Shown here: positions 1-64,000 of the stretch, in pieces
How the letters are laid out: each line of letters opens with the position of its first letter
How positions within the stretch are numbered: position 1 is the stretch's first letter
Source: Candidatus Nitrosomarinus catalina
GTDB taxonomy: Archaea > Thermoproteota > Nitrososphaeria > Nitrososphaerales > Nitrosopumilaceae
Assembly (NCBI RefSeq): GCF_002156965.1
Contig: NZ_CP021324.1
Span: 62,001-126,000, forward strand
Length of the DNA: 64,000 nucleotides
Direction: 5' to 3'
Notes under the pieces: generated by a model
The model's database searches: none
What the model saw: only the letters and a program-made list of their open reading frames with translations
Told to the model about the DNA's origin: nothing
Position numbers and translations under genes: made by a program

Positions 1-686
1 CTGCTCAATCTGGTTTAAACCTTGATGCGTTAATCGGTTTAATTGAATCAACCATTAAAACACCTGAACGAGATGAAAAAGCTGATCCAGTAATGCATGT
101 TTTACGTTCTTTTGATGTCAACAAACCTGGTATCAAATTGAAAGATATCAAAGGAGGTGTAATTGGTGGAAGTTTAACCCAAGGAATTTTTAATGTTGGT
201 GATGAAATTGAAATTAAACCCGGTTTAATGAATGAAAAAAAGAAATCATATGAACCAATTCTTACCAAAATTACCTCATTAGGAACTGCGGCAGGAATTG
301 TTGAATCAGTAAAACCTGGAGGTTTAGTTGCAATTGGTACAACATTAGATCCATCTATGACTAGAAGTGATTCATTTATTGGTTCAGTAATTGGAAAGCC
401 TGGGACACTTCCTGAAAATTCTACAAAACTAAAACTAAGTGTAAATTTATTTGACTCAGCTGTTGGAACTACTGAAGATATCAAAGTTAATCCTATCCAA
501 AATGGTGAATTACTTCGATTAAACATTGGAACTGCTCCAGTTTTAGGCAAAGTCACAAAAGTCAAATCATCTAATGTCGAAATTGAACTTAGACGCCCTG
601 CTTGCATCTTTAAAGATGGACATGTTGCAATTAGTAGAAGAATTGCTGAAAGATGGAGATTGATTGGTGCAGGTATAGTTGGTTGA
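1..686 (+). CDS. Translation initiation factor aIF2 gamma, C-terminal part (partial at left edge)
   Basis: This is the GTPase subunit of archaeal aIF2, which delivers initiator Met-tRNA to the small ribosomal subunit. The reading frame is open to the left edge (in frame from base 3), so the N-terminal G domain lies outside. What is visible begins with the end of the G domain (LIGLIESTIKTPERD) and the switch into beta-barrel domain II at PVMHVLRSFDVNKPG, followed by domain III. Residues such as GGSLTQGI and the closing SRRIAERWRLIGAGIV are typical of eIF2 gamma. It overlaps the next gene by 8 bases, so the two are probably co-transcribed. The assignment is firm from family resemblance. Confidence 0.95.
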   Translation, partial: AQSGLNLDALIGLIESTIKTPERDEKADPVMHVLRSFDVNKPGIKLKDIKGGVIGGSLTQGIFNVGDEIEIKPGLMNEKKKSYEPILTKITSLGTAAGIVESVKPGGLVAIGTTLDPSMTRSDSFIGSVIGKPGTLPENSTKLKLSVNLFDSAVGTTEDIKVNPIQNGELLRLNIGTAPVLGKVTKVKSSNVEIELRRPACIFKDGHVAISRRIAERWRLIGAGIVG

Positions 687-1047
687 AGTAATCTGTGATA
701 CCAATTTTTTAATTCATTTAGCCACTAGACGAATCAAAAATATTGATAATTTAGATATGGAAATAGGCTCAATTTCTTTTATTGTTCCCGAAGTTGTTAA
801 AAATGAATTAATAAAATTACAACAAATTCCAGAAAAAAGTCAAGAAATTACTCAAACATTAAATTTTATTAAAAAATTAAAAATTATTCAAATAAATGGA
901 AATTATGCAGATGAAGAGCTAATCAAGTATGTAAAAAATAATCGAAGTATAATTGGTACAATGGATAAAGCACTTAAGAATAAAATCAAAAAATTTGATA
1001 GTTCTATTTTATCAATTCATAATGATAAAATAATTCTTGAAAGTTAG
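679..1047 (+). CDS. PIN-domain nuclease-like protein (Fcf1/VapC9 type)
   Basis: A 122-residue single PIN domain. It opens with CDTNFLIHL, whose Asp is the first acidic metal ligand. A second acid follows in VVKNELIKL and a third in GTMDKALK, which is the usual PIN layout. A TTG start is chosen because it overlaps the aIF2 gamma end by 8 bases and places the Asp at residue 7, as in the family. A PIN gene directly behind aIF2 gamma is, as I recall, a common archaeal arrangement and suggests a role in RNA processing or ribosome maturation rather than a toxin; no antitoxin gene is next to it. The substrate cannot be told from sequence. Confidence 0.85.
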   Translation: MVEVICDTNFLIHLATRRIKNIDNLDMEIGSISFIVPEVVKNELIKLQQIPEKSQEITQTLNFIKKLKIIQINGNYADEELIKYVKNNRSIIGTMDKALKNKIKKFDSSILSIHNDKIILES

Positions 1048-1081
1048 AAAACTTTATTTTTAAATTAATTAATTGAATTCT

Positions 1082-1510
1082 ATGTCTGAATTCACTATTA
1101 CTAGTTCTGATTTTAATGATGGAGATGAAATTCCGAATAAATTTGGGTACAAATTTGAAAATAAAGAGCCAAAATTAGATTTTAAAAATATACCAGATGG
1201 TACGAAAAGTATTGGATTAATCATGGATGATCCTGATGCAGTGGCTGCAGTTGGAAAAGTCTGGGTCCATTGGTTACGTTATTTTGAATATCCTTCAAAA
1301 AATCTAATTGTAGAAGGAAAAACTGATTTTGATGAAATTGGATATGGTGGACCAGCACCACCTAATGGAAGACATACTTACATTTTCAAAGGATATGCTC
1401 TTGATACAATATTAGATTTGAAAAAAGGTTATTCTAAACAAGAATTAGAAAGTTTGATGCAAGGTCATATTATTGAAGAAGCAAAATTAACTGGAACTTT
1501 TGCTCCATAA
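1082..1510 (+). CDS. YbhB/YbcL-family (PEBP-like) protein
   Basis: A 142-residue protein of the phosphatidylethanolamine-binding / Raf-kinase-inhibitor-like family. The conserved anion-pocket segments are visible: MDDPDAV, VWVHWLRYF and GYGGPAPPNGRHTYIFK. The ATG at 1082 is preferred over a TTG three codons upstream because the family starts directly with this beta strand. No signal peptide is seen, so it is likely cytoplasmic. The biochemical role of prokaryotic PEBP proteins is poorly defined. It stands alone, facing the convergent Nop10/aIF2 alpha genes. Confidence 0.88.
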   Translation: MSEFTITSSDFNDGDEIPNKFGYKFENKEPKLDFKNIPDGTKSIGLIMDDPDAVAAVGKVWVHWLRYFEYPSKNLIVEGKTDFDEIGYGGPAPPNGRHTYIFKGYALDTILDLKKGYSKQELESLMQGHIIEEAKLTGTFAP

Positions 1511-1519
1511 CGTCATTTT

Positions 1520-1675
1520 TTAAGAATATCTTTCTGCTAATCTATATCTCATGTATTTATCATCTGGTGAAAATTTAGCTGGATGTACTGATTTTGTATC
1601 TTCACCACATTTTGGACATTTATTTTTTAATGTGTAGTGACTACATTTTGAGCACTTTCGTAATTGAAATCTCAT
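1520..1675 (-). CDS. Ribosome biogenesis / H/ACA RNP protein Nop10
   Basis: A 51-residue Nop10, a core protein of H/ACA ribonucleoproteins that supports the pseudouridine synthase Cbf5. It has the short zinc ribbon ([11 protein letters not shown] then [10 protein letters not shown]) and the C-terminal helix with [19 protein letters not shown]. The start at 1675 gives the family's usual MRF opening; a longer frame to 1726 would run into aIF2 alpha coding sequence and is rejected. Only one base separates it from the aIF2 alpha stop codon. This aIF2 alpha-Nop10 pairing is a conserved archaeal operon. Confidence 0.95.
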
Positions 1676-1676
1676 T

Positions 1677-2468
1677 TTAATTTTCTCTTGTTTTCTTAGA
1701 ATCTTCTCTTGTAAATTTGAAAACACCTTTTTTCTTTTCTATGTTGGTTTGAATTTCTTGAATTATTGGTTTTAATGTTTTTTCAGCTGATTTAAAATCT
1801 TCAGATGTAATTGATATTCTGTATTTTGGTGCACCTAAATATGTAATATCTAATGTTGAATCTTTTTTTATTACATCTAACAATGTTTTTTTAATTATTT
1901 CAACTCCGTCTGATTTATTATTTGTAATCTCCATTATTCCTCTAATTTCTACTGATGGTAATTTTATTTTTGAACAGATGTCCTCAATTGCAGTTGTAGT
2001 CTTTTTTGCTAATTTTAATTCTTTAATTGTAATAATTCCATTTCTTGCAATTTCCATAAATGCATCATAAACTGAATCAAATTTTGTATAAATTTTATCT
2101 TCGATTTTTTCAATTTCTTCATCTGATAGTTTTGCCTTGTCTTGTACATTTTGTAACAGTGTTTTTCCTTTTTCAAATTTTTTAACTTCTTTTAATTTCT
2201 GCTTTTTTTGATCTTTGGAAACTTGTTTTAATGATAAATCGATATCTCCTGCTTTTACTTTTTTTACAAGTAAAACTTTCTTTTCTCCATCTTTTACAAA
2301 TCGATTGACTGATCTAATCCATCCTGGTGCAATTTCAGAAATATGTAAAAATCCTTGAATATCATCATATTCGTCTAATGTGACATATGCTCCATGATCC
2401 ATCACTTTAGTAACTGTGGCTAGAATGATTTCGCCTTGTTCTGGCATTTCTTGAATTTCTGTGGACAA
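1677..2468 (-). CDS. Translation initiation factor aIF2 alpha
   Basis: A 263-residue alpha subunit of aIF2, which strengthens binding of initiator tRNA by the gamma subunit. It has an N-terminal S1 RNA-binding domain (about residues 12-85, with [20 protein letters not shown]), a helical middle domain, and a C-terminal alpha/beta domain ([21 protein letters not shown]). The length is typical. It is followed by Nop10 one base later, so they form one transcript. The ribosomal protein genes that often precede aIF2 alpha in archaea are not here; cobA is upstream instead, 40 bases away on the same strand. Confidence 0.95.
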
Positions 2469-2508
2469 TTCTTCTACAAATTTCCAATCTGTAAATTAAT
2501 GTTGCTCG

Positions 2509-3042
2509 TTAGAAGTCAATCCCTTCTTTTGCTTTTATGCCCTTTTGAAATGGATGCTTAATTTCTTTCATTTCCGTTACTAGATCTGCAACCTCAATTA
2601 CTTCCTCTTTAGCATAATTACCTGTTAACACTAGATCCACATTTTCCGGTTTAGATTTTATTAAATTTAAAACGTCATCAAGAGAAATTAAATTAAGATT
2701 TACTGCATAATTTACTTCATCCAAAATTACTATGTCGTATTTCCCTGATTGTATTTTTTCATTACTTATTCTAATTGCTTCTTTTGCAATCTTTTGATGA
2801 TCTTCTTTTGGACTTTTATCATCTATTATTCCAACAAATCCTTTACCTATAGCAACCATTTCGAATTCTGGTTCCAATCGTTTGGATGATTCCATTTCAC
2901 CGTAATGCCAGGAACCTTTAATGAATTGAATCATGCATATTTTCTTTTTATACCCAGTAGCTCTTAATGCAATTCCTAACGCTGCAGTAGTTTTGCCCTT
3001 ACCTTTTCCTGTATAGACAATTGTTAATCCATTTTTGCTCAT
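2509..3042 (-). CDS. cobA: Corrinoid (cob(I)alamin) adenosyltransferase, CobA/CobO/BtuR type
   Basis: A 177-residue ATP:corrinoid adenosyltransferase that forms the Co-C bond of adenosylcobalamin or of its cobyric precursors. It has the N-terminal P-loop YTGKGKGKTTAALG (residues 10-23), the conserved IQFIKGSWHYGE and the DIVILDEVNYA Walker-B-like segment. It is shorter than bacterial versions because it lacks the N-terminal arm, as is usual in archaea. It diverges from cbiA on the plus strand with 85 bases between them, so both corrinoid genes could share control from that gap. It could also be the first gene of the aIF2 alpha transcript, 40 bases downstream. Confidence 0.93.
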   Translation of the reverse strand: MSKNGLTIVYTGKGKGKTTAALGIALRATGYKKKICMIQFIKGSWHYGEMESSKRLEPEFEMVAIGKGFVGIIDDKSPKEDHQKIAKEAIRISNEKIQSGKYDIVILDEVNYAVNLNLISLDDVLNLIKSKPENVDLVLTGNYAKEEVIEVADLVTEMKEIKHPFQKGIKAKEGIDF

Positions 3043-3097
3043 AAGTGCTTGTTAATTTTTATCAGTAAAAACATTCGTAATTTTTGAAAGGTATCAA

Positions 3098-3107
3098 TTT
3101 AAATAAA
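3098..3107 (+). promoter_or_regulatory. TATA box for cbiA
   Basis: TTTAAATAAA is centred about 26 bases before the TTG start of cbiA. This spacing puts transcription start at or next to the start codon, giving a leaderless mRNA. It supports the TTG at 3128 as the true start. Assigned by sequence and spacing only. Confidence 0.6.
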
Positions 3108-3127
3108 AAAAAAATTCTACACATACA

Positions 3128-4483
3128 TTGAAAATACCAAGAATTGTTTTAGCAGGAGCAACTAGCGGGGTTGGTAAAACATCGATCACATGTTCAATTA
3201 TTCATGCTTTACAAAAAAGGGGTTTTTCAGTACAACCGTTCAAAGTAGGTCCTGATTATATTGATCCTAGTTACTTGTCAACTATTTCAAAAAATGAAAC
3301 ATACAATCTTGATGTATGGTTAATGGGTAAAAAACAAGTTTTAGAAAGTTTTGTATCTCATTCAAATTCAGATATCTCAATAATTGAGGGTGTAATGGGA
3401 TATTATGATGGATTTGAGGGAAATTCTAATCATGCTAGTACTCATCATGTAGCATCCATAACTAAATCTCCTGTAATTTTAGTATTAGACGCAAGTAAAA
3501 CTGCTCGTTCTATTGGTGCTACAGCTTTAGGATTTCAAAAATTTCACAAAAATTCTAGAATTGTTGGAGTTATTTTAAATAAAATTGGAAGTAAAAAACA
3601 TGAAATTCTATGTCGAGATGCATTAGAAAAAACAAAATTATCTATTATTGGAGTAATTCCAAAAAATCCAATATTAAATTTAGAATCTAGACATCTTGGA
3701 TTAATTTCTACATATGATAATAAGATTTTAAAAAATAAATTAGAAAAGGTTTCAAAAATAATTTCAGAGTCATTAGATGTAGATAAAATTTTAAAAATTA
3801 TTAAAAATCCTGTATCTATTCCTAAAAATCAAACAAAAACTAATAAAAAATCTAAAGTTAAAATTGCAATTGCTTTAGATAATTCTTTTAATTTCTATTA
3901 TGATGATAATTTGAATGCATTAAGACGTAATGGTGCATCATTAACTTTCTTTAGCCCTATTAAAAATAAAAAAATCCCAAAATGTGATGGATTGTACATA
4001 GGTGGAGGATTTCCTGAAATATTGGGAAATGATTTATCAAAAAATCAATCCATGAAAAAATCAATCAAAAAATTATCTGATAATGATTTTCCAATTTATG
4101 CAGAATGTGGTGGATTGATGTATCTAACTAAATCCATTACAAATAATAAAAAAAAATACAAAATGGTTGGTTTGATAGATGCTGAAACAATTATGACAAA
4201 AAAAATGAGGCTAAATTATACAAAAGGAAAATTATCTAGTAAAAATATACTATCTGATACTTTACATGGATTTCAAGGTCATGAATTTCATTATTCTCAA
4301 TTGAAATCAGTTGCATCAGATTCAAAATTTGCTTTTGATTTAGAAATTGGCGAGGGAATTAAAAATCATAAAGATGGAATTATTCAAAATAATACTCTCG
4401 CTTCATATGGCCATCTTTATTTTGATAGTTCTAATTATGCCCAAATTTTTGTCAATAATTGTGTAAATAAATCACGAAAGTAG
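3128..4483 (+). CDS. cbiA: Cobyrinate a,c-diamide synthase CbiA
   Basis: A 451-residue glutamine-dependent amidase that adds two amides to cobyrinic acid. The N-terminal dethiobiotin-synthetase-like domain carries the P-loop GATSGVGKTS (residues 10-19) and FKVGPDYIDP. A lysine/asparagine-rich linker lies around residues 225-245. The C-terminal class I glutaminase domain has YIGGGFPE, the nucleophile Cys in AECGGLMYL and the partner His in HGFQGHEFHYS. Domain order and length are typical. It starts at TTG behind a well-spaced TATA box. Its 3' end is followed by a strong hairpin and the convergent photolyase gene. Confidence 0.95.
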   Translation: MKIPRIVLAGATSGVGKTSITCSIIHALQKRGFSVQPFKVGPDYIDPSYLSTISKNETYNLDVWLMGKKQVLESFVSHSNSDISIIEGVMGYYDGFEGNSNHASTHHVASITKSPVILVLDASKTARSIGATALGFQKFHKNSRIVGVILNKIGSKKHEILCRDALEKTKLSIIGVIPKNPILNLESRHLGLISTYDNKILKNKLEKVSKIISESLDVDKILKIIKNPVSIPKNQTKTNKKSKVKIAIALDNSFNFYYDDNLNALRRNGASLTFFSPIKNKKIPKCDGLYIGGGFPEILGNDLSKNQSMKKSIKKLSDNDFPIYAECGGLMYLTKSITNNKKKYKMVGLIDAETIMTKKMRLNYTKGKLSSKNILSDTLHGFQGHEFHYSQLKSVASDSKFAFDLEIGEGIKNHKDGIIQNNTLASYGHLYFDSSNYAQIFVNNCVNKSRK

Positions 4484-4501
4484 ATTATTTTGAATAAAAA
4501 T

Positions 4502-4546
4502 AGGAACCTCCTTTCCGGCAAAAGCAAGGAGGGCTCTATGATTCCT
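4502..4546. ncRNA. Nested stem-loop between cbiA and the photolyase gene (possible structured RNA or 3' element)
   Basis: An outer stem AGGAA (4502-4506) / TTCCT (4542-4546) encloses a perfect 7-base stem CCTCCTT (4507-4513) / AAGGAGG (4526-4532). The closing loop is 12 bases and a one-sided 9-base bulge lies 3' of the inner stem. The element is much richer in G and C than its surroundings. The left arm resembles the 3' end of 16S rRNA (anti-Shine-Dalgarno) and the right arm a Shine-Dalgarno sequence. It could be a 3' UTR stabiliser or terminator of cbiA, or a small RNA; the strand is unknown. The rest of the gap 4484-4646 shows nothing. Confidence 0.45.
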
Positions 4547-4646
4547 TTTGTTTGAGTATAACAATTTTTATCATTCATTTTATTAAAACTTCATCAAAAT
4601 TTGATCCTAGTGATAATTTAATTTAGCTTATAGAAAAATAATTATT

Positions 4647-6161
4647 TCATATTGTTTTCAAAAATTTTTCTGAATCATCTTTGATTTGTTTTTTCTTATC
4701 TTCTGACATATTTTTAATAGTTGAAAAGACTGTCCAAAGTCTTGGATTCTTTTTTAATTTGTTTTGATTTTTTAAAAAAAAGTTCCAATAAAGATAATTA
4801 AATGGACATGCATTTTTACCATTTTTTAATTTAACATCATATTCACAATTCTTACAATAGTCTGACATTTTATTGATGTAATTTCCACTTGCAGCATATG
4901 GTTTAGAACCCAGAATTCCTCCATCAGCATAAAGAATCATTCCATGTGTATTAGGCAATTCTACCCATTCAAAAGCATCTGCATATACCGATAGATACCA
5001 ATCACAAACTTGTTTAGGCTCAATTCCTGCAATTAGTGCAAAATTTCCAGTAATCATTAACCTTTGAATGTGATGTGCATATGCTTCTTGTTTAGTCTGT
5101 TCAATACAGTTTTTCATACAATTCATTTTTGTTTTTCCATCCCAGTAAAAATTTGGAATTTTATTTTTTGCATTAAAAAAATTTGTTTGATTATATTTTG
5201 GCATAAAGTGCCAGTAAATTCCTCTTACATATTCTCTCCATCCTAAAATTTGTCTTACAAATCCTTCTATTGATTCAATTGGTAAATCCTTTTTTTGTAA
5301 AACTTTTTCAATTACTTCATGTGGATTTAGTAAGCCTATGTTAAGATAAATTGATAAAACTGAATGATAAAGAAATTTTTCTTTTTCTTTCATTGCATCT
5401 TCATATGGACCAAAAAATTCTAACCTGTTTTTAATAAAATCATCTAAACTTTTTACTGCATCTTGTTTTGTTGTTGCAAACCAAAATGGTTCTAAATCTC
5501 CAAAATGTTTTGTATATTTTTTATTTAATTGTGTAATTACACGCTTTGTAATTTTATCTGGTTTACAAATTAATGGAGAAGGAATTTCTGGATGATTTTT
5601 TGGTAGTCTTTTTCTATTTTTAACATCATAATTCCATTTTCCACCAATTGGTTTTTCTTTATCATCAATTAGAATTTTGTATTTTTTTCTCATTTGCTGA
5701 TAAAAATTTTCCATTTTGAGTTCTTTTCTAGACTCTGCCCAATCTGAAAATTCATCTATTTTACAAAAAAATCTTGTATCTTCTATAATGGTAACTGGAA
5801 TACCCAGTAATTTTTCCCACTTTTTTACCTCGTTTAAGACACGATATTCGCTAGGATGTGTAATTTTGATAGATTTTGGATTAAACTTCTTACATTGGCG
5901 ATTTAATTCCATTGTAAAATTTTTCTCTGATTTATTAAATTCAACATATGTTACATCAAACTTATTTTTTTTAAGCTCATCTGCAAAATGACGCATTGCA
6001 CTAAATAATAAAACAAGTTTTTTCCTATGATGATTTACATATTCTATTTCATTTGAAACTTCCATCATCAATATTTTATCTTCATTTTTTCTAATTTTTT
6101 CTAATGATGAAATCTCTAAAGATAATTGATCTCCTAATATTACTATTAAATTACGAATCAA
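4647..6161 (-). CDS. Iron-sulfur photolyase/cryptochrome family protein (PhrB/CryB-like)
   Basis: A 504-residue member of the deoxyribodipyrimidine-photolyase-related (FeS-BCP) family. The N-terminal alpha/beta domain starts RNLIVILGDQLS and the C-terminal helical domain would hold FAD. Four cysteines match the known [4Fe-4S] ligands of the Agrobacterium PhrB protein in spacing: C348, C436, C439 and C452 (YCKNCEY then NACPFNYLYW). The family repairs (6-4) photoproducts or acts as a photoreceptor. It lies between cobalamin genes but is convergent with cbiA. The gene begins 36 bases or so before a short AT-rich gap to cbiC and probably has its own promoter. Confidence 0.92.
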   Translation of the reverse strand: MIRNLIVILGDQLSLEISSLEKIRKNEDKILMMEVSNEIEYVNHHRKKLVLLFSAMRHFADELKKNKFDVTYVEFNKSEKNFTMELNRQCKKFNPKSIKITHPSEYRVLNEVKKWEKLLGIPVTIIEDTRFFCKIDEFSDWAESRKELKMENFYQQMRKKYKILIDDKEKPIGGKWNYDVKNRKRLPKNHPEIPSPLICKPDKITKRVITQLNKKYTKHFGDLEPFWFATTKQDAVKSLDDFIKNRLEFFGPYEDAMKEKEKFLYHSVLSIYLNIGLLNPHEVIEKVLQKKDLPIESIEGFVRQILGWREYVRGIYWHFMPKYNQTNFFNAKNKIPNFYWDGKTKMNCMKNCIEQTKQEAYAHHIQRLMITGNFALIAGIEPKQVCDWYLSVYADAFEWVELPNTHGMILYADGGILGSKPYAASGNYINKMSDYCKNCEYDVKLKNGKNACPFNYLYWNFFLKNQNKLKKNPRLWTVFSTIKNMSEDKKKQIKDDSEKFLKTI

Positions 6162-6228
6162 AGTGAATCAATTTTAAATAAATTTCTTAACTTATTACCC
6201 TTGTTTCAAATAATGAATTTTTTTTATA

Positions 6229-6870
6229 TTAATTAGATGATTCAGCTCTAATTAATTTAAAAATTGCATTGATAATTGCTGATGCTGAAGAACTTCCTCC
6301 TTTTCTTCCTAAATTAGTTATGAATGGAGTTCCTTGTAATTTTGATAATTCTTCCTTTGATTCTGGTGCACAAATGAATCCAACTGGTATTCCTATGATT
6401 AATGCTGGCTTTACAATTCCTTCGTTTACCATTTCAATTACTTCCATTAAAGCAGTTGGTGCATTGCCTATTGCAACTATTCCGCCATCGATATCATTTT
6501 TTGCAACTCTCATTGAAACTTGAGAACGTGTTTTTCCTTCATCTTTAGCTTGTTGCATTATTTCTGGTTTAGAAATATTGCACACAATTTCATTACCGAA
6601 ATCTTTTGGATTTTGTTTATTGAGTCCCCCGATTACTCCATTTACATCCACTACTATACTACATCCATTTTTGAGAGCATTCATACCACTTTCTATAGCA
6701 TCTTTCTGAAAAATGAGCCTATTTTTATCGGCAAAATCAAAATCAGCAGTAGAATGAATTATTCTTCTTACAATAGGCCATTCTTTTTCATTATAATTAT
6801 GTGATCCAATTTCATCTTCGATCATTTTCATGCTTGCATCTTCGATTGATTGACCTTTCTTAGTTTGCAT
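6229..6870 (-). CDS. cbiC: Precorrin-8X / cobalt-precorrin-8 methylmutase CbiC
   Basis: A 213-residue methylmutase that moves the C-11 methyl to C-12 to yield cobyrinic acid. The catalytic His lies in RRIIHSTADFDF (about residue 39). Also conserved are AIGNAPTALMEV and GIPVGFICAPESKEEL, and the closing GRKGGSSSASAIINAI. It overlaps the 3' end of cbiX by 11 bases, making it the last gene of the cbiD-cbiG-cbiX-cbiC transcript. Length is normal for the family. Confidence 0.95.
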   Translation of the reverse strand: MQTKKGQSIEDASMKMIEDEIGSHNYNEKEWPIVRRIIHSTADFDFADKNRLIFQKDAIESGMNALKNGCSIVVDVNGVIGGLNKQNPKDFGNEIVCNISKPEIMQQAKDEGKTRSQVSMRVAKNDIDGGIVAIGNAPTALMEVIEMVNEGIVKPALIIGIPVGFICAPESKEELSKLQGTPFITNLGRKGGSSSASAIINAIFKLIRAESSN

Positions 6871-7612
6871 TCTCTACTTCCTTTGCTCTTTCTAATATTA
6901 AATCTACCATTTTTTGATCTGTCCCAATATGTTTTGTAATATAGCTTTTCTTAATATTAGAATTTTCTAATGCTGGTATCAAATCATTATTGATATCAGT
7001 TTTAACGTGTGCCCCTTCATGAAGAAAATAAAATACATTAACTAGAACATTTGGATTATTTTTTTCAACAGTTTTAATTCCTTCAAAAATATCTGGTTGT
7101 TCTATTTCTAACCATGATCTACTTACATTTCTGTAACTGTCTTTTAATCCATTTACAATATAATCAAGTGATCTTTGTGCATTAGGATCTACACTTCCAT
7201 GACCAATAATCATTACATCCACATCTTTATCTTCTAAAGTAATTTGATTTTCTTTTAATGTTGAGTCTACTCTACTTTGAACTATTTCTACCAAAGTTTT
7301 ATGCATCATCATTGGTTTGGTAACAAGAAATTTTATTTTAGTATCTTTTTGAAACTTCATTACATCAGTAACTGCATTTTTTACTTTTTTTCCTGGATAT
7401 AGAAAATATGGAACTATTGTAAGTGTATCAATATCTTGTTTTAGGCTTTTTTCAATTCCATCTTCAATATATGGTGGTTCAACCTCTAAAAAACAAAAAT
7501 CAACAAAAGAATATTCTCCTTTATCCCTAATTCCTTCACAAATTACTTCTAATTCTTCAGATGCTTCTCTTTGTCGACTTCCTCTATCGATAATTAATAA
7601 TCCACGCTTCAA
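6860..7612 (-). CDS. cbiX: Sirohydrochlorin cobaltochelatase CbiX-like, two-domain, with degenerate N-terminal half
   Basis: A 250-residue protein made of two tandem CbiX-type chelatase halves; CbiX inserts cobalt into sirohydrochlorin in the anaerobic B12 route. The C-terminal half keeps both metal-binding histidines, H138 in MIIGHGSVDPNAQ and H202 in FLHEGAHVKTDI. The N-terminal half has R10 at the first site (IIDRGSRQR) and K76 at the second (YPGKKVKNA), so it probably cannot chelate and may be structural. It overlaps cbiG by 4 bases upstream and cbiC by 11 bases downstream, indicating a tight operon. Another chelatase function cannot be ruled out from sequence, but the context argues for cobalt. 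Confidence 0.88.
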   Translation of the reverse strand: MKRGLLIIDRGSRQREASEELEVICEGIRDKGEYSFVDFCFLEVEPPYIEDGIEKSLKQDIDTLTIVPYFLYPGKKVKNAVTDVMKFQKDTKIKFLVTKPMMMHKTLVEIVQSRVDSTLKENQITLEDKDVDVMIIGHGSVDPNAQRSLDYIVNGLKDSYRNVSRSWLEIEQPDIFEGIKTVEKNNPNVLVNVFYFLHEGAHVKTDINNDLIPALENSNIKKSYITKHIGTDQKMVDLILERAKEVENAN

Positions 7613-8661
7613 TCTATTTTCCTCGCAATTGCTACTGTTAAATTTGGTGGGAATTTCTGCTTTTCTACAATTAATTCCCCTTTTGATACTTTAATTGCAG
7701 CAGCTTCAGAAACACTTGCTGTACCTTCAAATGCTTTTACTGTGGTAGATGGATTTGGAGTAATAATTTCGGCTAGTTCTTCTCTATCAACATATTCTAC
7801 AGGAATTTGCATTTCTTTTCCAAGATCGATTAATCCTTGCACGTCTTCAGGTTTTTTAATTGAAACCAGCTTAGCAATAGATTTAGAACTCAAATTGAAT
7901 TTATCTAAACAATAATCTATTCCCTCTTTGATTGTATCTTTTGTTGTATCCCAATGTAGTCCTATTCCAATAACTAAACTTTCAGGACGATAAATTACAG
8001 ATTCTTGAGATAATTCATCATCAATTTCTTTATCTGAAATTATTAAATGTGCTTTTGAATTTGATTTCTTTAATTCGTCTAAACTATCATAAATTTTTAC
8101 ATTTTTTGGCAATTCTTTATACCATTTTTTATTACCTGCTTGTTGATAGATACCAATAGGTTCTGCATTTACCATATGTGCACTAATTTTAGTTACTGTT
8201 GTTTCATCATCAATTTTCCAACCAAATTCTTTACCTACCAAATCGACTGCAATTGTTTTGTTTACATCTGCAGCAGTTGTAATGACAGGTAATGCATTTA
8301 ATTTCTCAGAAATTTCTTGAGTTAATTCATTTGCTCCTCCTATATGGCCTGATAAAACACTGATCACAAAATTTGTTTTATCATCAATTACAATTACTGC
8401 AGGATCTGTTTTCTTATCTTTCAGATGTGGCGCAATTAATCTTATTACTGCACCCAATGAAAAAAGGCAAATTAATGCATTGGAATTTTTAAAAAGTTCA
8501 ATGATTTTATTTGTTGTACCCTCAGAATACCATATTATTTCGTTATTTTTATTAGATAATTTCTCTGGTGCAAAAATGTTCCAATTAGGATAAAGTCCTT
8601 TTAATTTTTCTCCAATTTTAATACCATTTTTTGTTATTGCAAGAACTGATACATTTTCCAT
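7609..8661 (-). CDS. cbiG: Cobalt-precorrin-5A hydrolase CbiG
   Basis: A 350-residue CbiG, which opens the delta-lactone of cobalt-precorrin-5A and releases acetaldehyde. It has the N-terminal domain (VSVLAITKNGIKIGEKL), the central FSLGAVIRLIAPHLKDKKTDPAVIV stretch (residues about 67-91) with ISVLSGHIGGANELT, and the C-terminal CbiG domain (VIGIGLHWDTT and TVKAFEGTASVSEAAA). The ATG at 8661 is preferred over a TTG two codons upstream. It overlaps cbiX by 4 bases and follows cbiD by about 37 bases on the same strand. Confidence 0.94.
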   Translation of the reverse strand: MENVSVLAITKNGIKIGEKLKGLYPNWNIFAPEKLSNKNNEIIWYSEGTTNKIIELFKNSNALICLFSLGAVIRLIAPHLKDKKTDPAVIVIDDKTNFVISVLSGHIGGANELTQEISEKLNALPVITTAADVNKTIAVDLVGKEFGWKIDDETTVTKISAHMVNAEPIGIYQQAGNKKWYKELPKNVKIYDSLDELKKSNSKAHLIISDKEIDDELSQESVIYRPESLVIGIGLHWDTTKDTIKEGIDYCLDKFNLSSKSIAKLVSIKKPEDVQGLIDLGKEMQIPVEYVDREELAEIITPNPSTTVKAFEGTASVSEAAAIKVSKGELIVEKQKFPPNLTVAIARKID

Positions 8662-8698
8662 AATCAAAAATTTCTAACTTTAATAAAATACCTTACTC

Positions 8699-9796
8699 TT
8701 ATGATTTTCTAGCAAGGATCTGTCCTTCAAAATCAAATAATATTACATCTATTGGAACTTTTTCTTCTGAATGTTTTCTCATATGCCTGTATGTTTCACT
8801 ACAAATTAGTTCAAAAAATCCAGTAATGTTATTTTCTTTGATTATTTCTGAAACGTGTCTAGCAGTATTTGCTTTTTTAATACTTTGAATTACTTCTTCA
8901 TTGGCATTGGCCTTTTTTGCTAATTCCGATAAAAAATTCATATCAACTTTTGATCCTTTGACGTGAGTTTGTTTTACGCCAGCAGCCATCTTTGCTAGTT
9001 TTCCAATAAATCCTACAACATATGCTTTTTTGATATTTTTTCTACCGCATTGCTGTATTGTATATCCTGAAAAATCTCCCATCTGCACAAAGCAGTGAAC
9101 TGGCAAATCAACAATTTTTTTGGCATATTCTTCACTTCTTCCACCTGTTGTTAATACTACAGTTTCGTTTCCTGCAGCAATTGCTACATCCAAATTTTGT
9201 CTAATTGATGCTGCATATGATGCTGTAGAAAATGGAATTACAATTCCACTTGTTCCTAAAATTGAAATTCCATCCTTAATTCCTAATCTGGGATTATCTG
9301 TTTTTGGTGCTAATTCTTTTCCTTTTGGCACTGAAATTACAATTCTAATTCCTTTTTTCTCAAGAATTTCTTTTCCAGCATCTCTTAAATTTTCATTAAT
9401 CATTTTTTTTGGTACTGGATTAATTGCAGGTTTACCTATTTCCAAACCTAAGCCTGGCTTTGTAACAATACCTACACCTTCACCACCATCAATTTCAATT
9501 TCATCAATTTTCTCTGTTAATGATAATTCAACAATTATTTCTGCACCATGTGTGACATCTGGATCATCTCCACCATTTTTTATTACAGTACACTTTGCTT
9601 TTTCATTTTCAAATTCACAAGAATTAACTGGAATTTGAATTGAAGAGCCTCTCGGTAAAATAATATCCACATTTTCAATTTTTTTTTGATTAATTATTGA
9701 TAATAATGCTGATTTTGCAGCAGCTGTAGCAGAACTACCAGTTGTATACCCTGTTCTCAATTCCACTTTTTTCTCTGACATATCTCTTTGATTCAT
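8699..9796 (-). CDS. cbiD: Cobalt-precorrin-5B C1-methyltransferase CbiD
   Basis: A 365-residue SAM-dependent C1-methyltransferase of the anaerobic cobalamin pathway. Diagnostic segments are LRTGYTTGSSATAAAKSA near the N-terminus, RGSSIQIPVNSCEF, GLGLEIGKPAINPVPKKMI, and ISILGTSGIVIPFSTASYAASI. It is the first gene of the minus-strand run cbiD-cbiG-cbiX-cbiC and diverges from an epimerase-like gene. A second Met five codons in (base 9781) is an equally good start. CbiD, CbiG and a CbiX-type chelatase together mark the early-cobalt (anaerobic) form of the pathway, even though this lineage lives aerobically. Confidence 0.95.
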   Translation of the reverse strand: MNQRDMSEKKVELRTGYTTGSSATAAAKSALLSIINQKKIENVDIILPRGSSIQIPVNSCEFENEKAKCTVIKNGGDDPDVTHGAEIIVELSLTEKIDEIEIDGGEGVGIVTKPGLGLEIGKPAINPVPKKMINENLRDAGKEILEKKGIRIVISVPKGKELAPKTDNPRLGIKDGISILGTSGIVIPFSTASYAASIRQNLDVAIAAGNETVVLTTGGRSEEYAKKIVDLPVHCFVQMGDFSGYTIQQCGRKNIKKAYVVGFIGKLAKMAAGVKQTHVKGSKVDMNFLSELAKKANANEEVIQSIKKANTARHVSEIIKENNITGFFELICSETYRHMRKHSEEKVPIDVILFDFEGQILARKS

Positions 9797-9845
9797 TTTC
9801 TAGTATTAACTCTTATTTCATTAATGTTGAAATTTGTAGTATAGA

Positions 9846-9854
9846 TTTAAAATT
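9846..9854 (+). promoter_or_regulatory. TATA box for the epimerase-like gene at 9875
   Basis: TTTAAAATT is centred about 25 bases before the ATG at 9875, the spacing of a leaderless archaeal promoter. It lies in the 78-base gap that divides this gene from the divergent cbiD. Confidence 0.55.
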
Positions 9855-9874
9855 AAAAGTCAATTTAGATAATT

Positions 9875-10744
9875 ATGGCTAAATCTATTCAGGTAGTTGT
9901 TACTGGTGCAAGTGGATTTGTTGCAAAAAATCTAAGAAAATATTTATCTGAAAATAATATTGATTTGATTTCAATTTCAAGAAATGATTTTAAAACATAC
10001 AAAAATGAACAAAAAATTATTTCTAAAGATTATGATGAAAAACTCATTATTAATAAAATCAAAAATTCTGATGTATTAATTCATCTTATAGGAATTGGAA
10101 AACAGTCTATAGATATTGATTATGAAATGATAAATGTTGAATTAACCAAACGTATTGTAAATTTAGTAAAGAAGACCAAAATTAAAAAAATTGTCTACAA
10201 TAGTGGTCTAGGCGTTTCAAGTAAAACTTCAGTTGGATATTTCATTTCTAAATACAAAGCAGAAAAAATCATAGTTAATTCAGGCTTAAACTACACTATT
10301 TTTAGACCCTCGTACATTGTAGGAAAAGATGATTTGTTCACAAAATTCTTAAAAAAACAGATTAAAATCAAAACAATTGAAATACCTGGTTCTGGCAGTT
10401 ACTCGATTCAACCAATTTCTATAAACGATGTTGTAAAAATTATTTTTCAATCCTTTAATGAAATTAAATTTAAAAATAAAATATACGATCTTGTTGGACC
10501 TGATTATCTAACGTTTGAACAATATGTAAAACTTTTTTGTAAAGGAAGTAAAATAAAGATAAAAAAAATTAATTTAGAAACTGCATATTATGATGCAATT
10601 AATAATAAAAAATCTAATTTTGGAATTGATGATCTAAATATTCTCGTTGGTGATTTTAAAGGAAATTATAATCAATTGGAAAAAATTACACAAATAAAAT
10701 TTGAATCTGTTATAGAATTATTAAAGTCCGGCAGATTGCTTTAA
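9875..10744 (+). CDS. NAD-binding epimerase/dehydratase-like protein (NDUFA9-like, atypical SDR)
   Basis: A 289-residue Rossmann protein. The N-terminus [18 protein letters not shown] carries the GxxGxxG dinucleotide motif (residues about 10-16). The middle has [23 protein letters not shown], where the Ser-Tyr-Lys set of extended SDRs is altered to a Tyr-x(6)-Tyr/Lys arrangement, as in atypical SDRs related to complex I subunit NDUFA9. FRPSYIVG and [10 protein letters not shown] follow the same family. It may be a reductase acting on quinones, lipids or sugar nucleotides; the substrate is unknown. Its last 24 bases overlap the convergent metK gene. Confidence 0.8.
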
Positions 10745-11887
10745 AATTTCTGCCTTGTCAGTTTTTTCCCAACTAAACTCTGGTTCATTTCTTCCAAAAT
10801 GACCATATGCTGCTGTTTTTTTGTAAATTGGTCTTTTCAAATCTAGTTCTGAAATAATACCTGATGGTTTCATATCGAAATTCTTTCTAACTAATTCCTC
10901 TATTTGATTTTCTGGAATTTTATTGGTACCAAATGTATTGACATAAAGTGAAACTGGTTCTGCTACGCCAATTGCATATGCAAGTTGAACTTCACATCTA
11001 TCAGCAAATTTTGCTGCAACAAGATTTTTTGCAATGTATCTACACATGTAACAAGCGGATCTATCTACTTTAGATGGATCCTTTCCTGAAAAAGCTCCTC
11101 CTCCATGTCTTCCAAAACCTCCGTAACTATCGACAATGATTTTTCGTCCAGTTAAACCTGCATCCCCATGAGGTCCACCAATAACAAATTTGCCCGTAGG
11201 GTTTATGTGAATTTTAATTTTGTCATTCCAAAGATTTCCTAAAACAGGTTTGATTACTTTGTCAATTATCTCCTTTGTAATTTCTTCTTGAGATATTTCA
11301 GGTGCATGTTGTGTTGAAATTACAACTGTTTCAATTCCAGTTGGTTTGTTATCTTCGTATTTTACTGAAACTTGAGATTTTCCGTCTGGTCTAACCCATG
11401 GTAATGTATTATTTCTTCTAACTTCTGACAATCTTTGAATTAATTTATGAGCTAACAAAATTGGCATAGGCATTAATTCTTCAGTTTCATTTGTTGCATA
11501 ACCAAACATTAATCCTTGATCACCAGCACCTTGTTCTTTTTCTCCAGTTGCTGTAACTCCTTGACTGATATCTGGACTTTGTGAATGTAATCTTAAATCA
11601 ACTTTACACGTATCACCGTCAAACATCAACTCTTTATCATTATATCCAATTTCTTTGATTGTTTTTCTTACCAATTCTTCTTGTGCTTTTTTATCAAAAA
11701 CTGCTTTTGATGTTACTTCACCTGATACAACTACAAAATCTGTTGTAACCATTGTTTCAACTGCCACTCTTGAATTTGGATCTTGTTTTAGATATTCATC
11801 TAAAAATGCATCTGAAATATTATCACATACTTTGTCTGGATGACCTTCTGTTACTGATTCTGATGTAAATAGAAAAGTATTGGTCAT
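10721..11887 (-). CDS. metK: S-adenosylmethionine synthetase, bacterial/eukaryotic MetK type
   Basis: A 388-residue methionine adenosyltransferase. Motifs of the MetK family are clear: [20 protein letters not shown] (residues 6-25), the signature [28 protein letters not shown], and the P-loop-like [19 protein letters not shown]. Most archaea carry the unrelated-looking archaeal MAT instead, so this is the bacterial type. An AATTATAG element around 11905-11912 could be its own TATA box, because it overlaps the end of the upstream LSm gene. The product supplies SAM to the methyltransferases and radical SAM enzyme in this window. Confidence 0.96.
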
Positions 11888-11906
11888 AAAACCACTCTTA
11901 ATTTAA

Positions 11907-12173
11907 TTATAGTTCATTTTCTAATTTGATAAATAATACGTTGTTTCCTCTAACGATTACTCTACCATAATTTGCAATGGTTTTACTATCGTGGATTTCT
12001 TCCGCATCAGTCATTATCAAATTCATATATGAATCGACATTGTCCATTTTACCTTTGTATTCAACTTCGTTCTTTAATCTAACGGTAACTTTCTTTTTTG
12101 TACTTTTTTGAAGTATTGTTAATGGTCTTTTTGCACTATTTGATTGGGACACTAAATGTTCACTTAATTTCAA
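11907..12173 (-). CDS. LSm (Sm-like) RNA-binding protein
   Basis: An 88-residue Sm-fold protein that would form a heptameric ring and bind U-rich RNA. The Sm1 motif (VTVRLKNEVEYKGKMDNVDSYMNLIM, about residues 29-54) is joined by a short loop to Sm2 (NYGRVIVRGNNVLFI). The N-terminal 18 residues are an extension rich in polar residues. It lies upstream of metK on the same strand, 19 bases apart. A short G/C-richer stretch directly upstream (about 12180-12210) may be its leader. Confidence 0.93.
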   Translation of the reverse strand: MKLSEHLVSQSNSAKRPLTILQKSTKKKVTVRLKNEVEYKGKMDNVDSYMNLIMTDAEEIHDSKTIANYGRVIVRGNNVLFIKLENEL

Positions 12174-12251
12174 AAATCTCTGTCCAGCATAAAAGCCTTG
12201 CCACGATTGTAATTCTTTAAATTTTTTCTTATTTTTCTATAAATTATACAA

Positions 12252-12905
12252 ATGATCTCAACTGGTTTAAAAAAAATAGATAATTTTCTGTCAGGAGGAA
12301 TTCCTGATGGTGTAATTGTTGATATTTTTGGTGGCAATGGAACAGGGAAGACTCAATTATTATTACAATTATCAATTAACTCGATTAAAAATGGTGGCAA
12401 AGTTTTATTTTTAGATACTACTGGAGGATTTAGACCTGAAAGAATATTAGAAATTCAAAAAAACTCTAATTCAAATGTTGATTTACTTAACAACATTATA
12501 GTTTCTAGAATAACAAATACTTCAGAACAAATTAATTCGATTAAAAATTTTACAGAAAATAATTTTTCCTTAATTGTTATAGATAATATTACTGATTTAT
12601 TTTCTTATGAATATAAGAATAATCAATCCGTATTCAAAAAAAATTCTTTATTTATGAAATATATGCGTGAATTATCCTTATACGCAGTTACTCATAAAGT
12701 TCCTATTGTTATTACTAACATGATTAGAAATTCAAATGAGCAAGAAGTTGAAAACATGTCTACAGCAATAGATCTTTTTACCCATATCAAAATCCATCTT
12801 TTCAAGAATTCATCTGTTTACAATGGAGAGATATCTTCTCCTTTCAATAAAGAAAATTTTTCTTATACAATCACATCTTCTGGCTTATCTGATACTGAGT
12901 TTTAA
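12252..12905 (+). CDS. RecA-superfamily ATPase (RadB/Rad51-paralogue-like)
   Basis: A 217-residue ATPase core. Walker A is GGNGTGKTQ (about residues 28-36) and Walker B is LIVIDNITDLF (about 109-119). The opening STGLKKIDNFLSGGIPDG matches the RadA/RadB core, without the N-terminal helix-hairpin-helix domain, so a RadB-like recombination mediator or KaiC-type protein is likely. Its end overlaps the convergent gene for RPA by 4 bases. The pairing with a single-strand-binding protein fits a role in recombination or repair. It is not the main RadA recombinase, which is larger. Confidence 0.8.
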   Translation: MISTGLKKIDNFLSGGIPDGVIVDIFGGNGTGKTQLLLQLSINSIKNGGKVLFLDTTGGFRPERILEIQKNSNSNVDLLNNIIVSRITNTSEQINSIKNFTENNFSLIVIDNITDLFSYEYKNNQSVFKKNSLFMKYMRELSLYAVTHKVPIVITNMIRNSNEQEVENMSTAIDLFTHIKIHLFKNSSVYNGEISSPFNKENFSYTITSSGLSDTEF

Positions 12906-14305
12906 TTTTTCTTAATAATTTTTGAATGTGCTGTCAAAAATAATTCTATTCTACCTTCTCCAAAATTATTTGCTTTAGCATTTAATCCAGTTATGGATAT
13001 GATTTCTCCTAATTCACATTTGTCAATTAGTTTCGCTTGATTTCTCCATCCTTTTACCCAGATCTGACCTGTATCATCTTCAACAAACATTTCTGAAAGA
13101 GAAATTGATTCACCTGATTTAGTTTGTATTTCCTTTCTTTCAGGAACTTTTAGCACTATGGATTCAATACAATATGTTTGGTCTACTTTTACATCACTAA
13201 TCTTTGTTCGAATTTTAGATAATGATGGAATTGTTTCATCATTATCTAATTTTCTTACAAATGAATTTTCATCTAATGTAACTGAATTTCCATAAACTTT
13301 TGATGGCATGCATTCAATTACATCCCCTTCAACACAAATGCTAGTTGAATTTGAAAAATCATTGATATTGTAGATATTTTTTTGGTTATCTGTTGCGATA
13401 ATCATATTTTTTCCGTCTTCAGTTGTTACTATTGATAAAATTCTTGCAATAATGGGTTCAGCTTCTTTTCCACCTTCAATTTCAACAATTGTTGCTTCAT
13501 TACCATGAATTTCCAATCCTTGATTTCCAGATTTTACTCTAACACCTAACAATTTTACATTTGCAGACTGTGAAATCATATTTGGAATTAATGATTCGTC
13601 TTTGCCCCATAGAACAACTCTCATTGCAGATCCATCTTTTCCTTTTAGTCTCATTCTAAGTGCAGTTCCAGGCTGACCTCTGGAATTTGTAAATTTCATT
13701 CCACTGATTATTCCGTCAATTAATCCTGAGATTGCAAGATCTTTTTGTCCTTCTTGTAATTCACTTATGTCTTTAGTAATTTTGTCAATCATTGGAATTT
13801 GACTTTCAGTTTCAACGGCTTGAATATTTGATCCTGAACCAATATTGATGGTAGGTGAACCATCTAAATCTGATTTAACATATGCTTTTATGATTTTAAT
13901 TAGGTCTCCAGGTTTAAGATTTTCAATACCAGGTAAGTTTGCTTTTTCATCCCATAACTTTACGCTTGCTGTAGAACCTGAATCGTATACTGTCATTGTT
14001 CTTAAATCAAATGTTGATCCATCTTTTCTTGAAAATTGTTTTGTAGGTGAAAAATTTAAAACTCTAGTTTCTAATGAAATTTCTTTTGCACCTGCATACA
14101 AGTCCTTTAAACTAATTTCTGTTTTTGATGTTTCCTCAAGTTTAACATTATAATCTGATGCAATCAAAAATACTGCTCCTTCGTCAGTAAGATATCCAGA
14201 ACCTATTTTCTCTTTTTTTTCTGCAATTTTTTGATCGATCACATCTTTGGTTAATTCTGGTTTTAGTTGTAACAGTTTATCAATAAGATTTTGTGATTCT
14301 GACAT
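12902..14305 (-). CDS. Replication protein A (RPA)-like single-stranded DNA-binding protein
   Basis: A 467-residue protein with several OB folds. An N-terminal helical segment (DKLLQLKPELTKDVIDQKIA) with YLTDEGAVFLIASDYNV is typical of archaeal RPA41-like proteins. OB folds follow at about residues 65-165, 180-275 and 365-460, each opening with a pattern such as LETRVLNFSPTKQFSRKDGS or LAISGLIDGI. No zinc finger is seen. It coats ssDNA in replication and repair. The gene is convergent with the RecA-like gene, overlapping by 4 bases. The upstream gap 14306-14502 holds only AT-rich promoter-like sequence. Confidence 0.88.
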   Translation of the reverse strand: MSESQNLIDKLLQLKPELTKDVIDQKIAEKKEKIGSGYLTDEGAVFLIASDYNVKLEETSKTEISLKDLYAGAKEISLETRVLNFSPTKQFSRKDGSTFDLRTMTVYDSGSTASVKLWDEKANLPGIENLKPGDLIKIIKAYVKSDLDGSPTINIGSGSNIQAVETESQIPMIDKITKDISELQEGQKDLAISGLIDGIISGMKFTNSRGQPGTALRMRLKGKDGSAMRVVLWGKDESLIPNMISQSANVKLLGVRVKSGNQGLEIHGNEATIVEIEGGKEAEPIIARILSIVTTEDGKNMIIATDNQKNIYNINDFSNSTSICVEGDVIECMPSKVYGNSVTLDENSFVRKLDNDETIPSLSKIRTKISDVKVDQTYCIESIVLKVPERKEIQTKSGESISLSEMFVEDDTGQIWVKGWRNQAKLIDKCELGEIISITGLNAKANNFGEGRIELFLTAHSKIIKKN

Positions 14306-14502
14306 TTAGTTTCCATAAACATGATGTCTTAATAAAAATTTCATTGATTTTTTAATTTATTTAATCAAAATTATGAATAACTGGTTAAATGATTTAATTT
14401 CAAACCTATTTCTTTATCTAGAAACAAATCTAAAATTTCCTTAATTTGTTTAATACTTCTGTTATATCATCTCACTAACTAAATTAATAGGAAGATCGCA
14501 GG

Positions 14503-15447
14503 TTGATTGTGTCTTGTATTAATGTAGAACATTTATCCAAATCATATGGATCGATTACAGCTGTAAATGATCTAATTTTATCCGTAAAAAAAGGTCAAGT
14601 TTTTGGATTTTTAGGTCCAAATGGTGCAGGCAAATCCACCACAATTAAGTTACTTACAACTCTCATAAAACCATCATCTGGTTCATTATCCATTTTAGGA
14701 ATTGACGCTATTTCAAATCCGTTAGAAATTCGTAGTAAAATTGGAGTTGTTTTACAACAACCAAGTTATGAGCCTACTTTGTCCGTAGAAAAATCTCTTG
14801 ATAAATACGGAATGATGTGGAATATTCCAAAAATTGAGCGTAAAAAAAGAATGGAACAATTATTGAAGGATTTTGATTTGGTTGAAATTCGCAAAAAGAG
14901 AAATGAAGATCTTTCTATTGGTCAACGAAGACGTGTACAAGTTGCACGTGAATTCATGCATGATATGGAATTATTATTTTTGGATGAACCCACCGTTGGA
15001 TTAGATCCTGAAGCTCGCAGAAAATTACTTGATTATTTAAAAAATAAAATTAAAACTGGTTTAACAATTTTTTATACAACTCATATTTTATCCGAAGCTG
15101 AATATCTCTGTGATGAAATAGCTATAATTGATAATGGAAAAATTCTTACTGTTGATTCACCTGATGCTTTAAAAAATAGATTTGGAAAGGAAAAAACAAT
15201 TAAAATTCATTTACAAAATAAACAATCAAACATTTCTTCATTGTTAAATGACATACCTGATTTTGAAATTAATTTTGATACTGGTACATCGATTATAATT
15301 CATTCAGAACAATCAGAATTAATTTTATTAAGAGTTTTAAAAATACTTAATGAAAATAATATTGAAATTGAAGATTTATCTGCAGTACCAACAAATCTTG
15401 AAGATGTATTTTTAAAAATGGTGAGAGAGAATGCATCCAATAATTAG
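14503..15447 (+). CDS. ABC-2 exporter ATP-binding protein
   Basis: A 314-residue ATPase of the DrrA/CcmA-type daunorubicin-like exporter family. It has Walker A GPNGAGKST (about residues 39-47), the signature LSIGQRRRVQVARE, Walker B LLFLDEPTVGLD and the switch His in YTTHILSEAE. A C-terminal domain of about 80 residues is typical of the DrrA group. The start could be the TTG at 14503 or the GTG two codons later. It overlaps the permease gene by 17 bases, so the two form one transporter. The exported substrate is unknown; drugs, lipids or glycans are all possible. Confidence 0.92.
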   Translation: MIVSCINVEHLSKSYGSITAVNDLILSVKKGQVFGFLGPNGAGKSTTIKLLTTLIKPSSGSLSILGIDAISNPLEIRSKIGVVLQQPSYEPTLSVEKSLDKYGMMWNIPKIERKKRMEQLLKDFDLVEIRKKRNEDLSIGQRRRVQVAREFMHDMELLFLDEPTVGLDPEARRKLLDYLKNKIKTGLTIFYTTHILSEAEYLCDEIAIIDNGKILTVDSPDALKNRFGKEKTIKIHLQNKQSNISSLLNDIPDFEINFDTGTSIIIHSEQSELILLRVLKILNENNIEIEDLSAVPTNLEDVFLKMVRENASNN

Positions 15448-16192
15448 ACTTGTTAATAGAAATCTAACGATTTCACTTAACCCTGGATTTTTAATTTGGC
15501 AAATTATTTTTCCTTTAATCTATATTTTTGTAGCAGGTTTTGCTTACGGTCCACTAATTAATCAGGTTCCGTTTGCTGGAAAGGATCTTGATTATCCTGC
15601 ATTTTTAGCATCTGGTATGATTGGATTTAATATTATGAATAGTACATTAATTTCTGGAATTCTTATTTGGAATGATCGACGACATGGAATGTTTGAACAA
15701 ATCATGTCTGGTCCATTTACTCGCAGTCATTACATTTTGAGTAATATTTGCACAATTGGCATAATTGGATTAGTTAGTGCATCCTTAATTGCAGTGGTTG
15801 GCTATCCTGTAATCTTTCAGTCTGCAGAATTTTCACTGGCTACGATTCCAATTCTAATCTTTGGCGCAGTCGTTGGTTCCATTCTATTTGGTTCATTAGC
15901 CTCAATAATTTCTACTAGATTACGCTCAAGTGAAGGATTTAATGTAATTATCAACACGGTTTTTCTTTTCTTTGCATTTGTTAGTTCTGCATTTTACCCA
16001 GCTGATACAGCACCTGAACCATTACGTACTGCATTTTATCTTAACCCATTAACATATCTTGTTGATATAATCCGAGCAGGAATTTTTGGAACCATTACTG
16101 AATTTGTTATTTATGAAATGATTATTCTTGCTGCACTTGCAACTGTTCTTTTTATTATTGCCTCAAAACTATTAACAAGATTAGATTTTTAA
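15431..16192 (+). CDS. ABC-2 type transporter permease
   Basis: A 253-residue membrane protein with six predicted helices: near residues 20-40, 55-80, 100-125, 135-160, 168-190 and 228-250. The SEGFNVIINTVFLFFAFVSS segment and the FYPADTAPEPLRTAFYLNPLTYLVD loop are characteristic of the ABC-2 permease family. It overlaps the ATPase gene by 17 bases and would pair with it as a homodimeric exporter. A short convergent gap (9 bases) separates it from the next gene. Confidence 0.9.
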   Translation: MHPIIRLVNRNLTISLNPGFLIWQIIFPLIYIFVAGFAYGPLINQVPFAGKDLDYPAFLASGMIGFNIMNSTLISGILIWNDRRHGMFEQIMSGPFTRSHYILSNICTIGIIGLVSASLIAVVGYPVIFQSAEFSLATIPILIFGAVVGSILFGSLASIISTRLRSSEGFNVIINTVFLFFAFVSSAFYPADTAPEPLRTAFYLNPLTYLVDIIRAGIFGTITEFVIYEMIILAALATVLFIIASKLLTRLDF

Positions 16193-16201
16193 AAATTATA
16201 A

Positions 16202-16939
16202 TTATTTTTTAAATTTTTCATACATTTCATTAATTGTTTTAATGACATCTAAATTTTCATACTCCACTAAATTTAGATTTGGTATGACACAATGTCCTCC
16301 AATAATACCTGGAAACATTTTTGGTCTATTGCCCAAATTTTCATGAATTTCATCGGCAAATTTCCACATTTCATCAAAATCAACATTCTCTTTTTCACAT
16401 ATCATTTTAGTAATTTGAGCATAATTGATTAACCATCCATAATATGTTGTATCAACTAATATTTTTGCAAGCTCTGCAGTTTTTGTAGTTGACATCCAAT
16501 CTACTTTTTCAAATCTATTTTCTAAATCTTTTTTAATTTCTGAATTTATTTCTGCATTATCAAACGAAATAAATTTTGTATATTTTTTAATATCATCTAA
16601 AAATCTTCTATGTACTCCACGAACTGGTGAAAATAAAATTGGTATTGGTGATCTTTCTTGAATGTTTTTTGTAGTTCCTGGTTTTACAGTTGAATGAATT
16701 ACAACACCTTGAATATTTTTTATCCTATTAATCCATTCAATTACAATATCTGTAAATTTTTCTAATTCTCCAGGTAGACAGACATGAAGGTATTGTGGAT
16801 TTTCTATAATTTTATTTTCAGTATAGTTTTTACATTTTGAATTATCTAAATCAATTCCAATACAATCAAATTTTCTATCTACAAGTAAATCAAATAATGT
16901 CTCTCCCACTTCTCCCATTCCTAAAATAATATCTGTCAT
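16202..16939 (-). CDS. Short UDP-sugar dehydrogenase-like protein lacking the C-terminal UDP-binding domain
   Basis: A 245-residue protein related to UDP-glucose/UDP-ManNAc 6-dehydrogenases. It has an N-terminal Rossmann motif (ILGMGEVGETLFDLL), the loop VVIHSTVKPGTTKNI that follows the NAD site in this family, and the catalytic-Cys segment GIIGGHCVIPNL near the end (about residue 215). It then stops, whereas family members run on to 400-450 residues with a UDP-binding domain. Neighbouring sequence holds no decayed third domain, so it looks like a stable short form rather than a recent truncation. Substrate unknown. A tRNA gene lies upstream. Confidence 0.75.
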   Translation of the reverse strand: MTDIILGMGEVGETLFDLLVDRKFDCIGIDLDNSKCKNYTENKIIENPQYLHVCLPGELEKFTDIVIEWINRIKNIQGVVIHSTVKPGTTKNIQERSPIPILFSPVRGVHRRFLDDIKKYTKFISFDNAEINSEIKKDLENRFEKVDWMSTTKTAELAKILVDTTYYGWLINYAQITKMICEKENVDFDEMWKFADEIHENLGNRPKMFPGIIGGHCVIPNLNLVEYENLDVIKTINEMYEKFKK

Positions 16940-17008
16940 TATGCCTAATCTGAGTAATATTGACTATATTATGTTCATGCTTCCATTATTATCGATTTTT
17001 AAATAGAG

Positions 17009-17081
17009 TAGCCCGGGCAAGACTCGAACTTGCGTCTCGGGCTTCAAAGGCCCAAATGCTTGACCGCTACACTACCGGGCT
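17009..17081 (-). tRNA. tRNA-Gln (anticodon TTG)
   Basis: A 73-base cloverleaf on the minus strand. The acceptor stem AGCCCGG pairs with CCGGGCT and the discriminator base is A. The D stem, the anticodon stem TGGGC/GCCCG with loop CTTTGAA, and the T stem GCAAG/CTTGC with loop TTCGAGT are all present. The anticodon TTG reads glutamine codons. There is no intron and CCA is not encoded. In this lineage it is expected to be charged with Glu and then amidated by GatDE, which is also encoded in this window. Confidence 0.96.
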
Positions 17082-17151
17082 ACTAAATCGAGCACTACTA
17101 TTCCCTTAATGAACTTTTTAATTCAATTTGACTCTTAAAATCAAATTAGAA

Positions 17152-18180
17152 TTAATTTTTGATTATTTTAATTAGTTTTTCTATAGGATCTTCCATTTGT
17201 TTAACAACTTTTTTGGCTCTTTTTTGATCTTGGTCATTTTTTCTTGCTAAAATTCTCTTAATTTCATTTGAAACTTTTTTTGGATTTGTTTCTCTTTTTA
17301 CAAGGGATTTTTTTACTAAGAAATTTTCAATTATGTTTGGAACTGCATTATATGATATTGTAGGAATACCCATTAAAGCAGATTCTGCTGTCATAGTTCC
17401 ACCAGAACCTATGAAGACGTCTGTATCATTGAGTAAATATTTTCCATCAAATGACATTTTGATAATTTTGATTTTTTTTCCTATAATTTTTTGTAGATTA
17501 ATAATTTGTTGACTGTATCTACCTAAAACAATAATATTTTCATCCTTGTAATCATTGGCAATTTTTTGAATTATTGGAATTATTTTACTTGATTTTGATG
17601 TATAGGAAGCTTCTTCTTCTTCTACTCTGATCAAAATATTTTTTTTATTATTATTTTTAAATGGGGATATGATATTTTGATTAATTTTTCTTTTCATAGT
17701 TACTACTGCATCAATTGCTTTGTATTGAACAATATTTTTTTCATTAATTCCAAATTTTGAAAATTCTTTTTTAGGTATTACATATGGGATTAAGAGTTTT
17801 TGAATTAATGGTAATGTAAGTCTCATTACTGCATTTGCATGTGGTGAGTCACAAAACATAATATGTTTAATTCCTAAACCAAACGAAATTCTTGCTGCTT
17901 CTGGTGAACCAAAACTTATCACCACATCAGGTTTGAACTTGTTAATTTTTTTTGTTAATTTTTCAATCCTTTCAATACTTGCTTTGAGTTTACTTTTTTT
18001 GTCTCCGCCACCATGTTTTCCAACAAAAATTAGGTCAAAATGTCTAATTTTTGCTAATTTTGTAACTTCGTTATATTCTCTTGATGTACATAAAATGTCA
18101 TGTTTTTGCCCTAATTTCTCAATTATTGGTTCAGAAAACAATAATTGTTTTGGTGTGAGAATATCTATCCATATTTTCAA
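17152..18180 (-). CDS. DUF354 family protein (GT-B fold, glycosyltransferase-like)
   Basis: A 342-residue member of DUF354, a family related in fold to GT-B glycosyltransferases and UDP-GlcNAc 2-epimerase. It starts MKIWIDILTPKQLLFSEPII and contains GKHGGGDKKSKLKASIERI (about residue 55), the FGSPEAARISFGLGIKHIMF segment and the C-terminal donor-like loop FIGSGGTMTAESALMGIPTI. A role in surface or lipid glycosylation is inferred only. It stands alone between tRNA-Gln and a divergent gene. Confidence 0.85.
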   Translation of the reverse strand: MKIWIDILTPKQLLFSEPIIEKLGQKHDILCTSREYNEVTKLAKIRHFDLIFVGKHGGGDKKSKLKASIERIEKLTKKINKFKPDVVISFGSPEAARISFGLGIKHIMFCDSPHANAVMRLTLPLIQKLLIPYVIPKKEFSKFGINEKNIVQYKAIDAVVTMKRKINQNIISPFKNNNKKNILIRVEEEEASYTSKSSKIIPIIQKIANDYKDENIIVLGRYSQQIINLQKIIGKKIKIIKMSFDGKYLLNDTDVFIGSGGTMTAESALMGIPTISYNAVPNIIENFLVKKSLVKRETNPKKVSNEIKRILARKNDQDQKRAKKVVKQMEDPIEKLIKIIKN

Positions 18181-18241
18181 GTATTTCTGCTAATTACTAT
18201 ACTTCAATAAGTTTTTCTTAGTCGATAATCATCTGTTATTG

Positions 18242-19381
18242 ATGGCAGGAGCAAAAGTTGTTGTTTATGGGTTAAGCACTGAAGGTTATGCCATTGCATC
18301 TCAAATGGCCATTAAAGGTGCTGATGTATCTATAATAGATGAATCAACTCCTTCTGCAATATCTCTTAAAGCTGAAATTGCTAAAACATATCCAAATGTT
18401 TCCTCATTAAAAGAGGATGAACCATTATTGGCAATGGAGCCAATTGATGTGGCAATTTCTAAAGCTCAATATCTTTTCTTTACACCAAGAATTAGAAAAA
18501 CTGGTCAAGATATTAAAACAGAAATTCATTCTAAATTCAAAGATGCAGTCACATCATTAAAAAAAAATAGTTCAGTAATTTTTACATTAGCTACGGGATT
18601 TGGAGGTAATAATGAAAATATTTCATTATTAGAGCATGTAACTGGACTTCAAGCTGGTAAAAATATTTCTTATTTTTATTATCCTTTAGAAGATCTAAAC
18701 CAACAACCCAAAATTATTGGTTCATTTAATGGTAAAAAAGATCCAATTTTAGCAGATTTACTTGGTAATACCAAAAAAGAAAAAGAATTTGTGGCAATTT
18801 CATCATCTGAACATTTCCATGCTATTGATATTTTATCAAGATTTTCTAGTCTTTGTAGTATTTTAGAAGTTTGTAAATATGCAAAAGATGAAATTACAAA
18901 AAATGATCTTTCATCAAATGATTTTCAAGAAATTTATTTAGATAATATGATAAATGGATTATTTGATTTAAAATCTCTAGGATCTTCCTTTGAGGGTTCT
19001 AACTCATTAATGTATTTGATAAATGGAAGTGTAAAAGGAATAGATGGTTACATTAAAAGATTAATTGATGAAATTCGTGGAACATTAAAGAAAAATGATC
19101 TAAAAGCTAGCAGAACAAAAATTGCATTATCTTGGACACTTGATCAACATGCAATGCGTGGTGATAAAATTGAGATGTTACAAAATCTGACTTCTAAATT
19201 ACGTGATTATATTGGTGACGTTGAAGCTTACGAGGATCCAGATTTTAATTTATTTCACAGTGATAAAACTACAATAATTGTGGCTTGTTCTCAATCTGAT
19301 TTTAAAAATATTGAAAATACTAAAAAAGATTCTAATTTAATTATTGTAAAAGCAAATCCTCTTTGTGAAACTATTCAATAA
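18242..19381 (+). CDS. Rossmann-fold protein, distantly related to nucleotide-sugar dehydrogenases (function unknown)
   Basis: A 379-residue protein with an N-terminal dinucleotide-binding pattern (VVVYGLSTEGYAIASQMAIKG) that keeps the Gly spacing loosely. A predicted helical middle and C-terminal region (residues about 190-300) resembles the dimerisation part of UDP-sugar dehydrogenases, but no GGxC catalytic motif is seen. I do not recognise a precise function. The ATG at 18242 is chosen over a TTG one codon earlier. It ends only 3 bases before the TATA box of the grpE-dnaK operon. Confidence 0.6.
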   Translation: MAGAKVVVYGLSTEGYAIASQMAIKGADVSIIDESTPSAISLKAEIAKTYPNVSSLKEDEPLLAMEPIDVAISKAQYLFFTPRIRKTGQDIKTEIHSKFKDAVTSLKKNSSVIFTLATGFGGNNENISLLEHVTGLQAGKNISYFYYPLEDLNQQPKIIGSFNGKKDPILADLLGNTKKEKEFVAISSSEHFHAIDILSRFSSLCSILEVCKYAKDEITKNDLSSNDFQEIYLDNMINGLFDLKSLGSSFEGSNSLMYLINGSVKGIDGYIKRLIDEIRGTLKKNDLKASRTKIALSWTLDQHAMRGDKIEMLQNLTSKLRDYIGDVEAYEDPDFNLFHSDKTTIIVACSQSDFKNIENTKKDSNLIIVKANPLCETIQ

Positions 19382-19384
19382 TGG

Positions 19385-19393
19385 TATAAATTA
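19385..19393 (+). promoter_or_regulatory. TATA box for the grpE-dnaK operon
   Basis: TATAAATTA is centred about 28 bases before the TTG start of grpE at 19417. It begins directly after the stop codon of the preceding gene. Sequence and spacing fit a strong archaeal promoter with a leaderless or near-leaderless transcript. No clear heat-shock operator was identified beside it. Confidence 0.65.
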
Positions 19394-19416
19394 GCTAGAT
19401 AATAATTCTGTTTAAA

Positions 19417-20004
19417 TTGTCTAACGAAACAAACTCTGATGAAATTCCTGTTGAAGTACTATCAGAAAATGAAACTGATTCTAGTAATAAAATTGAGGAA
19501 TTTGATAATGTGGATAAAAATGATGACACATCTGAAGATTTATCAAAATTATTAGAATTAGAGAAACAAAAAACATTACAATTTGAAGAAAAATTAAAAC
19601 ATGTACTGGCAGATTTTCAAAATCTTAGTAGAAAAACTCAAAATGATATTGAGACTGGCGTTAATTCAAAAATTAATGAATTCATATTGGATTTTCTTAA
19701 AATTTATGATGATTTCATACGAGCAAAAGAAGTAATTTCTGAAAGTAAAATTAATGCAGATGGTTTAAATTCGATTTTAAAAAATATGGAATCATTAATG
19801 GAAAAATATAATGTTAAACCAATTGATGCACTTGGAGAAATTTTTGATCCAAATTTCCATGAGGCCATTTCAATTATTTCTGATCCTTCATTAGATGATA
19901 ATACAATTACAAAAGAGATCAGGAAAGGATATATTTCTCATGAAAAAATATTAAGACCTACGCTAGTAGAAATTTCAAAAAAGGAGAATGATGATAAAAA
20001 ATGA
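19417..20004 (+). CDS. grpE: Nucleotide exchange factor GrpE
   Basis: A 195-residue GrpE, which releases ADP from DnaK. An acidic, low-complexity N-terminus (about residues 1-45) precedes a long coiled coil ([20 protein letters not shown]), and the C-terminal beta domain has [16 protein letters not shown] and [19 protein letters not shown]. It starts at TTG behind a good TATA box. The stop overlaps the dnaK ATG by 4 bases, so the two are translationally coupled. This chaperone set is of bacterial origin in mesophilic archaea. Confidence 0.96.
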
Positions 20005-21908
20005 CTAAAATTATAGGTATTGACTTGGGAACAAGTAACTCAGCTGCAGCCGTAGTTATGGGTGGTAAACCAACTATTATTCCCGCAGCAGAAGGTGCAA
20101 CAGTAGGTGGTAAAGCATTTCCTTCAGTTGTAGCATTTAGTAAAGAGGGTGAATTGATGGTTGGTGAACCTGCCAGAAGACAAGCAGTTACCAATCCAGA
20201 TAATACAATCGTTGCTGCCAAAAGAAAAATGGGTTCTGATGAAACTTTCAAAATTTTAGATAAACAATACAAACCTCAACAAGTTTCTGCATTTATTCTT
20301 CAAAAAATAAAAAAAGATGCTGAAGCATTTGTTGGAGAACCTATTGAAAAAGTTGTAATTACTGTTCCTGCATATTTCGACGATAACCAACGTCAAGCAA
20401 CTAAAGATGCTGGTACTATTGCTGGTCTTGATGTTGTTAGAATAATTAATGAGCCAACTGCTGCATCTTTAGCATTTGGATTAGATAAAGCTAAACAAGA
20501 TATGAAAATACTTGTTTTTGATTTTGGTGGAGGTACTTTAGATGTAACCATTATGGAAATGGGTGGTGGTGTATTTGAAGTACTTAGTACATCTGGTGAT
20601 ACGAAATTAGGTGGTACTGATATGGATAAAGTTTTGATTGATTACGTAGTAGATGAATTTAAGAAAAAAGAAGGCGTTGATTTATCTTCTGATTCAACAG
20701 CAATGACAAGAATTAGAGAGGCTTGTGAAAAAGCAAAAATTGAATTATCAACTGTTATGGAAACTGATATCAATTTACCATTTATTGCACATGATCCATC
20801 TGCAGGTGCTAAAAATCTTGAATTAAGAATTACAAGAGCAAAATTAGATGAGTTAATTGGTCCAATTGTAGATAGATGCAAGCCTTCAATTCTAAAAGCA
20901 TTAGAAGATGCAAAATTGTCTAATTCTGATATTAATAAAATTGTCATGGTTGGTGGACCAACTAGAATTCCTTTAGTTAAAAAATTCGTCAGTGAAGTAG
21001 TTGGTCAAGAATCTGAATCAGGTGTTGATCCAATGGAAGCAGTTGCTATGGGTGCTGCAATTCAAGCAGGAATTATTGCTGGTGACGTGACAAGTGATAT
21101 AGTTTTACTGGATGTAACACCTCTGACATTAGGAATTGAGACATTAGGTGGTGTACGAGAACCATTAATTGAAAGAAATACTACTATCCCAACATCAAAA
21201 GCCAAAGTTTTCACAACTGCTGCTGATAATCAAACTGCTGTAACAATTCATGTTGTACAAGGTGAAAGACCAATGGCAACTGATAATGTATCGTTAGGAA
21301 GTTTCAATCTAACTGATTTACCACCAGCTCCAAGAGGTGTACCACAAATTGAAGTTAAATTCGATATTGATGCAAACGGAATCATTAATGTAACAGCAAA
21401 AGATCTGGGAACACAAAAAGAAGCTAAGATTACAATTGAATCTAATTCAAAACTTTCCCCAGAAGAAATAGAGAAGTTAAAAGAAGATGCAGAAAAGTTT
21501 TCTGATGAGGACAAAGTAAAGAAAGAAAAAATTGATCTAAAAAATGAAGCAGAGAGTTATATCTATACCACTGAAAAATTAGTAAATGTAGATCTTAAAG
21601 ATAAAATCTCACAAGAACAAGGAATTAAAATTACTGATGCAGTTAAAGAAGTTAAGGAAGTATTAGATAAAGAACCATCTGAACTAAAACCTAAACTTGA
21701 AGCATTACAAACTTTAGTTAATGAAGTAACAACAGAACTCTACAAAAATGCAGCACCACCAGGTGCTGATGGACAACAAGGTGCTGATGGACAACAAGGT
21801 GCTGATGGACAACAAGGTGCTGATGGACAACAAGGTGCTGATGGACAACAAGGTGCTGATGGACAAACTTCTGATTCAAATACTACTGATGAAACAAAAT
21901 CTACCTAA
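20001..21908 (+). CDS. dnaK: Molecular chaperone DnaK (Hsp70) with collagen-like C-terminal tail
   Basis: A 635-residue Hsp70. The ATPase domain has [43 protein letters not shown] and [15 protein letters not shown]; the linker [15 protein letters not shown] leads to the substrate domain and helical lid. Residues 588-622 are five copies of GADGQQ plus a partial sixth, then a polar tail [13 protein letters not shown]. Each unit reads as two Gly-X-Y triplets, like collagen. The usual bacterial EEVD-like end is absent. It starts at ATG overlapping grpE by 4 bases; a GGAG lies about 12 bases upstream. dnaJ follows after 46 bases with its own promoter. Confidence 0.98.
21762..21866 (+). repeat. 18-base tandem repeat in the dnaK 3' end
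   Basis: Five perfect copies of the unit GGTGCTGATGGACAACAA (21762-21851) are followed by 15 bases of a sixth. The unit length is a multiple of three, so copy-number change keeps the dnaK frame open. Perfect identity at the third codon positions points to recent expansion or ongoing slippage. It is not a CRISPR because there are no spacers. Confidence 0.98.
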
Positions 21909-21922
21909 TTCAAATTCATTCA

Positions 21923-21929
21923 TTTATAC
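21923..21929 (+). promoter_or_regulatory. TATA box for dnaJ
   Basis: TTTATAC is centred about 29 bases before the dnaJ ATG at 21955, inside the 46-base gap after dnaK. It suggests that dnaJ can be transcribed alone as a near-leaderless mRNA in addition to read-through from dnaK. Confidence 0.55.
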
Positions 21930-21954
21930 TGTAATCCAAATTAAGGAATAACTT

Positions 21955-23010
21955 ATGGCTGCAAAACGTGACTATTATGAAGTTTTAGGAGTTTCTAAAA
22001 CTTCTTCTCCTGATGAAATAAAAAATCAATATAGGAAATTGGCCTTAAAATTCCACCCTGATCGTAATCAATCTGCTGATGCTGGTGAACATTTTAAAGA
22101 AATTTCAGAAGCATATGCTGTACTTTCAGATTCTGAAAAAAAACAAACCTATGATCAACATGGACATGCTGGAGTAGATGGAAGATATTCTTCTGATGAT
22201 ATTTTTGGTCGCGGAGGAGGCGGCGGTGGATTTAATGATATTTTTGAATCTATTTTTGGTCGTGGCGGCGGCGGATTTACTCAACAACAACGTGGTTCAG
22301 ATATTCTATACCAAACTACTGTAACATTAGATGATGTATTAAAAGGAAAAAAGATGGAAATTAATTTACAAAAACAAATTCAATGTGATAACTGCCAAGG
22401 TTCTGGTTGTAAACCCGGAACCAATAAAAAAACATGTACATCATGCAATGGCCAAGGGGAAGTAAGACAAACTCGTAACATGGGATTTGCTTCATTTGTA
22501 ACAGCTGCACCGTGTCCAACTTGCAGGGGTCAAGGTTCAATGATAGAAACACCTTGTAACAATTGCAGGGGCCAAGGTCGAGTTAAAGGAACTAAAAAAG
22601 TTGATTTTGAAATTCCACCAGGAATTGATACAGGTGATTATATTGTTTCTAATGAAGGAAATGAAATTCCTGATGGAATAAATGGTGATTTGGTAATTCG
22701 AGTAAAGATTCAACCTCATACACATTTCAAAAGAGATGGAAAAGATATTTTTTATGATCAAGATATTTCTATGATAGATGCTGCATTAGGGTGTGAATTA
22801 ATGGTACCAACTTTGCATGGAGAAGAAAAAATCAAAGTAGACTCTGGTAGTCAACCAAACACTATAATCAAATTAAAAGGAAAAGGAGTTTCGCATATTA
22901 ATTCTAGAGGAACAGGGGATCAGTACGTAAGAGTCGTAGTAAATATTCCTAAAAAACTCAATAAACATCAAAAAAATCTATTAAATGAATTTAAAGATAC
23001 AACTGATTAA
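21955..23010 (+). CDS. dnaJ: Co-chaperone DnaJ (Hsp40), type I
   Basis: A 351-residue full-length DnaJ that stimulates DnaK. The J domain has the HPD motif in LKFHPDRNQS (about residue 33). A Gly/Phe-rich segment with GRGGGGGGFNDIF runs from about 75 to 105. Four zinc-finger repeats follow: CDNCQGSG, CTSCNGQG, CPTCRGQG and CNNCRGQG. The C-terminal substrate domains end the protein. All elements of a type I DnaJ are present. Confidence 0.98.
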   Translation: MAAKRDYYEVLGVSKTSSPDEIKNQYRKLALKFHPDRNQSADAGEHFKEISEAYAVLSDSEKKQTYDQHGHAGVDGRYSSDDIFGRGGGGGGFNDIFESIFGRGGGGFTQQQRGSDILYQTTVTLDDVLKGKKMEINLQKQIQCDNCQGSGCKPGTNKKTCTSCNGQGEVRQTRNMGFASFVTAAPCPTCRGQGSMIETPCNNCRGQGRVKGTKKVDFEIPPGIDTGDYIVSNEGNEIPDGINGDLVIRVKIQPHTHFKRDGKDIFYDQDISMIDAALGCELMVPTLHGEEKIKVDSGSQPNTIIKLKGKGVSHINSRGTGDQYVRVVVNIPKKLNKHQKNLLNEFKDTTD

Positions 23011-23018
23011 TCGATAAT

Positions 23019-23558
23019 ATGAAAATTGCACTAGATGTTGATGGTGTACTTGCCGATGTAATAGTTTCATGGTTAAATTATAGTAATTCTATTAGACCGT
23101 CAATTTCTAAAAATCAGGTAACAGATTGGGAATTTTGGAAAAAATTTAAAATTGATCCATTTGATTTTTATTCAGAATTAAGTTCTTGTTGGAAAAATTG
23201 GAAATCAATTCCAGTAACTGAAACAAATTTATCTTTAACCACAAAAAATCTTTCTAATTTTGCACAAGTGGATATTGTTACAGCTAGAGAAATTTCTACT
23301 AATTCTTTTGTAAAAAATTGGTTAGCATATCATGATATTTCATATGACAATTATGTATCTGTGATTGATGGACCTATGAAAGCTGATTTAGATTATGATA
23401 TTTTTATTGATGATTCTCCATTAAATGCAATTAAATTTCTTGAAAATAATAAAAAAGTTATTTTATATTCACAACCTTGGAATAAACATATTTCTAATAA
23501 TCAATTATTCCGAATTTCAAAACTTTCTGAATCAATTAAAATAATTAAAAACAATTAA
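23019..23558 (+). CDS. HAD-superfamily phosphatase, 5'-nucleotidase-like
   Basis: A 179-residue haloacid-dehalogenase protein. The nucleophile motif is IALDVDGVLADV at residues 3-14, and the C-terminal acid motif is DYDIFIDDSPLNAI (about residue 128). The cap is of the type seen in 5'(3')-deoxyribonucleotidase and YqfW-like proteins (TDWEFWKKF). Substrate is likely a nucleotide or small phosphate ester; this is inferred from family only. It lies 8 bases after dnaJ and may be co-transcribed. Its stop overlaps a small convergent gene by 4 bases. Confidence 0.82.
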   Translation: MKIALDVDGVLADVIVSWLNYSNSIRPSISKNQVTDWEFWKKFKIDPFDFYSELSSCWKNWKSIPVTETNLSLTTKNLSNFAQVDIVTAREISTNSFVKNWLAYHDISYDNYVSVIDGPMKADLDYDIFIDDSPLNAIKFLENNKKVILYSQPWNKHISNNQLFRISKLSESIKIIKNN

Positions 23559-23719
23559 TTTTTTTCAAATTTTCTGATGTTAATTTGATGACCATTTCTA
23601 ACATGAGTCACATGACTTGTTTTCATTAATTCTGCAATCTTATCTTCACTGTAAAATTTAATGTTATATCGCCCAATTACTTTTTTACAACTAGTACAAT
23701 AAATTTCTCGAAATTCCAT
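23555..23719 (-). CDS. Small protein with a single CxxC motif (54 residues)
   Basis: A 54-residue open frame on the minus strand, too short for ordinary ORF lists. It starts at ATG 23719 with MEFREIYCTSCKKVIGRYNI and ends RNGHQINIRKFEKN. The single CxxC could bind metal as a dimer, or be redox-active; several histidines (HVTHVRNGH) could also be ligands. Codon use is like neighbouring genes, and it overlaps the convergent HAD gene by 4 bases, a spacing seen repeatedly between real genes here. I do not recognise a family; likely a real conserved small protein. Confidence 0.65.
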   Translation of the reverse strand: MEFREIYCTSCKKVIGRYNIKFYSEDKIAELMKTSHVTHVRNGHQINIRKFEKN

Positions 23720-23797
23720 CTTTATCACTTGATTAATTTGAAAATACTATTTTCTTGTATAATAAAGAACTTATTTTAGAATTCAAAATCACACGAT

Positions 23798-23882
23798 GCG
23801 GGAATTACCAAGCCTGGTCAACGGTGTAAGGTTCAGATCCTTATCTCTTAGGAGTTCATGGGTTCAAATCCCATTTTCCGCA
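23798..23882 (+). tRNA. tRNA-Leu (anticodon CAG)
   Basis: An 85-base class II tRNA. The acceptor stem GCGGGAA pairs with TTTCCGC (one G-U) and the discriminator is A. The anticodon stem TAAGG/CCTTA closes loop TTCAGAT, giving anticodon CAG for Leu CUG codons. A long variable arm with TCTCTTAGGAGTTC and a T arm ATGGG-TTCAAAT-CCCAT follow. No intron is present and CCA is not encoded. The gene ends 3 bases before the stop end of gatE. Confidence 0.95.
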
Positions 23883-23885
23883 CTA

Positions 23886-25790
23886 CTATTCTTCTAATTT
23901 CTTTTTAATATTCTCTAATAGAAGATTGTTGATTATTTCTCCAGATGCTTTACCCCTTAATTCTTTCATAGCAATTCCCATTAATGGTCCGATTGCCCTT
24001 TCTTTTTGATTTTTAATTATTTCTTGATTTTTATTTACTATATTTTGAATAATCTGATCTAAATCTTCATTCTTGATTGATTCAATTGAAGTATTTTTCA
24101 TGGCTTCCTCCACATTTTGTGATTTATTTGACATAATATTTTCAAGAATTATTTCAATTGATTCCTTTGCAATTTCTCCTTTGTCTAATAATTCAAATAA
24201 TTTGAAAATTTCTTGATTTTTTAATAAGTTTGAATTTAATCCCTTTCTTTCTAAATTTGTAATTGTTGAACAAAGAATTGATGCAACAAATGTTGGATTT
24301 GTTTTAATATTCTCAATAATTTTTTCAAACAATTCAATATGTTTTGAATCAAAAATTTGTTCTGATAATTGCTTATTCATTTTATATTTTATTTCTATTT
24401 CTTTAATTGCATCGTCCCATAATTTTGGAATGTTTTTTTCTGCGTCGCTTAGTTCTTTTTCAGTTACTATTATTGGTGGAATATCTGTTTCTGGATACAT
24501 TCGTGCAGCACCTGGTCTTGGTCGGAGAAATTTTGTTTCTCCTGTTGGAGTAGCTAATCTAGTATCAATTGGTATGCCTTGATTTTTGATATGTTCTATT
24601 CGTGCAATAATTTGATCAATTACTATGTGAACTTTTTCTTCTGGTGCTGCTAATATTAAAAATGCATCATTTTCGTTAATTTTTAATAAATTTTTCAATC
24701 CATTTAGATCAGATGTTTCTATGCCATAATTTGGTAATTCATCAGAATGAAAAACTCCTCCAATCCCAAAAAATCGAACTAATTCTGCTACTTCTTTTCC
24801 TAATCTTATGCCTTCATATGGTAAATATCCAAAAATTCCACCCATATTTTTAAAAGAAATTGCTATAATCTTGTGATTTTTCTTTATAGCACTTTGAATA
24901 ATTTTTGATTGACATTTTGAAAATAATTCTGTAATGTCTTTTTTGTTATCCTTATCATATTTCCAATTAGTTTCTAGTATTTTTTTTGAAATTTTTAGTA
25001 ACCCGTGTTGTCTTTTTGCTTCATATTCTACAACTTTTTCTAGTTGATCTAATTGTTGAACTCCTTTAACTTCAATAACAATTCCTCCACCATCTTTAAT
25101 GGATACATTAACGTCTTGCCTAATTGATCCTAATCCTCTTTTTACTTTTTTTGTACTTCTCAAAATTCTTCCTAGAGATAATGCAATTTTTTTAATCTCT
25201 GTTAGTTCTACTTCAAAAGGATCTGTTGCAATTTCTACTAATGGAACACCTAGTCGCTCTAATCCAAATTTTCTCGTAGTTCCTTCTTCCCCTAAAATTT
25301 TTGCTGCATCCTCCTCTAAACAAATTGACTGAATTCCTATTTTTGTTTCCCCTGCATTATAAAATCCGCCTTGAGAAATTAACATAGTACGCTGAAAACC
25401 TGTTGTGTTAGAACCATCAATTACTGTTTTTCTCATCGGATAAATCTCACTAAAAATATTTGATTTCAATGCTGCAGCAATAACTAATGCAATTTTTCTT
25501 GCATCTTCATCTAATTCGTGTGGTGGTTCTTCATCTTGTTCAACCAAACAACTACTCTCTTCGTTTGCATAATACATGATAGTTTTTGATTTTGTACTTT
25601 CAAAAAGTGCAGCAGGGTCAAATTCACCTAATTCACTTTTTGAAGCTCGTAATTTTCTTTGAAATTTTATTGAATAATCATCTGATTCTATTGGTGTGCA
25701 ATTACAAAATAATTTTTTATTAGTTTCAAGCTGTTGGTGAATTTCTAAGCCTACTTTTACGCCTACATCTTTTATTGAAAATTTTTCCAT
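23886..25790 (-). CDS. gatE: Glutamyl-tRNA(Gln) amidotransferase subunit E
   Basis: A 634-residue kinase/amidotransferase subunit that phosphorylates Glu on Glu-tRNA(Gln) and transfers ammonia from GatD. The GatB/GatE core is clear: VGLEIHQQLETNKKLFCNC, ASKSELGEFDPAALFE, RTMLISQGGF and LEEDAAKI. An AspRS-like insert in the middle (around DELPNYGIETSDLNGL) marks GatE rather than GatB. The C-terminal YqeY-like tail (NQEIIKNQKERAIGPLMGIAMKELRGKASGEIINNLL) binds tRNA. It follows gatD by 12 bases. Confidence 0.96.
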   Translation of the reverse strand: MEKFSIKDVGVKVGLEIHQQLETNKKLFCNCTPIESDDYSIKFQRKLRASKSELGEFDPAALFESTKSKTIMYYANEESSCLVEQDEEPPHELDEDARKIALVIAAALKSNIFSEIYPMRKTVIDGSNTTGFQRTMLISQGGFYNAGETKIGIQSICLEEDAAKILGEEGTTRKFGLERLGVPLVEIATDPFEVELTEIKKIALSLGRILRSTKKVKRGLGSIRQDVNVSIKDGGGIVIEVKGVQQLDQLEKVVEYEAKRQHGLLKISKKILETNWKYDKDNKKDITELFSKCQSKIIQSAIKKNHKIIAISFKNMGGIFGYLPYEGIRLGKEVAELVRFFGIGGVFHSDELPNYGIETSDLNGLKNLLKINENDAFLILAAPEEKVHIVIDQIIARIEHIKNQGIPIDTRLATPTGETKFLRPRPGAARMYPETDIPPIIVTEKELSDAEKNIPKLWDDAIKEIEIKYKMNKQLSEQIFDSKHIELFEKIIENIKTNPTFVASILCSTITNLERKGLNSNLLKNQEIFKLFELLDKGEIAKESIEIILENIMSNKSQNVEEAMKNTSIESIKNEDLDQIIQNIVNKNQEIIKNQKERAIGPLMGIAMKELRGKASGEIINNLLLENIKKKLEE

Positions 25791-25802
25791 TTTATTACCT
25801 GA

Positions 25803-27092
25803 TCATGTTGAAAATTCTAATGCAATTTCTTTTAACATATTTTCTTTAATTTCATCAAATTTTTCAGTATTTCCCGTTACCCACATTGCTTTAACTAATG
25901 CAATTTCTGGAATCATGTTTTCTAATGGAATGATTCCTAGATTTAATAGATCTCTTCCACTTTCATACACTGTCATTCTTACCATGCCATCAATACATTG
26001 AGAAGTCATTCCCATAAAAATTCCCTTTTCATTTGCAATTTTTACTACTGGGTACATGTTTTCACCAATATGTCCTAATCCTGTTCCTTCAAAAATAATC
26101 GCCTTAACTCCCGAATCTATTAAATTTCTTAATGAATCTGGATTATACCCAGGATGATATTTTACTAAAGCAACTTTTTGATTGATTTTAATTTTTGGCG
26201 CAAATTCATTAACTTTGAAAAAATCTCTTTTCATATTTTTCTGAATTTTATTATTTACAATCAAAAATGCTGGATCATTTCCTATTGTTTGAAATGCCCC
26301 TCTTTTACTAGTATGATTTTTTCTCACACGCGTGCCAATGTGACAAGCAATCGTTTCATCATTTTCATCTTGATGCATTGCAATGTAAATTCCATTTGTT
26401 TTTGATTCAGTAAGAAACTTTACTGCTCCAATTAAATTTAATGCAGCATCTGATGATGCTCGATCTGATGATCTTTGTGATCCAACTAACGCAATAGGTA
26501 TCGGAAAACCTGCTAATGCAAAAGACAGATACGATGATGTATAATGCATTGTATCTGTTCCATGAGCAATTATAATTCCCGTATACTGAGATTTACTATA
26601 TTCCTTAACTGTTTCAGCAATTTTTACCCAATGCTCAGGCATAATATTTTCAGAATATTCTGAAAATAGAACTTTAGTTTCAATATTTGCTATTTTTCCA
26701 AGTTCTGGAACCGATGAATTAAGTTCTTCTGCTGTTAATACTGGTGTAACTGCACCAGTCCTATAGTCAATTTTACTTGCAATTGTTCCCCCAGTTGATA
26801 ATAATAAAATATTTGGTAAATTATCATTCTTTTCAATCTTTTCGTTAGTTTCAATTTTTTTTTCTATGGATGACTTCTTTTCAACATTTTCAATATTTTT
26901 GATTTCTAAGCCAATATTGTATCCACTTTTTAATTTCAATACAATATGTTTATCGTCACTGTGTTCATATCGTGGCATAACTATTCCTGAATATGTAATG
27001 TCAGCTAAAATTTTAACAGAATCGCCTATTGAAATTTTATTTGCTTTCAAAAATTCTAGTGAATTTCCATGATAACCTGTGTATTCTGACAT
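25803..27092 (-). CDS. gatD: Glutamyl-tRNA(Gln) amidotransferase subunit D
   Basis: A 429-residue L-asparaginase-like glutaminase that supplies ammonia to GatE. An N-terminal SH3-like GatD domain (residues about 1-75) is followed by a charged linker and the asparaginase domain, with the catalytic Thr in LLSTGGTIASKIDYRTGAV and the second Thr-Asp in IAHGTDTMHYT. It lies between cdc48 (32 bases upstream) and gatE (12 bases downstream) on the same strand. The pair serves tRNA-Gln charging, since no glutaminyl-tRNA synthetase is expected. Confidence 0.96.
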   Translation of the reverse strand: MSEYTGYHGNSLEFLKANKISIGDSVKILADITYSGIVMPRYEHSDDKHIVLKLKSGYNIGLEIKNIENVEKKSSIEKKIETNEKIEKNDNLPNILLLSTGGTIASKIDYRTGAVTPVLTAEELNSSVPELGKIANIETKVLFSEYSENIMPEHWVKIAETVKEYSKSQYTGIIIAHGTDTMHYTSSYLSFALAGFPIPIALVGSQRSSDRASSDAALNLIGAVKFLTESKTNGIYIAMHQDENDETIACHIGTRVRKNHTSKRGAFQTIGNDPAFLIVNNKIQKNMKRDFFKVNEFAPKIKINQKVALVKYHPGYNPDSLRNLIDSGVKAIIFEGTGLGHIGENMYPVVKIANEKGIFMGMTSQCIDGMVRMTVYESGRDLLNLGIIPLENMIPEIALVKAMWVTGNTEKFDEIKENMLKEIALEFST

Positions 27093-27124
27093 TTATGAGA
27101 ATTAGAATTGCTATTTTATTAAAA

Positions 27125-29326
27125 CTACCTGTAATAGGAGGCGACTAATTTTTCACCCATCTTAAGGTCTTTTTGCTCTCTTACTTTCTTAACTGCTTCT
27201 TCAAAGTGTTTCATAGTTACTTTTGCATCAATGCTGGTTTTTTCAATCTCTTTCACATCTGGATGTGAATCTAGGAATTCGTGAATTACTAAAGATACAG
27301 CAGTATTTGCTATAGATGCTGTGTCTGCGCCACTTAATCCATCTGTAATTTCTGCTAATTTATCATAATCCACATGTTTTGGATCACTTGATTCACTAAT
27401 AGTTGGAATCTTTTCAGCATTAATTTTTAGAATACTCTTTCTACTTTCTTTATCTGGTAATGGGATTTGAATAATTTTATCAAATCTTCCTGGTCTTAAT
27501 AATGCTGGATCAATCATGTCAGCTCTGTTTGTTGCTGCTAATACTATTACTCCGTGCATATTTTCCATGCCATCTAATTCTGTAAGTAATTGACTGACAA
27601 CTCTTTCAGTGACTGCTGTTTCTCCACCAGCTCCTCTAATTGGTGCAATTGAATCAATTTCATCAAAGAAAACTACACATGGTGCAGATTGTCTTGCTCT
27701 CTTGAAAATTTCTCTGATTCCTCTTTCGGATTCACCGACCCATTTTGATAATAGTTCAGGTCCTCTTACAGAAACAAAGTTAGCTTCACTTTGTGTAGCA
27801 ACAGCTTTTGCAAGTAATGTCTTACCAGTTCCACTTGGACCGTGAAGTAAGATACCTCTTGGCATACTGTGTCCTAGTTTATCATATAGTCCTGGATATT
27901 TCATTGGCCATTCAACAGCTTCTTGTAATTCTCGTTTAACATCCTCTAAACCGCCAACTTCTTCCCATTTTATGTCTGGATTTTCAATGAATACTTCTCT
28001 CATTCCAGATGGAGTAACTTCAATCAAGGCTTTAGTGAAATCATCGTGATTTACAATTAGTTTATCTAGAGTTTCTGGAGGGAGTTTTTCTTCTTCTAAA
28101 TTAAGTTCAGGTAGTAATCTTCTCAAACATTTCATTGCTGCTTCTTTACACAAGTACTCCAAGTCTGCACCAACATATCCGTGACTGACTGAAGCAATTT
28201 TATCAATATTCACTGGTAATTCTTGAGTATCATCTGCTAAAGGCATATTTCTGCTGTGTATTGCAAGAATATCTCTTCGTCCTTTTTTATCTGGTACTTT
28301 AATCTCGATTTCTCTATCAAATCTTCCTGGTCGTCTTAGTGCAGGATCAATTGCATTAGGTCTGTTTGTTGCAGCAATTACAATTACTTTTCCTCTTCCT
28401 TCTAATCCGTCCATTAATGATAACATTTGTGAAACAACTCTGCGTTCAACTTCTCCCGTAACTTCTTCTCTTTTTGGTGCAATTGAATCAATTTCATCAA
28501 CAAAAATTATTGATGGTGCTTTTTCTCTTGCTTCTTTGAAAATTTCTCTTAATCTAGCTTCACTTTCTCCATAAAACTTACTCATAATTTCAGGACCTGA
28601 AATACTAATGAAATGAGCTTGACTTTCATTTGCAACAGCTTTTGCAAGTAATGTCTTACCAGTTCCTGGAGGACCATAAAGTAAAACGCCTTTTGGTGCT
28701 TCAATTCCAAGTTTCTCAAAAATCTCAGGATGTCTTAATGGAAGCTCAATCATTTCTCTTACTTTCTTAATTTCATTATGTATACCGCCAATGTCTTCAT
28801 AGGTTACTTGTGGAACACCGCGTAATGTTTCTCCCTTTTCAGCAATATGGAAAACTGTTTTTTGTGTAATCAAAACTGCATCTGCAGCTGGTGTAACACC
28901 AATTACTTGGAATGTTAATCGTCCACCAAAGTATGGGACCATAACATTATCACCTTTGATTAATGGAACACTTTCTAAAGCATCTGCAAGATATCTTTCA
29001 TCTATTGGAGGAATAGCTTCTAATGGTGCAACTACTACTTTTTCGGCTGCAGTTGCTTTAATTTTTCTAACTGATATTGTGTCTCCAATTGCAATTCCTG
29101 AATTATTTCTTCCAAGTCCATCAATTCTGATAATTCCTTTTCCTTCATCAGATGGGTATAATGGAAGACATTTTGCAACTGTTCTTCTTTTACCTTTAAT
29201 TTCAATTACATCACCAGTTGATGCATTTAACGTATCCATTGAGTCATAATCAATTCTGGCTACTCCTCTTCCAACATCCCTAGTATATGCCTCAAGAACT
29301 TTAAGAGAAAGAGCATTTTGACTCAT
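27125..29326 (-). CDS. Cdc48/VAT-type AAA+ ATPase with two AAA domains
   Basis: A 733-residue unfoldase. The N domain (double-psi barrel, [17 protein letters not shown]) covers about residues 1-180. D1 has Walker A GPPGTGKT and Walker [14 protein letters not shown]2 has GPSGTGKT and [12 protein letters not shown], each with an arginine finger region (RPGRFD). The C-terminus is SYYR; the last three residues fit the HbYX pattern that docks ATPases onto the 20S proteasome. It may lead a cdc48-gatD-gatE transcript. It is divergent from the uL2 gene. Confidence 0.97.
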
Positions 29327-29396
29327 ACAAAAATAACCTCTAATCTAATTTTTATACCTTTGTGGTAATTATGTCCTATTCTAATCCATACCAAAG

Positions 29397-29405
29397 CTTA
29401 AAATT
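29397..29405 (+). promoter_or_regulatory. TATA-like box for the uL2 gene
   Basis: CTTAAAATT lies about 30 bases before the TTG at 29431, compatible with a leaderless uL2 mRNA. A second TATA-like TTTATA at 29351-29356 would instead start transcription near 29378. Which is used is not decided by the sequence. Confidence 0.4.
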
Positions 29406-29430
29406 CTCTTTTCAGTTTGAAACGATCAAC

Positions 29431-30165
29431 TTGGGTAAAAGACCATTAGTACGTAGACGAGGCCGTGGAGGCAATCAATTTAGATCGACTTCCACTGGTA
29501 AAGTAGGAAAAACTGCAAATTATCCACGTTTTCCACTAGCAGAAAATCATGTTGGGGAAATTATTGATTTAGTTCACGAGCGTGGACGAGAAGCACCTTT
29601 ATCTAAAGTTAGATTTGAAGACGGTTCTGTTTCCTTTATTCCCGCAGTATTAGGAACTAAAGTTGGAGAATCATTACAATTTGGATTAAAATCAAAAATT
29701 GAACAAGGAAATGTAATTAGTGTTCAAAATATTCCTGACGGAACAATTGTTTGTAATATTGAAAGACATTTTGGTGACGGTGGAGCTATAGTCAAATCTG
29801 CAGGAACTAACGCAACTATTTTCTCTCATGGAGATGATGGTGTAACAATTAAACTTCCTTCAGGAAAATTTGCAACTCTCAATCCAAAAAATAGAGCCAT
29901 GATTGGTACTCTAGCTGGTGGCGGAGCAACCGAACGTCATTTCATGAGTGCTGGAAACAAATGGCGAAGTTTCAAAGCTAAAGGAAAGAAATACCCAATT
30001 GTTAGAGGTGTTGCACAAGCAGCATATGTTCACCCACACGGTGGTGGTCGTCACCAACACGTTGGACAAAGTTCTACTGTTTCTAGAGATGCTCCTCCTG
30101 GTGCAAAGGTAGGAAGTATTGCTGCTAGAAAAACTGGTCGAGCTAGAATTAAAGAAAGAAAGTAG
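29431..30165 (+). CDS. rpl2: 50S ribosomal protein uL2 (L2)
   Basis: A 244-residue uL2, which binds 23S rRNA near the peptidyl transferase centre. From the TTG at 29431 it begins MGKRPLVRRRGRGG, the usual archaeal N-terminus. The conserved C-terminal VHPHGGGRHQHVG with the functionally important His, and RDAPPGAKVG, are present. An upstream ATG at 29371 would add 20 residues (MSYSNPYQSLKFSF...) with no counterpart in the family, so it is rejected as the main start. The gene stands alone here, outside an S10-type ribosomal operon. Confidence 0.93.
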   Translation: MGKRPLVRRRGRGGNQFRSTSTGKVGKTANYPRFPLAENHVGEIIDLVHERGREAPLSKVRFEDGSVSFIPAVLGTKVGESLQFGLKSKIEQGNVISVQNIPDGTIVCNIERHFGDGGAIVKSAGTNATIFSHGDDGVTIKLPSGKFATLNPKNRAMIGTLAGGGATERHFMSAGNKWRSFKAKGKKYPIVRGVAQAAYVHPHGGGRHQHVGQSSTVSRDAPPGAKVGSIAARKTGRARIKERK

Positions 30166-30215
30166 TTTATTTTTAAACTTAAAATTGATTAAGAACTTTC
30201 TTATGTTTTCTATTA

Positions 30216-30494
30216 ATGACAAATCAACGTGTTAGATTATTTGTAACTGGTAGGGTACAGGGAGTTTTCTTTCGTCAGAGTCTAAAAGCTAAATCTATTC
30301 AAAATAATGTTTTTGGATGGGTAAAAAATCTTCCAGATGGTCGTGTTGAATGTGTTTTAGAAGGTACAGGAGACAATGTTTCTAAACTTGTTAAATGGGC
30401 ACATGTTGGTCCAGCTAATTCAATTGTTGAAAATGTTGAAATACATGATGAAGAATTTAACAATGAATTTTCAAAGTTTGATGTTTTGTATTAG
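30216..30494 (+). CDS. acyP: Acylphosphatase
   Basis: A 92-residue acylphosphatase that hydrolyses carboxyl-phosphate bonds. The active-site Arg and phosphate loop lie in VTGRVQGVFFRQSLK (about residues 10-24), and the catalytic Asn in GWVKNLPDGRVECVLEG. The length is normal. It has its own 50-base upstream gap after uL2 and ends with a 4-base overlap with the convergent gene. Confidence 0.95.
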   Translation: MTNQRVRLFVTGRVQGVFFRQSLKAKSIQNNVFGWVKNLPDGRVECVLEGTGDNVSKLVKWAHVGPANSIVENVEIHDEEFNNEFSKFDVLY

Positions 30495-30829
30495 TGAATA
30501 TTTTCATAAGCATTTTTGAAAAATTCAGTAAATTCTGAAATTTGTTGTTCTTTTTTTATTTGAATAACCTGAATTGGATCTTTTCTGCTTCTTTGAATTT
30601 TAATTTTTACACCATCTTTTTCTGGTTCTACATCGAGAAACCATCTAAATGTCATTGATTTACAAAATACAACTCTATGCATTCGAACATCTTCTAATAC
30701 ATTTTCACCTAATTTGAAGCAGAATTCTCTTATTGAATCAAAAAGAGGTAATACATCTGCTGGAATTTGTTTTTTAAAATCGTCATAATTTCTTTTGTTG
30801 CCAAATGAAATAATTCCTTCCATAACCAT
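30491..30829 (-). CDS. Conserved small protein, possibly DUF5655-like
   Basis: A 112-residue soluble protein. The central part PLFDSIREFCFKLGENVLEDVRMHRVVFCKSMTFRWFLDVE resembles the DUF5655 pattern, in which a helix is followed by a sheet that may bind nucleic acid or nucleotide. A C-terminal helix ends in FFKNAYENIH. Function is unknown and the family call is tentative. It overlaps acyP by 4 bases at the 3' ends and lies just downstream of the SRP RNA on the same strand. Confidence 0.6.
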   Translation of the reverse strand: MVMEGIISFGNKRNYDDFKKQIPADVLPLFDSIREFCFKLGENVLEDVRMHRVVFCKSMTFRWFLDVEPEKDGVKIKIQRSRKDPIQVIQIKKEQQISEFTEFFKNAYENIH

Positions 30830-30851
30830 GCAAATTTGATTTTAATTATAA

Positions 30852-31170
30852 AGGTAGTAGATCCGCTGGTTCCAGTCTAGACGAATAGCCCCATTTCAAG
30901 GCATACAAGATCCGCCACGTAGACGAGGAAGCGTGGATGCTCCACCTTAGGATTGCTCCCTCCCGGACCTCATCCCTTTCGATAGTTCGGTCTTAGAAGT
31001 TATTCCTTCGAATATTTCTAGTCCTGCAACCACCCGCCTCGGCGTGATTTCATTTCCGCACACCAAGCGGGAATTACCCATCTAGAGATTTACCCAACAG
31101 TTGCTGATCTCTGCATATAGCCGGTTTCAGAATAGGGCACGGCTGGCACCCCAATCCTACCTACTACCGC
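30852..31170 (-). ncRNA. Signal recognition particle RNA (archaeal 7S RNA)
   Basis: About 319 bases of G/C-rich sequence in an AT-rich genome. The ends pair: GGTAGTAG at the 5' end (minus strand, 31168-31161) with CTACTACC at the 3' end (30860-30853), forming helix 1 as in archaeal SRP RNAs. Near the middle on the minus strand the segment AGGTCCGGGAGGGAGCA with ...CCTAAGG matches the conserved helix 8 where SRP54 binds. The 5' part with TGAAACCGG and AGCAACTGTTGG forms an Alu-like domain. It is flanked by the ttuA gene upstream and a DUF gene downstream. Ends are good to a few bases. Confidence 0.92.
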
Positions 31171-31187
31171 TTTTTCTAAAGATGGTA

Positions 31188-31197
31188 TGTTATATTT
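31188..31197 (-). promoter_or_regulatory. TATA box for the SRP RNA
   Basis: On the minus strand AAATATAACA lies centred about 23 bases before the first base of the SRP RNA. It falls in the 30-base gap behind ttuA, so the RNA can have an independent promoter. Confidence 0.6.
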
Positions 31198-31200
31198 GCA

Positions 31201-32121
31201 TTAGGTTTGATTTGATTTTAATTTCAAAACCATAGTGCATACTGAGCATATCTTCCCTGTACATTCAGAACCACATTTTTCACAATTTGTTTTATTTTTA
31301 GAGTTTGAATCAGAACTTTTCATTACTTCAGATACTTTGATTATTGATTGATACAAATTATTTTTAATTCCACTTCGTTGATTTTCTAACGAATTTAAAA
31401 ATTCACGAATGTCAGTTCTTATACCTTCATTCATGTGAGGACATGGTTCAGATTGAAATGGTAGATTATTTGTAAATGCATAAAAAACTATTTCAGATTC
31501 ATAGATTTCGCAAAATGGTTTTATTTTTCTTAAAGAATTTGTAGCTGTATCTGGATTCATCCAACCAACTTTAGTTGTATCTCCTGAAAGCATATTTATC
31601 ACAAAAGTTTGTAATGTGTCATCTAAATTATGTCCTGTTGCAATTAGATCTGCTCCAATATCTTTTGCTGCATAGTCCATTGCACGTCTTCTAAATGTTC
31701 CACACATTGAACATGATGATGTTTTTTCATTTTCTCGCAAGTCTAATGCTTCATCAAGTGTTAACTCAAAAAGATCCTTGTAAGAATATATTTTATATTC
31801 AACATTTAATTCATTACATACTTTTTTCACAATTTCTAATGCCTCATTCCTGTAACCTGGAATTCCTTCATCTATTGTAATCACTTTAATTCTAAAACTG
31901 TGAGTTAATGACATTTCATGAATAACTTTTAACAATGCAAGTGAATCTTTACCTCCTGAAACAGCTACGGCAACTAATTCATTATGTTTTATCATTTTAT
32001 ATTTTGAAATTGTTTTGGCTGTCTTTTTTACAATAGATTTTGAAAAGCATTGTGAACATAATTTCTCTCCAGAATATTTTCTTGTATATGCTGGAGGGTT
32101 TTCACATCTGTCACATTTCAT
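31201..32121 (-). CDS. tRNA 2-thiolation protein, TtuA/NcsA/Ctu1 family
   Basis: A 306-residue PP-loop ATPase that thiolates uridine in tRNA (U34 or U54). It has an N-terminal zinc finger (CDRC ... CSQC, residues 3-25), the PP-loop VAVSGGKDSLALLK (about 52-65), a central CSMCGTFRRR and a later SEPCPHMNEGIRT whose cysteines bind an Fe-S cluster in TtuA. A C-terminal zinc finger (CEKCGSECTGKICSVC) closes the protein. The sulfur donor would be a ubiquitin-like SAMP protein, not in this window. It starts at ATG 32121. Confidence 0.92.
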   Translation of the reverse strand: MKCDRCENPPAYTRKYSGEKLCSQCFSKSIVKKTAKTISKYKMIKHNELVAVAVSGGKDSLALLKVIHEMSLTHSFRIKVITIDEGIPGYRNEALEIVKKVCNELNVEYKIYSYKDLFELTLDEALDLRENEKTSSCSMCGTFRRRAMDYAAKDIGADLIATGHNLDDTLQTFVINMLSGDTTKVGWMNPDTATNSLRKIKPFCEIYESEIVFYAFTNNLPFQSEPCPHMNEGIRTDIREFLNSLENQRSGIKNNLYQSIIKVSEVMKSSDSNSKNKTNCEKCGSECTGKICSVCTMVLKLKSNQT

Positions 32122-32162
32122 GAAATTAATTGTAATTTTTCATTAATGATTCTTTAGGTAAA

Positions 32163-33359
32163 TTAGATTGTAAACCATCCTGATTTCATATATGATAAAG
32201 CAATATTGAGACCAAATAACACAAAGGTGAATGCATAAATTCCCCACATTGTCATTTTAACTGCTTTTTCTGAAATTCTTTTATCAATAATAATATGAAT
32301 GAATTTCCCCCCGTCTAGAATTGGTAATGGTAACATGTTGATTATTCCTATGAAAAATGAAATCATCCATAACCATAACAAGAACATTGAAACAGTTGGA
32401 TCATTCCATTCAATGAAATTCATTACAGGTTTGTATGTGAATGAATTATCTCTCATTATCCCAATTAATCCTCTTTCAGGATCATCTGGTGCTGGCATTA
32501 CTAGTAATTCAAAATTCAACGGTTGACCTTCTCTAAGTACTGAAACAGTGGCAGTTTCACCTGGATTCAAACTGGGGAAATCCGCTGGAATAAGAATCGG
32601 TATACCATTAATCGAAGTAATTATGTCGTTTCCAAGTAATCCAGCTTGTTCAGCTCCTGAATTTTCTATTATTGAAAGTATCAAGACACCTTCAGGTAAT
32701 TCATAAAATATACTCAATAATGGTTCTGGAACAACCATTGCAAAAAATGGATTTGTTAACAAAATAACTCCTAACACTAGTGCAAACAAAACATTTGAAG
32801 TTGCACCTGCTCCTATTACCCTTAATTTAGAAATCTTTTTTGCTTTTTCAAATTCTTCTTCATCTGGTTCAACAAAACCTGCAAACATTGCAATAAAAAT
32901 TGCAAAACCACCTGTTTTGATTCTAATTTTTTCAAGTGCAGCTACAATTCCATGTCCGCCTTCATGCATTACGAGTACAATTGGGATAGAAAGTAAAAAG
33001 TAAGTAATGGCTGGTGCGGAAGTTAATGTAACACCCGGAATTAATACGGTTAATTCGTTAAATTCTGATTGTGCAACAAAAAAGTTTGAAACATTATTTA
33101 GTAAAAACCAAAATGCAAAACCCATCATTATGAATCCTGCAATAACGCTCACATTTGCAAATACAGATACTGCTGATCTTGTTCTACCTAGAATTTTTAT
33201 TAAAAGTTCATTGACTCCTTTATTTTTATAAACTAGACTGTATGCCTTAATTTCAAAACCAAATCGCTCTAACTTTAGAGCCTTGGCTGATATGAAAATA
33301 ACTACCCAAGCCATTAAGACATAGATTATCGAATTTTCTGTAATAAAATCAAGTTCCAA
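32163..33359 (-). CDS. Site-2 protease family intramembrane metalloprotease with PDZ domain (M50)
   Basis: A 398-residue membrane protein. The zinc motif HEGGH lies in VLMHEGGHGIVAALEK (about residue 129-133), and the second ligand motif is NMLPLPILDGGKF. Between them is a PDZ domain (about residues 215-285, with GLLGNDIITSINGIPI). Around seven hydrophobic helices are predicted. The protein would cut other membrane proteins within the bilayer, often membrane-anchored regulators. It is a single gene, convergent with nothing and divergent from cutA. Confidence 0.92.
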   Translation of the reverse strand: MELDFITENSIIYVLMAWVVIFISAKALKLERFGFEIKAYSLVYKNKGVNELLIKILGRTRSAVSVFANVSVIAGFIMMGFAFWFLLNNVSNFFVAQSEFNELTVLIPGVTLTSAPAITYFLLSIPIVLVMHEGGHGIVAALEKIRIKTGGFAIFIAMFAGFVEPDEEEFEKAKKISKLRVIGAGATSNVLFALVLGVILLTNPFFAMVVPEPLLSIFYELPEGVLILSIIENSGAEQAGLLGNDIITSINGIPILIPADFPSLNPGETATVSVLREGQPLNFELLVMPAPDDPERGLIGIMRDNSFTYKPVMNFIEWNDPTVSMFLLWLWMISFFIGIINMLPLPILDGGKFIHIIIDKRISEKAVKMTMWGIYAFTFVLFGLNIALSYMKSGWFTI

Positions 33360-33371
33360 ACTAATTGTTAA

Positions 33372-33381
33372 TTTTTTAAAG
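33372..33381 (+). promoter_or_regulatory. TATA box for cutA
   Basis: TTTTTTAAAG is centred about 26 bases before the cutA ATG at 33403, giving a leaderless transcript. It lies in the 43-base divergent gap with the M50 protease. Confidence 0.55.
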
Positions 33382-33402
33382 TACGGGCATTTATCGTTTA
33401 CT

Positions 33403-33714
33403 ATGAAACCAGTGGTTATTGTATCAACATATCCTAATAAAAAATCAATTTTAAAAATTGCTAATGAACTTGTTAAAAATAAGACTATAGCATGTGTTAA
33501 TATTTCAAAAATTGATTCAGTATATTCCTGGAACGGGAAAATTCAAAATTCTCCAGAATATATTGCAATATTCAAAACTGTGACAAAAAATAAAATTAAA
33601 CTCAAAAATATAATTGAAGAAACTCATCCATATGATGTTCCTGAAATAGCTGAAATTGATGTTAATTCAATAAATAAATCATATTTGAACTGGTTAATTG
33701 AATCAACAAATTAA
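33403..33714 (+). CDS. cutA: Divalent-cation tolerance protein CutA
   Basis: A 103-residue CutA1, a trimeric ferredoxin-like-fold protein linked to copper tolerance. Family features: VSTYPNKKSILKIANELVKNKTIACVNI, the Trp in YSWNGKIQNSPEYI, and the C-terminal HPYDVPEIAEIDV. It overlaps the convergent pelota gene by 4 bases. Copper handling is important in ammonia oxidisers, but the exact biochemical role of CutA is uncertain. Confidence 0.94.
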   Translation: MKPVVIVSTYPNKKSILKIANELVKNKTIACVNISKIDSVYSWNGKIQNSPEYIAIFKTVTKNKIKLKNIIEETHPYDVPEIAEIDVNSINKSYLNWLIESTN

Positions 33715-34754
33715 GTCTCTAAAGAATATCTTAACAAAGAAACTATTCCACCTAAACCTGTAACTCTTAATCCGATATCTGTAGATGAATCAACACTGTA
33801 AATTTTAACCCCTTTATTTTCTACATCGTTTAGGAAATCCATTATTTCTTGTTCATTATTGTCTTGAATTATTTTATCTGAAAATACTATTGATTCTACT
33901 GCGCCAATTTGATTGGCATCTAACGTTTCATTATATCCCATTGTAAATTTTTTACTTTTCTTATTTGCAAGAATCATAATTTCATCAATTATTGCTGCAG
34001 CTTTTGCTAATTTACTATCTGACATTATCTCATGCATTGTTTGAGATTTTGTAAATGTGTAAATGCCATCTTCTCCACCTGAATCTACTCCATCAACAAC
34101 TTGAATCTTGTATTTTTGTGATTTTTGTAAATGATTTGCAAATCTTTTTTTTGTTTCACCTGGACCAAAAATTATTATCATGTCTCCCTCTTTAAAAATA
34201 GAATTCATTGCCTGCTGTACATGTTCAAAGAATTTTTCAATTTTAAAATTAGTTTTGTATCTCTTTCCTCCAGATCCAGAGTACATATTTGGCATAAATT
34301 CTAAATGTGTTCCTCTTAATCTTGCAATTCCACAGTCCGCAGTATCAATTGCAATTAGTACAAAACTGACTTGATTATTACTTGATTTCAAAAGTTTTTT
34401 CTCTACTGGCAACCATTTTTTCTTTGAAATTGTAATTCCATCATTTAGTTCTAAAATAAATGAATGATGTGAACCGTGTGGTACTGATTCGTTACTTGAT
34501 TCAGAAATAATTCCACTAATTCTCAGTTTATCTAAAACTTCATCAAGAGAAATTTTTTCCACAGTTAATGCAATTCTAATTTTGATTCTTTCACCTTTGT
34601 CTGGTCTAGCATATTCTTTATCTTGTTTTAGAACTCGTGTAGTATCACCAATCACTTTGTCATTTTCTCTAATTATTCGCCGTAAATTCAATAAATCTTC
34701 TGAATCTTCGGGAATTACTGAAATTAAATTCTCATCTATTGTTTTTGTAATCAT
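33711..34754 (-). CDS. pelA: Pelota (aPelota/Dom34), ribosome rescue factor
   Basis: A 347-residue mRNA-surveillance protein that enters the empty A site of stalled ribosomes with aEF1A or ABCE1. It shows the N-terminal Sm-like domain (EDSEDLLNLRRIIRENDKVIGDTTRVL), the central domain (FVLIAIDTADCGIARLRG, VQQAMNSIFKEGDMIIIFGPGETKKRF), and the C-terminal eRF1-like domain 3 with VKIYSVDSSTDIGLRVTGLGGIVSLLRY. There is no GGQ motif, as expected for Pelota. Confidence 0.96.
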   Translation of the reverse strand: MITKTIDENLISVIPEDSEDLLNLRRIIRENDKVIGDTTRVLKQDKEYARPDKGERIKIRIALTVEKISLDEVLDKLRISGIISESSNESVPHGSHHSFILELNDGITISKKKWLPVEKKLLKSSNNQVSFVLIAIDTADCGIARLRGTHLEFMPNMYSGSGGKRYKTNFKIEKFFEHVQQAMNSIFKEGDMIIIFGPGETKKRFANHLQKSQKYKIQVVDGVDSGGEDGIYTFTKSQTMHEIMSDSKLAKAAAIIDEIMILANKKSKKFTMGYNETLDANQIGAVESIVFSDKIIQDNNEQEIMDFLNDVENKGVKIYSVDSSTDIGLRVTGLGGIVSLLRYSLET

Positions 34755-34786
34755 ATTAGTAAAATAATTTACAAAAAGTAAAGTGT

Positions 34787-35227
34787 TTAGTTTGTAGTTT
34801 CAGTTGTTTTCTCTTCTTGTGATTTTTTCTTTAGATAATTTTCAACCCAATCTAAAGTAAGAACACCTGCTTCTGCTAGATTTGTTAAAGAATTTGGAGA
34901 AGCTTCCCCTGTTACTTTGCCTTCCATTCTTCTAATTTGTCTCCATTTGAGTGATGTATTTCCACTTTTTGAATTGTAAATTATTCCAAGTACATCTCTT
35001 GCGTTCATAAATTTGATATCTCTGATTTTTTTCAATGTTACTTTATCTGCTGCTTCTACGTATATTGCACCCAAATTATCTTCTCTTTCTGCAAATACCT
35101 CTGAATCTTCTAAATAATTTCTTGGAGCATAAGATTTACACGTACTAGAAATGATAAATCTTCTAAAACTTTCCAATGTTGCAGGAGTACTAATCGTGAC
35201 CATTTTTTTTAACTTACTATTTGCCAT
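34787..35227 (-). CDS. Hypothetical protein, unrecognised (146 residues)
   Basis: A soluble 146-residue protein with an alpha/beta N-terminal half (MVTISTPATLESFRRFI and GAIYVEAADKVTLKKIRDIKFMNARDVLGIIY) and a helical C-terminal part (NSLTNLAEAGVLTLDWVENYLKKK) that ends in a charged Lys/Glu/Thr tail. I do not recognise a domain. Codon use matches nearby genes and the frame is full-length, so it is a real gene. It follows pelota's upstream side by 32 bases on the same strand, so both may share a transcript. Confidence 0.75.
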   Translation of the reverse strand: MANSKLKKMVTISTPATLESFRRFIISSTCKSYAPRNYLEDSEVFAEREDNLGAIYVEAADKVTLKKIRDIKFMNARDVLGIIYNSKSGNTSLKWRQIRRMEGKVTGEASPNSLTNLAEAGVLTLDWVENYLKKKSQEEKTTETTN

Positions 35228-35277
35228 TTATCAAGCTTCTTGAAAGACTCAAAAGGAATATCTCTAAAAACTGCCTA

Positions 35278-35335
35278 CAGGCTATGATGTTCCTATCCCT
35301 CTGATTAATGATGAGGATCTTGAGTTCTGAGCCTG
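35278..35335 (+). ncRNA. C/D box guide RNA (predicted 2'-O-methylation guide for tRNA-Leu(CAA) C34)
   Basis: A 58-base RNA with every C/D element in order. A terminal stem CAGGCT (35278-35283) pairs with AGCCTG (35330-35335). Box C is ATGATGT (35284-35290), D' CTGA (35301-35304), C' ATGATGA (35308-35314) and D CTGA (35327-35330). The guides are TCCTATCCCT (before D') and GGATCTTGAGTT (before D). By the N-plus-five rule the D guide selects the C34 position in the complementary loop CTCAAGA, which is the anticodon loop of tRNA-Leu(CAA). The D' guide target is not identified. The gene lies in the gap before yjbQ. Confidence 0.9.
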
Positions 35336-35372
35336 CTTCATGATTTTAATTGGTAATGAATTTTGAAAAATT

Positions 35373-35792
35373 ATGAAATCATTAACTAAACATCTTACAT
35401 TTAATATTAAATCTCGAAGAGGGTTTGTCAATATTACACCTGATGTTAGAAAATTAGTAGATCAAAGTAAAGTCCAAGAAGGACTATGTCTTGTTAATGC
35501 CATGCATATCACTGCAAGTGTTTTTATCAATGATAATGAGGATGGATTACTTCATGACTATGAAAAATGGTTAGAAAAATTAGCACCTCATGAACCAATT
35601 GAACAATACAAACACAATGATACTGGAGAAGATAATGCTGATGCACATCTAAAAAGACAAGTAATGGGGCGTGAAGTAGTTGTTGCAATTACTAATGGTA
35701 ATCTAGACTTTGGTCCTTGGGAACAAATTTTTTACGGAGAATTTGATGGTAAGAGACCAAAAAGAGTTTTAGTTAAAATTATTGGTGAATAG
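35373..35792 (+). CDS. YjbQ/UPF0047 family protein
   Basis: A 139-residue member of the YjbQ/UPF0047 family, some of which show thiamin-phosphate-synthase activity. The conserved pieces are [32 protein letters not shown], the [22 protein letters not shown] metal-site segment with His residues, and [19 protein letters not shown]. The physiological role in archaea is unclear. It starts 37 bases after the C/D RNA and could share its promoter. Confidence 0.92.
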
Positions 35793-35796
35793 TTTT

Positions 35797-35961
35797 CTAT
35801 CCAAAATCTGCATCACGTTTTTGACTCTGTGATTCGTTCTTTCTTGCAGCATCTCTAAATGCATCATCATGGTTTTGAGGTCCATGTTGACATTTCACAC
35901 ATGCGATTTTGAAACCATCTTCATTTTTAACATAAGTTTCACATCCACAAAAACATGCCAT
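35797..35961 (-). CDS. Small zinc-ribbon-like protein (54 residues)
   Basis: A 54-residue minus-strand gene absent from length-filtered lists. It begins MACFCGCETYVKNEDGF and continues KIACVKCQHGPQNHDDAFRDAARKNE. Four cysteines (CxC plus a later CxxC) plus nearby histidines make a likely zinc site. A polar, charged C-terminus follows. It begins 47 bases below the DtxR stop and ends 4 bases past the yjbQ stop. I do not recognise a family, but its cysteine pattern and position argue for a real gene. Confidence 0.7.
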   Translation of the reverse strand: MACFCGCETYVKNEDGFKIACVKCQHGPQNHDDAFRDAARKNESQSQKRDADFG

Positions 35962-36008
35962 AACAATTGTAATTTCTAATCTGATATATCTTTTGGGATA
36001 TTTTTAAT

Positions 36009-36452
36009 TTATTTACAGCATTCGCCTTTTGGAATGTCATGCGTATGTGGACATTTTCTTGGATGTCCTAACATTGTACATAATGCATCTGTGAATTGTT
36101 TATTCATGTGATGCTCAATTCCGCATACCATTTCTTCATCAATTTCCACTTTTAATGCACTATCCATTAAGACTTCTAATAATCTACTATTCCTCATCAT
36201 ACTGGAACCAATTACTTCTCCTTCTTCTGTAAGAGTTACACCTGCTTTGTTATATTCTACAAGATTTTTAGCATTTAGTTTTTTTAGCATTTGAACTACA
36301 CTTGGTTGTCTAATGTTGAGCATTTTTGCAATTGTACTAATTTTAACATCCTCGCCTCTTTCTCTAATGTGCCAAATTGCTTTTAGATACATCTCAACAT
36401 GTTCTGCTTCTGCAGTTCCAACAAATAGTGTTTCATCTTTTAGTATGTCCAT
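36009..36452 (-). CDS. DtxR/MntR-family metal-responsive transcription regulator
   Basis: A 147-residue regulator. The winged helix (VEMYLKAIWHIRERGEDVKISTIAKMLNIRQPSVVQMLKKL) fills residues about 20-60, and the dimerisation/metal domain (RNSRLLEVLMDSALKVEIDEEMVCGIEHHM) follows, with Cys, Glu and His metal ligands. The C-terminus CPHTHDIPKGECCK is a further cysteine/histidine cluster. There is no SH3-like third domain. It would repress iron or manganese uptake genes. It starts 2 bases after the trmB-type gene, so both are one operon. Confidence 0.92.
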   Translation of the reverse strand: MDILKDETLFVGTAEAEHVEMYLKAIWHIRERGEDVKISTIAKMLNIRQPSVVQMLKKLNAKNLVEYNKAGVTLTEEGEVIGSSMMRNSRLLEVLMDSALKVEIDEEMVCGIEHHMNKQFTDALCTMLGHPRKCPHTHDIPKGECCK

Positions 36453-36454
36453 AG

Positions 36455-37222
36455 CTATACCTTCTTTGAATCTTTTAATAAATATTCGAAATATTGACGT
36501 GCAATTCCAGCTAAACCAATATGATCAGCCCAAATTGCAATAATATCAGATGAATTTTCACCTGCAATTTCAGGACCTAATAAAATCACAACGTATCTTT
36601 TATCCGAGATTATTCCACCTCCAAACAAACCTTTCTTAATTTTAACTTCTGCGACTCTTTTGATTGCTGTAATTGATTCTTTATCGATTTTATCTGATGT
36701 AAGAATTGTAATTTTTACTCCTTTATCGTGTAATGCTCTTAATTTTGGTAATGCTTGTTTAACTAATTCTACACCCGCTTCTGGCAGTGTGATCATTACT
36801 TCGTCTCTGCAACTATCTACCATCTCTAAAATTTTTGCAGTAATGTTAATTGCCCCTGATAAAACCCAAATATCTGGTTTTTCACTTATACCACTTTTTT
36901 CATACAGTGGAACTAATTCATTTAAAATTACATTTTGATTTTGTAGAAAATCATTTTCCATCTTTTGTTTTGTACTTTCTACTCCTGTTGCTGGTGATTT
37001 TGCAAAATATTTTGTTGGTCTTGAATCATCTGAGCCAATCCATCCTTTTTCTTCTAGTGTCCCTAAAACTTCATAGATTTTTGAATATGGCACACCTGAT
37101 TTTTGACTAAGATCAGATGCTGTCATTTCTCCAGACTTTAGTAATGCAGAAAATGTTTTGATTTCATAACTTGTAAGACCAATTTTTTCTAGTGACTTTT
37201 TTGTTTTATCTGATATGCTCAT
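36455..37222 (-). CDS. TrmB-family transcription regulator
   Basis: A 255-residue regulator from the ATG at 37222. The N-terminal winged helix (LEKIGLTSYEIKTFSALLKSGEMTASDLSQKSGVPYSKIYEVLGTLEEKGWI) is typical of TrmB. The C-terminal part (about residues 100-255) resembles the phospholipase-D-like effector domain of TrmB-like proteins (DEVMITLPEAGVELVKQALPKL). The effector is unknown; sugar, metal or redox signals are possible. A longer frame to 37261 is rejected because a TATA box (TTTAAA, 37248-37253) sits 28 bases before 37222. It is divergent from the Tes-family gene, and a dyad lies between them. Confidence 0.9.
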   Translation of the reverse strand: MSISDKTKKSLEKIGLTSYEIKTFSALLKSGEMTASDLSQKSGVPYSKIYEVLGTLEEKGWIGSDDSRPTKYFAKSPATGVESTKQKMENDFLQNQNVILNELVPLYEKSGISEKPDIWVLSGAINITAKILEMVDSCRDEVMITLPEAGVELVKQALPKLRALHDKGVKITILTSDKIDKESITAIKRVAEVKIKKGLFGGGIISDKRYVVILLGPEIAGENSSDIIAIWADHIGLAGIARQYFEYLLKDSKKV

Positions 37223-37237
37223 CCGATCTAACCGATC
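37223..37237 (-). promoter_or_regulatory. Direct CCGATC repeat at the trmB start
   Basis: CCGATC occurs at 37223-37228 and 37232-37237, 9 bases apart, directly in front of the TrmB start codon and between it and its TATA box. A regulator bound here would block the start of transcription, so autoregulation is possible. The pair may be chance. Confidence 0.35.
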
Positions 37238-37263
37238 AGTTTTGATATTTAAACCCGTCACGA

Positions 37264-37302
37264 CTGTTTACTAAATTCCCCACGGGGGTAAGTGTGAAAC
37301 AG
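37264..37302. promoter_or_regulatory. 39-base dyad symmetry between trmB and the Tes-family gene (candidate operator)
   Basis: The outer arms CTGTTT (37264-37269) and AAACAG (37297-37302) and the inner core CCCC-AC-GGGG (37278-37287) share the same centre, near 37283. The dyad ends 1-2 bases before the TATA box TTATATA (37304-37310), which serves the gene starting at ATG 37339, and lies 10 bases or so beyond the trmB TATA box. A factor bound here could control both divergent promoters. The G/C core stands out in AT-rich DNA. Confidence 0.6.
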
Positions 37303-37303
37303 A

Positions 37304-37310
37304 TTATATA
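37304..37310 (+). promoter_or_regulatory. TATA box for the Tes-family gene
   Basis: TTATATA is centred about 32 bases before the ATG at 37339, predicting a leader of only a few bases. It lies directly beside the dyad element. Confidence 0.65.
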
Positions 37311-37338
37311 CTGTTTTTTTAGAAATCTAAGTACAAGC

Positions 37339-39003
37339 ATGGCACTAATTCAGATTTCCAATCAATCAAGTAAGAATTTGGGTAAAAAATCTACTATCAG
37401 ATTTACTCAAAGTATCTGTCCTGATTGTAACATGATTTTAGATGCCGAAGTCTTTGAAAGAGATAATCAAGTTTTCATGTCAAAAATTTGTCCAACTCAC
37501 GGTGAATGTGAGGAATTATACTTTGGTTCTTATGAAATGTACAAAAAATTCAGTACTTACTGGATGGATGGCAAAGGTGCACATTCTCCAAATGTAATGA
37601 TTGACAAATGTTCTTGTCCAAATAACTGTGGTTTGTGTTCTAATCACTTATCTCACAGTGGATTAGCAAACATGATTGTAACTAACAGATGTGATTTGAC
37701 ATGCTGGTATTGTTTCTTCTATGTAAAGAAGGGACTTGAAGGCGCTTACATGTATGAACCAGATCATACACAAGTTAGAGGTATGATGAAGACTCTAAGA
37801 GCAGAAAGACCAATTCCAGGAAACTCTATGCAGATTACCGGTGGTGAACCAATGCTCAGAGATGATATTGCTGATGTTATTAAAATAATGAAAGAAGAAG
37901 GCGTTGACCATATTCAGATGAATACAAATGGTATTAGACATGCCATGGATCCTGAAGCAGCAAGAGAAGTTAGACTTGCTGGATGTAACAACTTGTATCT
38001 TTCCTTTGATGGTGTAACTGCAAGAACAAATCCTAAAAATCACTGGGAAATTCCATATGCTCTTGATAGTTGTAGAAAAACAGGTACTACTGTTGTATTT
38101 GTTCCAACTGTTATCAAATCAATTAACGATCATGAATTAGGCGGAATTATTAGATATGCACAAAAGAACATGGATGTAGTTCACGCTGTAAACTTCCAAC
38201 CAGTATCATTAACTGGTAGAATGGGTAAATCTGAACGTGAAAAATACAGAATTACAGTACCTGATTGTGTTCAAAGAATTGAAGAACAAACCAATGGTGA
38301 AGTAACTGTTGATGATTGGTTCCCAGTTCCAAGTTGTATGCCACTAACTAATGTAATTGAAGCATTCTCAAGCAAACCAAAATACGAATTGTCTATTCAC
38401 TTTGCTTGTGGTGCAGGAACTTACATCTTTGAAGATGCTGATACAAAGAAATTTGTCCCATTAACTAAATTCTGTGACATTCAAGGAATGTTAGAATTAT
38501 TTGAAGATAAATCTGAAGAGATTCGTTCTGGTAAGAACAAGTACTTTACAATGCTTGAAGTTGTAAGAAAACTCAAAGGCTTTGTTGATACTAAAAAGCA
38601 ACCAGCCGGATTAGATTTAGCAAAAATGTTTGGTAACATTCTCATGAAGAGATCATTTGATTCAGTTGGTTCATGGCACGTCAAAGGATTATTCCTTGGT
38701 ATGATGCACTTCCAAGACAAATACAATGAAGATTTAGAGAGATTACAAAGATGTGATATTCACTATGTTACTCCAGACCTTAGAATAGTCCCATTCTGTG
38801 CATTTAATGTAATTCCAGAATGGTACAGAGACAGAATTCAAAAGAAATATTCTATCACTGTAGAGGAATGGGAAGAACGTGAAGGTGTAAAACTCGAAGA
38901 TGGTCTATACAGAGGTCTTATGAGACGTGGTGCAGGCGATGAACTTGCTGCTGGCTGTGCAAAGAGTCAGATGTTCCATGATGCATCTCAAGCAACAATG
39001 TAG
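37339..39003 (+). CDS. tes: Radical SAM protein of the Tes/MJ0619 family (candidate tetraether lipid synthase)
   Basis: A 554-residue radical SAM enzyme from the ATG at 37339. It has an N-terminal cysteine region (SICPDCNMILDAEVF and KICPTHGECEEL) and a second cluster (CSCPNNCGLCSNHLSHS). The radical SAM core is NRCDLTCWYCFFY, with CxxxCxxC, followed by MQITGGEPMLRDD, and a further cysteine segment lies near SIHFACGAGTYIF. This layout of extra Fe-S sites matches the MJ0619 family, whose archaeal members include the glycerol tetraether synthase Tes that joins archaeol tails into GDGT lipids. The GDGT role is a family inference. The TrmB gene is divergent and AglB follows. Confidence 0.75.
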   Translation: MALIQISNQSSKNLGKKSTIRFTQSICPDCNMILDAEVFERDNQVFMSKICPTHGECEELYFGSYEMYKKFSTYWMDGKGAHSPNVMIDKCSCPNNCGLCSNHLSHSGLANMIVTNRCDLTCWYCFFYVKKGLEGAYMYEPDHTQVRGMMKTLRAERPIPGNSMQITGGEPMLRDDIADVIKIMKEEGVDHIQMNTNGIRHAMDPEAAREVRLAGCNNLYLSFDGVTARTNPKNHWEIPYALDSCRKTGTTVVFVPTVIKSINDHELGGIIRYAQKNMDVVHAVNFQPVSLTGRMGKSEREKYRITVPDCVQRIEEQTNGEVTVDDWFPVPSCMPLTNVIEAFSSKPKYELSIHFACGAGTYIFEDADTKKFVPLTKFCDIQGMLELFEDKSEEIRSGKNKYFTMLEVVRKLKGFVDTKKQPAGLDLAKMFGNILMKRSFDSVGSWHVKGLFLGMMHFQDKYNEDLERLQRCDIHYVTPDLRIVPFCAFNVIPEWYRDRIQKKYSITVEEWEEREGVKLEDGLYRGLMRRGAGDELAAGCAKSQMFHDASQATM

Positions 39004-39053
39004 TTGAATTTTCATTCAAAAGAGTAATAACAGTTTAAACTATAGCTTTTACG

Positions 39054-41222
39054 TTGAAGTCTGATAGAATATTATTTCAATCTGATATATTCACTTTCAA
39101 ATTAAATCATCTCATAATAATTGGTGTATTGATTTTGGCATTTTCAATATCAATGTCAATTCGTTCCCAACCTCTTGACTATGGATACGAATTAAATGAA
39201 TTTGATCCATTTTTTAATTTTCGTGCTACTGAATATATTATTGAAAATGGGTTCTCTGAATATTTTCAATGGCATGATAATAAAAGTTGGTATCCTGAAG
39301 GAAGGAATGTTTCAGCTACTTCACAAATAATGCTTCATTCGACAGCAGCAATCACTTATCAACTATTTGGAGGAAACTCATCATTATATGATTATACAAT
39401 TATGTTTCCTGCAATCATTGGTTCATTAACTGTAATTGTTATTTTTGCTTTAGTTAGATTGCTTGGAGGAAATTTAGCTGGTATGATTGCCTCGTTATTA
39501 TTTGCAGTATCTTTGCCAATAATTCTTAGAGGTACTGCTGGATGGTTTAAATCTGAACCATTAGGAATTTTTTATGGTATACTTGGATTATACTTATTTT
39601 TGAGTGCAATAAAATCTAAAAATCAAAAAATCACAATTCTAAAAATTGTTTTTGCAAGTATAGTTATGGCTTTTGGAATGGCATCTTGGGGTGGAAACCA
39701 ATTTTTTATAATCCCTGTTGGATTATTCATTTTAGCATTACCTTTTGTTAATAAAGATCATAAATTTCTATTATGGGGTGTTCCGTTATTTGTAGGATTA
39801 TTCTTATTAATTTCAAGTTTGTTTGAGAGACCTGGTCCAAATTTTGTTTTTGGTTTAGGTGGAATTTCGTTAATGATTCCAACTGTCTTTCTTATTATTT
39901 GTATAATTATTCAAAAAGTTAGTAGTGAAAAAAATAAAATTAGAAATGGATTATTTTTCTTATTTTCTATTTTTATTTTAGCTTCATTCTTTTTAGCTCT
40001 AAGTTCTCAATTTGATTTATCAAACGAAAAATTAGATGAAAATTTTATTCCATTACCAAGTTTTAGATATCTTAATGCATTGAATCCCTTCTTAACCAAT
40101 AGTGATCCATTAGTTGATTCTGTTGGAGAACATGCTCCAGTTTCAACAAACTTATCTTTCTTATTACATTCTATATGGATGATTTTTGCTGGATTAGGAA
40201 TTTGGTTACTTTTCTCTAAAAAAATATCTCAAAATGAAAATTATGTTAAAAATGATATGAAATTGTTTGTACTTATTATTGGAATCAGTGGAGCTTATGT
40301 TAGTTCGGCATTTATTAGATTGGAAATATTTGCATCTATTACATTAATTATTTTATCTTCTATTGGATTGTCACTTTTGACAAAAGAAATTTTTAAAATT
40401 AGTTTTTCTAATAAGAAAAATTATTTGATTAAAATTTTATATTCAATTATTATAATTTCTTTTTTTACTACTCCCCTTGTATATCCAGAACAAGGTAATT
40501 GGATCAATGTTGTAGATGAGCCTCCAATAATTTTTACTGGTGCATCAATGTATCCGCCAACTAATGATTGGTTAGAAACAATGGAGTGGATTAAGGTTAA
40601 TACTCCTGAAAATGCCAAAATTGCTGCATGGTGGGATTATGGATATTGGATTACAGCCTTATCTGAAAGAACTACGTTTGTTGACAACGCGACACTTAGT
40701 ACTAATGAAATTCAAAAAATGGCCACGGTATTAATGAGTCCACCTGAAGAAAGTTGGAAAATGTTGAAAGAAATGAATGCTGATTATGTTCTTGTATTTG
40801 TTGCTGCTCAAGACATAGGAAACAATTCAGAAAATGAGCCTTTATACGTTGTAGGTGGGGGTGGTGATGAATCAAAGGTATTTTGGATTTCAAAAGTTGG
40901 TGGATTTCCCGCAGAAAAATATTTAGAACTAGATGTTAAAACTCCAAAACCAAATTTTTATGAAAATACACTGCTTGGCAAATTAATTCCATTTAGTCCA
41001 GTTGTGTATTATCAACCTTCGACTGAAAAAAATTCTCCAGTTTATAAAAATGGATTTATTGAAATTAGTGTTAAAAATATAAAATATAATTCTGACAATG
41101 ATCCATTAAAATTAGTTTATGCATCCCCTAGTTTTATGAATGATAATGATGGCGAACTTCTTTTTGTAGTACTTTATGAAGTAAATAAAAATTATAATTT
41201 GTCTTATAATCCTCTCAACTAA
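39054..41222 (+). CDS. aglB: Oligosaccharyltransferase AglB/STT3
   Basis: A 722-residue membrane enzyme that moves lipid-linked glycan to Asn in proteins. The N-terminal part has about 13 helices (to residue 470) with the EFDPFFNFRATEYI metal-binding Asp loop near residue 50. The C-terminal globular domain carries the catalytic WWDYGYWITALSERTTFVDNA motif at about residue 525. TTG is the start. It lies 50 bases after the Tes-family gene, which may be one transcript, and next to the glycan island that could supply its donor. Confidence 0.95.
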   Translation: MKSDRILFQSDIFTFKLNHLIIIGVLILAFSISMSIRSQPLDYGYELNEFDPFFNFRATEYIIENGFSEYFQWHDNKSWYPEGRNVSATSQIMLHSTAAITYQLFGGNSSLYDYTIMFPAIIGSLTVIVIFALVRLLGGNLAGMIASLLFAVSLPIILRGTAGWFKSEPLGIFYGILGLYLFLSAIKSKNQKITILKIVFASIVMAFGMASWGGNQFFIIPVGLFILALPFVNKDHKFLLWGVPLFVGLFLLISSLFERPGPNFVFGLGGISLMIPTVFLIICIIIQKVSSEKNKIRNGLFFLFSIFILASFFLALSSQFDLSNEKLDENFIPLPSFRYLNALNPFLTNSDPLVDSVGEHAPVSTNLSFLLHSIWMIFAGLGIWLLFSKKISQNENYVKNDMKLFVLIIGISGAYVSSAFIRLEIFASITLIILSSIGLSLLTKEIFKISFSNKKNYLIKILYSIIIISFFTTPLVYPEQGNWINVVDEPPIIFTGASMYPPTNDWLETMEWIKVNTPENAKIAAWWDYGYWITALSERTTFVDNATLSTNEIQKMATVLMSPPEESWKMLKEMNADYVLVFVAAQDIGNNSENEPLYVVGGGGDESKVFWISKVGGFPAEKYLELDVKTPKPNFYENTLLGKLIPFSPVVYYQPSTEKNSPVYKNGFIEISVKNIKYNSDNDPLKLVYASPSFMNDNDGELLFVVLYEVNKNYNLSYNPLN

Positions 41223-41299
41223 CTTTTTGAATAAATTTTTTATCTTTAATTTATTCTAAAAATTTTCTAAATTATTCCACTTTTTAAATATTTTTAAGC

Positions 41300-42340
41300 T
41301 TATTTTTTTCCATTTATGCTAAAACCACTTTCAATTTCATTAAAATGAATAATTTTTAATTTAATATCTTTAAACCATTTTCTAACCTCGTTTTTTGAAT
41401 GTCTAAATGCAAATTTTGGATAGTACCAATCATAATTTGTAGCAACACTTTGTTCAAATGGAACATCTGGAGACCACCAACATTTAAGAAAATTCCAATA
41501 TAGAAATCTTTGAACATCATAGGTTCCTGCTTTAATTTCAAGTAGGGGAATATCTTCTTTGATTGTAATCTTTTTCTTTAATTGTGATAAACTCTTTCCT
41601 AAAAATGCCATACTTTTAGAAAATTCCATACATTGTTTTTCAGTCATGTTAATGGTAGTTTTTCTAATATGATCATCTGCAAATTCTCGCAATGCTCCTT
41701 TTTTTCTATATACATAAATCGAAATAATTCCATTTTTTACTAATAGTTTTGAAAGTATTTTGAATGAAGATTCTGTATCTTTAGTATGATGTAATACTTG
41801 ATCTGAACAAATAAAATCAAAAAAATTTTTTTTAAATGGCAATTTTCTTATGTCTGCTTGTAAAAAATGAATGTTCTTTATTTTACCATATTTTTTATAT
41901 GCAAATTCTATACTTTCACTAGCATCAATTCCAAAAACTTGAGCATTTGAGTTGGATGAAAATAATTTTGCACTATTTCCAACTCCAGTACCTGCATCAA
42001 GAATTGTAGAACGAGTTTCTAAGAATTTATTTAATTTTGAAATTGTTTTCCAACCAAATCTTTCTAAAAACCATTTTTTTTGACCATCAATCCATTTTTT
42101 ATTATGATAAGTTTTGTTAAAATGTCTCCATTTTGATGAGAATGCATCTTCGGTATTTACAAAATCTTTTTGTTTATCTATTACTAATCGAGGAATTCCT
42201 CTAATTATGGGGAAATTATGTTTTTTAAGGCACGTTAAAGTTCCTTGAATAATTTCTTCTTTTTGTTTTTTCTTTATTTTTAATGAAAATTTTGTCTTAC
42301 ATTCTGGACAAACAATTTGTTCAACTAATTTTGATTTCAA
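41300..42340 (-). CDS. SAM-dependent methyltransferase with Trm112-like N-terminus
   Basis: A 346-residue class I methyltransferase. The N-terminal zinc-ribbon-like part (VCPECKTKFSL ... GTLTCLKKHNFPIIRGIPRLV) resembles Trm112-type modules. The SAM motif is ILDAGTGVGNSAKLF (about residue 115-129), with FDFICSDQVLHHTKD further on. It starts at TTG. The substrate is unknown; its place at the start of the glycan island suggests a sugar or lipid. It is convergent with aglB. Confidence 0.85.
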   Translation of the reverse strand: MKSKLVEQIVCPECKTKFSLKIKKKQKEEIIQGTLTCLKKHNFPIIRGIPRLVIDKQKDFVNTEDAFSSKWRHFNKTYHNKKWIDGQKKWFLERFGWKTISKLNKFLETRSTILDAGTGVGNSAKLFSSNSNAQVFGIDASESIEFAYKKYGKIKNIHFLQADIRKLPFKKNFFDFICSDQVLHHTKDTESSFKILSKLLVKNGIISIYVYRKKGALREFADDHIRKTTINMTEKQCMEFSKSMAFLGKSLSQLKKKITIKEDIPLLEIKAGTYDVQRFLYWNFLKCWWSPDVPFEQSVATNYDWYYPKFAFRHSKNEVRKWFKDIKLKIIHFNEIESGFSINGKK

Positions 42341-42397
42341 TTATTACTATGATTTTTTGGGTAAATAAAAATTAGTTGCATTGGTGAATGGCATTTT

Positions 42398-43609
42398 TTA
42401 AATAGATAATTTTGTTTCTGGATTCATTTCTTTTGTAACAAAAATTCTATACCAAATTTCAAACGCTAATAATCCTAAAAATTTGTTAACATATCTAACA
42501 TCTGGTATTTCATCAAGTCTTTTAAGGTGTTTCTTAACCCAAATTCCATTAATCCATTTATCTTTAATAATTCGTGCATTATCTAAATAATAATTACAAA
42601 TTTCTTTACCGTATGAATTCCATAAATTAATAGTATTTACTGAAAAACCTTGCTTATTTGGTGTGATTAGGTCTGAAGAAATATGTTTAGATAAAATTTC
42701 TCGTAATGGAAGTTTTCCAATATTTTTATTTTGATTATATTTAATTGAATTTTTTAAATGTGGTGCATATTGCATTAATTCTTTTGATAAAATTGGTGTA
42801 ATTGGTTTAAGATCAAAGAAATTATGAAAACTAGTATTAAGTGGAATCCAGTTGTACAATAATTTTCCATTAATATCTGCTAAAAATACTTGATCTAGTG
42901 GAGATAACGAATTATCAAAATATGGAATAATTTTTGAATAAATTTCATCCCATGAGAAATTTGATTTTGACTCAAACAATTCAATTTGATCTGGAACCCA
43001 GTCACGTTCATGGCATTCTAAATATAATTTCACTCGATCTAAGGGACTCATATCTGAATAAAAATTTGATAAATATTTTTGATATCTGAAAGTGTATCCT
43101 CCAAATAATTCATCTCCACCATCACCTGACACTAAAGATGTTGAAAATTTTGAAGCAGTTTTTACCATGTGATACCAATGCGTATCCCAAAATGGCATTT
43201 TGATTATGCTAATTGCTTTTGGAAGAAATTCAAGAAAATTTTCAATTGAAATAATATTATGATCTGCATTAAACTTGTTTGCTATATTTCCTGCAATTCT
43301 TGTTTCATCAACACTATCTGCAAATTTTAGAGAAATGGCATCAATTTTGATATCTGGTTTAGTTTTACGAAGTAATGACATTACAAGAGTTGAATCAACT
43401 CCTCCACTTAGTGCAATTGAAACATGTTTGTCTTGAACTTCATTTTCTATTTTTAAGGAAATTGATTTTTCTATGTATTCTAAATAATTTAATTTTTCTT
43501 CAGGTAAAAAATTATTTGAAATAAATTTATTTTTATTATCGTCTATTGACGGAGAATATCTTAAAGTTAATACCTCTTTAATAATTGAAGAATAATTGTT
43601 AATTTCCAT
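42398..43609 (-). CDS. Asparagine-synthase-like amidotransferase without a glutaminase domain
   Basis: A 403-residue protein carrying only the synthetase (AsnB C-terminal) part. The PP-loop is VSIALSGGVDSTLVMSLLRK (about residues 63-82) and SLVSGDGGDELFGGYTFRYQ follows. The N-terminal class II glutaminase domain, with its essential Cys2, is absent, so ammonia must come from a partner or free pool. Its position suggests amide formation on a sugar acid, rather than asparagine synthesis. The gene diverges from the epimerase at 43706. Confidence 0.8.
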   Translation of the reverse strand: MEINNYSSIIKEVLTLRYSPSIDDNKNKFISNNFLPEEKLNYLEYIEKSISLKIENEVQDKHVSIALSGGVDSTLVMSLLRKTKPDIKIDAISLKFADSVDETRIAGNIANKFNADHNIISIENFLEFLPKAISIIKMPFWDTHWYHMVKTASKFSTSLVSGDGGDELFGGYTFRYQKYLSNFYSDMSPLDRVKLYLECHERDWVPDQIELFESKSNFSWDEIYSKIIPYFDNSLSPLDQVFLADINGKLLYNWIPLNTSFHNFFDLKPITPILSKELMQYAPHLKNSIKYNQNKNIGKLPLREILSKHISSDLITPNKQGFSVNTINLWNSYGKEICNYYLDNARIIKDKWINGIWVKKHLKRLDEIPDVRYVNKFLGLLAFEIWYRIFVTKEMNPETKLSI

Positions 43610-43676
43610 AATTTAATATCCAATTTTGTTCATAATTTTCCATGTTTATAAGATTCTATTTTGTTATTAGTTAAGA

Positions 43677-43683
43677 TTTAAAG
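43677..43683 (+). promoter_or_regulatory. TATA box for the epimerase at 43706
   Basis: TTTAAAG is centred 26 bases before the GTG at 43706. It supports GTG as the true start with a leaderless mRNA. Confidence 0.6.
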
Positions 43684-43705
43684 ATGTGTTAGATTCAACA
43701 AACAT

Positions 43706-44605
43706 GTGAAATTTGTTATTACTGGTGGTGCAGGATTCATTGGAAGTCATATTGCAAAACATTTAGTTGAAAAAAATCATGATGTTATAATAATAGATAA
43801 CCTCTCAAGAGGAAGATTAGAAAATTTATCTGAAATTAAAGAGCAAATTGAATTTAAAAAAATAGATATTTTAGATTTTAATTCGTTAAAAGATGTAGTT
43901 TCTAATTCTGATGGGATTTTTCATCAAGCAGCATTAACTTCTGTACCTGAATCATTTTTACAAAAAGAAAAATATCATAATGTGAATGTAAAAGGTACTG
44001 AAAACATATTCAAATTAGCTAAAGAATTTGGAAAAAAAGTTGTATATGCAAGTAGTTCAAGTGTTTATGGAAATACTACAACAATTCCCATTCAAGAAAA
44101 TTTTGAAAAAAATCCCATTAATCCATATGGAATAACAAAATTAGATGATGAAAAACTAGCACAAAAATATCATAATTTAGGAGTATCCATAATTGGTTTA
44201 AGATATTTTAATGTCTATGGGGTTGGTCAAACTAATGATTATGCTGGTGTAATTACAAAATTTATCAATCAAATTAATCTAAATGAATCCCCAATAATTT
44301 TTGGTGATGGATTACAGACTAGAGATTTCATATCTGTAGAGGACGTTGCTAAAGCAAATTTATCATCAATGGAAAGTAATACTGATTTCTCATTTTTGAA
44401 TATTGGGACAGGTATATCTACATCCGTTAAAACATTAGCAGAAATAATGATGGATCTTTCAGGAAAAACATTAGAATTAAGTTATGATGATTTACCACTA
44501 GGTGATGTAAAAGATAGTTTAGCTGATGTATCTCTTGCAAAACAATTGATTAATTGGAATTATGACACATTATTAAAAAATGGTTTAAAAAAATTCTTTT
44601 TTTAA
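43706..44605 (+). CDS. NAD-dependent sugar epimerase/dehydratase (UDP-glucose 4-epimerase-like)
   Basis: A 299-residue extended SDR. The Rossmann motif is VITGGAGFIGSHIAK (about residues 4-18) and the catalytic set is the Ser in ASSSSVYG with NPYGITKLDDEK (Tyr-x-x-x-Lys). SVEDVAKANL and LGDVKDSLADVSLAK are typical of GalE-type 4-epimerases. It is a little shorter than average GalE. The product would be a UDP-hexose for the island's glycan. It starts at GTG and overlaps the convergent glycosyltransferase by 4 bases. Confidence 0.92.
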   Translation: MKFVITGGAGFIGSHIAKHLVEKNHDVIIIDNLSRGRLENLSEIKEQIEFKKIDILDFNSLKDVVSNSDGIFHQAALTSVPESFLQKEKYHNVNVKGTENIFKLAKEFGKKVVYASSSSVYGNTTTIPIQENFEKNPINPYGITKLDDEKLAQKYHNLGVSIIGLRYFNVYGVGQTNDYAGVITKFINQINLNESPIIFGDGLQTRDFISVEDVAKANLSSMESNTDFSFLNIGTGISTSVKTLAEIMMDLSGKTLELSYDDLPLGDVKDSLADVSLAKQLINWNYDTLLKNGLKKFFF

Positions 44606-45552
44606 GATCTTTGTAAATCCTCATAAAATTTAACATATTTTGGAAGTAGAATTTCCCATGTAAGATTTTTCATTACAAATTCATAACCTGAATCTGCAAG
44701 TTTTTTTGAAGTTTCATCATCTAAAAGTAATTTGTTAATACTGCTCAATAACATTTTTGGATCATTAGGCGGAATTAAAATCCCTGTTTCATTATTTGTA
44801 ATTAGTTCTGGAATACCTCCTACATTTGTTGCAATGATTGGAATTTTAAGATAAAATGCTTCTTTAATTACTTGTGGAATACTTTCCATTCTTGATGGGA
44901 CTACTAGTATACTAGATGCTTTGAGATTTTCCATTGCTTTTTCCCATGTCATATCTGTACAATAGATTATTTTTGCATCAATTTTTGATTCGATTCCTCT
45001 TAGAATATCGATTCCTTTTTCATGACTATTTCTTCCAATGAATATTATTTGTTTTTCTTTTTTTTCTACATTTTTTAATTTTTCAAATTTTTTTATGTCT
45101 AAAGGAGCATAAAAAAATTCAAAATCTACATTCAATTTTTCTTTGTACATTTTTTTAACAATTTTAGAATCAGTTGTTAGTTTGTCAGCCCATTCTAGTA
45201 CTTTAGTTTCAGTAACTTTAGCAGCAGTAGAGATAGTTTTAGAATGTAATACATCCACTTGTTCAGAATAAACACCGTGAATGGATAAAACTTTTTTCTT
45301 TGCTTTTGTATATTTCATAGCAAAAGCTGATGGGACATTAAATGCATGAACAATATCATATTTTTCTGTCCCTACTATTGCTTTCAATGAACTAAATGCC
45401 GCAAAACTTGGATTTTTTAATTTTCTAATTGGAATGTGTGGTACATGCATTAATTTAATATCAAATCCATATTCTTGTAATTTTTCATAAACTCTAAATG
45501 CATGTCCTCCTATACCTCCAGAATATCTTGGAGCAATAAACAAAATTTTCAT
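44602..45552 (-). CDS. Glycosyltransferase family 4 (GT-B)
   Basis: A 316-residue GT4 enzyme. It begins MKILFIAPRYSGGIGGHAFRV, the acceptor-side glycine loop of GT-B enzymes. The donor-side loop is IIFIGRNSHEKGIDILRG followed by the E-x7-E motif VVPSRMESIPQVIKEAFYLKIP. Such enzymes add a hexose from UDP or GDP sugar. Substrate is unknown. The size is slightly short for GT4. Confidence 0.9.
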   Translation of the reverse strand: MKILFIAPRYSGGIGGHAFRVYEKLQEYGFDIKLMHVPHIPIRKLKNPSFAAFSSLKAIVGTEKYDIVHAFNVPSAFAMKYTKAKKKVLSIHGVYSEQVDVLHSKTISTAAKVTETKVLEWADKLTTDSKIVKKMYKEKLNVDFEFFYAPLDIKKFEKLKNVEKKEKQIIFIGRNSHEKGIDILRGIESKIDAKIIYCTDMTWEKAMENLKASSILVVPSRMESIPQVIKEAFYLKIPIIATNVGGIPELITNNETGILIPPNDPKMLLSSINKLLLDDETSKKLADSGYEFVMKNLTWEILLPKYVKFYEDLQRS

Positions 45553-45685
45553 TTCTTACATAAATATTAAAATTCTTGCCTTAATGAATTTGTTCAGAAT
45601 AAAAGTAGTAAATCATATAATCCAAATTAATAATACTATTTTCTATAGTAATAATAATATCTATGAGTAATTAAATTGAAATTAG

Positions 45686-46756
45686 ATGAAAGTTGCAGTA
45701 ATTTTAGGAACAAGACCAGAAATTATCAAACTTGCACCTATTATCAAACAACTAAATAAAAAATCTACTTCTGTAATATTTACTGGTCAGCACTATGATC
45801 ATAATATGGGCATGAGATTTATTGATCAACTTGGTTTAAACAAACCAAATTATTCTATGAAAATCTCTAAAACAAAACCTGAATTACAAATTTCTGAAAT
45901 AATTAAAAAATTATCTAGTATTTTTGCAATAGAAAAACCTGAAAATGTAATTGTTCAAGGTGACACAAATACTGTTTTAGCAGCAGGAATTGCATCACTA
46001 AAATGTAACATTCCTATATCTCATGTTGAATCTGGATTACGTAGTAATGATTGGAGAATGCCAGAAGAACACAATAGAATTATTGTTGATAATTTTTCTG
46101 ATTATCTTTTTACTCCAACACAAATCACTAAACAAAATCTAATTTCAGAAAAAGTTCATGGAAAAATATTTGTTACTGGAAATACCGTAATTGATGCTAT
46201 AAATTTATTTTCTAAAATTTCAAAAAAATATTCAAAATTATCTTTAGATTATGATGATTACGTATTATTGACTTTACATAGATCTGAAAATGTAGATAAT
46301 AAATCAATTCTCTCATCTGTAATTAAATCAATTCTTGATTCAAATCAAAAATTTATTTTTCCTATTCATCCACGTACACAAAAAAGATTACACGAGTTTA
46401 ATTTATTCACAAAATTAAAAAATTCAAAAAATATTTTGACGCTTGATTCTGTTGGTTATTTTGAAATGTTGGAATTAATGAAAAATTGTCAATATATCGT
46501 AACTGATTCAGGAGGTATTCAAGAAGAAGCTACTGCATCATCAATTAAGAAAAAAGTAATTGTCGTACGTAAAACTACTGATAGACCTGAAGCTGTTTTA
46601 GGAGGTTTTTCTGAAATTGTAGGCACAAATTATAATAATATTTTGAAATCTCTAAAGAAAACTGCTAAAAATTCTTCAATTATTAAGAAAAAATCCCCTT
46701 ATGGTGATGGAAATTCTGCAAAGAGAATAATTCAACATTTGAAAAATAATCTGTAA
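45686..46756 (+). CDS. wecB: UDP-N-acetylglucosamine 2-epimerase (WecB-like)
   Basis: A 356-residue epimerase giving UDP-ManNAc. It has VILGTRPEIIKLAPII (about residues 5-20), FTGQHYDHNMG, VESGLRSNDWRMPEEHNRIIVD and SGGIQEEATASSIKKKVIVVRKTTDRPEA. Its product is the substrate of WecC, encoded at 49805 in this island. A truncated relative of this gene is left at 51402. It begins with ATG. Confidence 0.95.
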   Translation: MKVAVILGTRPEIIKLAPIIKQLNKKSTSVIFTGQHYDHNMGMRFIDQLGLNKPNYSMKISKTKPELQISEIIKKLSSIFAIEKPENVIVQGDTNTVLAAGIASLKCNIPISHVESGLRSNDWRMPEEHNRIIVDNFSDYLFTPTQITKQNLISEKVHGKIFVTGNTVIDAINLFSKISKKYSKLSLDYDDYVLLTLHRSENVDNKSILSSVIKSILDSNQKFIFPIHPRTQKRLHEFNLFTKLKNSKNILTLDSVGYFEMLELMKNCQYIVTDSGGIQEEATASSIKKKVIVVRKTTDRPEAVLGGFSEIVGTNYNNILKSLKKTAKNSSIIKKKSPYGDGNSAKRIIQHLKNNL

Positions 46757-46800
46757 TTTTATATCATTTAATAATACGATATTAATTTGAAAAATTATTA

Positions 46801-47484
46801 GTGAAAATTATGAAAGATAAGTATGATGATGAAGATTTACAAAGACTATATGATAAAACATATTTTTCAACTCGTTCACGACCACCAATGTGGATTAGAA
46901 GAGCAGAATTTATGCATGAAAAATTTCACCCTAAAACTGTTTTAGATGTTGGTTGTGCATATGGGGAGCTTGTAAAAGCACTTGTTGATATGGGGATTGA
47001 AGCATATGGGGTAGATGGTTCTGAATATGCAATCAATAATTCTGATTCATCAATTCGATCAAAATTATTTAAGGTAAATCTTAATTCTGATAAATTTCCA
47101 TTTAATGATAAAACATTTGATGTTGTTGGTAGTTTTTATTCTGTTGAACACATTCATGATATTAACTTTTTTGCAAAAGAACTGCAAAGAATTTTAAAAG
47201 ATGATGGCATTGCATGGTTTCTTACTCCAAATGAGGGATTAGAACAACGAAATGAAACTGATGTTTTTACTAATACGTTTGAAGAATGGAAAAAAATTTT
47301 TGAAGAAAGAGGATTTAAAGTAGCAAAATTTAGTCCACATGAAATGATGGCTCTTCGTGGTAAATTAGGAAAATTTAAATTTTATTTATTACCAAAATCT
47401 ATTCAAAATATAATTAAAAAAGTAGCTTATGATTATTCAAATAGAAAAATGAAGGATGCCTCATTCATTTTAACTAAAAATTAA
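46801..47484 (+). CDS. Class I SAM-dependent methyltransferase
   Basis: A 227-residue methyltransferase with the SAM motif VLDVGCAYGELVKALVD (about residues 45-61) and VVGSFYSVEHIHDINFF as motif II-III. The start may be the GTG at 46801 or an ATG three codons later. It probably methylates a sugar hydroxyl or a carboxyl in the island's glycan; this is from context. It overlaps the convergent glycosyltransferase by 11 bases at its 3' end. Confidence 0.85.
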   Translation: MKIMKDKYDDEDLQRLYDKTYFSTRSRPPMWIRRAEFMHEKFHPKTVLDVGCAYGELVKALVDMGIEAYGVDGSEYAINNSDSSIRSKLFKVNLNSDKFPFNDKTFDVVGSFYSVEHIHDINFFAKELQRILKDDGIAWFLTPNEGLEQRNETDVFTNTFEEWKKIFEERGFKVAKFSPHEMMALRGKLGKFKFYLLPKSIQNIIKKVAYDYSNRKMKDASFILTKN

Positions 47485-48619
47485 TTAATTGATATTCATT
47501 AATTATTGATTCAGCAACATTCTTCCAATCAAATTTTTGAACCATTTCATTTGAATTTTTGCCCATTTTATTTTGTAAATCATCATTTTTTAATATATGA
47601 ATAATCTTTTGCGCTAATTCCTTAGGATTTTTTACAACATATCCATTAACCTCATCTTTCAAAATATCCTCAGGAAGTGTTCCTTTCATGGCTAAAACTG
47701 GTAAAGATGATGCCATGTATTCCAGGACTTTGATCGGCAATGCCCCTTTTGTTACATCCGTACTTCTCAAAGGTCCAATTCCGATAGAACTTTTAGCTAG
47801 AAATTTGGGAATCTCTTCTCGTTGAACCCATCCTTTAAAAATAATATTTTTTGAAAGATTGTTTTTAGTAACAAATTCTTGTAATTTTGTAATTTCTGGT
47901 CCGTCTCCCAATAGCAGGAATTCCACATCATTAATCTCATCAATTACTTTTGATGCACAATCTATCAAAACATCTACTCCTCTATGGTGATACATTGCAC
48001 CCGAAAATATTACTCTTCTATTATTTTCTCTAGTATTATAAAATTTTTTTAAATCTGTTCCATTAGTTACAATAGAAATTCTATTCTTTGATACACTATA
48101 ATACTCGTTAACTAATTTTTTTGTAAATTCATTCATAACTAATACTTTATCTGCATTTTGTAAAGTTTTTGAATTATACATTTTTTCAATTCCTCTTTGA
48201 ATTTTTTTTATTCCTTTAGCTTTTTCATAAATTGCATCATCAATTTTTATTAAAACTGGTTTTTGCAATTCTTTTCCACATGCTACTGCTGCTTTGGGCA
48301 CTAAATGAAATGGATGAAAAATTGATAAAATAAAATCATAATTATTTTGTTTACCCAATTCAATTCCTTTTTTTTCCATATTATCTTGACATCTTCTAGC
48401 TGCAATTTTTAAATTTGATCTAAATGGTGTTTGAACTTTTTCTACAATTATTTTTTTATTTAATTGAGGCTCATATTTCTCACCTTTCCATTCTAAATCT
48501 GGTGTTAAAATGGTTACATCATGACCAAGTTCTGCAAATTTATTTGCTAATTCCACAATTACTACAACTCCCCCTCCACTTATGGGTGGAAAATGAAATA
48601 CCATAAAGAGAATTTGCAC
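47474..48619 (-). CDS. Glycosyltransferase family 4 (GT-B)
   Basis: A 382-residue GT4 enzyme if read from the GTG at 48619 (MQILFMVFHFPPISGGG). The donor-side region has VIFSGAMYHHRGVDVLIDCA and ELKEF-like GPEITKLQEFVTKNNL with the motif SSIGIGPLRSTDVTKGALPIKVLEYMASSLPVLAM. A longer frame to 48688 is unlikely because the divergent gene begins there. An ATG at 48604 would give a shorter alternative. It transfers an unknown sugar in glycan assembly. Confidence 0.88.
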   Translation of the reverse strand: MQILFMVFHFPPISGGGVVVIVELANKFAELGHDVTILTPDLEWKGEKYEPQLNKKIIVEKVQTPFRSNLKIAARRCQDNMEKKGIELGKQNNYDFILSIFHPFHLVPKAAVACGKELQKPVLIKIDDAIYEKAKGIKKIQRGIEKMYNSKTLQNADKVLVMNEFTKKLVNEYYSVSKNRISIVTNGTDLKKFYNTRENNRRVIFSGAMYHHRGVDVLIDCASKVIDEINDVEFLLLGDGPEITKLQEFVTKNNLSKNIIFKGWVQREEIPKFLAKSSIGIGPLRSTDVTKGALPIKVLEYMASSLPVLAMKGTLPEDILKDEVNGYVVKNPKELAQKIIHILKNDDLQNKMGKNSNEMVQKFDWKNVAESIINEYQLINF

Positions 48620-49798
48620 TGTGTTTATCTTTTTAAAGAAGCACAAAAATGTTATGCTAAGTTGACAAGTTCTTATGAAAAAACCCAAAATTGGTTAATG
48701 ACATCAGGACTTTTTGTTTCAGATGTAAATAATAAAAATTGTGGTGGTGTTCATTCTTTTTACGATGAAAAAGAAAATCAATATGGATTCCTATATCCTG
48801 AAATAACTGGTTATTTCATTAGTTGTCTTAGATTTTTAAATAATCAACACAATGATGAAATCTTTTCACAATATGCAAAATATTCTTCTAATTGGTTGAT
48901 CAAAATATATGAAAAATATGGTGCAATTATTCAAGGAATTGATTCTAATTCTAAAAATACTTTTTCATATTCTTTTGATTCTGCTATATGTGCAAAAGGA
49001 TTACTGGATTGTTATGAATTGAATAATGAAAAAAAATATTTAGATTATGGAGAACAAATTATGAATGATTTAATTGCTGAAGCTATAGGTTCTGATGGTT
49101 CTGTAAAACCTTTCAAAGATATTTCTACAAATAAATATCAAGAAAGCAATCAGGTTTGGTATAAACAAGAAGGATGTTTGCATATTAAAACAGCAATTCC
49201 TTTTTTTCAATCATATAAAATAACTACTGATGAAAAGCAATTAAAAATTGGAGAAAAAATTTGTAAAAAAATTAATACCTATCAAAATTCTGATGGATCC
49301 ATTAAATTACATATTAATTCACAAATCATTAATCTTCATACCTTATGCTATGCCTTGGAAGGATTACTATATGGTTTCTATGTGACTAATAATGAAGACT
49401 ATCATTACAGATGTGAAAGAGCTGTAGATTGGTGCTTAAATCAAATTAATGATGATGGAAGTATTTCACTATGGTTTAATTCAAAATATAAGAGCAAAGC
49501 GGCATACCCTATATCTCAACTTATTCGTATATTGATTTTACTAGATAAAATTAATAATAATTCCAAGTATAAACCTCAAACCAAAATTCTCTATGAATTT
49601 CTTAAGACACTACATGGGTTTCATTCTGATCCTAAAATTGATGGTGGTTTTTATGAAGAATACTACAAATCTCTTTTTGGTTGGAAAAAAAGAATGAGAT
49701 TGAATTCATGGACAACAATGTTTGCGTTACAAGGAATTAATTGGCTAGAAAATTATGATAGTGTTACATTTGAAAATACAATAAAATATCTGTATTAG
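48593..49798 (+). CDS. Alpha/alpha-toroid-like protein of unknown function in a glycan island
   Basis: A 401-residue largely helical protein with repeats of a Gly-containing turn: SDGSVKPF (about 172), SDGSIKLH (about 244) and DDGSISLW (about 290). Alternating helices plus aromatic-rich stretches (TSGLFVSDVNNKNCGGVHSFYDEK) suggest an (alpha/alpha)-barrel seen in glycoside hydrolases, epimerases and terpene cyclases. No catalytic motif is recognised. It could be a polysaccharide lyase or C5-epimerase; not proven. The ATG lies 26 bases inside the divergent glycosyltransferase 5' end, so a TTG near 48662 is an alternative start. Confidence 0.65.
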   Translation: MKYHKENLHCVYLFKEAQKCYAKLTSSYEKTQNWLMTSGLFVSDVNNKNCGGVHSFYDEKENQYGFLYPEITGYFISCLRFLNNQHNDEIFSQYAKYSSNWLIKIYEKYGAIIQGIDSNSKNTFSYSFDSAICAKGLLDCYELNNEKKYLDYGEQIMNDLIAEAIGSDGSVKPFKDISTNKYQESNQVWYKQEGCLHIKTAIPFFQSYKITTDEKQLKIGEKICKKINTYQNSDGSIKLHINSQIINLHTLCYALEGLLYGFYVTNNEDYHYRCERAVDWCLNQINDDGSISLWFNSKYKSKAAYPISQLIRILILLDKINNNSKYKPQTKILYEFLKTLHGFHSDPKIDGGFYEEYYKSLFGWKKRMRLNSWTTMFALQGINWLENYDSVTFENTIKYLY

Positions 49799-49804
49799 AA
49801 ATTT

Positions 49805-51157
49805 TTATTCACCTAAAAACTCTAAAATTGATTTAGAGTTAGATTCTTTTGAAATTTTGTGTTGACAATCATAGATTAAAGGAATTATACCTTGTCTGTA
49901 AATTTCTGATATACGTTCTTTAACGATATCATGATGCTGTACGATACATAAACATGAAATTCCTTTTAACTTTTCATTGTTTAGATTTTCTATTTTTTCA
50001 AAATTTAATTCATTAAGATTATTTTCTATTAGATATTTTTCAATTGACTCGTCACTGAAATATGGATCATATCCAAATACCTTAAAATCTTTCTTTTTTA
50101 AATCTGAAATAATTTTAAAACTAGCAGAATCTCTCATATCTTCTACATTGGATTTATACGATAAACCACATATTATGACTGATTTTTCAAAACCTTTTTG
50201 AGATAATGATTTTTCAACACTATTTGCAATATAATTTGGCATTTGTAAATTAATTTTTAAAGCATTTTCAATTGTTACAAAATTTGTTTGAAACTTTTTA
50301 GCTGATTCTAGCAAAAATCTTGGATCTTTAGGTATACAATGACCACCTGCTCCAGCTCCAGGATAATGTGGCATAAATCCAAAAGGTTTAGTTGCTGCTG
50401 CATCTATGACATCTTTTACATTTATTTTTAATTTGTCACATAACATTGCGAGTTCATTCACTAGTGAAATATTTACAAGACGGAATGTATTTTCAAATGA
50501 CTTTACAACTTCTGCAATTTTTGGTGAGTCTACTTTTAATAAATTTCCTTTGTTGATATGTTGATAAATTTTTTTAGATATTTCAAAACTTAATTCATCA
50601 GAACAATAAATAACTCTAGGAATATTTTCAATTCCCCATTCTTTATTTGCTGGATCTATACGTTCAGGACAAATACAAAGACCAAAATCTTTTCCAACTT
50701 TATAGCCTTTTGATTCAATAACTTTTTCTATTTTTTCTGTCGTTCCAACTTCCACACTACTTTCTAGAATAATTACATCTCCTGTTTTTGCATTTTCAAG
50801 AAAAGATTCTACAGCTGATTTTACAAAAACATCTGACTTGATGTTTTCATTTGGAATTGGTGTTGGAACACATATTATTCCTATTTTGGGAATTAATGAT
50901 TTCATTGGTTTTGTTTGTAATTCAATATTTTTTTGCTGTCTACATTTTCTATACTCGTCTTCCAAATGTATTTCTGAATCCATCAATTCATTATTTTTTA
51001 ATCTAGTAATTCTTTCTTCATTAAGATCTATTCCAATTACTTTAAAATTTGCTGTTGCTAATCTAACTGTGAGTGGAAATCCTACATAACCTAAACCATA
51101 AATTTCTATCAATATTGATTTTTCCTGAATTTCTTTTTTTGTATTTATTAATGACAT
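49805..51157 (-). CDS. wecC: UDP-N-acetyl-D-mannosamine dehydrogenase (WecC-like)
   Basis: A 450-residue nucleotide-sugar dehydrogenase (UDP-ManNAc to UDP-ManNAcA). The Rossmann motif is IYGLGYVGFPLTVRLA, the catalytic-Cys motif is GAGAGGHCIPKDPRF, and the C-terminal UDP-binding domain has VIICGLSYKSNVEDMRDSAS. The ATG at 51157 is chosen over one six codons upstream. It works with the WecB at 45686. Its promoter lies in the AT-rich gap to 51401. Confidence 0.92.
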   Translation of the reverse strand: MSLINTKKEIQEKSILIEIYGLGYVGFPLTVRLATANFKVIGIDLNEERITRLKNNELMDSEIHLEDEYRKCRQQKNIELQTKPMKSLIPKIGIICVPTPIPNENIKSDVFVKSAVESFLENAKTGDVIILESSVEVGTTEKIEKVIESKGYKVGKDFGLCICPERIDPANKEWGIENIPRVIYCSDELSFEISKKIYQHINKGNLLKVDSPKIAEVVKSFENTFRLVNISLVNELAMLCDKLKINVKDVIDAAATKPFGFMPHYPGAGAGGHCIPKDPRFLLESAKKFQTNFVTIENALKINLQMPNYIANSVEKSLSQKGFEKSVIICGLSYKSNVEDMRDSASFKIISDLKKKDFKVFGYDPYFSDESIEKYLIENNLNELNFEKIENLNNEKLKGISCLCIVQHHDIVKERISEIYRQGIIPLIYDCQHKISKESNSKSILEFLGE

Positions 51158-51401
51158 GATTTTACTTATTAGCATTTAATGCTTAACTATTTGTATTTTG
51201 GTACTGATTCAAATTAATTAAGTAATGTTCAAATCATTATTTTCTAACAATATGTTAAAAATGAGTATTGAAAATTCATTGTCTATTCAAAATACTATAT
51301 TTTTCAATTAAAATTAATCAAAATTAAAAAATTATGTCTAAATTACTTACTAATGATTAAACATAAAGCCAAAAATACCAAAGAAATTAAGATTTTTTAG
51401 A

Positions 51402-51566
51402 TTGAAAAATGTTACTGTAATGGGTACAAGACCTGAAATTATTAAATTAGCTCCTATAGTGGATAAACTTTCTTCAAAAAATCCTATCATTGATTCCAAC
51501 ATTTCCCCTTATGGTAAAAGAAAAGCTTCTGACAAAATTATTAATTTACATCAAAAGAATTTATGA
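51402..51566 (+). pseudogene. Remnant of a wecB-like gene with about 300 codons deleted in frame
   Basis: A 54-residue open frame from the TTG at 51402. The first part, NVTVMGTRPEIIKLAPIVDK, is the WecB N-terminus (compare VAVILGTRPEIIKLAPII in the intact gene at 45686). The last part, SPYGKRKASDKIINLH, is the WecB C-terminus (compare SPYGDGNSAKRIIQHL). Everything between, including all catalytic residues, is missing, but the frame is kept. It precedes the flippase gene by 15 bases. The 244-base stretch 51158-51401 upstream shows no other recognisable gene. Confidence 0.88.
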
Positions 51567-51581
51567 ATTGGAAATTGTATT

Positions 51582-53081
51582 ATGAGTAATATTCGTGTAA
51601 CATATTCAGGCTTAATTTCTCTTCTAGTTGGAATTGTAAGTACCATTACTGGATTAATTTTTACATTAATTGTTACTAGATCATTAACTCCTGATGAGTA
51701 TGGTTCATGGGGATTAATTGGAGGTTTAATTATGTATGTAATGATACTTGATCCAATTGTAACCTATTGGACAACTAGAGAAATTGCTAGAGGAGAAGAT
51801 TCTGGAAAAACCGCAATTATTACCCATGGATTATTTTCTTTAATTGCATTAATTTTATACATAATAATTGCATTTTTTGTTGCAAATGAAACTGTTGTTA
51901 CTTTTGACGTACTTGTTTTAGGTGCTATGTTAATACCTGTAATGTTTATCAATAGAGCTTTAACAGCATTAAATTTAGGATGGAAACCTCAAGCTACCAG
52001 TTATGGTATTATTACATTTGAATTAAGTAAAATTCCACTTGCATTAATTTTAGTATATCATTTTAACTTGGGATTGGAAGGTGCAATAATTTCAACAACA
52101 ATTTCTTATGTTGCTAGTATCATTATTTTATCTATTAATTCACGTTCAAAATTAAAAGTAAAATTTAAAACATTTTATATTAAAAAATGGACAAAATTCT
52201 TTTGGATTCCATTATATCGAAAAGGACAGAGTGTAGTCTTTAGTTTTGATGTTGCAATATTTGCAATAATTAGTGATTCTGTATTTGGAATTGCCTTGTT
52301 TAGTGCTTCATTGGCTGTATCTATTTTGGTAGGACATGCTGGATTAATTGCACAGGCAATTTATCCTAAATTACTTTCGGGTTCCAAAAAAAATTATTTG
52401 AATGAAAATTTAATCCGATTCTTTTATTTTGCATTTCCACTAACTGCTATTTCTATAGTTTTTGCACAACCTGCACTATTTGCACTAAATCCTGAGTATG
52501 AAATTGCTACAATCGTAGTGATAATAATGAGTATTCGTACATTTTTCTATGTATTGAGTAATATTTTTCAATCTGCTATTCATGGTGCTGAAACAATTGA
52601 TACTAAAGAAAATCCAAAATTTTCTGATTTTGTAAAAAGTAAATTATTCATACTTCCAACTATAATTTTAATCCAATATTCATTATATGTATCCATATTA
52701 GCTATTGTTCTATTTCTTACAAAAGATAATTCTACTCAATTAGAATTAGTGATTAATTGGGCTTTGATTTCATTAATAGTGCAGATTCCTTTTACAGCTT
52801 ATTTTTATAAAGTTACAAAAAAACAATTTTCCCTAAATCTTGATGTTATTACTACGATCAAATATTTATCTGCAAGTATTCTTGTTTTTAGTTTAACATA
52901 TTTTGTTACTGAAAATTTTTTAATTTATCAAGAAAGTATTTTTAATTTTCTACCCAATTTAGTTTTGTATGTTGGTTTAGGAGTTTTAATGTATGTAGGA
53001 TTAACATTTTTTATTGATAATAAAACAAAAATGTTGATCAAATCAATTATAGGAGAATTAAGGAAGAATTCTACATCTTAG
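51582..53081 (+). CDS. Polysaccharide flippase (Wzx/MATE-like, oligosaccharide exporter)
   Basis: A 499-residue membrane protein of the MVF/oligosaccharide flippase superfamily, with about 12-14 hydrophobic helices. The opening ISLLVGIVSTITGLIFTLIVTRSLTPDEYGSWGLIGG matches this family's first two helices. It would flip a lipid-linked glycan across the membrane toward AglB or other transferases. Its stop codon overlaps the next gene by 1 base. It starts at ATG 51582, right after the wecB remnant. Confidence 0.92.
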   Translation: MSNIRVTYSGLISLLVGIVSTITGLIFTLIVTRSLTPDEYGSWGLIGGLIMYVMILDPIVTYWTTREIARGEDSGKTAIITHGLFSLIALILYIIIAFFVANETVVTFDVLVLGAMLIPVMFINRALTALNLGWKPQATSYGIITFELSKIPLALILVYHFNLGLEGAIISTTISYVASIIILSINSRSKLKVKFKTFYIKKWTKFFWIPLYRKGQSVVFSFDVAIFAIISDSVFGIALFSASLAVSILVGHAGLIAQAIYPKLLSGSKKNYLNENLIRFFYFAFPLTAISIVFAQPALFALNPEYEIATIVVIIMSIRTFFYVLSNIFQSAIHGAETIDTKENPKFSDFVKSKLFILPTIILIQYSLYVSILAIVLFLTKDNSTQLELVINWALISLIVQIPFTAYFYKVTKKQFSLNLDVITTIKYLSASILVFSLTYFVTENFLIYQESIFNFLPNLVLYVGLGVLMYVGLTFFIDNKTKMLIKSIIGELRKNSTS

Positions 53082-54148
53082 TGATTAAAATGACATTTAA
53101 AGTAACAATATCTACTGAAATCCCAGAATTTTGGGATGATAATTTATTGAAACATAATTCATCAACAGCATATCAGTTATCTGTATGGGGAAAAATCTAT
53201 CAAAAATCTTATAATTCAATTCCATTTTTTTTACAAGTTACACGTAATGATGAATTATTATCTCAACTAATGGTATTATTACATAATGATTATCTTTGGA
53301 AAAATGTAAATTTTTTATCTAATGTTATAGGAAATAAATTAAAAATTAAAAATTCTTTAGGTTGGATTTATGGACCAATTATACATGATTCAGAAAATCA
53401 TAAGGAAATAATGGAGTTATTACTTAATTCGTTAGATACTATTGCCAAAGAAAATAATGTTAATTATATACGAGGAACAATTCCTCCAAATTTTGACATA
53501 TCCACAGAATCTATTTTTGAAAAATCTGGTTATTCTAGTACTCCCTGGACTACTCATGTTATTAATTTAAAACAAGATGAAGATTCGATTTATTCTCAAT
53601 TAGATAAAAAAACAAGATATGATATTAGAAAATCTGAAAAAAATAAATTAAAATTTGAAATTGGTGACAATTTTAATTCACTTTTAGCATTTGATAACAT
53701 GAAACAAAATTCAAAAAATGTAATTACAGATAATAGTGATTTACAAAAAAATAGATGGGATTATCTTTACAATACTAGTAATGGGAAATTATTTTTAGCT
53801 AAACTTGAAAATAATTATATTGGAAGTATTTCTTCTTTAACATTTAATAAAAATATAGTACAACATGGTGTCACAAATATAAAACAAAATCTTTTGGGTG
53901 GTACTTTTTTAACTTGGAATTTAATAAAATGGGGTATTAAAAATAATTTCAATACTCTGGATTTAGGTGGAATTAATCCAAATCCTCAAAATAATAAAGA
54001 AAAACAAATTTCTTTCTATAAATCAAAATGGGGAGGAAAAAATTTTAAATATAATATTTATACAAAGATTTTTGATAACACTAGGCATAAAATATCTACT
54101 ATTTTACAAAATCCAAATAAGGTAAAAAACTTCTTAAAATCTAATTAG
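53081..54148 (+). CDS. FemAB/GNAT-type aminoacyl- or acyltransferase
   Basis: A 355-residue protein of the FemAB-like family. It has the FemAB-type opening (STAYQLSVWGKIYQKSYNSIPFF) and core (GWIYGPIIHD, LDKKTRYDIRKSEKN), then the C-terminal GNAT subdomain (GGTFLTWNLIKWGIKNNFNTLDLGGINP, QISFYKSKWGG). In bacteria relatives add amino acids to peptidoglycan; archaea lack peptidoglycan, so a glycan or protein substrate is likely. The GTG start overlaps the flippase stop by 1 base; an ATG lies three codons in at 53090. Confidence 0.85.
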   Translation: MIKMTFKVTISTEIPEFWDDNLLKHNSSTAYQLSVWGKIYQKSYNSIPFFLQVTRNDELLSQLMVLLHNDYLWKNVNFLSNVIGNKLKIKNSLGWIYGPIIHDSENHKEIMELLLNSLDTIAKENNVNYIRGTIPPNFDISTESIFEKSGYSSTPWTTHVINLKQDEDSIYSQLDKKTRYDIRKSEKNKLKFEIGDNFNSLLAFDNMKQNSKNVITDNSDLQKNRWDYLYNTSNGKLFLAKLENNYIGSISSLTFNKNIVQHGVTNIKQNLLGGTFLTWNLIKWGIKNNFNTLDLGGINPNPQNNKEKQISFYKSKWGGKNFKYNIYTKIFDNTRHKISTILQNPNKVKNFLKSN

Positions 54149-54162
54149 TATGGTCATTTAGA

Positions 54163-55305
54163 TTGAATTTAAAATTATGTGTATTTTCAAACGATCCAAT
54201 TATTTCATATTTTAATAAAGGTGAAATTAAATCAAGATATTTTAATCCAGGAAATATTTTTGATGAAATACATATAATTACTTTCATTGACGATGATATT
54301 GACTCTTCAAAAGTTAAAATGTTAGCAGGTAATGCAACTTTAAAAATTTATTCTATGGGTAACTTGAATACATTAAATTTAAAAAATAAAAAAGAAAAAA
54401 TCCTTGATTTGGTTAAAGAAATTAATCCTGATGTAATAAGAGCATATAATTCTAAATTAGAAGGTTGGTTGGCTGCATATTGTAGCAAAAAGCTTTGTAA
54501 ACCATTTTTTGTTTCTATTCATGCACAATATGATGGTTATAGAAAACTAATGAGAAAGAAAAATTTTAGTAAATATCTTATTTTACAATATTCCAGAAAA
54601 TTCATAGAACCTTTTGTATTAAAAAATGCTGATAAAATAACAGGTGTGTATAAAATTATTGAATCTTATATTTATGATATAATTAAACAACAACCTGAAA
54701 TATTATATAATAAAATAGAACTTGATCGTTTTAAACCAAAACAAAAAAGAATTTTTAATAAAAAACCAATAATTTTGAGTGTTAGTAGATTAACTTCACA
54801 AAAAAATCATCATATTATTATTCAAGCGATTAAAAATCTTGATGTTCATTTACAAATAATAGGAGATGGGGAACTTTTGTATCCCTTACAAAAATTGGTG
54901 AAAGAATTAAGTGTAGAAAATAAAGTGAGTTTTATTAAATCAGTAAATAATAATGAAATTCAAACTTACTACCAATCTGCAGATATTTTTGCATTAGCAT
55001 ATGATCCAAAAATTGAGGGAGTTCCAATACCTGTTTTAGAGGCATTAGCATCTGGAATGCCTATAGTAATACCTGAACCTGAGCAGGGATATTCTGATGG
55101 TTTAGAAGATGCTGCACTTTTTGCTAAATTAGAATCTGATTCATTTAAAGAACAATTTATAAAAATTATAGATGATGAAGAATGTAGAGAAATTTTATGT
55201 GTAAATGCAATCAAAAAATCTAGACATTTTGATACTAATAATATTGAAAATCGTGAAAAAGAAATCTATCAAGAATTAATTGATACTAATAACACAAGAA
55301 TATAA
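54163..55305 (+). CDS. Glycosyltransferase family 4 (GT-B)
   Basis: A 380-residue GT4 enzyme. The C-terminal donor domain is clear: PIILSVSRLTSQKNHHIIIQAIKN, LQIIGDGELLYPLQKLVKEL and the E-x7-E motif YDPKIEGVPIPVLEALASGMPIV. The N-terminal half is lysine/asparagine rich. It starts at a TTG 15 bases after the previous gene, in the same run of plus-strand genes, and so is likely in one operon with the flippase. Confidence 0.9.
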   Translation: MNLKLCVFSNDPIISYFNKGEIKSRYFNPGNIFDEIHIITFIDDDIDSSKVKMLAGNATLKIYSMGNLNTLNLKNKKEKILDLVKEINPDVIRAYNSKLEGWLAAYCSKKLCKPFFVSIHAQYDGYRKLMRKKNFSKYLILQYSRKFIEPFVLKNADKITGVYKIIESYIYDIIKQQPEILYNKIELDRFKPKQKRIFNKKPIILSVSRLTSQKNHHIIIQAIKNLDVHLQIIGDGELLYPLQKLVKELSVENKVSFIKSVNNNEIQTYYQSADIFALAYDPKIEGVPIPVLEALASGMPIVIPEPEQGYSDGLEDAALFAKLESDSFKEQFIKIIDDEECREILCVNAIKKSRHFDTNNIENREKEIYQELIDTNNTRI

Positions 55306-55329
55306 TTATTAGTTTAATTACGTATTTGT

Positions 55330-56181
55330 GTGAAAACAGTTTTGACGGTAGCTGGTTTAGGTACTAGATTATTACCATTAACCAAAGAATTACCTAAAGA
55401 AATGTTACCAATTTTTGTTAAAGCGAAAAATGGTGAATTATTGATGAAACCTATACTTCAAGTAATTTTTGAGACTTTATATGATCATAAAATTCGAGAT
55501 TACTGTTTCATTGTAGGAAAAACTAAGAGAGCAGTAGAAGAACATTTTACTCCTGATTTTGATATAGTCCAATATTTGAAAGATAATAAAAAATTAAAAT
55601 TAAGTAAAGTATTAGATGCATATTCTAAAAAATTAGAAAAATCTAATATTGTCTTTATCTATCAACCAAAACCCATTGGATTTGGAGATGCCATTGAAAA
55701 AAGTAAAAAATTTGTCAATGGAGATAATTTTTTACTACATGCAGGTGATGACATAGTAATTTCAAAAAGAAATGATCATCTAACAAGATTAGAAAATGCA
55801 TTTAAAAAATATGATGCTGACATTGCTTGTTTAGTTGAGGAAGTTAATGATCCAAAAAAATATGGAGTAGTTGATGGAATTTTCTTAGAAAATGGAGTTA
55901 TGAAAATTACTGAAATGAAAGAAAAACCAAAAAACCCTTCTACTAAATTTGCAATAATCGCAATCTATATTTTTAAATCATCTATTTTTGACAAACTTTC
56001 TGACGTAAAAATTAAAGGTAATCCTGAAAAACAACTTGCATATGCATTTAATATGGCAATAAAGAAAAATGAAAATGTAATTGGTGTATTCTTGAAAAAA
56101 AGTGAAAAAAGAATTGATATTGGTACACCTGAATCATATTTACAAGTTTTAACTTCATCAAAAACAATAAAGATTGAATAA
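55330..56181 (+). CDS. galU: UTP-glucose-1-phosphate uridylyltransferase (GalU-like)
   Basis: A 283-residue enzyme making UDP-glucose. The signature VAGLGTRLLPLTKELPKEMLPIF lies at residues 7-29. Other family pieces are YQPKPIGFGDAIEKSKKFV, AGDDIVIS and VNDPKKYGVVDG. The length is normal for the family. It starts at GTG. Its product feeds the UDP-glucose dehydrogenase encoded 18 bases downstream. Confidence 0.95.
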   Translation: MKTVLTVAGLGTRLLPLTKELPKEMLPIFVKAKNGELLMKPILQVIFETLYDHKIRDYCFIVGKTKRAVEEHFTPDFDIVQYLKDNKKLKLSKVLDAYSKKLEKSNIVFIYQPKPIGFGDAIEKSKKFVNGDNFLLHAGDDIVISKRNDHLTRLENAFKKYDADIACLVEEVNDPKKYGVVDGIFLENGVMKITEMKEKPKNPSTKFAIIAIYIFKSSIFDKLSDVKIKGNPEKQLAYAFNMAIKKNENVIGVFLKKSEKRIDIGTPESYLQVLTSSKTIKIE

Positions 56182-56199
56182 ATTGAGGTTTATGAAAAA

Positions 56200-57522
56200 T
56201 TGACCAAAGAAAAAATTTCTGTTATTGGATTGGGATTTGTTGGGTTATCTGTAGCAGTAGTTAATGCAATGAAAGGGTTTCATACATTGGGTATTGATAT
56301 TGATGACGTAAAAATTAAAAATCTACAACAAGGGAAAGTCTCTTTTTTTGAACCAAAACTTGAAAAATCTCTAAAATCTGTACTTTCTTCAAAAAAAATT
56401 GAATTTAGTAATGATTTTATGAAAATTTTAGATTCGGATATTACTTTTCTTACGGTGGGAACTCCACCAAAAAAATCTGGTGATGTAGATTTATCTTCTA
56501 TTAAATCTGCATTAAGTAAAATTTCAAAAGTTTTAGAGAGTAAAGAAAAATATCATTTACTAGTAGTAAAAAGTACACTATCTCCTGAAACTACAAATAA
56601 ATTAATTATTCCAAAATTTGAAAAACAAATTTCCTTAAATAAAATGGATGTTGTTGTAAATCCTGAATTTCTTCAAGAGGGTGTTGCAATTAATGATATT
56701 TTAGATCCACATATTATAGTCATTGGAGGATATAACAAAAAAGGAATTAAATTTTTGATAAAATATTATAAAAATTTTTATAAAAAATTACCTGAAATTA
56801 TTCAAGTTGGAGTAACCACTGCAGAATTAATTAAATATGCAAATAACTCATTTCTAGCCACAAAAATTAGTTTTATTAATTCTATAGCAAATATTTGTCA
56901 AAAATTACCTGATGTTGATGTGGATAGTATCTCTTATGCAATTGGAAAAGATAATAGAATTGGACCATTATTTCTTCAAGCAGGACCTGGATTTGGTGGA
57001 AGTTGTTTACCAAAAGATCTATCTGGCTTAATCTCTTTCTCAAAAAAAATTGGCAATCCATCACCATTTTTCGAAGCAGTAGAAAATGTTAATGCATCTC
57101 AACCTAAACAAATTTTTACAATAATGAAAAATATGGAAATTCTTTCTCCAAAAAAAACTATTTCAATTTTAGGTTTATCTTTTAAAAAAAATACAGATGA
57201 TATACGTGAATCTGTATCTATAAAGATTGTTAGAAAATGTTTGAATTATGGATTAAAAATTAAAGTTCATGATTCTATGGCAATAACAAATTTTAAAAAA
57301 ATTTTTAATGATAATATTGAATATTGTGAATCTATTGATTCATGTTTAGAAAATTCTGATTGTTGTATAATATTGACAGATTCTGATGAATATAAAAAAT
57401 TAAAATTACATAATTTTTCTAATATGAACAAAAAAAATATTATTGACACCAGACGAATTTTAAATCATAAGAATTTTAAAAATACTAATTTTTATGCACT
57501 TGGTTTAGGACAATTTAAATAA
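56200..57522 (+). CDS. ugd: UDP-glucose 6-dehydrogenase
   Basis: A 440-residue UDP-glucose dehydrogenase giving UDP-glucuronate. The N-terminal Rossmann motif is VIGLGFVGLSVAVVNA, the catalytic-Cys motif is GPGFGGSCLPKDLSGL (about residue 265), and the C-terminal domain has ISILGLSFKKNTDDIRESVS. GGSCLPKD favours the UDP-glucose enzymes over the UDP-ManNAc type (GGHCIPKD) seen at 49805. It follows galU, consistent with one pathway. It starts at TTG. Confidence 0.94.
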   Translation: MTKEKISVIGLGFVGLSVAVVNAMKGFHTLGIDIDDVKIKNLQQGKVSFFEPKLEKSLKSVLSSKKIEFSNDFMKILDSDITFLTVGTPPKKSGDVDLSSIKSALSKISKVLESKEKYHLLVVKSTLSPETTNKLIIPKFEKQISLNKMDVVVNPEFLQEGVAINDILDPHIIVIGGYNKKGIKFLIKYYKNFYKKLPEIIQVGVTTAELIKYANNSFLATKISFINSIANICQKLPDVDVDSISYAIGKDNRIGPLFLQAGPGFGGSCLPKDLSGLISFSKKIGNPSPFFEAVENVNASQPKQIFTIMKNMEILSPKKTISILGLSFKKNTDDIRESVSIKIVRKCLNYGLKIKVHDSMAITNFKKIFNDNIEYCESIDSCLENSDCCIILTDSDEYKKLKLHNFSNMNKKNIIDTRRILNHKNFKNTNFYALGLGQFK

Positions 57523-57553
57523 ATTTAATAGATAAACACTAATTTTCTAATTG

Positions 57554-58510
57554 ATGAATTATAGAATTCTTCTGTCTGTTTTTATCGCTTTTTTCATAGT
57601 TTTTGGTTCCTTATTCTTTATTTTTTTTAATCCAATAACAGTTGAATCAAATATCAATCAATATCCAGCTTTTTCTTTAACTCTTGATAAAAAATCTCAA
57701 AATTTGTTTTTATTGGGTTCCAGTCATATTGGACATTTAAATTCAAGTTTAATTGTAAATTCTATCCATGAAAGTTATCCAAGTACTTCAATTTTTAATC
57801 TTGCAACAAACGGAGATACTCCTAATAGAAGAATTTCTGATCTTTCATACATTACAAATATGAATCCTGAATTTGTTTTCTATGGTGTTTCTTTTAGAGA
57901 TTTTAATTCTCCTAACCAATTTACTTCAAAATATTTTCTTCCTGATCTTAAATTATTAGTCGATCAATCTATTCCTGAGTCCCTTGAATCTTTAAATCCA
58001 CAATTTATTTCACGTACAATAATCAAAGATATTTTACAAAATTATGGTTTAATGGATGTATCCAAATATGATATTAATCCAACAAATACACCATTTTTCT
58101 CTCTAGGAAATTTACAAACAATAATTTTAGAAGAACCAGAATTAGAAAGATTGCTTTTAACTACTGATCCTTCTCCACAATCTCTTCACATTCCACTTTT
58201 TAATAATGATCAAGTCAATTCTTTTAAGAAAATTATTCAAGAATTAAATAATAATAATATTAAAGTGATAATTTTTACTGTACCAATACATGAACTTTAT
58301 TTAGATAATATTTCAACTGAAAATAAATTATCTTTTAATCAAATATTAAATGATATATCTGATGAATATGATGTTAAAATTTATAACTTTACAAATAACT
58401 ATTCACAATTAAAAATATGGAATAATCTTGATCATATTGCATATAATGAAAATTCTGACATATTTAGTAAGGACATATCAAAAATGATTTTAACGGAATT
58501 AAGAAAATAA
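57554..58510 (+). CDS. Membrane-anchored SGNH-like protein, partner of the MBOAT enzyme
   Basis: A 318-residue protein from ATG 57554. A single N-terminal membrane helix (ILLSVFIAFFIVFGSLFFIFF) anchors a domain facing outside. LFLLGSSHIGHLNSSL, near residue 55, resembles the SGNH/GDSL block I with its Ser. A late NNLDHIAYNEN resembles the block with the catalytic His, although the canonical Asp three residues before the His is Asn here. Partners of MBOAT acyltransferases (AlgJ/AlgX/PatB type) have such domains. Its stop overlaps the MBOAT start by 1 base. The domain call is moderately sure; activity is inferred. Confidence 0.65.
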   Translation: MNYRILLSVFIAFFIVFGSLFFIFFNPITVESNINQYPAFSLTLDKKSQNLFLLGSSHIGHLNSSLIVNSIHESYPSTSIFNLATNGDTPNRRISDLSYITNMNPEFVFYGVSFRDFNSPNQFTSKYFLPDLKLLVDQSIPESLESLNPQFISRTIIKDILQNYGLMDVSKYDINPTNTPFFSLGNLQTIILEEPELERLLLTTDPSPQSLHIPLFNNDQVNSFKKIIQELNNNNIKVIIFTVPIHELYLDNISTENKLSFNQILNDISDEYDVKIYNFTNNYSQLKIWNNLDHIAYNENSDIFSKDISKMILTELRK

Positions 58511-59982
58511 TGCTTTTTAATTCTTTAGAGTTTATTATTTTTTTTATTGTAATACTTACTACAATTTCAGCAATTAAAAATAGAAAATTTCAACATATTT
58601 TTTTATTAGTAATTAGTTATTTCTTTTTTTATTTTACAAGTAATTATTTAGTTACCCTATTAATTATTTCAACATTATTAGATTATTATTTAGGAAATAA
58701 AATTTGGAATGAAAATAATATAATTAAAAAGAAAATTTTTCTTATTTTCAGTTTAATTGGTAATTTAGGTTTATTGGGATTTTTTAAATATGCTGATTTT
58801 GCAATTGCGCAATTTAATATTTTTGGAACACACTTCAATCTAAATTCTGAAATACCACTACTTGATCTAATTTTGCCTATTGGAATTTCATTTTATACAT
58901 TCCAAACTATCAGCTATACTGTTGATATTTATCGTGGTCATCTTGAACCAAGTAAATCTTTTAGAGAATTTGCTCTATTTGTTGCATTTTTTCCACAGTT
59001 AGTTGCTGGACCAATTGTTAGAGCTAAAGATTTTCTTCCACAGCTTAGAGAAAAGTTAGATAATTTTAGCAGTGGTATAAAATTACGTCAAATTATTATT
59101 AACAATCAAAATTTGAAGTTGGGCATTACTATAATGGCATTTGGTTTTTTTAAAAAAATGTTTTTTGCTGATAATATTGCACCTTTGGTTGATGAAATTT
59201 TTATTAATCCTATTGGATTAGATTCATTCACTATAATTTTAGGAACTTTTGCATTTGGAATCCAAATTTATGGTGATTTTTCAGGATATTCTGATATTGC
59301 AATAGGTGCAGCATTAATTCTTGGATTTAAAATTCCAATTAATTTTAACAAACCATATTTTGCAATTTCTCCTTCTGATTTTTGGAGAAGATGGCATATT
59401 TCATTGTCTACATGGTTGAGAGATTATTTGTACATTCCATTAGGTGGAAATAAAAAATCATCTAGTAGAACTTATTTGAATTTATTCACTGTTATGTTCT
59501 TAGGGGGGTTATGGCATGGTGCGTCTTGGAATTTTGTAATTTGGGGAGTTTTACACGGAATGTATCTTGCTATTCACAAAATAATTTCTGATAAATTTCC
59601 TCATCTTAAAATTCATCCATTTTTTAAATCAAAAATTGGGAAAATTATTTCAATAGTTGTTACACAATATTTTGTATTTTTAGCATGGATTCCATTCCGT
59701 GCACATAATACTGATGACATGATGTATTCAATTCAGAAATATATTTTTATTGATTTTCAATTTGATAATGTTTTTAGTTTTGTATTGACACACAAATGGC
59801 CCCTATTGATAATGGGAATTTTTGTAATTTTACATATTTTCATGTATTTCAAACCTAATACTGTTTACAAGATATCTAAAATGAATTTAAAATATTGGAC
59901 AGTATTTTTAACATCTTTGTTATTTTTAGTAGTTTATTTTTATAATGGAAATTCTCAGGATTTTATTTATTTTAGATTTTAA
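58510..59982 (+). CDS. MBOAT-family O-acyltransferase (AlgI/DltB-like)
   Basis: A 490-residue membrane enzyme with roughly ten to twelve hydrophobic helices. The family core is clear: ILPIGISFYTFQTISYTVDIYRG, FFPQLVAGPIVRAKDFLPQL, FGDFSGYSDIAIG-like sequence and the invariant His in GGLWHGASWNFVIWGVLHG (about residue 337). In AlgI it carries acetyl groups across the membrane for alginate acetylation. The gene starts on the last base of the SGNH stop codon, so they are translationally coupled. It overlaps the convergent methyltransferase by 4 bases. Confidence 0.95.
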   Translation: MLFNSLEFIIFFIVILTTISAIKNRKFQHIFLLVISYFFFYFTSNYLVTLLIISTLLDYYLGNKIWNENNIIKKKIFLIFSLIGNLGLLGFFKYADFAIAQFNIFGTHFNLNSEIPLLDLILPIGISFYTFQTISYTVDIYRGHLEPSKSFREFALFVAFFPQLVAGPIVRAKDFLPQLREKLDNFSSGIKLRQIIINNQNLKLGITIMAFGFFKKMFFADNIAPLVDEIFINPIGLDSFTIILGTFAFGIQIYGDFSGYSDIAIGAALILGFKIPINFNKPYFAISPSDFWRRWHISLSTWLRDYLYIPLGGNKKSSSRTYLNLFTVMFLGGLWHGASWNFVIWGVLHGMYLAIHKIISDKFPHLKIHPFFKSKIGKIISIVVTQYFVFLAWIPFRAHNTDDMMYSIQKYIFIDFQFDNVFSFVLTHKWPLLIMGIFVILHIFMYFKPNTVYKISKMNLKYWTVFLTSLLFLVVYFYNGNSQDFIYFRF

Positions 59983-60878
59983 TTATTTTTTTTTAAAATT
60001 AAATATAATGATGTTGCTTGATTTCGAAAAATTTTCTTCCCAATTGATTCAAATAAATCATCAAAAATTTTATATTTTCTGAAAAGTGGATCTATTTTCC
60101 AAATTGGAATTCCCCAACCCATATATTCAATATGTTCAACAGTAAAACCTGCTTCTTCTGAAATTTTTTTAATTGAATTTGCTGTGTAAAAATTAACATG
60201 GTCAGTTTTTCTTTTTACATTTGATTCAATATAGTATGCAAATTTCCATGCTAATGCTCCCTCATTTGGAGTGCCTAAAATTACATATCCACCTTTTTTT
60301 GTAATTTTAAAGATTTTTTTGAGTGCTAATTTATCATCTTCTAAATGTTCAATAACATGATTAAAGAAAATTAAATCAAATGAATTTTCAATAAAAGGCA
60401 TTGAAAAAATATCTGTTAAAAATAGTTTCGAACTTATTTTTATTTCATTTAGTATTTTTTTTGCACGTTTTAATCTTAGAAGATTATAGTCTGTACCATA
60501 AAGATTTTGTGAAAATTTTGAAATCCATTTTAAATTAGAGCCATCCCCACATCCAAGATCTAATAAATTATTTATTTTATTCTTCTTGTTAATTTCTTCT
60601 AAAATTTTTGTAACAAATTTTTTTCTTTTTTGTAGATGATTATAGTAAGGACCTTTTTCATAACTTCTTACTTGATCTGCTGAATACCAGTCTCCTGTAA
60701 TTCCTTCTATTTTTTTATCTATCATTGAAATATGTTCTGTAGGTGATGGAACTAAAATACCGATTCCATCCTCTATGGGGAAGTTGGAATTACAATTTGT
60801 GCATTTATAATTATTTGAAATAATTCTTATTGATTTATTACAAATTGGACAATGTAAAATATCCTTATCTTTAGTCAT
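59979..60878 (-). CDS. Class I methyltransferase with N-terminal zinc ribbon
   Basis: A 299-residue methyltransferase. Its N-terminus has ILHCPICNKSIRI and YKCTNCNSNFPIEDG, a Trm112-like ribbon. The SAM motif is LLDLGCGDGSNLKWI (about residue 100-114), followed by FDLIFFNHVIEHLEDD. The architecture resembles the methyltransferase at 41300, so the island has two enzymes of this type. Likely target is a sugar or polyprenyl-linked glycan. It is convergent with the MBOAT gene. Confidence 0.88.
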   Translation of the reverse strand: MTKDKDILHCPICNKSIRIISNNYKCTNCNSNFPIEDGIGILVPSPTEHISMIDKKIEGITGDWYSADQVRSYEKGPYYNHLQKRKKFVTKILEEINKKNKINNLLDLGCGDGSNLKWISKFSQNLYGTDYNLLRLKRAKKILNEIKISSKLFLTDIFSMPFIENSFDLIFFNHVIEHLEDDKLALKKIFKITKKGGYVILGTPNEGALAWKFAYYIESNVKRKTDHVNFYTANSIKKISEEAGFTVEHIEYMGWGIPIWKIDPLFRKYKIFDDLFESIGKKIFRNQATSLYLILKKNN

Positions 60879-60986
60879 TATATTGGATTTATTAGACGAA
60901 CTTATAGAAGCTTGTTTTCAAAATATTCTCAACAAAGTTTAATTGTTATATTAAAAAACATCTTATATTATTTTAGATGAAATTCC

Positions 60987-62831
60987 ATGGTAGAGATAAA
61001 ATTTTGTGAAAAAAAAGATATCAAAAATATATCTTCTAATTTACTTGAAATTGATTTTGAAGATCTTGAACAATATTATAATTTCCTCCAAGAAACTAAT
61101 GAATTCCAAAAAATAATTTACAAAAAAATTGGGAATAAATCCATTGTTGAGTGGTTTTCATCTGATGAAATTTCTTATTGGTGGTTAATTTCTGCTGTAA
61201 TTTTTCCTAAATTTAATGAAGAAATAATATTCATTGAAAGAATTTTGAATTTAATTAATGAAAAAAAACCATCAAAAATAATTTTAGATGGATTTTTTGA
61301 TAAATATTTTATTATTAATGCAATTTGTAAACAAAATAATATTAAATTAAAAATAAATCATAAAAAAAAATATTTTTTTGATCAGAAGCAAAAAATTTCG
61401 AAATCAATTAAACCTATAAGATATAAAAAAATTTTGAAGCAAAAACAAGAAAAACGTTTAGCCTCTTTTTCTAAAAAAACTTCTTTTTCACAACCACCAA
61501 ATGATTATACTATTGTTACAGGTATTAATCGAAGAATTAAACAACCTACTTTAACTGGTAAAGTTACAAAACAAGATTTTATTATTCAACCAATAATTGA
61601 TTTACTAAAAAAAAATAATTATCCTTTAATGTGTATTGATTTAGATTATACCCTAAAGGGAACAACTGAATCATTATCTGAAAGATTAGAAACTGATGTG
61701 AATTGGATACCTATTGAATATTTTTCTAAAGAATTACCTTCAAAAAAAACCCTTGATATTATCAATGAACTTCAAAATAATTTTGCTTCACTAAAAAAAT
61801 ATAATTTGAATGATCATTTTATTTATAAAAATATTTCATTATGGACAATTTTAGAATCTACTTTTAATGATGTTTTCTTAGAACCATATCTTCCAACTTA
61901 TATTAATTTAATAGACCAATTTGAAATCTTTTTTTCAAATCATAAGCCTAAAGCAATAATTCAGGCTTATGAAGTTGGTCCATTTGCTAAAGTCATTGAA
62001 ATTGCAGCAAAAAAATTTGGTATTAAAACAATTGGGATTCAGCATGGAATGTTGAATGAACCTGGACATGATTATACACATAAAGAAATATTTTCTTCAA
62101 AATCTCCTTTAGGCACACCTATACCTGATTCAACATTTGTATTTGGTGAATATTACAAAAAAATTCTTACAAAAGATGGAAATTATCCATCTGACAAAGT
62201 TACAGTTACTGGAAATCTAAATTGGCTTTATTTAGATAAATTCTTGAAGATTTTTGATCGTGGAGATCTACTAAAACAATATCAATTTGTAAACAAAAAA
62301 ATTGTTTTAATTCCTTTATCATTTAGAATCGCATATGCAAAAAAAAATTTATCTGATCGTGTATTGCTGAATAAAATTTATTTAACTATGGGGAAAAATA
62401 AAGATTTAATTTTTTTAATTCGACCTCATCCTGGTGATGAATTTAATCAAAAAACACTTGATGAGTTATATCCAAATTCTAATTTTAAATGTAGCAATGC
62501 AAGTTTAGTTGAGGATTTAATTTTATGTGATATTGTAATTATTACTTATTCTACAATTGGTTTAGAAGCTGCTTTATTCAAAAAACCAGTGATTTTTGTA
62601 AATTTAAATAAAAAAAATAAATTACAATTTTATTCAAAAATACCTTTAGAAATGATAGATGATAAAATAGCAATGTATTCTAAATTAGATGAAATAGATG
62701 AAATAATTAATAATATTTTTGAAAAAAAATGGATTTACGATTCTTTATCAAAAAGAAATAATTTTCTTAAACACGTTCTAAATTATGAAAATAATATAGA
62801 TTTATTAAAATTAATTTTTAGTAATGCATAA
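60987..62831 (+). CDS. Large GT-B-like surface-carbohydrate biosynthesis protein
   Basis: A 614-residue protein. The C-terminal half (about 300-614) resembles the CDP-glycerol/capsule glycosyltransferase group: FGIKTIGIQHGMLNEPGHDYTH, a late IFLIRPHPGDEFNQKT and SLVEDLILCDIVIITYSTIGLEAALFKKPVIFV. The N-terminal 290 residues are unlike known glycosyltransferases; WWLISAVIFPKF occurs there and a Lys-rich linker lies near residues 125-150. It might be a two-part glycosyltransferase, or a surface-polysaccharide polymerising enzyme. Function is not established. Confidence 0.7.
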   Translation: MVEIKFCEKKDIKNISSNLLEIDFEDLEQYYNFLQETNEFQKIIYKKIGNKSIVEWFSSDEISYWWLISAVIFPKFNEEIIFIERILNLINEKKPSKIILDGFFDKYFIINAICKQNNIKLKINHKKKYFFDQKQKISKSIKPIRYKKILKQKQEKRLASFSKKTSFSQPPNDYTIVTGINRRIKQPTLTGKVTKQDFIIQPIIDLLKKNNYPLMCIDLDYTLKGTTESLSERLETDVNWIPIEYFSKELPSKKTLDIINELQNNFASLKKYNLNDHFIYKNISLWTILESTFNDVFLEPYLPTYINLIDQFEIFFSNHKPKAIIQAYEVGPFAKVIEIAAKKFGIKTIGIQHGMLNEPGHDYTHKEIFSSKSPLGTPIPDSTFVFGEYYKKILTKDGNYPSDKVTVTGNLNWLYLDKFLKIFDRGDLLKQYQFVNKKIVLIPLSFRIAYAKKNLSDRVLLNKIYLTMGKNKDLIFLIRPHPGDEFNQKTLDELYPNSNFKCSNASLVEDLILCDIVIITYSTIGLEAALFKKPVIFVNLNKKNKLQFYSKIPLEMIDDKIAMYSKLDEIDEIINNIFEKKWIYDSLSKRNNFLKHVLNYENNIDLLKLIFSNA

Positions 62832-63001
62832 TTTTAAAATTTAATAATTTATGATTGATTTAATATAATTAATTTTTTAAAATTCATTTACATAAAATAC
62901 TGAAAGTAGAATTTATATTTTTAAATTTTAATGAATTATGAAAAATTGATCAATTATTAATAAAAAATTATTTTTTCCAAGATCATAATCCATATTTTGT
63001 G

Positions 63002-63116
63002 ATTCTATGCTTGAACTATAAAATTTTTAACTTGAATTATTAAACTAACTTCCGAGAATTATTATAAGGTTTTATCAAAAATTTACCGTGATTGGTTGTA
63101 TAGTTCAAGCTAGAAT
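63002..63116. repeat. Imperfect inverted repeat around the spsF start
   Basis: ATTCTA-T-GCTTGAACTATA (63002-63020) is the reverse complement, with one extra base, of TATAGTTCAAGC-TAGAAT (63099-63116). The second copy is the conserved 5' coding region of the SpsF-like gene (encoding IVQARM). The arms are 78 bases apart. The gap between (62832-63087, 256 bases without a gene) is otherwise plain AT-rich sequence. Confidence 0.6.
63062..63068 (+). promoter_or_regulatory. TATA box for the spsF-like gene
   Basis: TTATAAG is centred about 23 bases before the GTG at 63088, consistent with a leaderless transcript and with GTG as the start. Confidence 0.55.
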
Positions 63117-63768
63117 GAGTTCTACTCGTTTACCTGGAAAAGTTCTCAAAAATCTTGATGATGAAAACACTCTGTTAAATTATGTACTCTTTCAATTAAA
63201 AGAATCAAAATTAATTGAAAAAATTGTTATTGCTACTTCCACTTTATCTGAGGACGATGTAATAGCTGATTTTGCAAAAAATGAAAATATTGATTGTTAT
63301 CGAGGTAATTTAAACAATGTATTGGATCGATTTTATAATTGTGCAAAAATATTCTCTTTTTCAAAAATCGTACGTATAACTGCTGATAATCCTTTGATTG
63401 ATCCAACAATAATAGATCAAGTCATAGAAAAATTTGAATCTGATGATTCTGATTATGCATCAAATTGTACTGAACGTACATTTCCTAATGGTACAGAAGT
63501 GGAAATTTTTTCTTTTAATTCTTTAGAATATGCCTGGTTAAATTCTAAAGATGAATATGAACAAGAACATGTAACACCGTATTTTTATAAAAATCCTGAT
63601 CATTTCAAAATTTCTGTATTAAAAAATTCAATAGATTTATCAAATTTTAAATGGACTGTCGATACTTTAGATGATTTTCTTTTTGTTCAAAAAATTATCT
63701 CAAAAATCAATAAACGACCTATTTTAATATCTGATATTTTAAAAATAATTGACGATATTCAAATATGA
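63088..63768 (+). CDS. SpsF/CMP-sugar nucleotidyltransferase-like protein
   Basis: A 226-residue GT-A-fold protein related to acylneuraminate cytidylyltransferases and spore-coat SpsF. The N-terminus IGCIVQARMSSTRLPGKVL is the nucleotide-binding signature, followed by RITADNPLIDPTIIDQVIEKF. Relatives work in pseudaminic, legionaminic or related nonulosonate clusters. A PseB-like gene at the window edge supports this context. It starts at GTG behind a well-placed TATA box. Confidence 0.88.
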   Translation: MIGCIVQARMSSTRLPGKVLKNLDDENTLLNYVLFQLKESKLIEKIVIATSTLSEDDVIADFAKNENIDCYRGNLNNVLDRFYNCAKIFSFSKIVRITADNPLIDPTIIDQVIEKFESDDSDYASNCTERTFPNGTEVEIFSFNSLEYAWLNSKDEYEQEHVTPYFYKNPDHFKISVLKNSIDLSNFKWTVDTLDDFLFVQKIISKINKRPILISDILKIIDDIQI

Positions 63769-63807
63769 TCTTAAAATTAGAATAAATTTTTGGGTTATCT
63801 GATTCAT

Positions 63808-64000
63808 TTATTTGGAATTTTGTTTTATTATCCACATGTTTTTCTTTTTAATGGCATTCTTTTTCTCATCTTCAGACATTAATTCTTCAATTAATTTTTC
63901 TCCTTTACGCAATCCTATGATTTTGTGTTTTTTAGAAACCTTTGATGCTAATTCCTCAATTTTAAATAATTTCATTTTTGGTACAAACACTTCACCTTGA
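63808..64000 (-). CDS. UDP-N-acetylglucosamine 4,6-dehydratase PseB-like (C-terminal end, partial)
   Basis: The frame is open to the right edge of the window. The visible tail reads GEVFVPKMKLFKIEELA, then KHKIIGLRKGEKLIEELMS, which are the conserved C-terminal parts of PseB/CapD-type SDR dehydratases (compare the EIFVPK and GxRPGEK patterns in the family). This enzyme begins pseudaminic acid synthesis and several amino-deoxy-sugar routes. Only about 64 residues are visible, so the subtype is uncertain. Confidence 0.75.
   Translation of the reverse strand, partial: QGEVFVPKMKLFKIEELASKVSKKHKIIGLRKGEKLIEELMSEDEKKNAIKKKNMWIIKQNSK

Follow-up and report, generated by a model that had tools for sequence, protein, structure and literature searches.

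A box C/D sRNA of an ammonia-oxidising archaeon predicted to guide 2'-O-methylation of C34 in tRNA-Leu(CAA)

We find that a short intergenic stretch of the Candidatus Nitrosomarinus catalina genome very probably encodes a trans-acting archaeal box C/D sRNA that guides 2'-O-methylation of C34 in tRNA-Leu(CAA). The sRNA lies in a 64,000-nucleotide piece of DNA, here called the window, taken from a genome of 1.36 Mb on one contig. The architecture of the RNA, its conservation, the target tRNA, the pairing between guide and target and the register of that pairing can all be read directly from the genomes. In the mechanism that we propose on this basis, the sRNA would be transcribed and would assemble with L7Ae, Nop5 and fibrillarin, the D guide would pair with bases 31-40/41 of the tRNA-Leu(CAA) anticodon arm, and fibrillarin would 2'-O-methylate C34, the nucleotide opposite the fifth guide position from box D. 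In this genome both the precursor and the spliced tRNA would be usable for the pairing.

Direct reading of window positions 35278-35335 (+) gives a complete box C/D sRNA with its stem and the elements C, D', C' and D (Table 1), laid out as CAGGC-t-ATGATGT-TCCTATCCCT-CTGA-tta-ATGATGA-GGATCTTGAGTT-CTGA-GCCTG. The boxes follow the order of the class, C, D', C', D, with guides inside its range of 8-13 nt, and the first-pass annotation had rightly named four boxes and guides of 10 and 12 bases. It had also described a terminal stem of six base pairs; the stem is present but has five, as a sixth pair (T35283-A35330) would take in the final base of box D. In box C the last position is U, where the RUGAUGA consensus has A. 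The search for C/D RNAs that was suggested as a check agrees with this reading: Rfam C/D models, both archaeal and eukaryotic, align to precisely the interval of the sRNA. The best match (snoPyro_CD, 34.9 bits, E=1.5e-5) stays below the gathering score of 45, a score that is no defining trait of the class, the models depicting individual RNAs with their own guides.

Table 1. Features of the sRNA locus (window positions).
Feature	Position	Strand	Basis or remark
Conserved upstream element TTATCAAGCTTCTTGAAAGACTCAAAAGG	35228-35256	+	Hardly varies among 40 loci of Nitrosopumilaceae type
Box C/D sRNA, predicted mature core	35278-35335	+	Sequence; conservation in genus and order; Rfam C/D models, E=1.5e-5
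Terminal stem, 5' arm CAGGC	35278-35282	+	Complementary to 35331-35335; relatives show compensatory changes
Box C ATGATGT	35284-35290	+	Sequence; relatives have RTGATG
D' guide TCCTATCCCT, 10 nt	35291-35300	+	Core CTATCCCT kept in genus; target not found
Box D' CTGA	35301-35304	+	Sequence; CTGA or TTGA among relatives
Box C' ATGATGA	35308-35314	+	Sequence
D guide GGATCTTGAGTT, 12 nt, for tRNA-Leu(CAA) bases 30-41	35315-35326	+	G35322 opposite C34
Box D CTGA	35327-35330	+	Sequence
Terminal stem, 3' arm GCCTG	35331-35335	+	Compensatory changes with 5' arm

The target is encoded in the same genome. As had been anticipated, the tRNA-Leu(CAA) gene lies outside the window (C1:924424-924526(-), where C1 is the genome's contig), and its anticodon arm reads AGGGA CTCAAG, an 18-nt intron (ATCTCTATAATATAGGAA) placed after base 37, and then ATCCCT. 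The mature arm GGGACTCAAGATCCC forms 11 Watson-Crick pairs with the D guide (bases 31-41) and a G-U pair with base 30, so that the gene carries the very arm that had been predicted from the guide, G-U pair included, and aligning the two, the other check that had been proposed, turns up no contradicting mismatch. The register is also as described earlier, with G35322, the fifth base before box D, standing opposite C34 (N+5). The duplex comes to -18.9 kcal/mol with the mature arm versus -16.5 kcal/mol with the precursor, which pairs nearly as well because the intron begins with ATC, as exon 2 does. These first three intron bases are near-constant in Nitrosopumilaceae and the remainder of the intron is variable. 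The full 12-mer AACTCAAGATCC has a single occurrence in the genome, at the sRNA locus on the complementary strand; an exact search misses the target since base 30 of the tRNA is G and the run is split in the gene by the intron. Among the genes scanned, the D guide has no comparable tRNA or rRNA match except tRNA-Leu(UAA).

The sRNA sits in a gap of 145 bases (given at first as 146) between open reading frames at 34787-35227 (-) and 35373-35792 (+), the downstream one being a UPF0047 gene. The upstream element, TTATCAAGCTTCTTGAAAGACTCAATAGG, is near-invariant across 40 loci of Nitrosopumilus type, in which its TGAAAGA stands 42-44 nt 5' of box C; there is one copy in the window, and among the loci examined it is seen only 5' of this sRNA. 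It is probably the sRNA promoter, an assignment by BRE/TATA position that we make because the placement of the element suits a transcript starting at the stem. At TTATCAAGCTTCTTGAAAGACTCAA(T/A)AGG the element is longer than a TATA box would require, and it starts directly at the start codon of the divergent gene. We rejected a minus-strand coding frame as its explanation: in the loci aligned and inspected by eye, third positions are invariant and the frame meets a stop. Elsewhere in the window, an archaeal SRP RNA gene lies at 30855-31166 (-) (Rfam RF01857, 102 bits).

Of 37 genomes of the same genus, 26 contain a strong homologue (E < 1e-9) of a 69-nt query; the other 11 give no strong match to it, and some of these 11 assemblies are incomplete. 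Within the genus there is hardly any variation in the boxes and the D guide, most members retain the D' core CTATCCCT, and all the tRNA-Leu(CAA) genes examined have an identical arm. The terminal stem covaries, with 35 distinct arm pairs in which the outer pairs change among CG, GC, AT, TA and G-U. In other families of the order, weaker homologues retain the D guide and box D, and their stems and D' guides differ.

Conservation of the guide extends well beyond the order. The pattern RTGANNNNGATCTTGAGTKCTGA, which covers C', guide and D, was scanned over GTDB representatives and found in at least 120 stretches; the 80 of these that were listed are all archaeal. Among the matches listed are Nitrososphaeria, Bathyarchaeota, Hecatellales, Thermoproteales, Thorarchaeota, Heimdallarchaeota and Hermodarchaeota, and also Thermococcus, Thermoplasmatota, Methanomassiliicoccales, Marsarchaeota, Micrarchaeota and Diapherotrites, and most of the listed loci carry box C and D' at the expected spacing. 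Many of the genomes having the pattern also have a tRNA-Leu(CAA) that contains ACTCAAGATC; in Thermococcus and Thermoplasmatota this tRNA is intronless. A version of the pattern permitting A/G at guide base 10 and T/C at base 2 is found in 109 of 200 Thermoproteota genomes, one match each. Since the target constrains the guide, finding its sequence shared between lineages is not in itself proof of common descent.

Since the four boxes are short, one may ask whether a C/D-like sequence simply arose by chance within an intergenic gap. A pattern search finds the two-guide C/D motif once in the 64-kb window and a mean of 0 times in 40 simulated Markov-1 windows, and the reversed pattern, used as a control, has 0 matches in the 200 genomes. 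Together with the compensating stem, the deep conservation already refutes a chance origin, to which we give a vanishingly small probability. A different possibility is that the RNA is real but serves merely as a chaperone or decoy, C34 being methylated by a TrmL- or Trm7-like protein. Proteins do this job in the other domains: base 34 of tRNA-Leu(CAA) receives its 2'-O-methyl group from TrmL in bacteria and from Trm7/FTSJ1-type proteins in eukaryotes. However, C34 falls exactly at N+5 in every lineage examined, which is what guided methylation predicts, and we regard a protein methylase at this site as very improbable.

It is also quite improbable, if marginally less so, that it is chiefly the D' guide, with an rRNA or some other target, that carries the conserved function, and that the tRNA match is secondary. 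The D' core is indeed conserved in the genus, and related sequences recur outside it (TAGCCCT in other families; CTAGCCC in other families and in Asgard/Bathyarchaeota). In the organism's own rRNA region no site forms at least 9 pairs with the D' guide, N+5 among them, and nothing convincing appears in the scanned tRNAs or the SRP RNA. The best candidate in the genus is 16S AGGGGTGGG, beside the 530 loop, where 9 pairs can form, two of them G-U. We reject it, as the would-be methylated base is in a G-U pair and other families show AAGGGGAGGG or AAGGGGTGGG with guides TAGCCCT, so the rRNA and the guide do not change together; 23S AGGGATA, at 7 bp only, is rejected as well. The D guide, on the other hand, is far more conserved and fits the tRNA in distant lineages whose D' guides are quite different. 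In Pyrobaculum, tRNA-directed sRNAs usually have a second guide without a target (PMC7994747).

Guided methylation of C34, the reading that we favor, raises the question of whether the tRNA is recognized before or after splicing. We compared guide and tRNA in 92 genomes having both the guide and a readable tRNA-Leu(CAA). The core tRNA bases 32-38 are invariant. At mature bases 39 and 40, guide bases 10 and 11 form Watson-Crick or G-U pairs in 71 of the 92. In 7 intron-containing genomes (families f24 and f43) the guide fits the precursor only; here the intron begins with ATC or ATT and exon 2 with ACC or GCC. Five genomes of family f34 pair with the precursor by Watson-Crick and with the mature tRNA by G-U, three genomes (families f42 and f48) have a guide that fits the mature tRNA only, and 12 genomes with an intronless tRNA (f29 and part of f24) retain an A-C mismatch at base 39. 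The apparent match of guide and intron in some lineages is suggestive only, the comparison being post hoc and the genomes related. We also considered whether tRNA base 41 covaries with the guide base beside the 10-bp core, and rejected this as not consistent; the inconsistency fits with the limit of about 10 bp on guide-target duplexes. In several other families of the order (6 loci), tRNA-Leu(CAA) apparently has a noncanonical intron between bases 30 and 31, which replaces the 37/38 intron.

The D guide can also pair with a second leucine tRNA. In the tRNA-Leu(UAA) of this genome (about C1 235100-235240), read as ACTTAAG, an intron ATCAAA.. and exon 2 ATCCTG, bases 31-40 are ACTTAAGATC, identical to those of tRNA-Leu(CAA) except at base 34, which is U34. 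The mature arm pairs with the guide over its full length with one G-U, at U34. A Watson-Crick pair is usually required at the target base, and because only a G-U forms there we treat this second target as hypothetical. The intron of this tRNA also begins with ATC. A separate guide for tRNA-Leu(UAA) (GATCTTAAGT) was found neither in the window nor in the loci examined. In bacteria, TrmL 2'-O-methylates base 34 in both tRNA-Leu(CAA) and tRNA-Leu(UAA); what it has in common with the sRNA is the (here predicted) modification of base 34 in tRNA-Leu(CAA), but it acts as a protein alone, without a guide RNA. A combined reading, in which one sRNA would serve both UUA/UUG leucine tRNAs as TrmL does and would itself be an old archaea-wide guide with the intron-containing precursor as substrate in some lineages, strikes us as rather unlikely.

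How does this sRNA relate to known systems? The first-pass annotation suggested that an RNA guide for this site would be an independent solution; it is not a newly found one, because C/D sRNAs for C34 of tRNA-Leu(CAA) have already been predicted in Pyrococcus (PMC7994747, PMC7668247). In P. furiosus, the predicted C34 site is not among the confirmed sites of a tRNA mass-spectrometry study (PMC7668247). The Pyrococcus sRNAs agree with the present one in RNA class and in both the tRNA and the nucleotide targeted, and Thermococcus members have the D guide GATCTTGAGTG in common with it. Compared with Pyrococcus, the D' guide and flanks differ, and the present host is a mesophilic ammonia-oxidising archaeon whose target gene has an intron and whose D' guide has no known target. 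Intron-dependent pairing has precedent in H. volcanii, in pre-tRNA-Met, for which an sRNA guides Cm34, and in pre-tRNA-Trp, whose intron is the guide (PMC2584109). These systems resemble the one predicted here in C/D-guided C34 methylation of an intron-containing tRNA. In H. volcanii, however, the pairing needs part of the intron, so that methylation comes before splicing (PMC2584109), whereas here both forms pair. In humans, SNORD97/SCARNA97 acts on C34 of elongator tRNA-Met (PMC6601510); this too is C/D RNA-guided methylation of a wobble C, as we predict here, but in another tRNA, by eukaryotic RNPs and with two cooperating RNAs.

Both the type of RNA and its target site are thus already on record, as predictions in Pyrococcus. 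In a literature search of incomplete coverage we found no description of this guide in ammonia-oxidising archaea. What is new is the breadth of conservation, the guides that fit one form of the tRNA alone, unspliced or spliced, and U34 of tRNA-Leu(UAA) as a possible second target. The guide-target pairs provide exact sites for methylation mapping, and the precursor-only and spliced-only lineages offer a way to test whether splicing or methylation comes first. Matching guides occur in TACK, Asgard, DPANN and euryarchaeal genomes, which suggests that RNA-guided C34 methylation of tRNA-Leu(CAA) is widespread, and perhaps ancestral, among archaea.

Follow-up and report, generated by a model that had tools for sequence, protein, structure and literature searches.

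Prokaryotic pseudogenes with internal deletions between short direct repeats are a general known kind. We compared such remnants with a short frame resembling both ends of wecB, the gene for non-hydrolyzing UDP-GlcNAc 2-epimerase (WecB; TIGR00236, PF02350). UDP-GlcNAc 2-epimerase is among the glycosylation proteins of Nitrosopumilus piranensis (PMC12153357); its passages on these proteins do not mention relics, and a literature search on O-antigen remnants found nothing. The window analyzed here is a stretch of 64,000 nucleotides, positions 62001-126000 of the single-contig 1.36-Mb genome of the ammonia-oxidizing archaeon Candidatus Nitrosomarinus catalina. It contains, internal to the contig, a forward-strand frame of 54 codons that runs from TTG to TGA (51402-51566). 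This frame is very probably the non-functional remnant of a second wecB that underwent one internal deletion in a cell-surface glycan island (Table 1).

Table 1. The wecB relic and its neighboring genes, in window coordinates.
Feature	Position	Strand	Remarks
Intact wecB, 356 aa	45686..46756	+	Slot conserved in relatives; TIGR00236 E 2.7e-104
Nucleotide-sugar dehydrogenase, UDP-ManNAc dehydrogenase-like (wecC)	49805..51175	-	End of conserved block
5' part of wecB relic, 27 codons	51402..51482	+	Corresponds to WecB residues 1-27; start TTG
Inferred join, AAA AAT (Lys-Asn)	51477..51482	+	Hexamer at both ends of intact homologues
3' part of wecB relic, last 27 WecB codons	51483..51566	+	SPYGKRKAS...; TGA stop
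Flippase-like protein, MOP superfamily	51582..53081	+	Starts 15 nt after relic stop

Both halves of the relic were similar to WecB. The N half matched the NCBIfam wecB model TIGR00236 (residues 1-39 to model positions 1-38, E 1.1e-8) and gave gap-free alignments with residues 1-27 of many WecBs. Identities numbered 16/27 for the WecB of the window (BLASTP E 4e-9, in a single comparison) and 19/27 for each of those from relatives G006, G034 and G229. The N-terminal GTRPEIIK segment of WecB (TIGR00236/PF02350) is present. At 34.6 bits, against a curated cut-off of 210, the relic missed the TIGR00236 family threshold, and a Pfam search of the relic gave no match. The C half resembled the window's own WecB weakly (BLASTP, 13/32, E 0.005) and was best matched by the end of the G098 protein (17/29 columns), followed by those of G034 and G126 (14 columns) and of G006 and three others (13 columns). 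From the join onwards, its DNA was 71.6% identical to that of G098 across 81 nt. The PYG of the C-terminal PYGxG motif is kept, and the second Gly, found in 22/22 homologues, is Arg. No shuffle of either half reached the real score against WecB ends (0/5000) or whole WecBs (0/2000), in a test with eight WecBs from a 22-member comparison set that held only proteins above 43% identity to the WecB of the window and above 330 aa in length.

The two ends of the relic are homologous to opposite ends of a single gene, with order and strand preserved. They matched both ends of the same 356-aa protein in G034 and in G006, and a search of the genus found G006, G034, G057 and G082 each matching at both ends of one frame of 356-369 aa. 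The initial annotation had described about 22 residues from each end of WecB fused in a 54-codon frame; BLASTP, TIGR00236 and the shuffles uphold the fusion, with about 27 residues on each side instead. A lack of WecB similarity in an alignment search, which it had named as part of a refutation, was not seen, both ends being similar to WecB and no shuffle as good. Compared with WecB, the relic shares 27 homologous residues per end, among them the start motif GTRPEIIKLAPI and the end motif PYG, but lacks the whole middle, roughly 302 of 356 residues. It holds 54 of about 356 residues and falls short of the full-length, two-domain form. With so much gone, the predicted product cannot be an enzyme of the WecB family.

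We located the join by comparing DNA homology on its two sides. N-side homology extends to nt 81 of the relic frame (in G082) and C-side homology begins at nt 79 (in G098), and their overlap corresponds to the codons AAA AAT (Lys-Asn). Among eight intact genes displayed, AAA AAT stood at the aligned N-side codons in two and at the C-side codons in three; G006 had it in both places, with the phase unchanged. By a looser test, AAAAAT occurred in both end regions of 8 of the 22 intact homologues, the other 14 not showing that pattern. Since the window is 71.5% A+T and the hexamer is common at such composition, a repeat-mediated deletion is plausible and the repeat itself suggestive only. The position of the join and the repeat are those read from homologues of limited identity, not from the parent gene.

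The relic lacks 302 codons of the 356-aa homologues. In the simplest reading, one internal deletion of about 906 bp would have joined codon 27 to codon 329 (356-aa homologue numbering), by slippage or illegitimate recombination at the 6-bp repeat. An in-frame fusion could have arisen without selection, considering that a random deletion keeps the frame one time in three and that the two Lys-Asn codons are in phase by chance. The earlier suggestion of a deletion between short repeats fits the shared AAA AAT at the join, which is present at both aligned places in G006, and the in-frame loss of about 302 codons, while the use of the repeat is no more than plausible. The loss may have been tolerated with the intact wecB at 45686 supplying UDP-ManNAc to the neighboring dehydrogenase, and the flippase behind the relic would have retained transcription.

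The relic is extra to the wecB of the conserved slot. That intact gene, previously placed 5.7 kb away, lies at this distance by its start, and its end is only 4.6 kb from the relic. The slot, between GT44 and GT47 and with or without MT46, is the same in G006, G034, G056 and G057, as well as in G229, G126 and G098, the contigs of the last two ending within the block. The possibility that the relic is a recent duplicate of the neighboring wecB was rejected, as only 1 of 2000 column bootstraps placed that gene nearest to it. G098 was nearest in 870 and G034 in 495, and a median of 13 of the 22 homologues were closer to the relic than the intact wecB of the window.

At the relic site, the conserved block comes to an end and variable gene content begins. 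In the five relatives whose wecB-to-wecC block is complete, no wecB occurs past wecC; a GT54 homologue follows directly in four of them, and another frame comes first in G057. The flippase-like protein on the other side (AlphaFold2 pLDDT 87.7, from a 14-sequence alignment) had MurJ, MATE and WzxE as its best Foldseek matches (best E 7.0e-7), and Pfam Polysacc_synt was found in 4 of the 14 aligned sequences. Of 34 relatives with a flippase match, we checked the neighbors in 29, leaving out G027, G245, G079, G111 and G114. No wecB of the relic's subfamily lay within 1.5 kb either side of the flippase in these 29 loci. In G106 and G032 the flippase has next to it a wecB from a different subfamily (about 36% identical), and one locus, L132, showed weak partial WecB-like matches (E 0.003) on a glycosyltransferase-like frame. 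A separate search of genome contigs with the flippase as query found no relative. Since even the nearest relatives of the window flippase are only about 52% identical, the absence of wecB neither proves nor refutes a former full wecB at the site.

The 226 bp before the relic gave, besides the self-match, only short blastn matches of at most 57 bases, and a six-frame blastp search returned only the relic's own WecB matches. The join sequence had no match in viral contigs. Between 51150 and 51650, a scan with bacterial-type promoter models, which do not cover archaeal promoters, gave 6 hits against a shuffle mean of 4.3, no excess, and a bacterial-type terminator scan gave none. A full wecB at the same position in relatives, which the initial annotation had proposed to look for, was not found in any of the five with the block. 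Its proposal that the island once carried a second wecB beside the flippase and was rearranged agrees with the extra relic and the recombined island; that the full gene once stood exactly at this site, next to the window flippase, is what we infer.

We compared the island with those of seven relatives, in which the G034 MTase41 fell outside the compared stretch and its asnB was cut by the edge. Genes between 41300 and 45552 (MTase41, asnB, galE43 and GT44) were closest to G006 (86, 80, 79 and 80%), while those between 45686 and 49798 (wecB, MT46, GT47 and gene 48) were closest to G034 (78, 86, 74 and 73%). This mosaic pattern suggests that a block within 41300-49798 may have been replaced by recombination. 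Several other genes of the region were recorded. The radical SAM protein at 37294-39003 carries an HMPTM-type zinc ribbon; it is 91-99% identical in relatives' loci, where it recurs at the edges of the variable islands. The conserved island gene at 48593-49798 has weak Pfam similarity to the C-terminus of glucuronyl C5-epimerase and to GH88. An MBOAT acyltransferase (PF03062) follows a DUF1574-like protein at 57551-59982, possibly a glycan O-acylation pair.

The mosaic raises another explanation of the relic, a scar of module exchange in which recombination joined the 5' end of one wecB to the 3' end of another. This would suit a site at the end of the conserved block, an island with left genes nearest G006 and right genes nearest G034, and a GT54 that is on the plus strand and farther off in the window but on the minus strand directly behind wecC in four relatives. 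However, the nearest relatives of the two halves overlap (G098, G034, G006 and G229), so that two parents are unneeded, and 54 columns are too few to resolve parentage. We regard such an exchange as unlikely.

A micro-protein or leader frame, for example one coupling translation of the flippase, would be expected to stay in frame and open, as the relic does, and to end close to the flippase start, which lies 15 nt downstream of the relic stop. Most of the conserved end residues are also still present, as a functional peptide would likewise show. We searched 250 genomes of the family with the 54 residues as query and found matches in 27 (E <= 0.001). Among the matches listed, 28 of the 30 places besides the relic were in frames of at least 349 aa, the exceptions being G116, near a contig end, and a broken gene in G182. 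Apart from this contig-end piece and broken copy, no other short WecB-end frame was found in the 250 genomes. In a search of 95 genomes of the genus with the WecB profile, short fragments that matched the beginning or the bulk of the profile were limited to the relic and two G044 pieces, one of which reaches a contig end while the other, on a different contig, carries the complementary part. Larger frames that encode other proteins also gave weak partial matches to the profile (in G053, G079, G037, G001, G056, G031 and G036).

Of 14 positions common to at least 21 of the 22 homologues, the relic is altered at two (I20V and G342R), which indicates that constraint has probably been lost and that the relic is young. 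The probability that the frame stays open after 6-10 random substitutions is 0.68-0.55; since it is likely to be open by chance at such low decay, its openness says little. The peptide model, made from the single sequence, was of low confidence (pLDDT 69.5, pTM 0.30). The lack of similar mini-frames in the family, the replaced invariant Gly342, the poor fold and an open frame expected by chance argue against the selection for a small peptide that had been suggested earlier, and a retained micro-protein or leader is very unlikely. We give equally little credence to the fusion having been selected as a short translated leader linking expression of the flippase module to the former start signals of wecB; if this were true, the enzyme would be gone and its translation signal retained. 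From its sequence, we judge the relic to be an ordinary, fairly young pseudogene remnant.

That the C half is a chance resemblance or the frame a misassembly of two pieces is extremely improbable: the C half bears only a weak resemblance to the WecB of the window, but it matches many homologues, outscores all 5000 shuffles and has a DNA-level match in G098, and the site is internal to a single-contig genome.

A second case of wecB loss was found in G182, which belongs to another genus of the family. There, a wecB stops after about 75 codons (L145:1701-1940); its start is frame-broken, and no 3' remainder was found. Its island contains GT44-like, GT47, gene 48, GT54, FemAB and flippase genes, and a different contig carries an intact wecB, 83% identical over the remaining codons. 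Considering that the G182 break is independent of the relic, redundant wecB copies have been lost in such islands at least twice. The relic is one of these two losses and not a new system, a small trace of turnover in archaeal surface-glycan islands, which shed redundant sugar genes at the meeting points of modules. It also calls for caution in annotation, as a strong WecB start does not make a frame of 54 codons an enzyme.

The truncated G182 gene resembles the relic in being a broken wecB within a comparable glycan island of a genome that also has an intact copy. It differs in what is kept, about 75 codons of 5' sequence whose start is broken and no 3' part, and in lying in the conserved wecB slot. 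As in prokaryotic pseudogenes that arose by internal deletion between short direct repeats, the relic has kept both ends and lost the middle, and there may be a short identical stretch at the join. It differs from them in that its reading frame happens to stay open.
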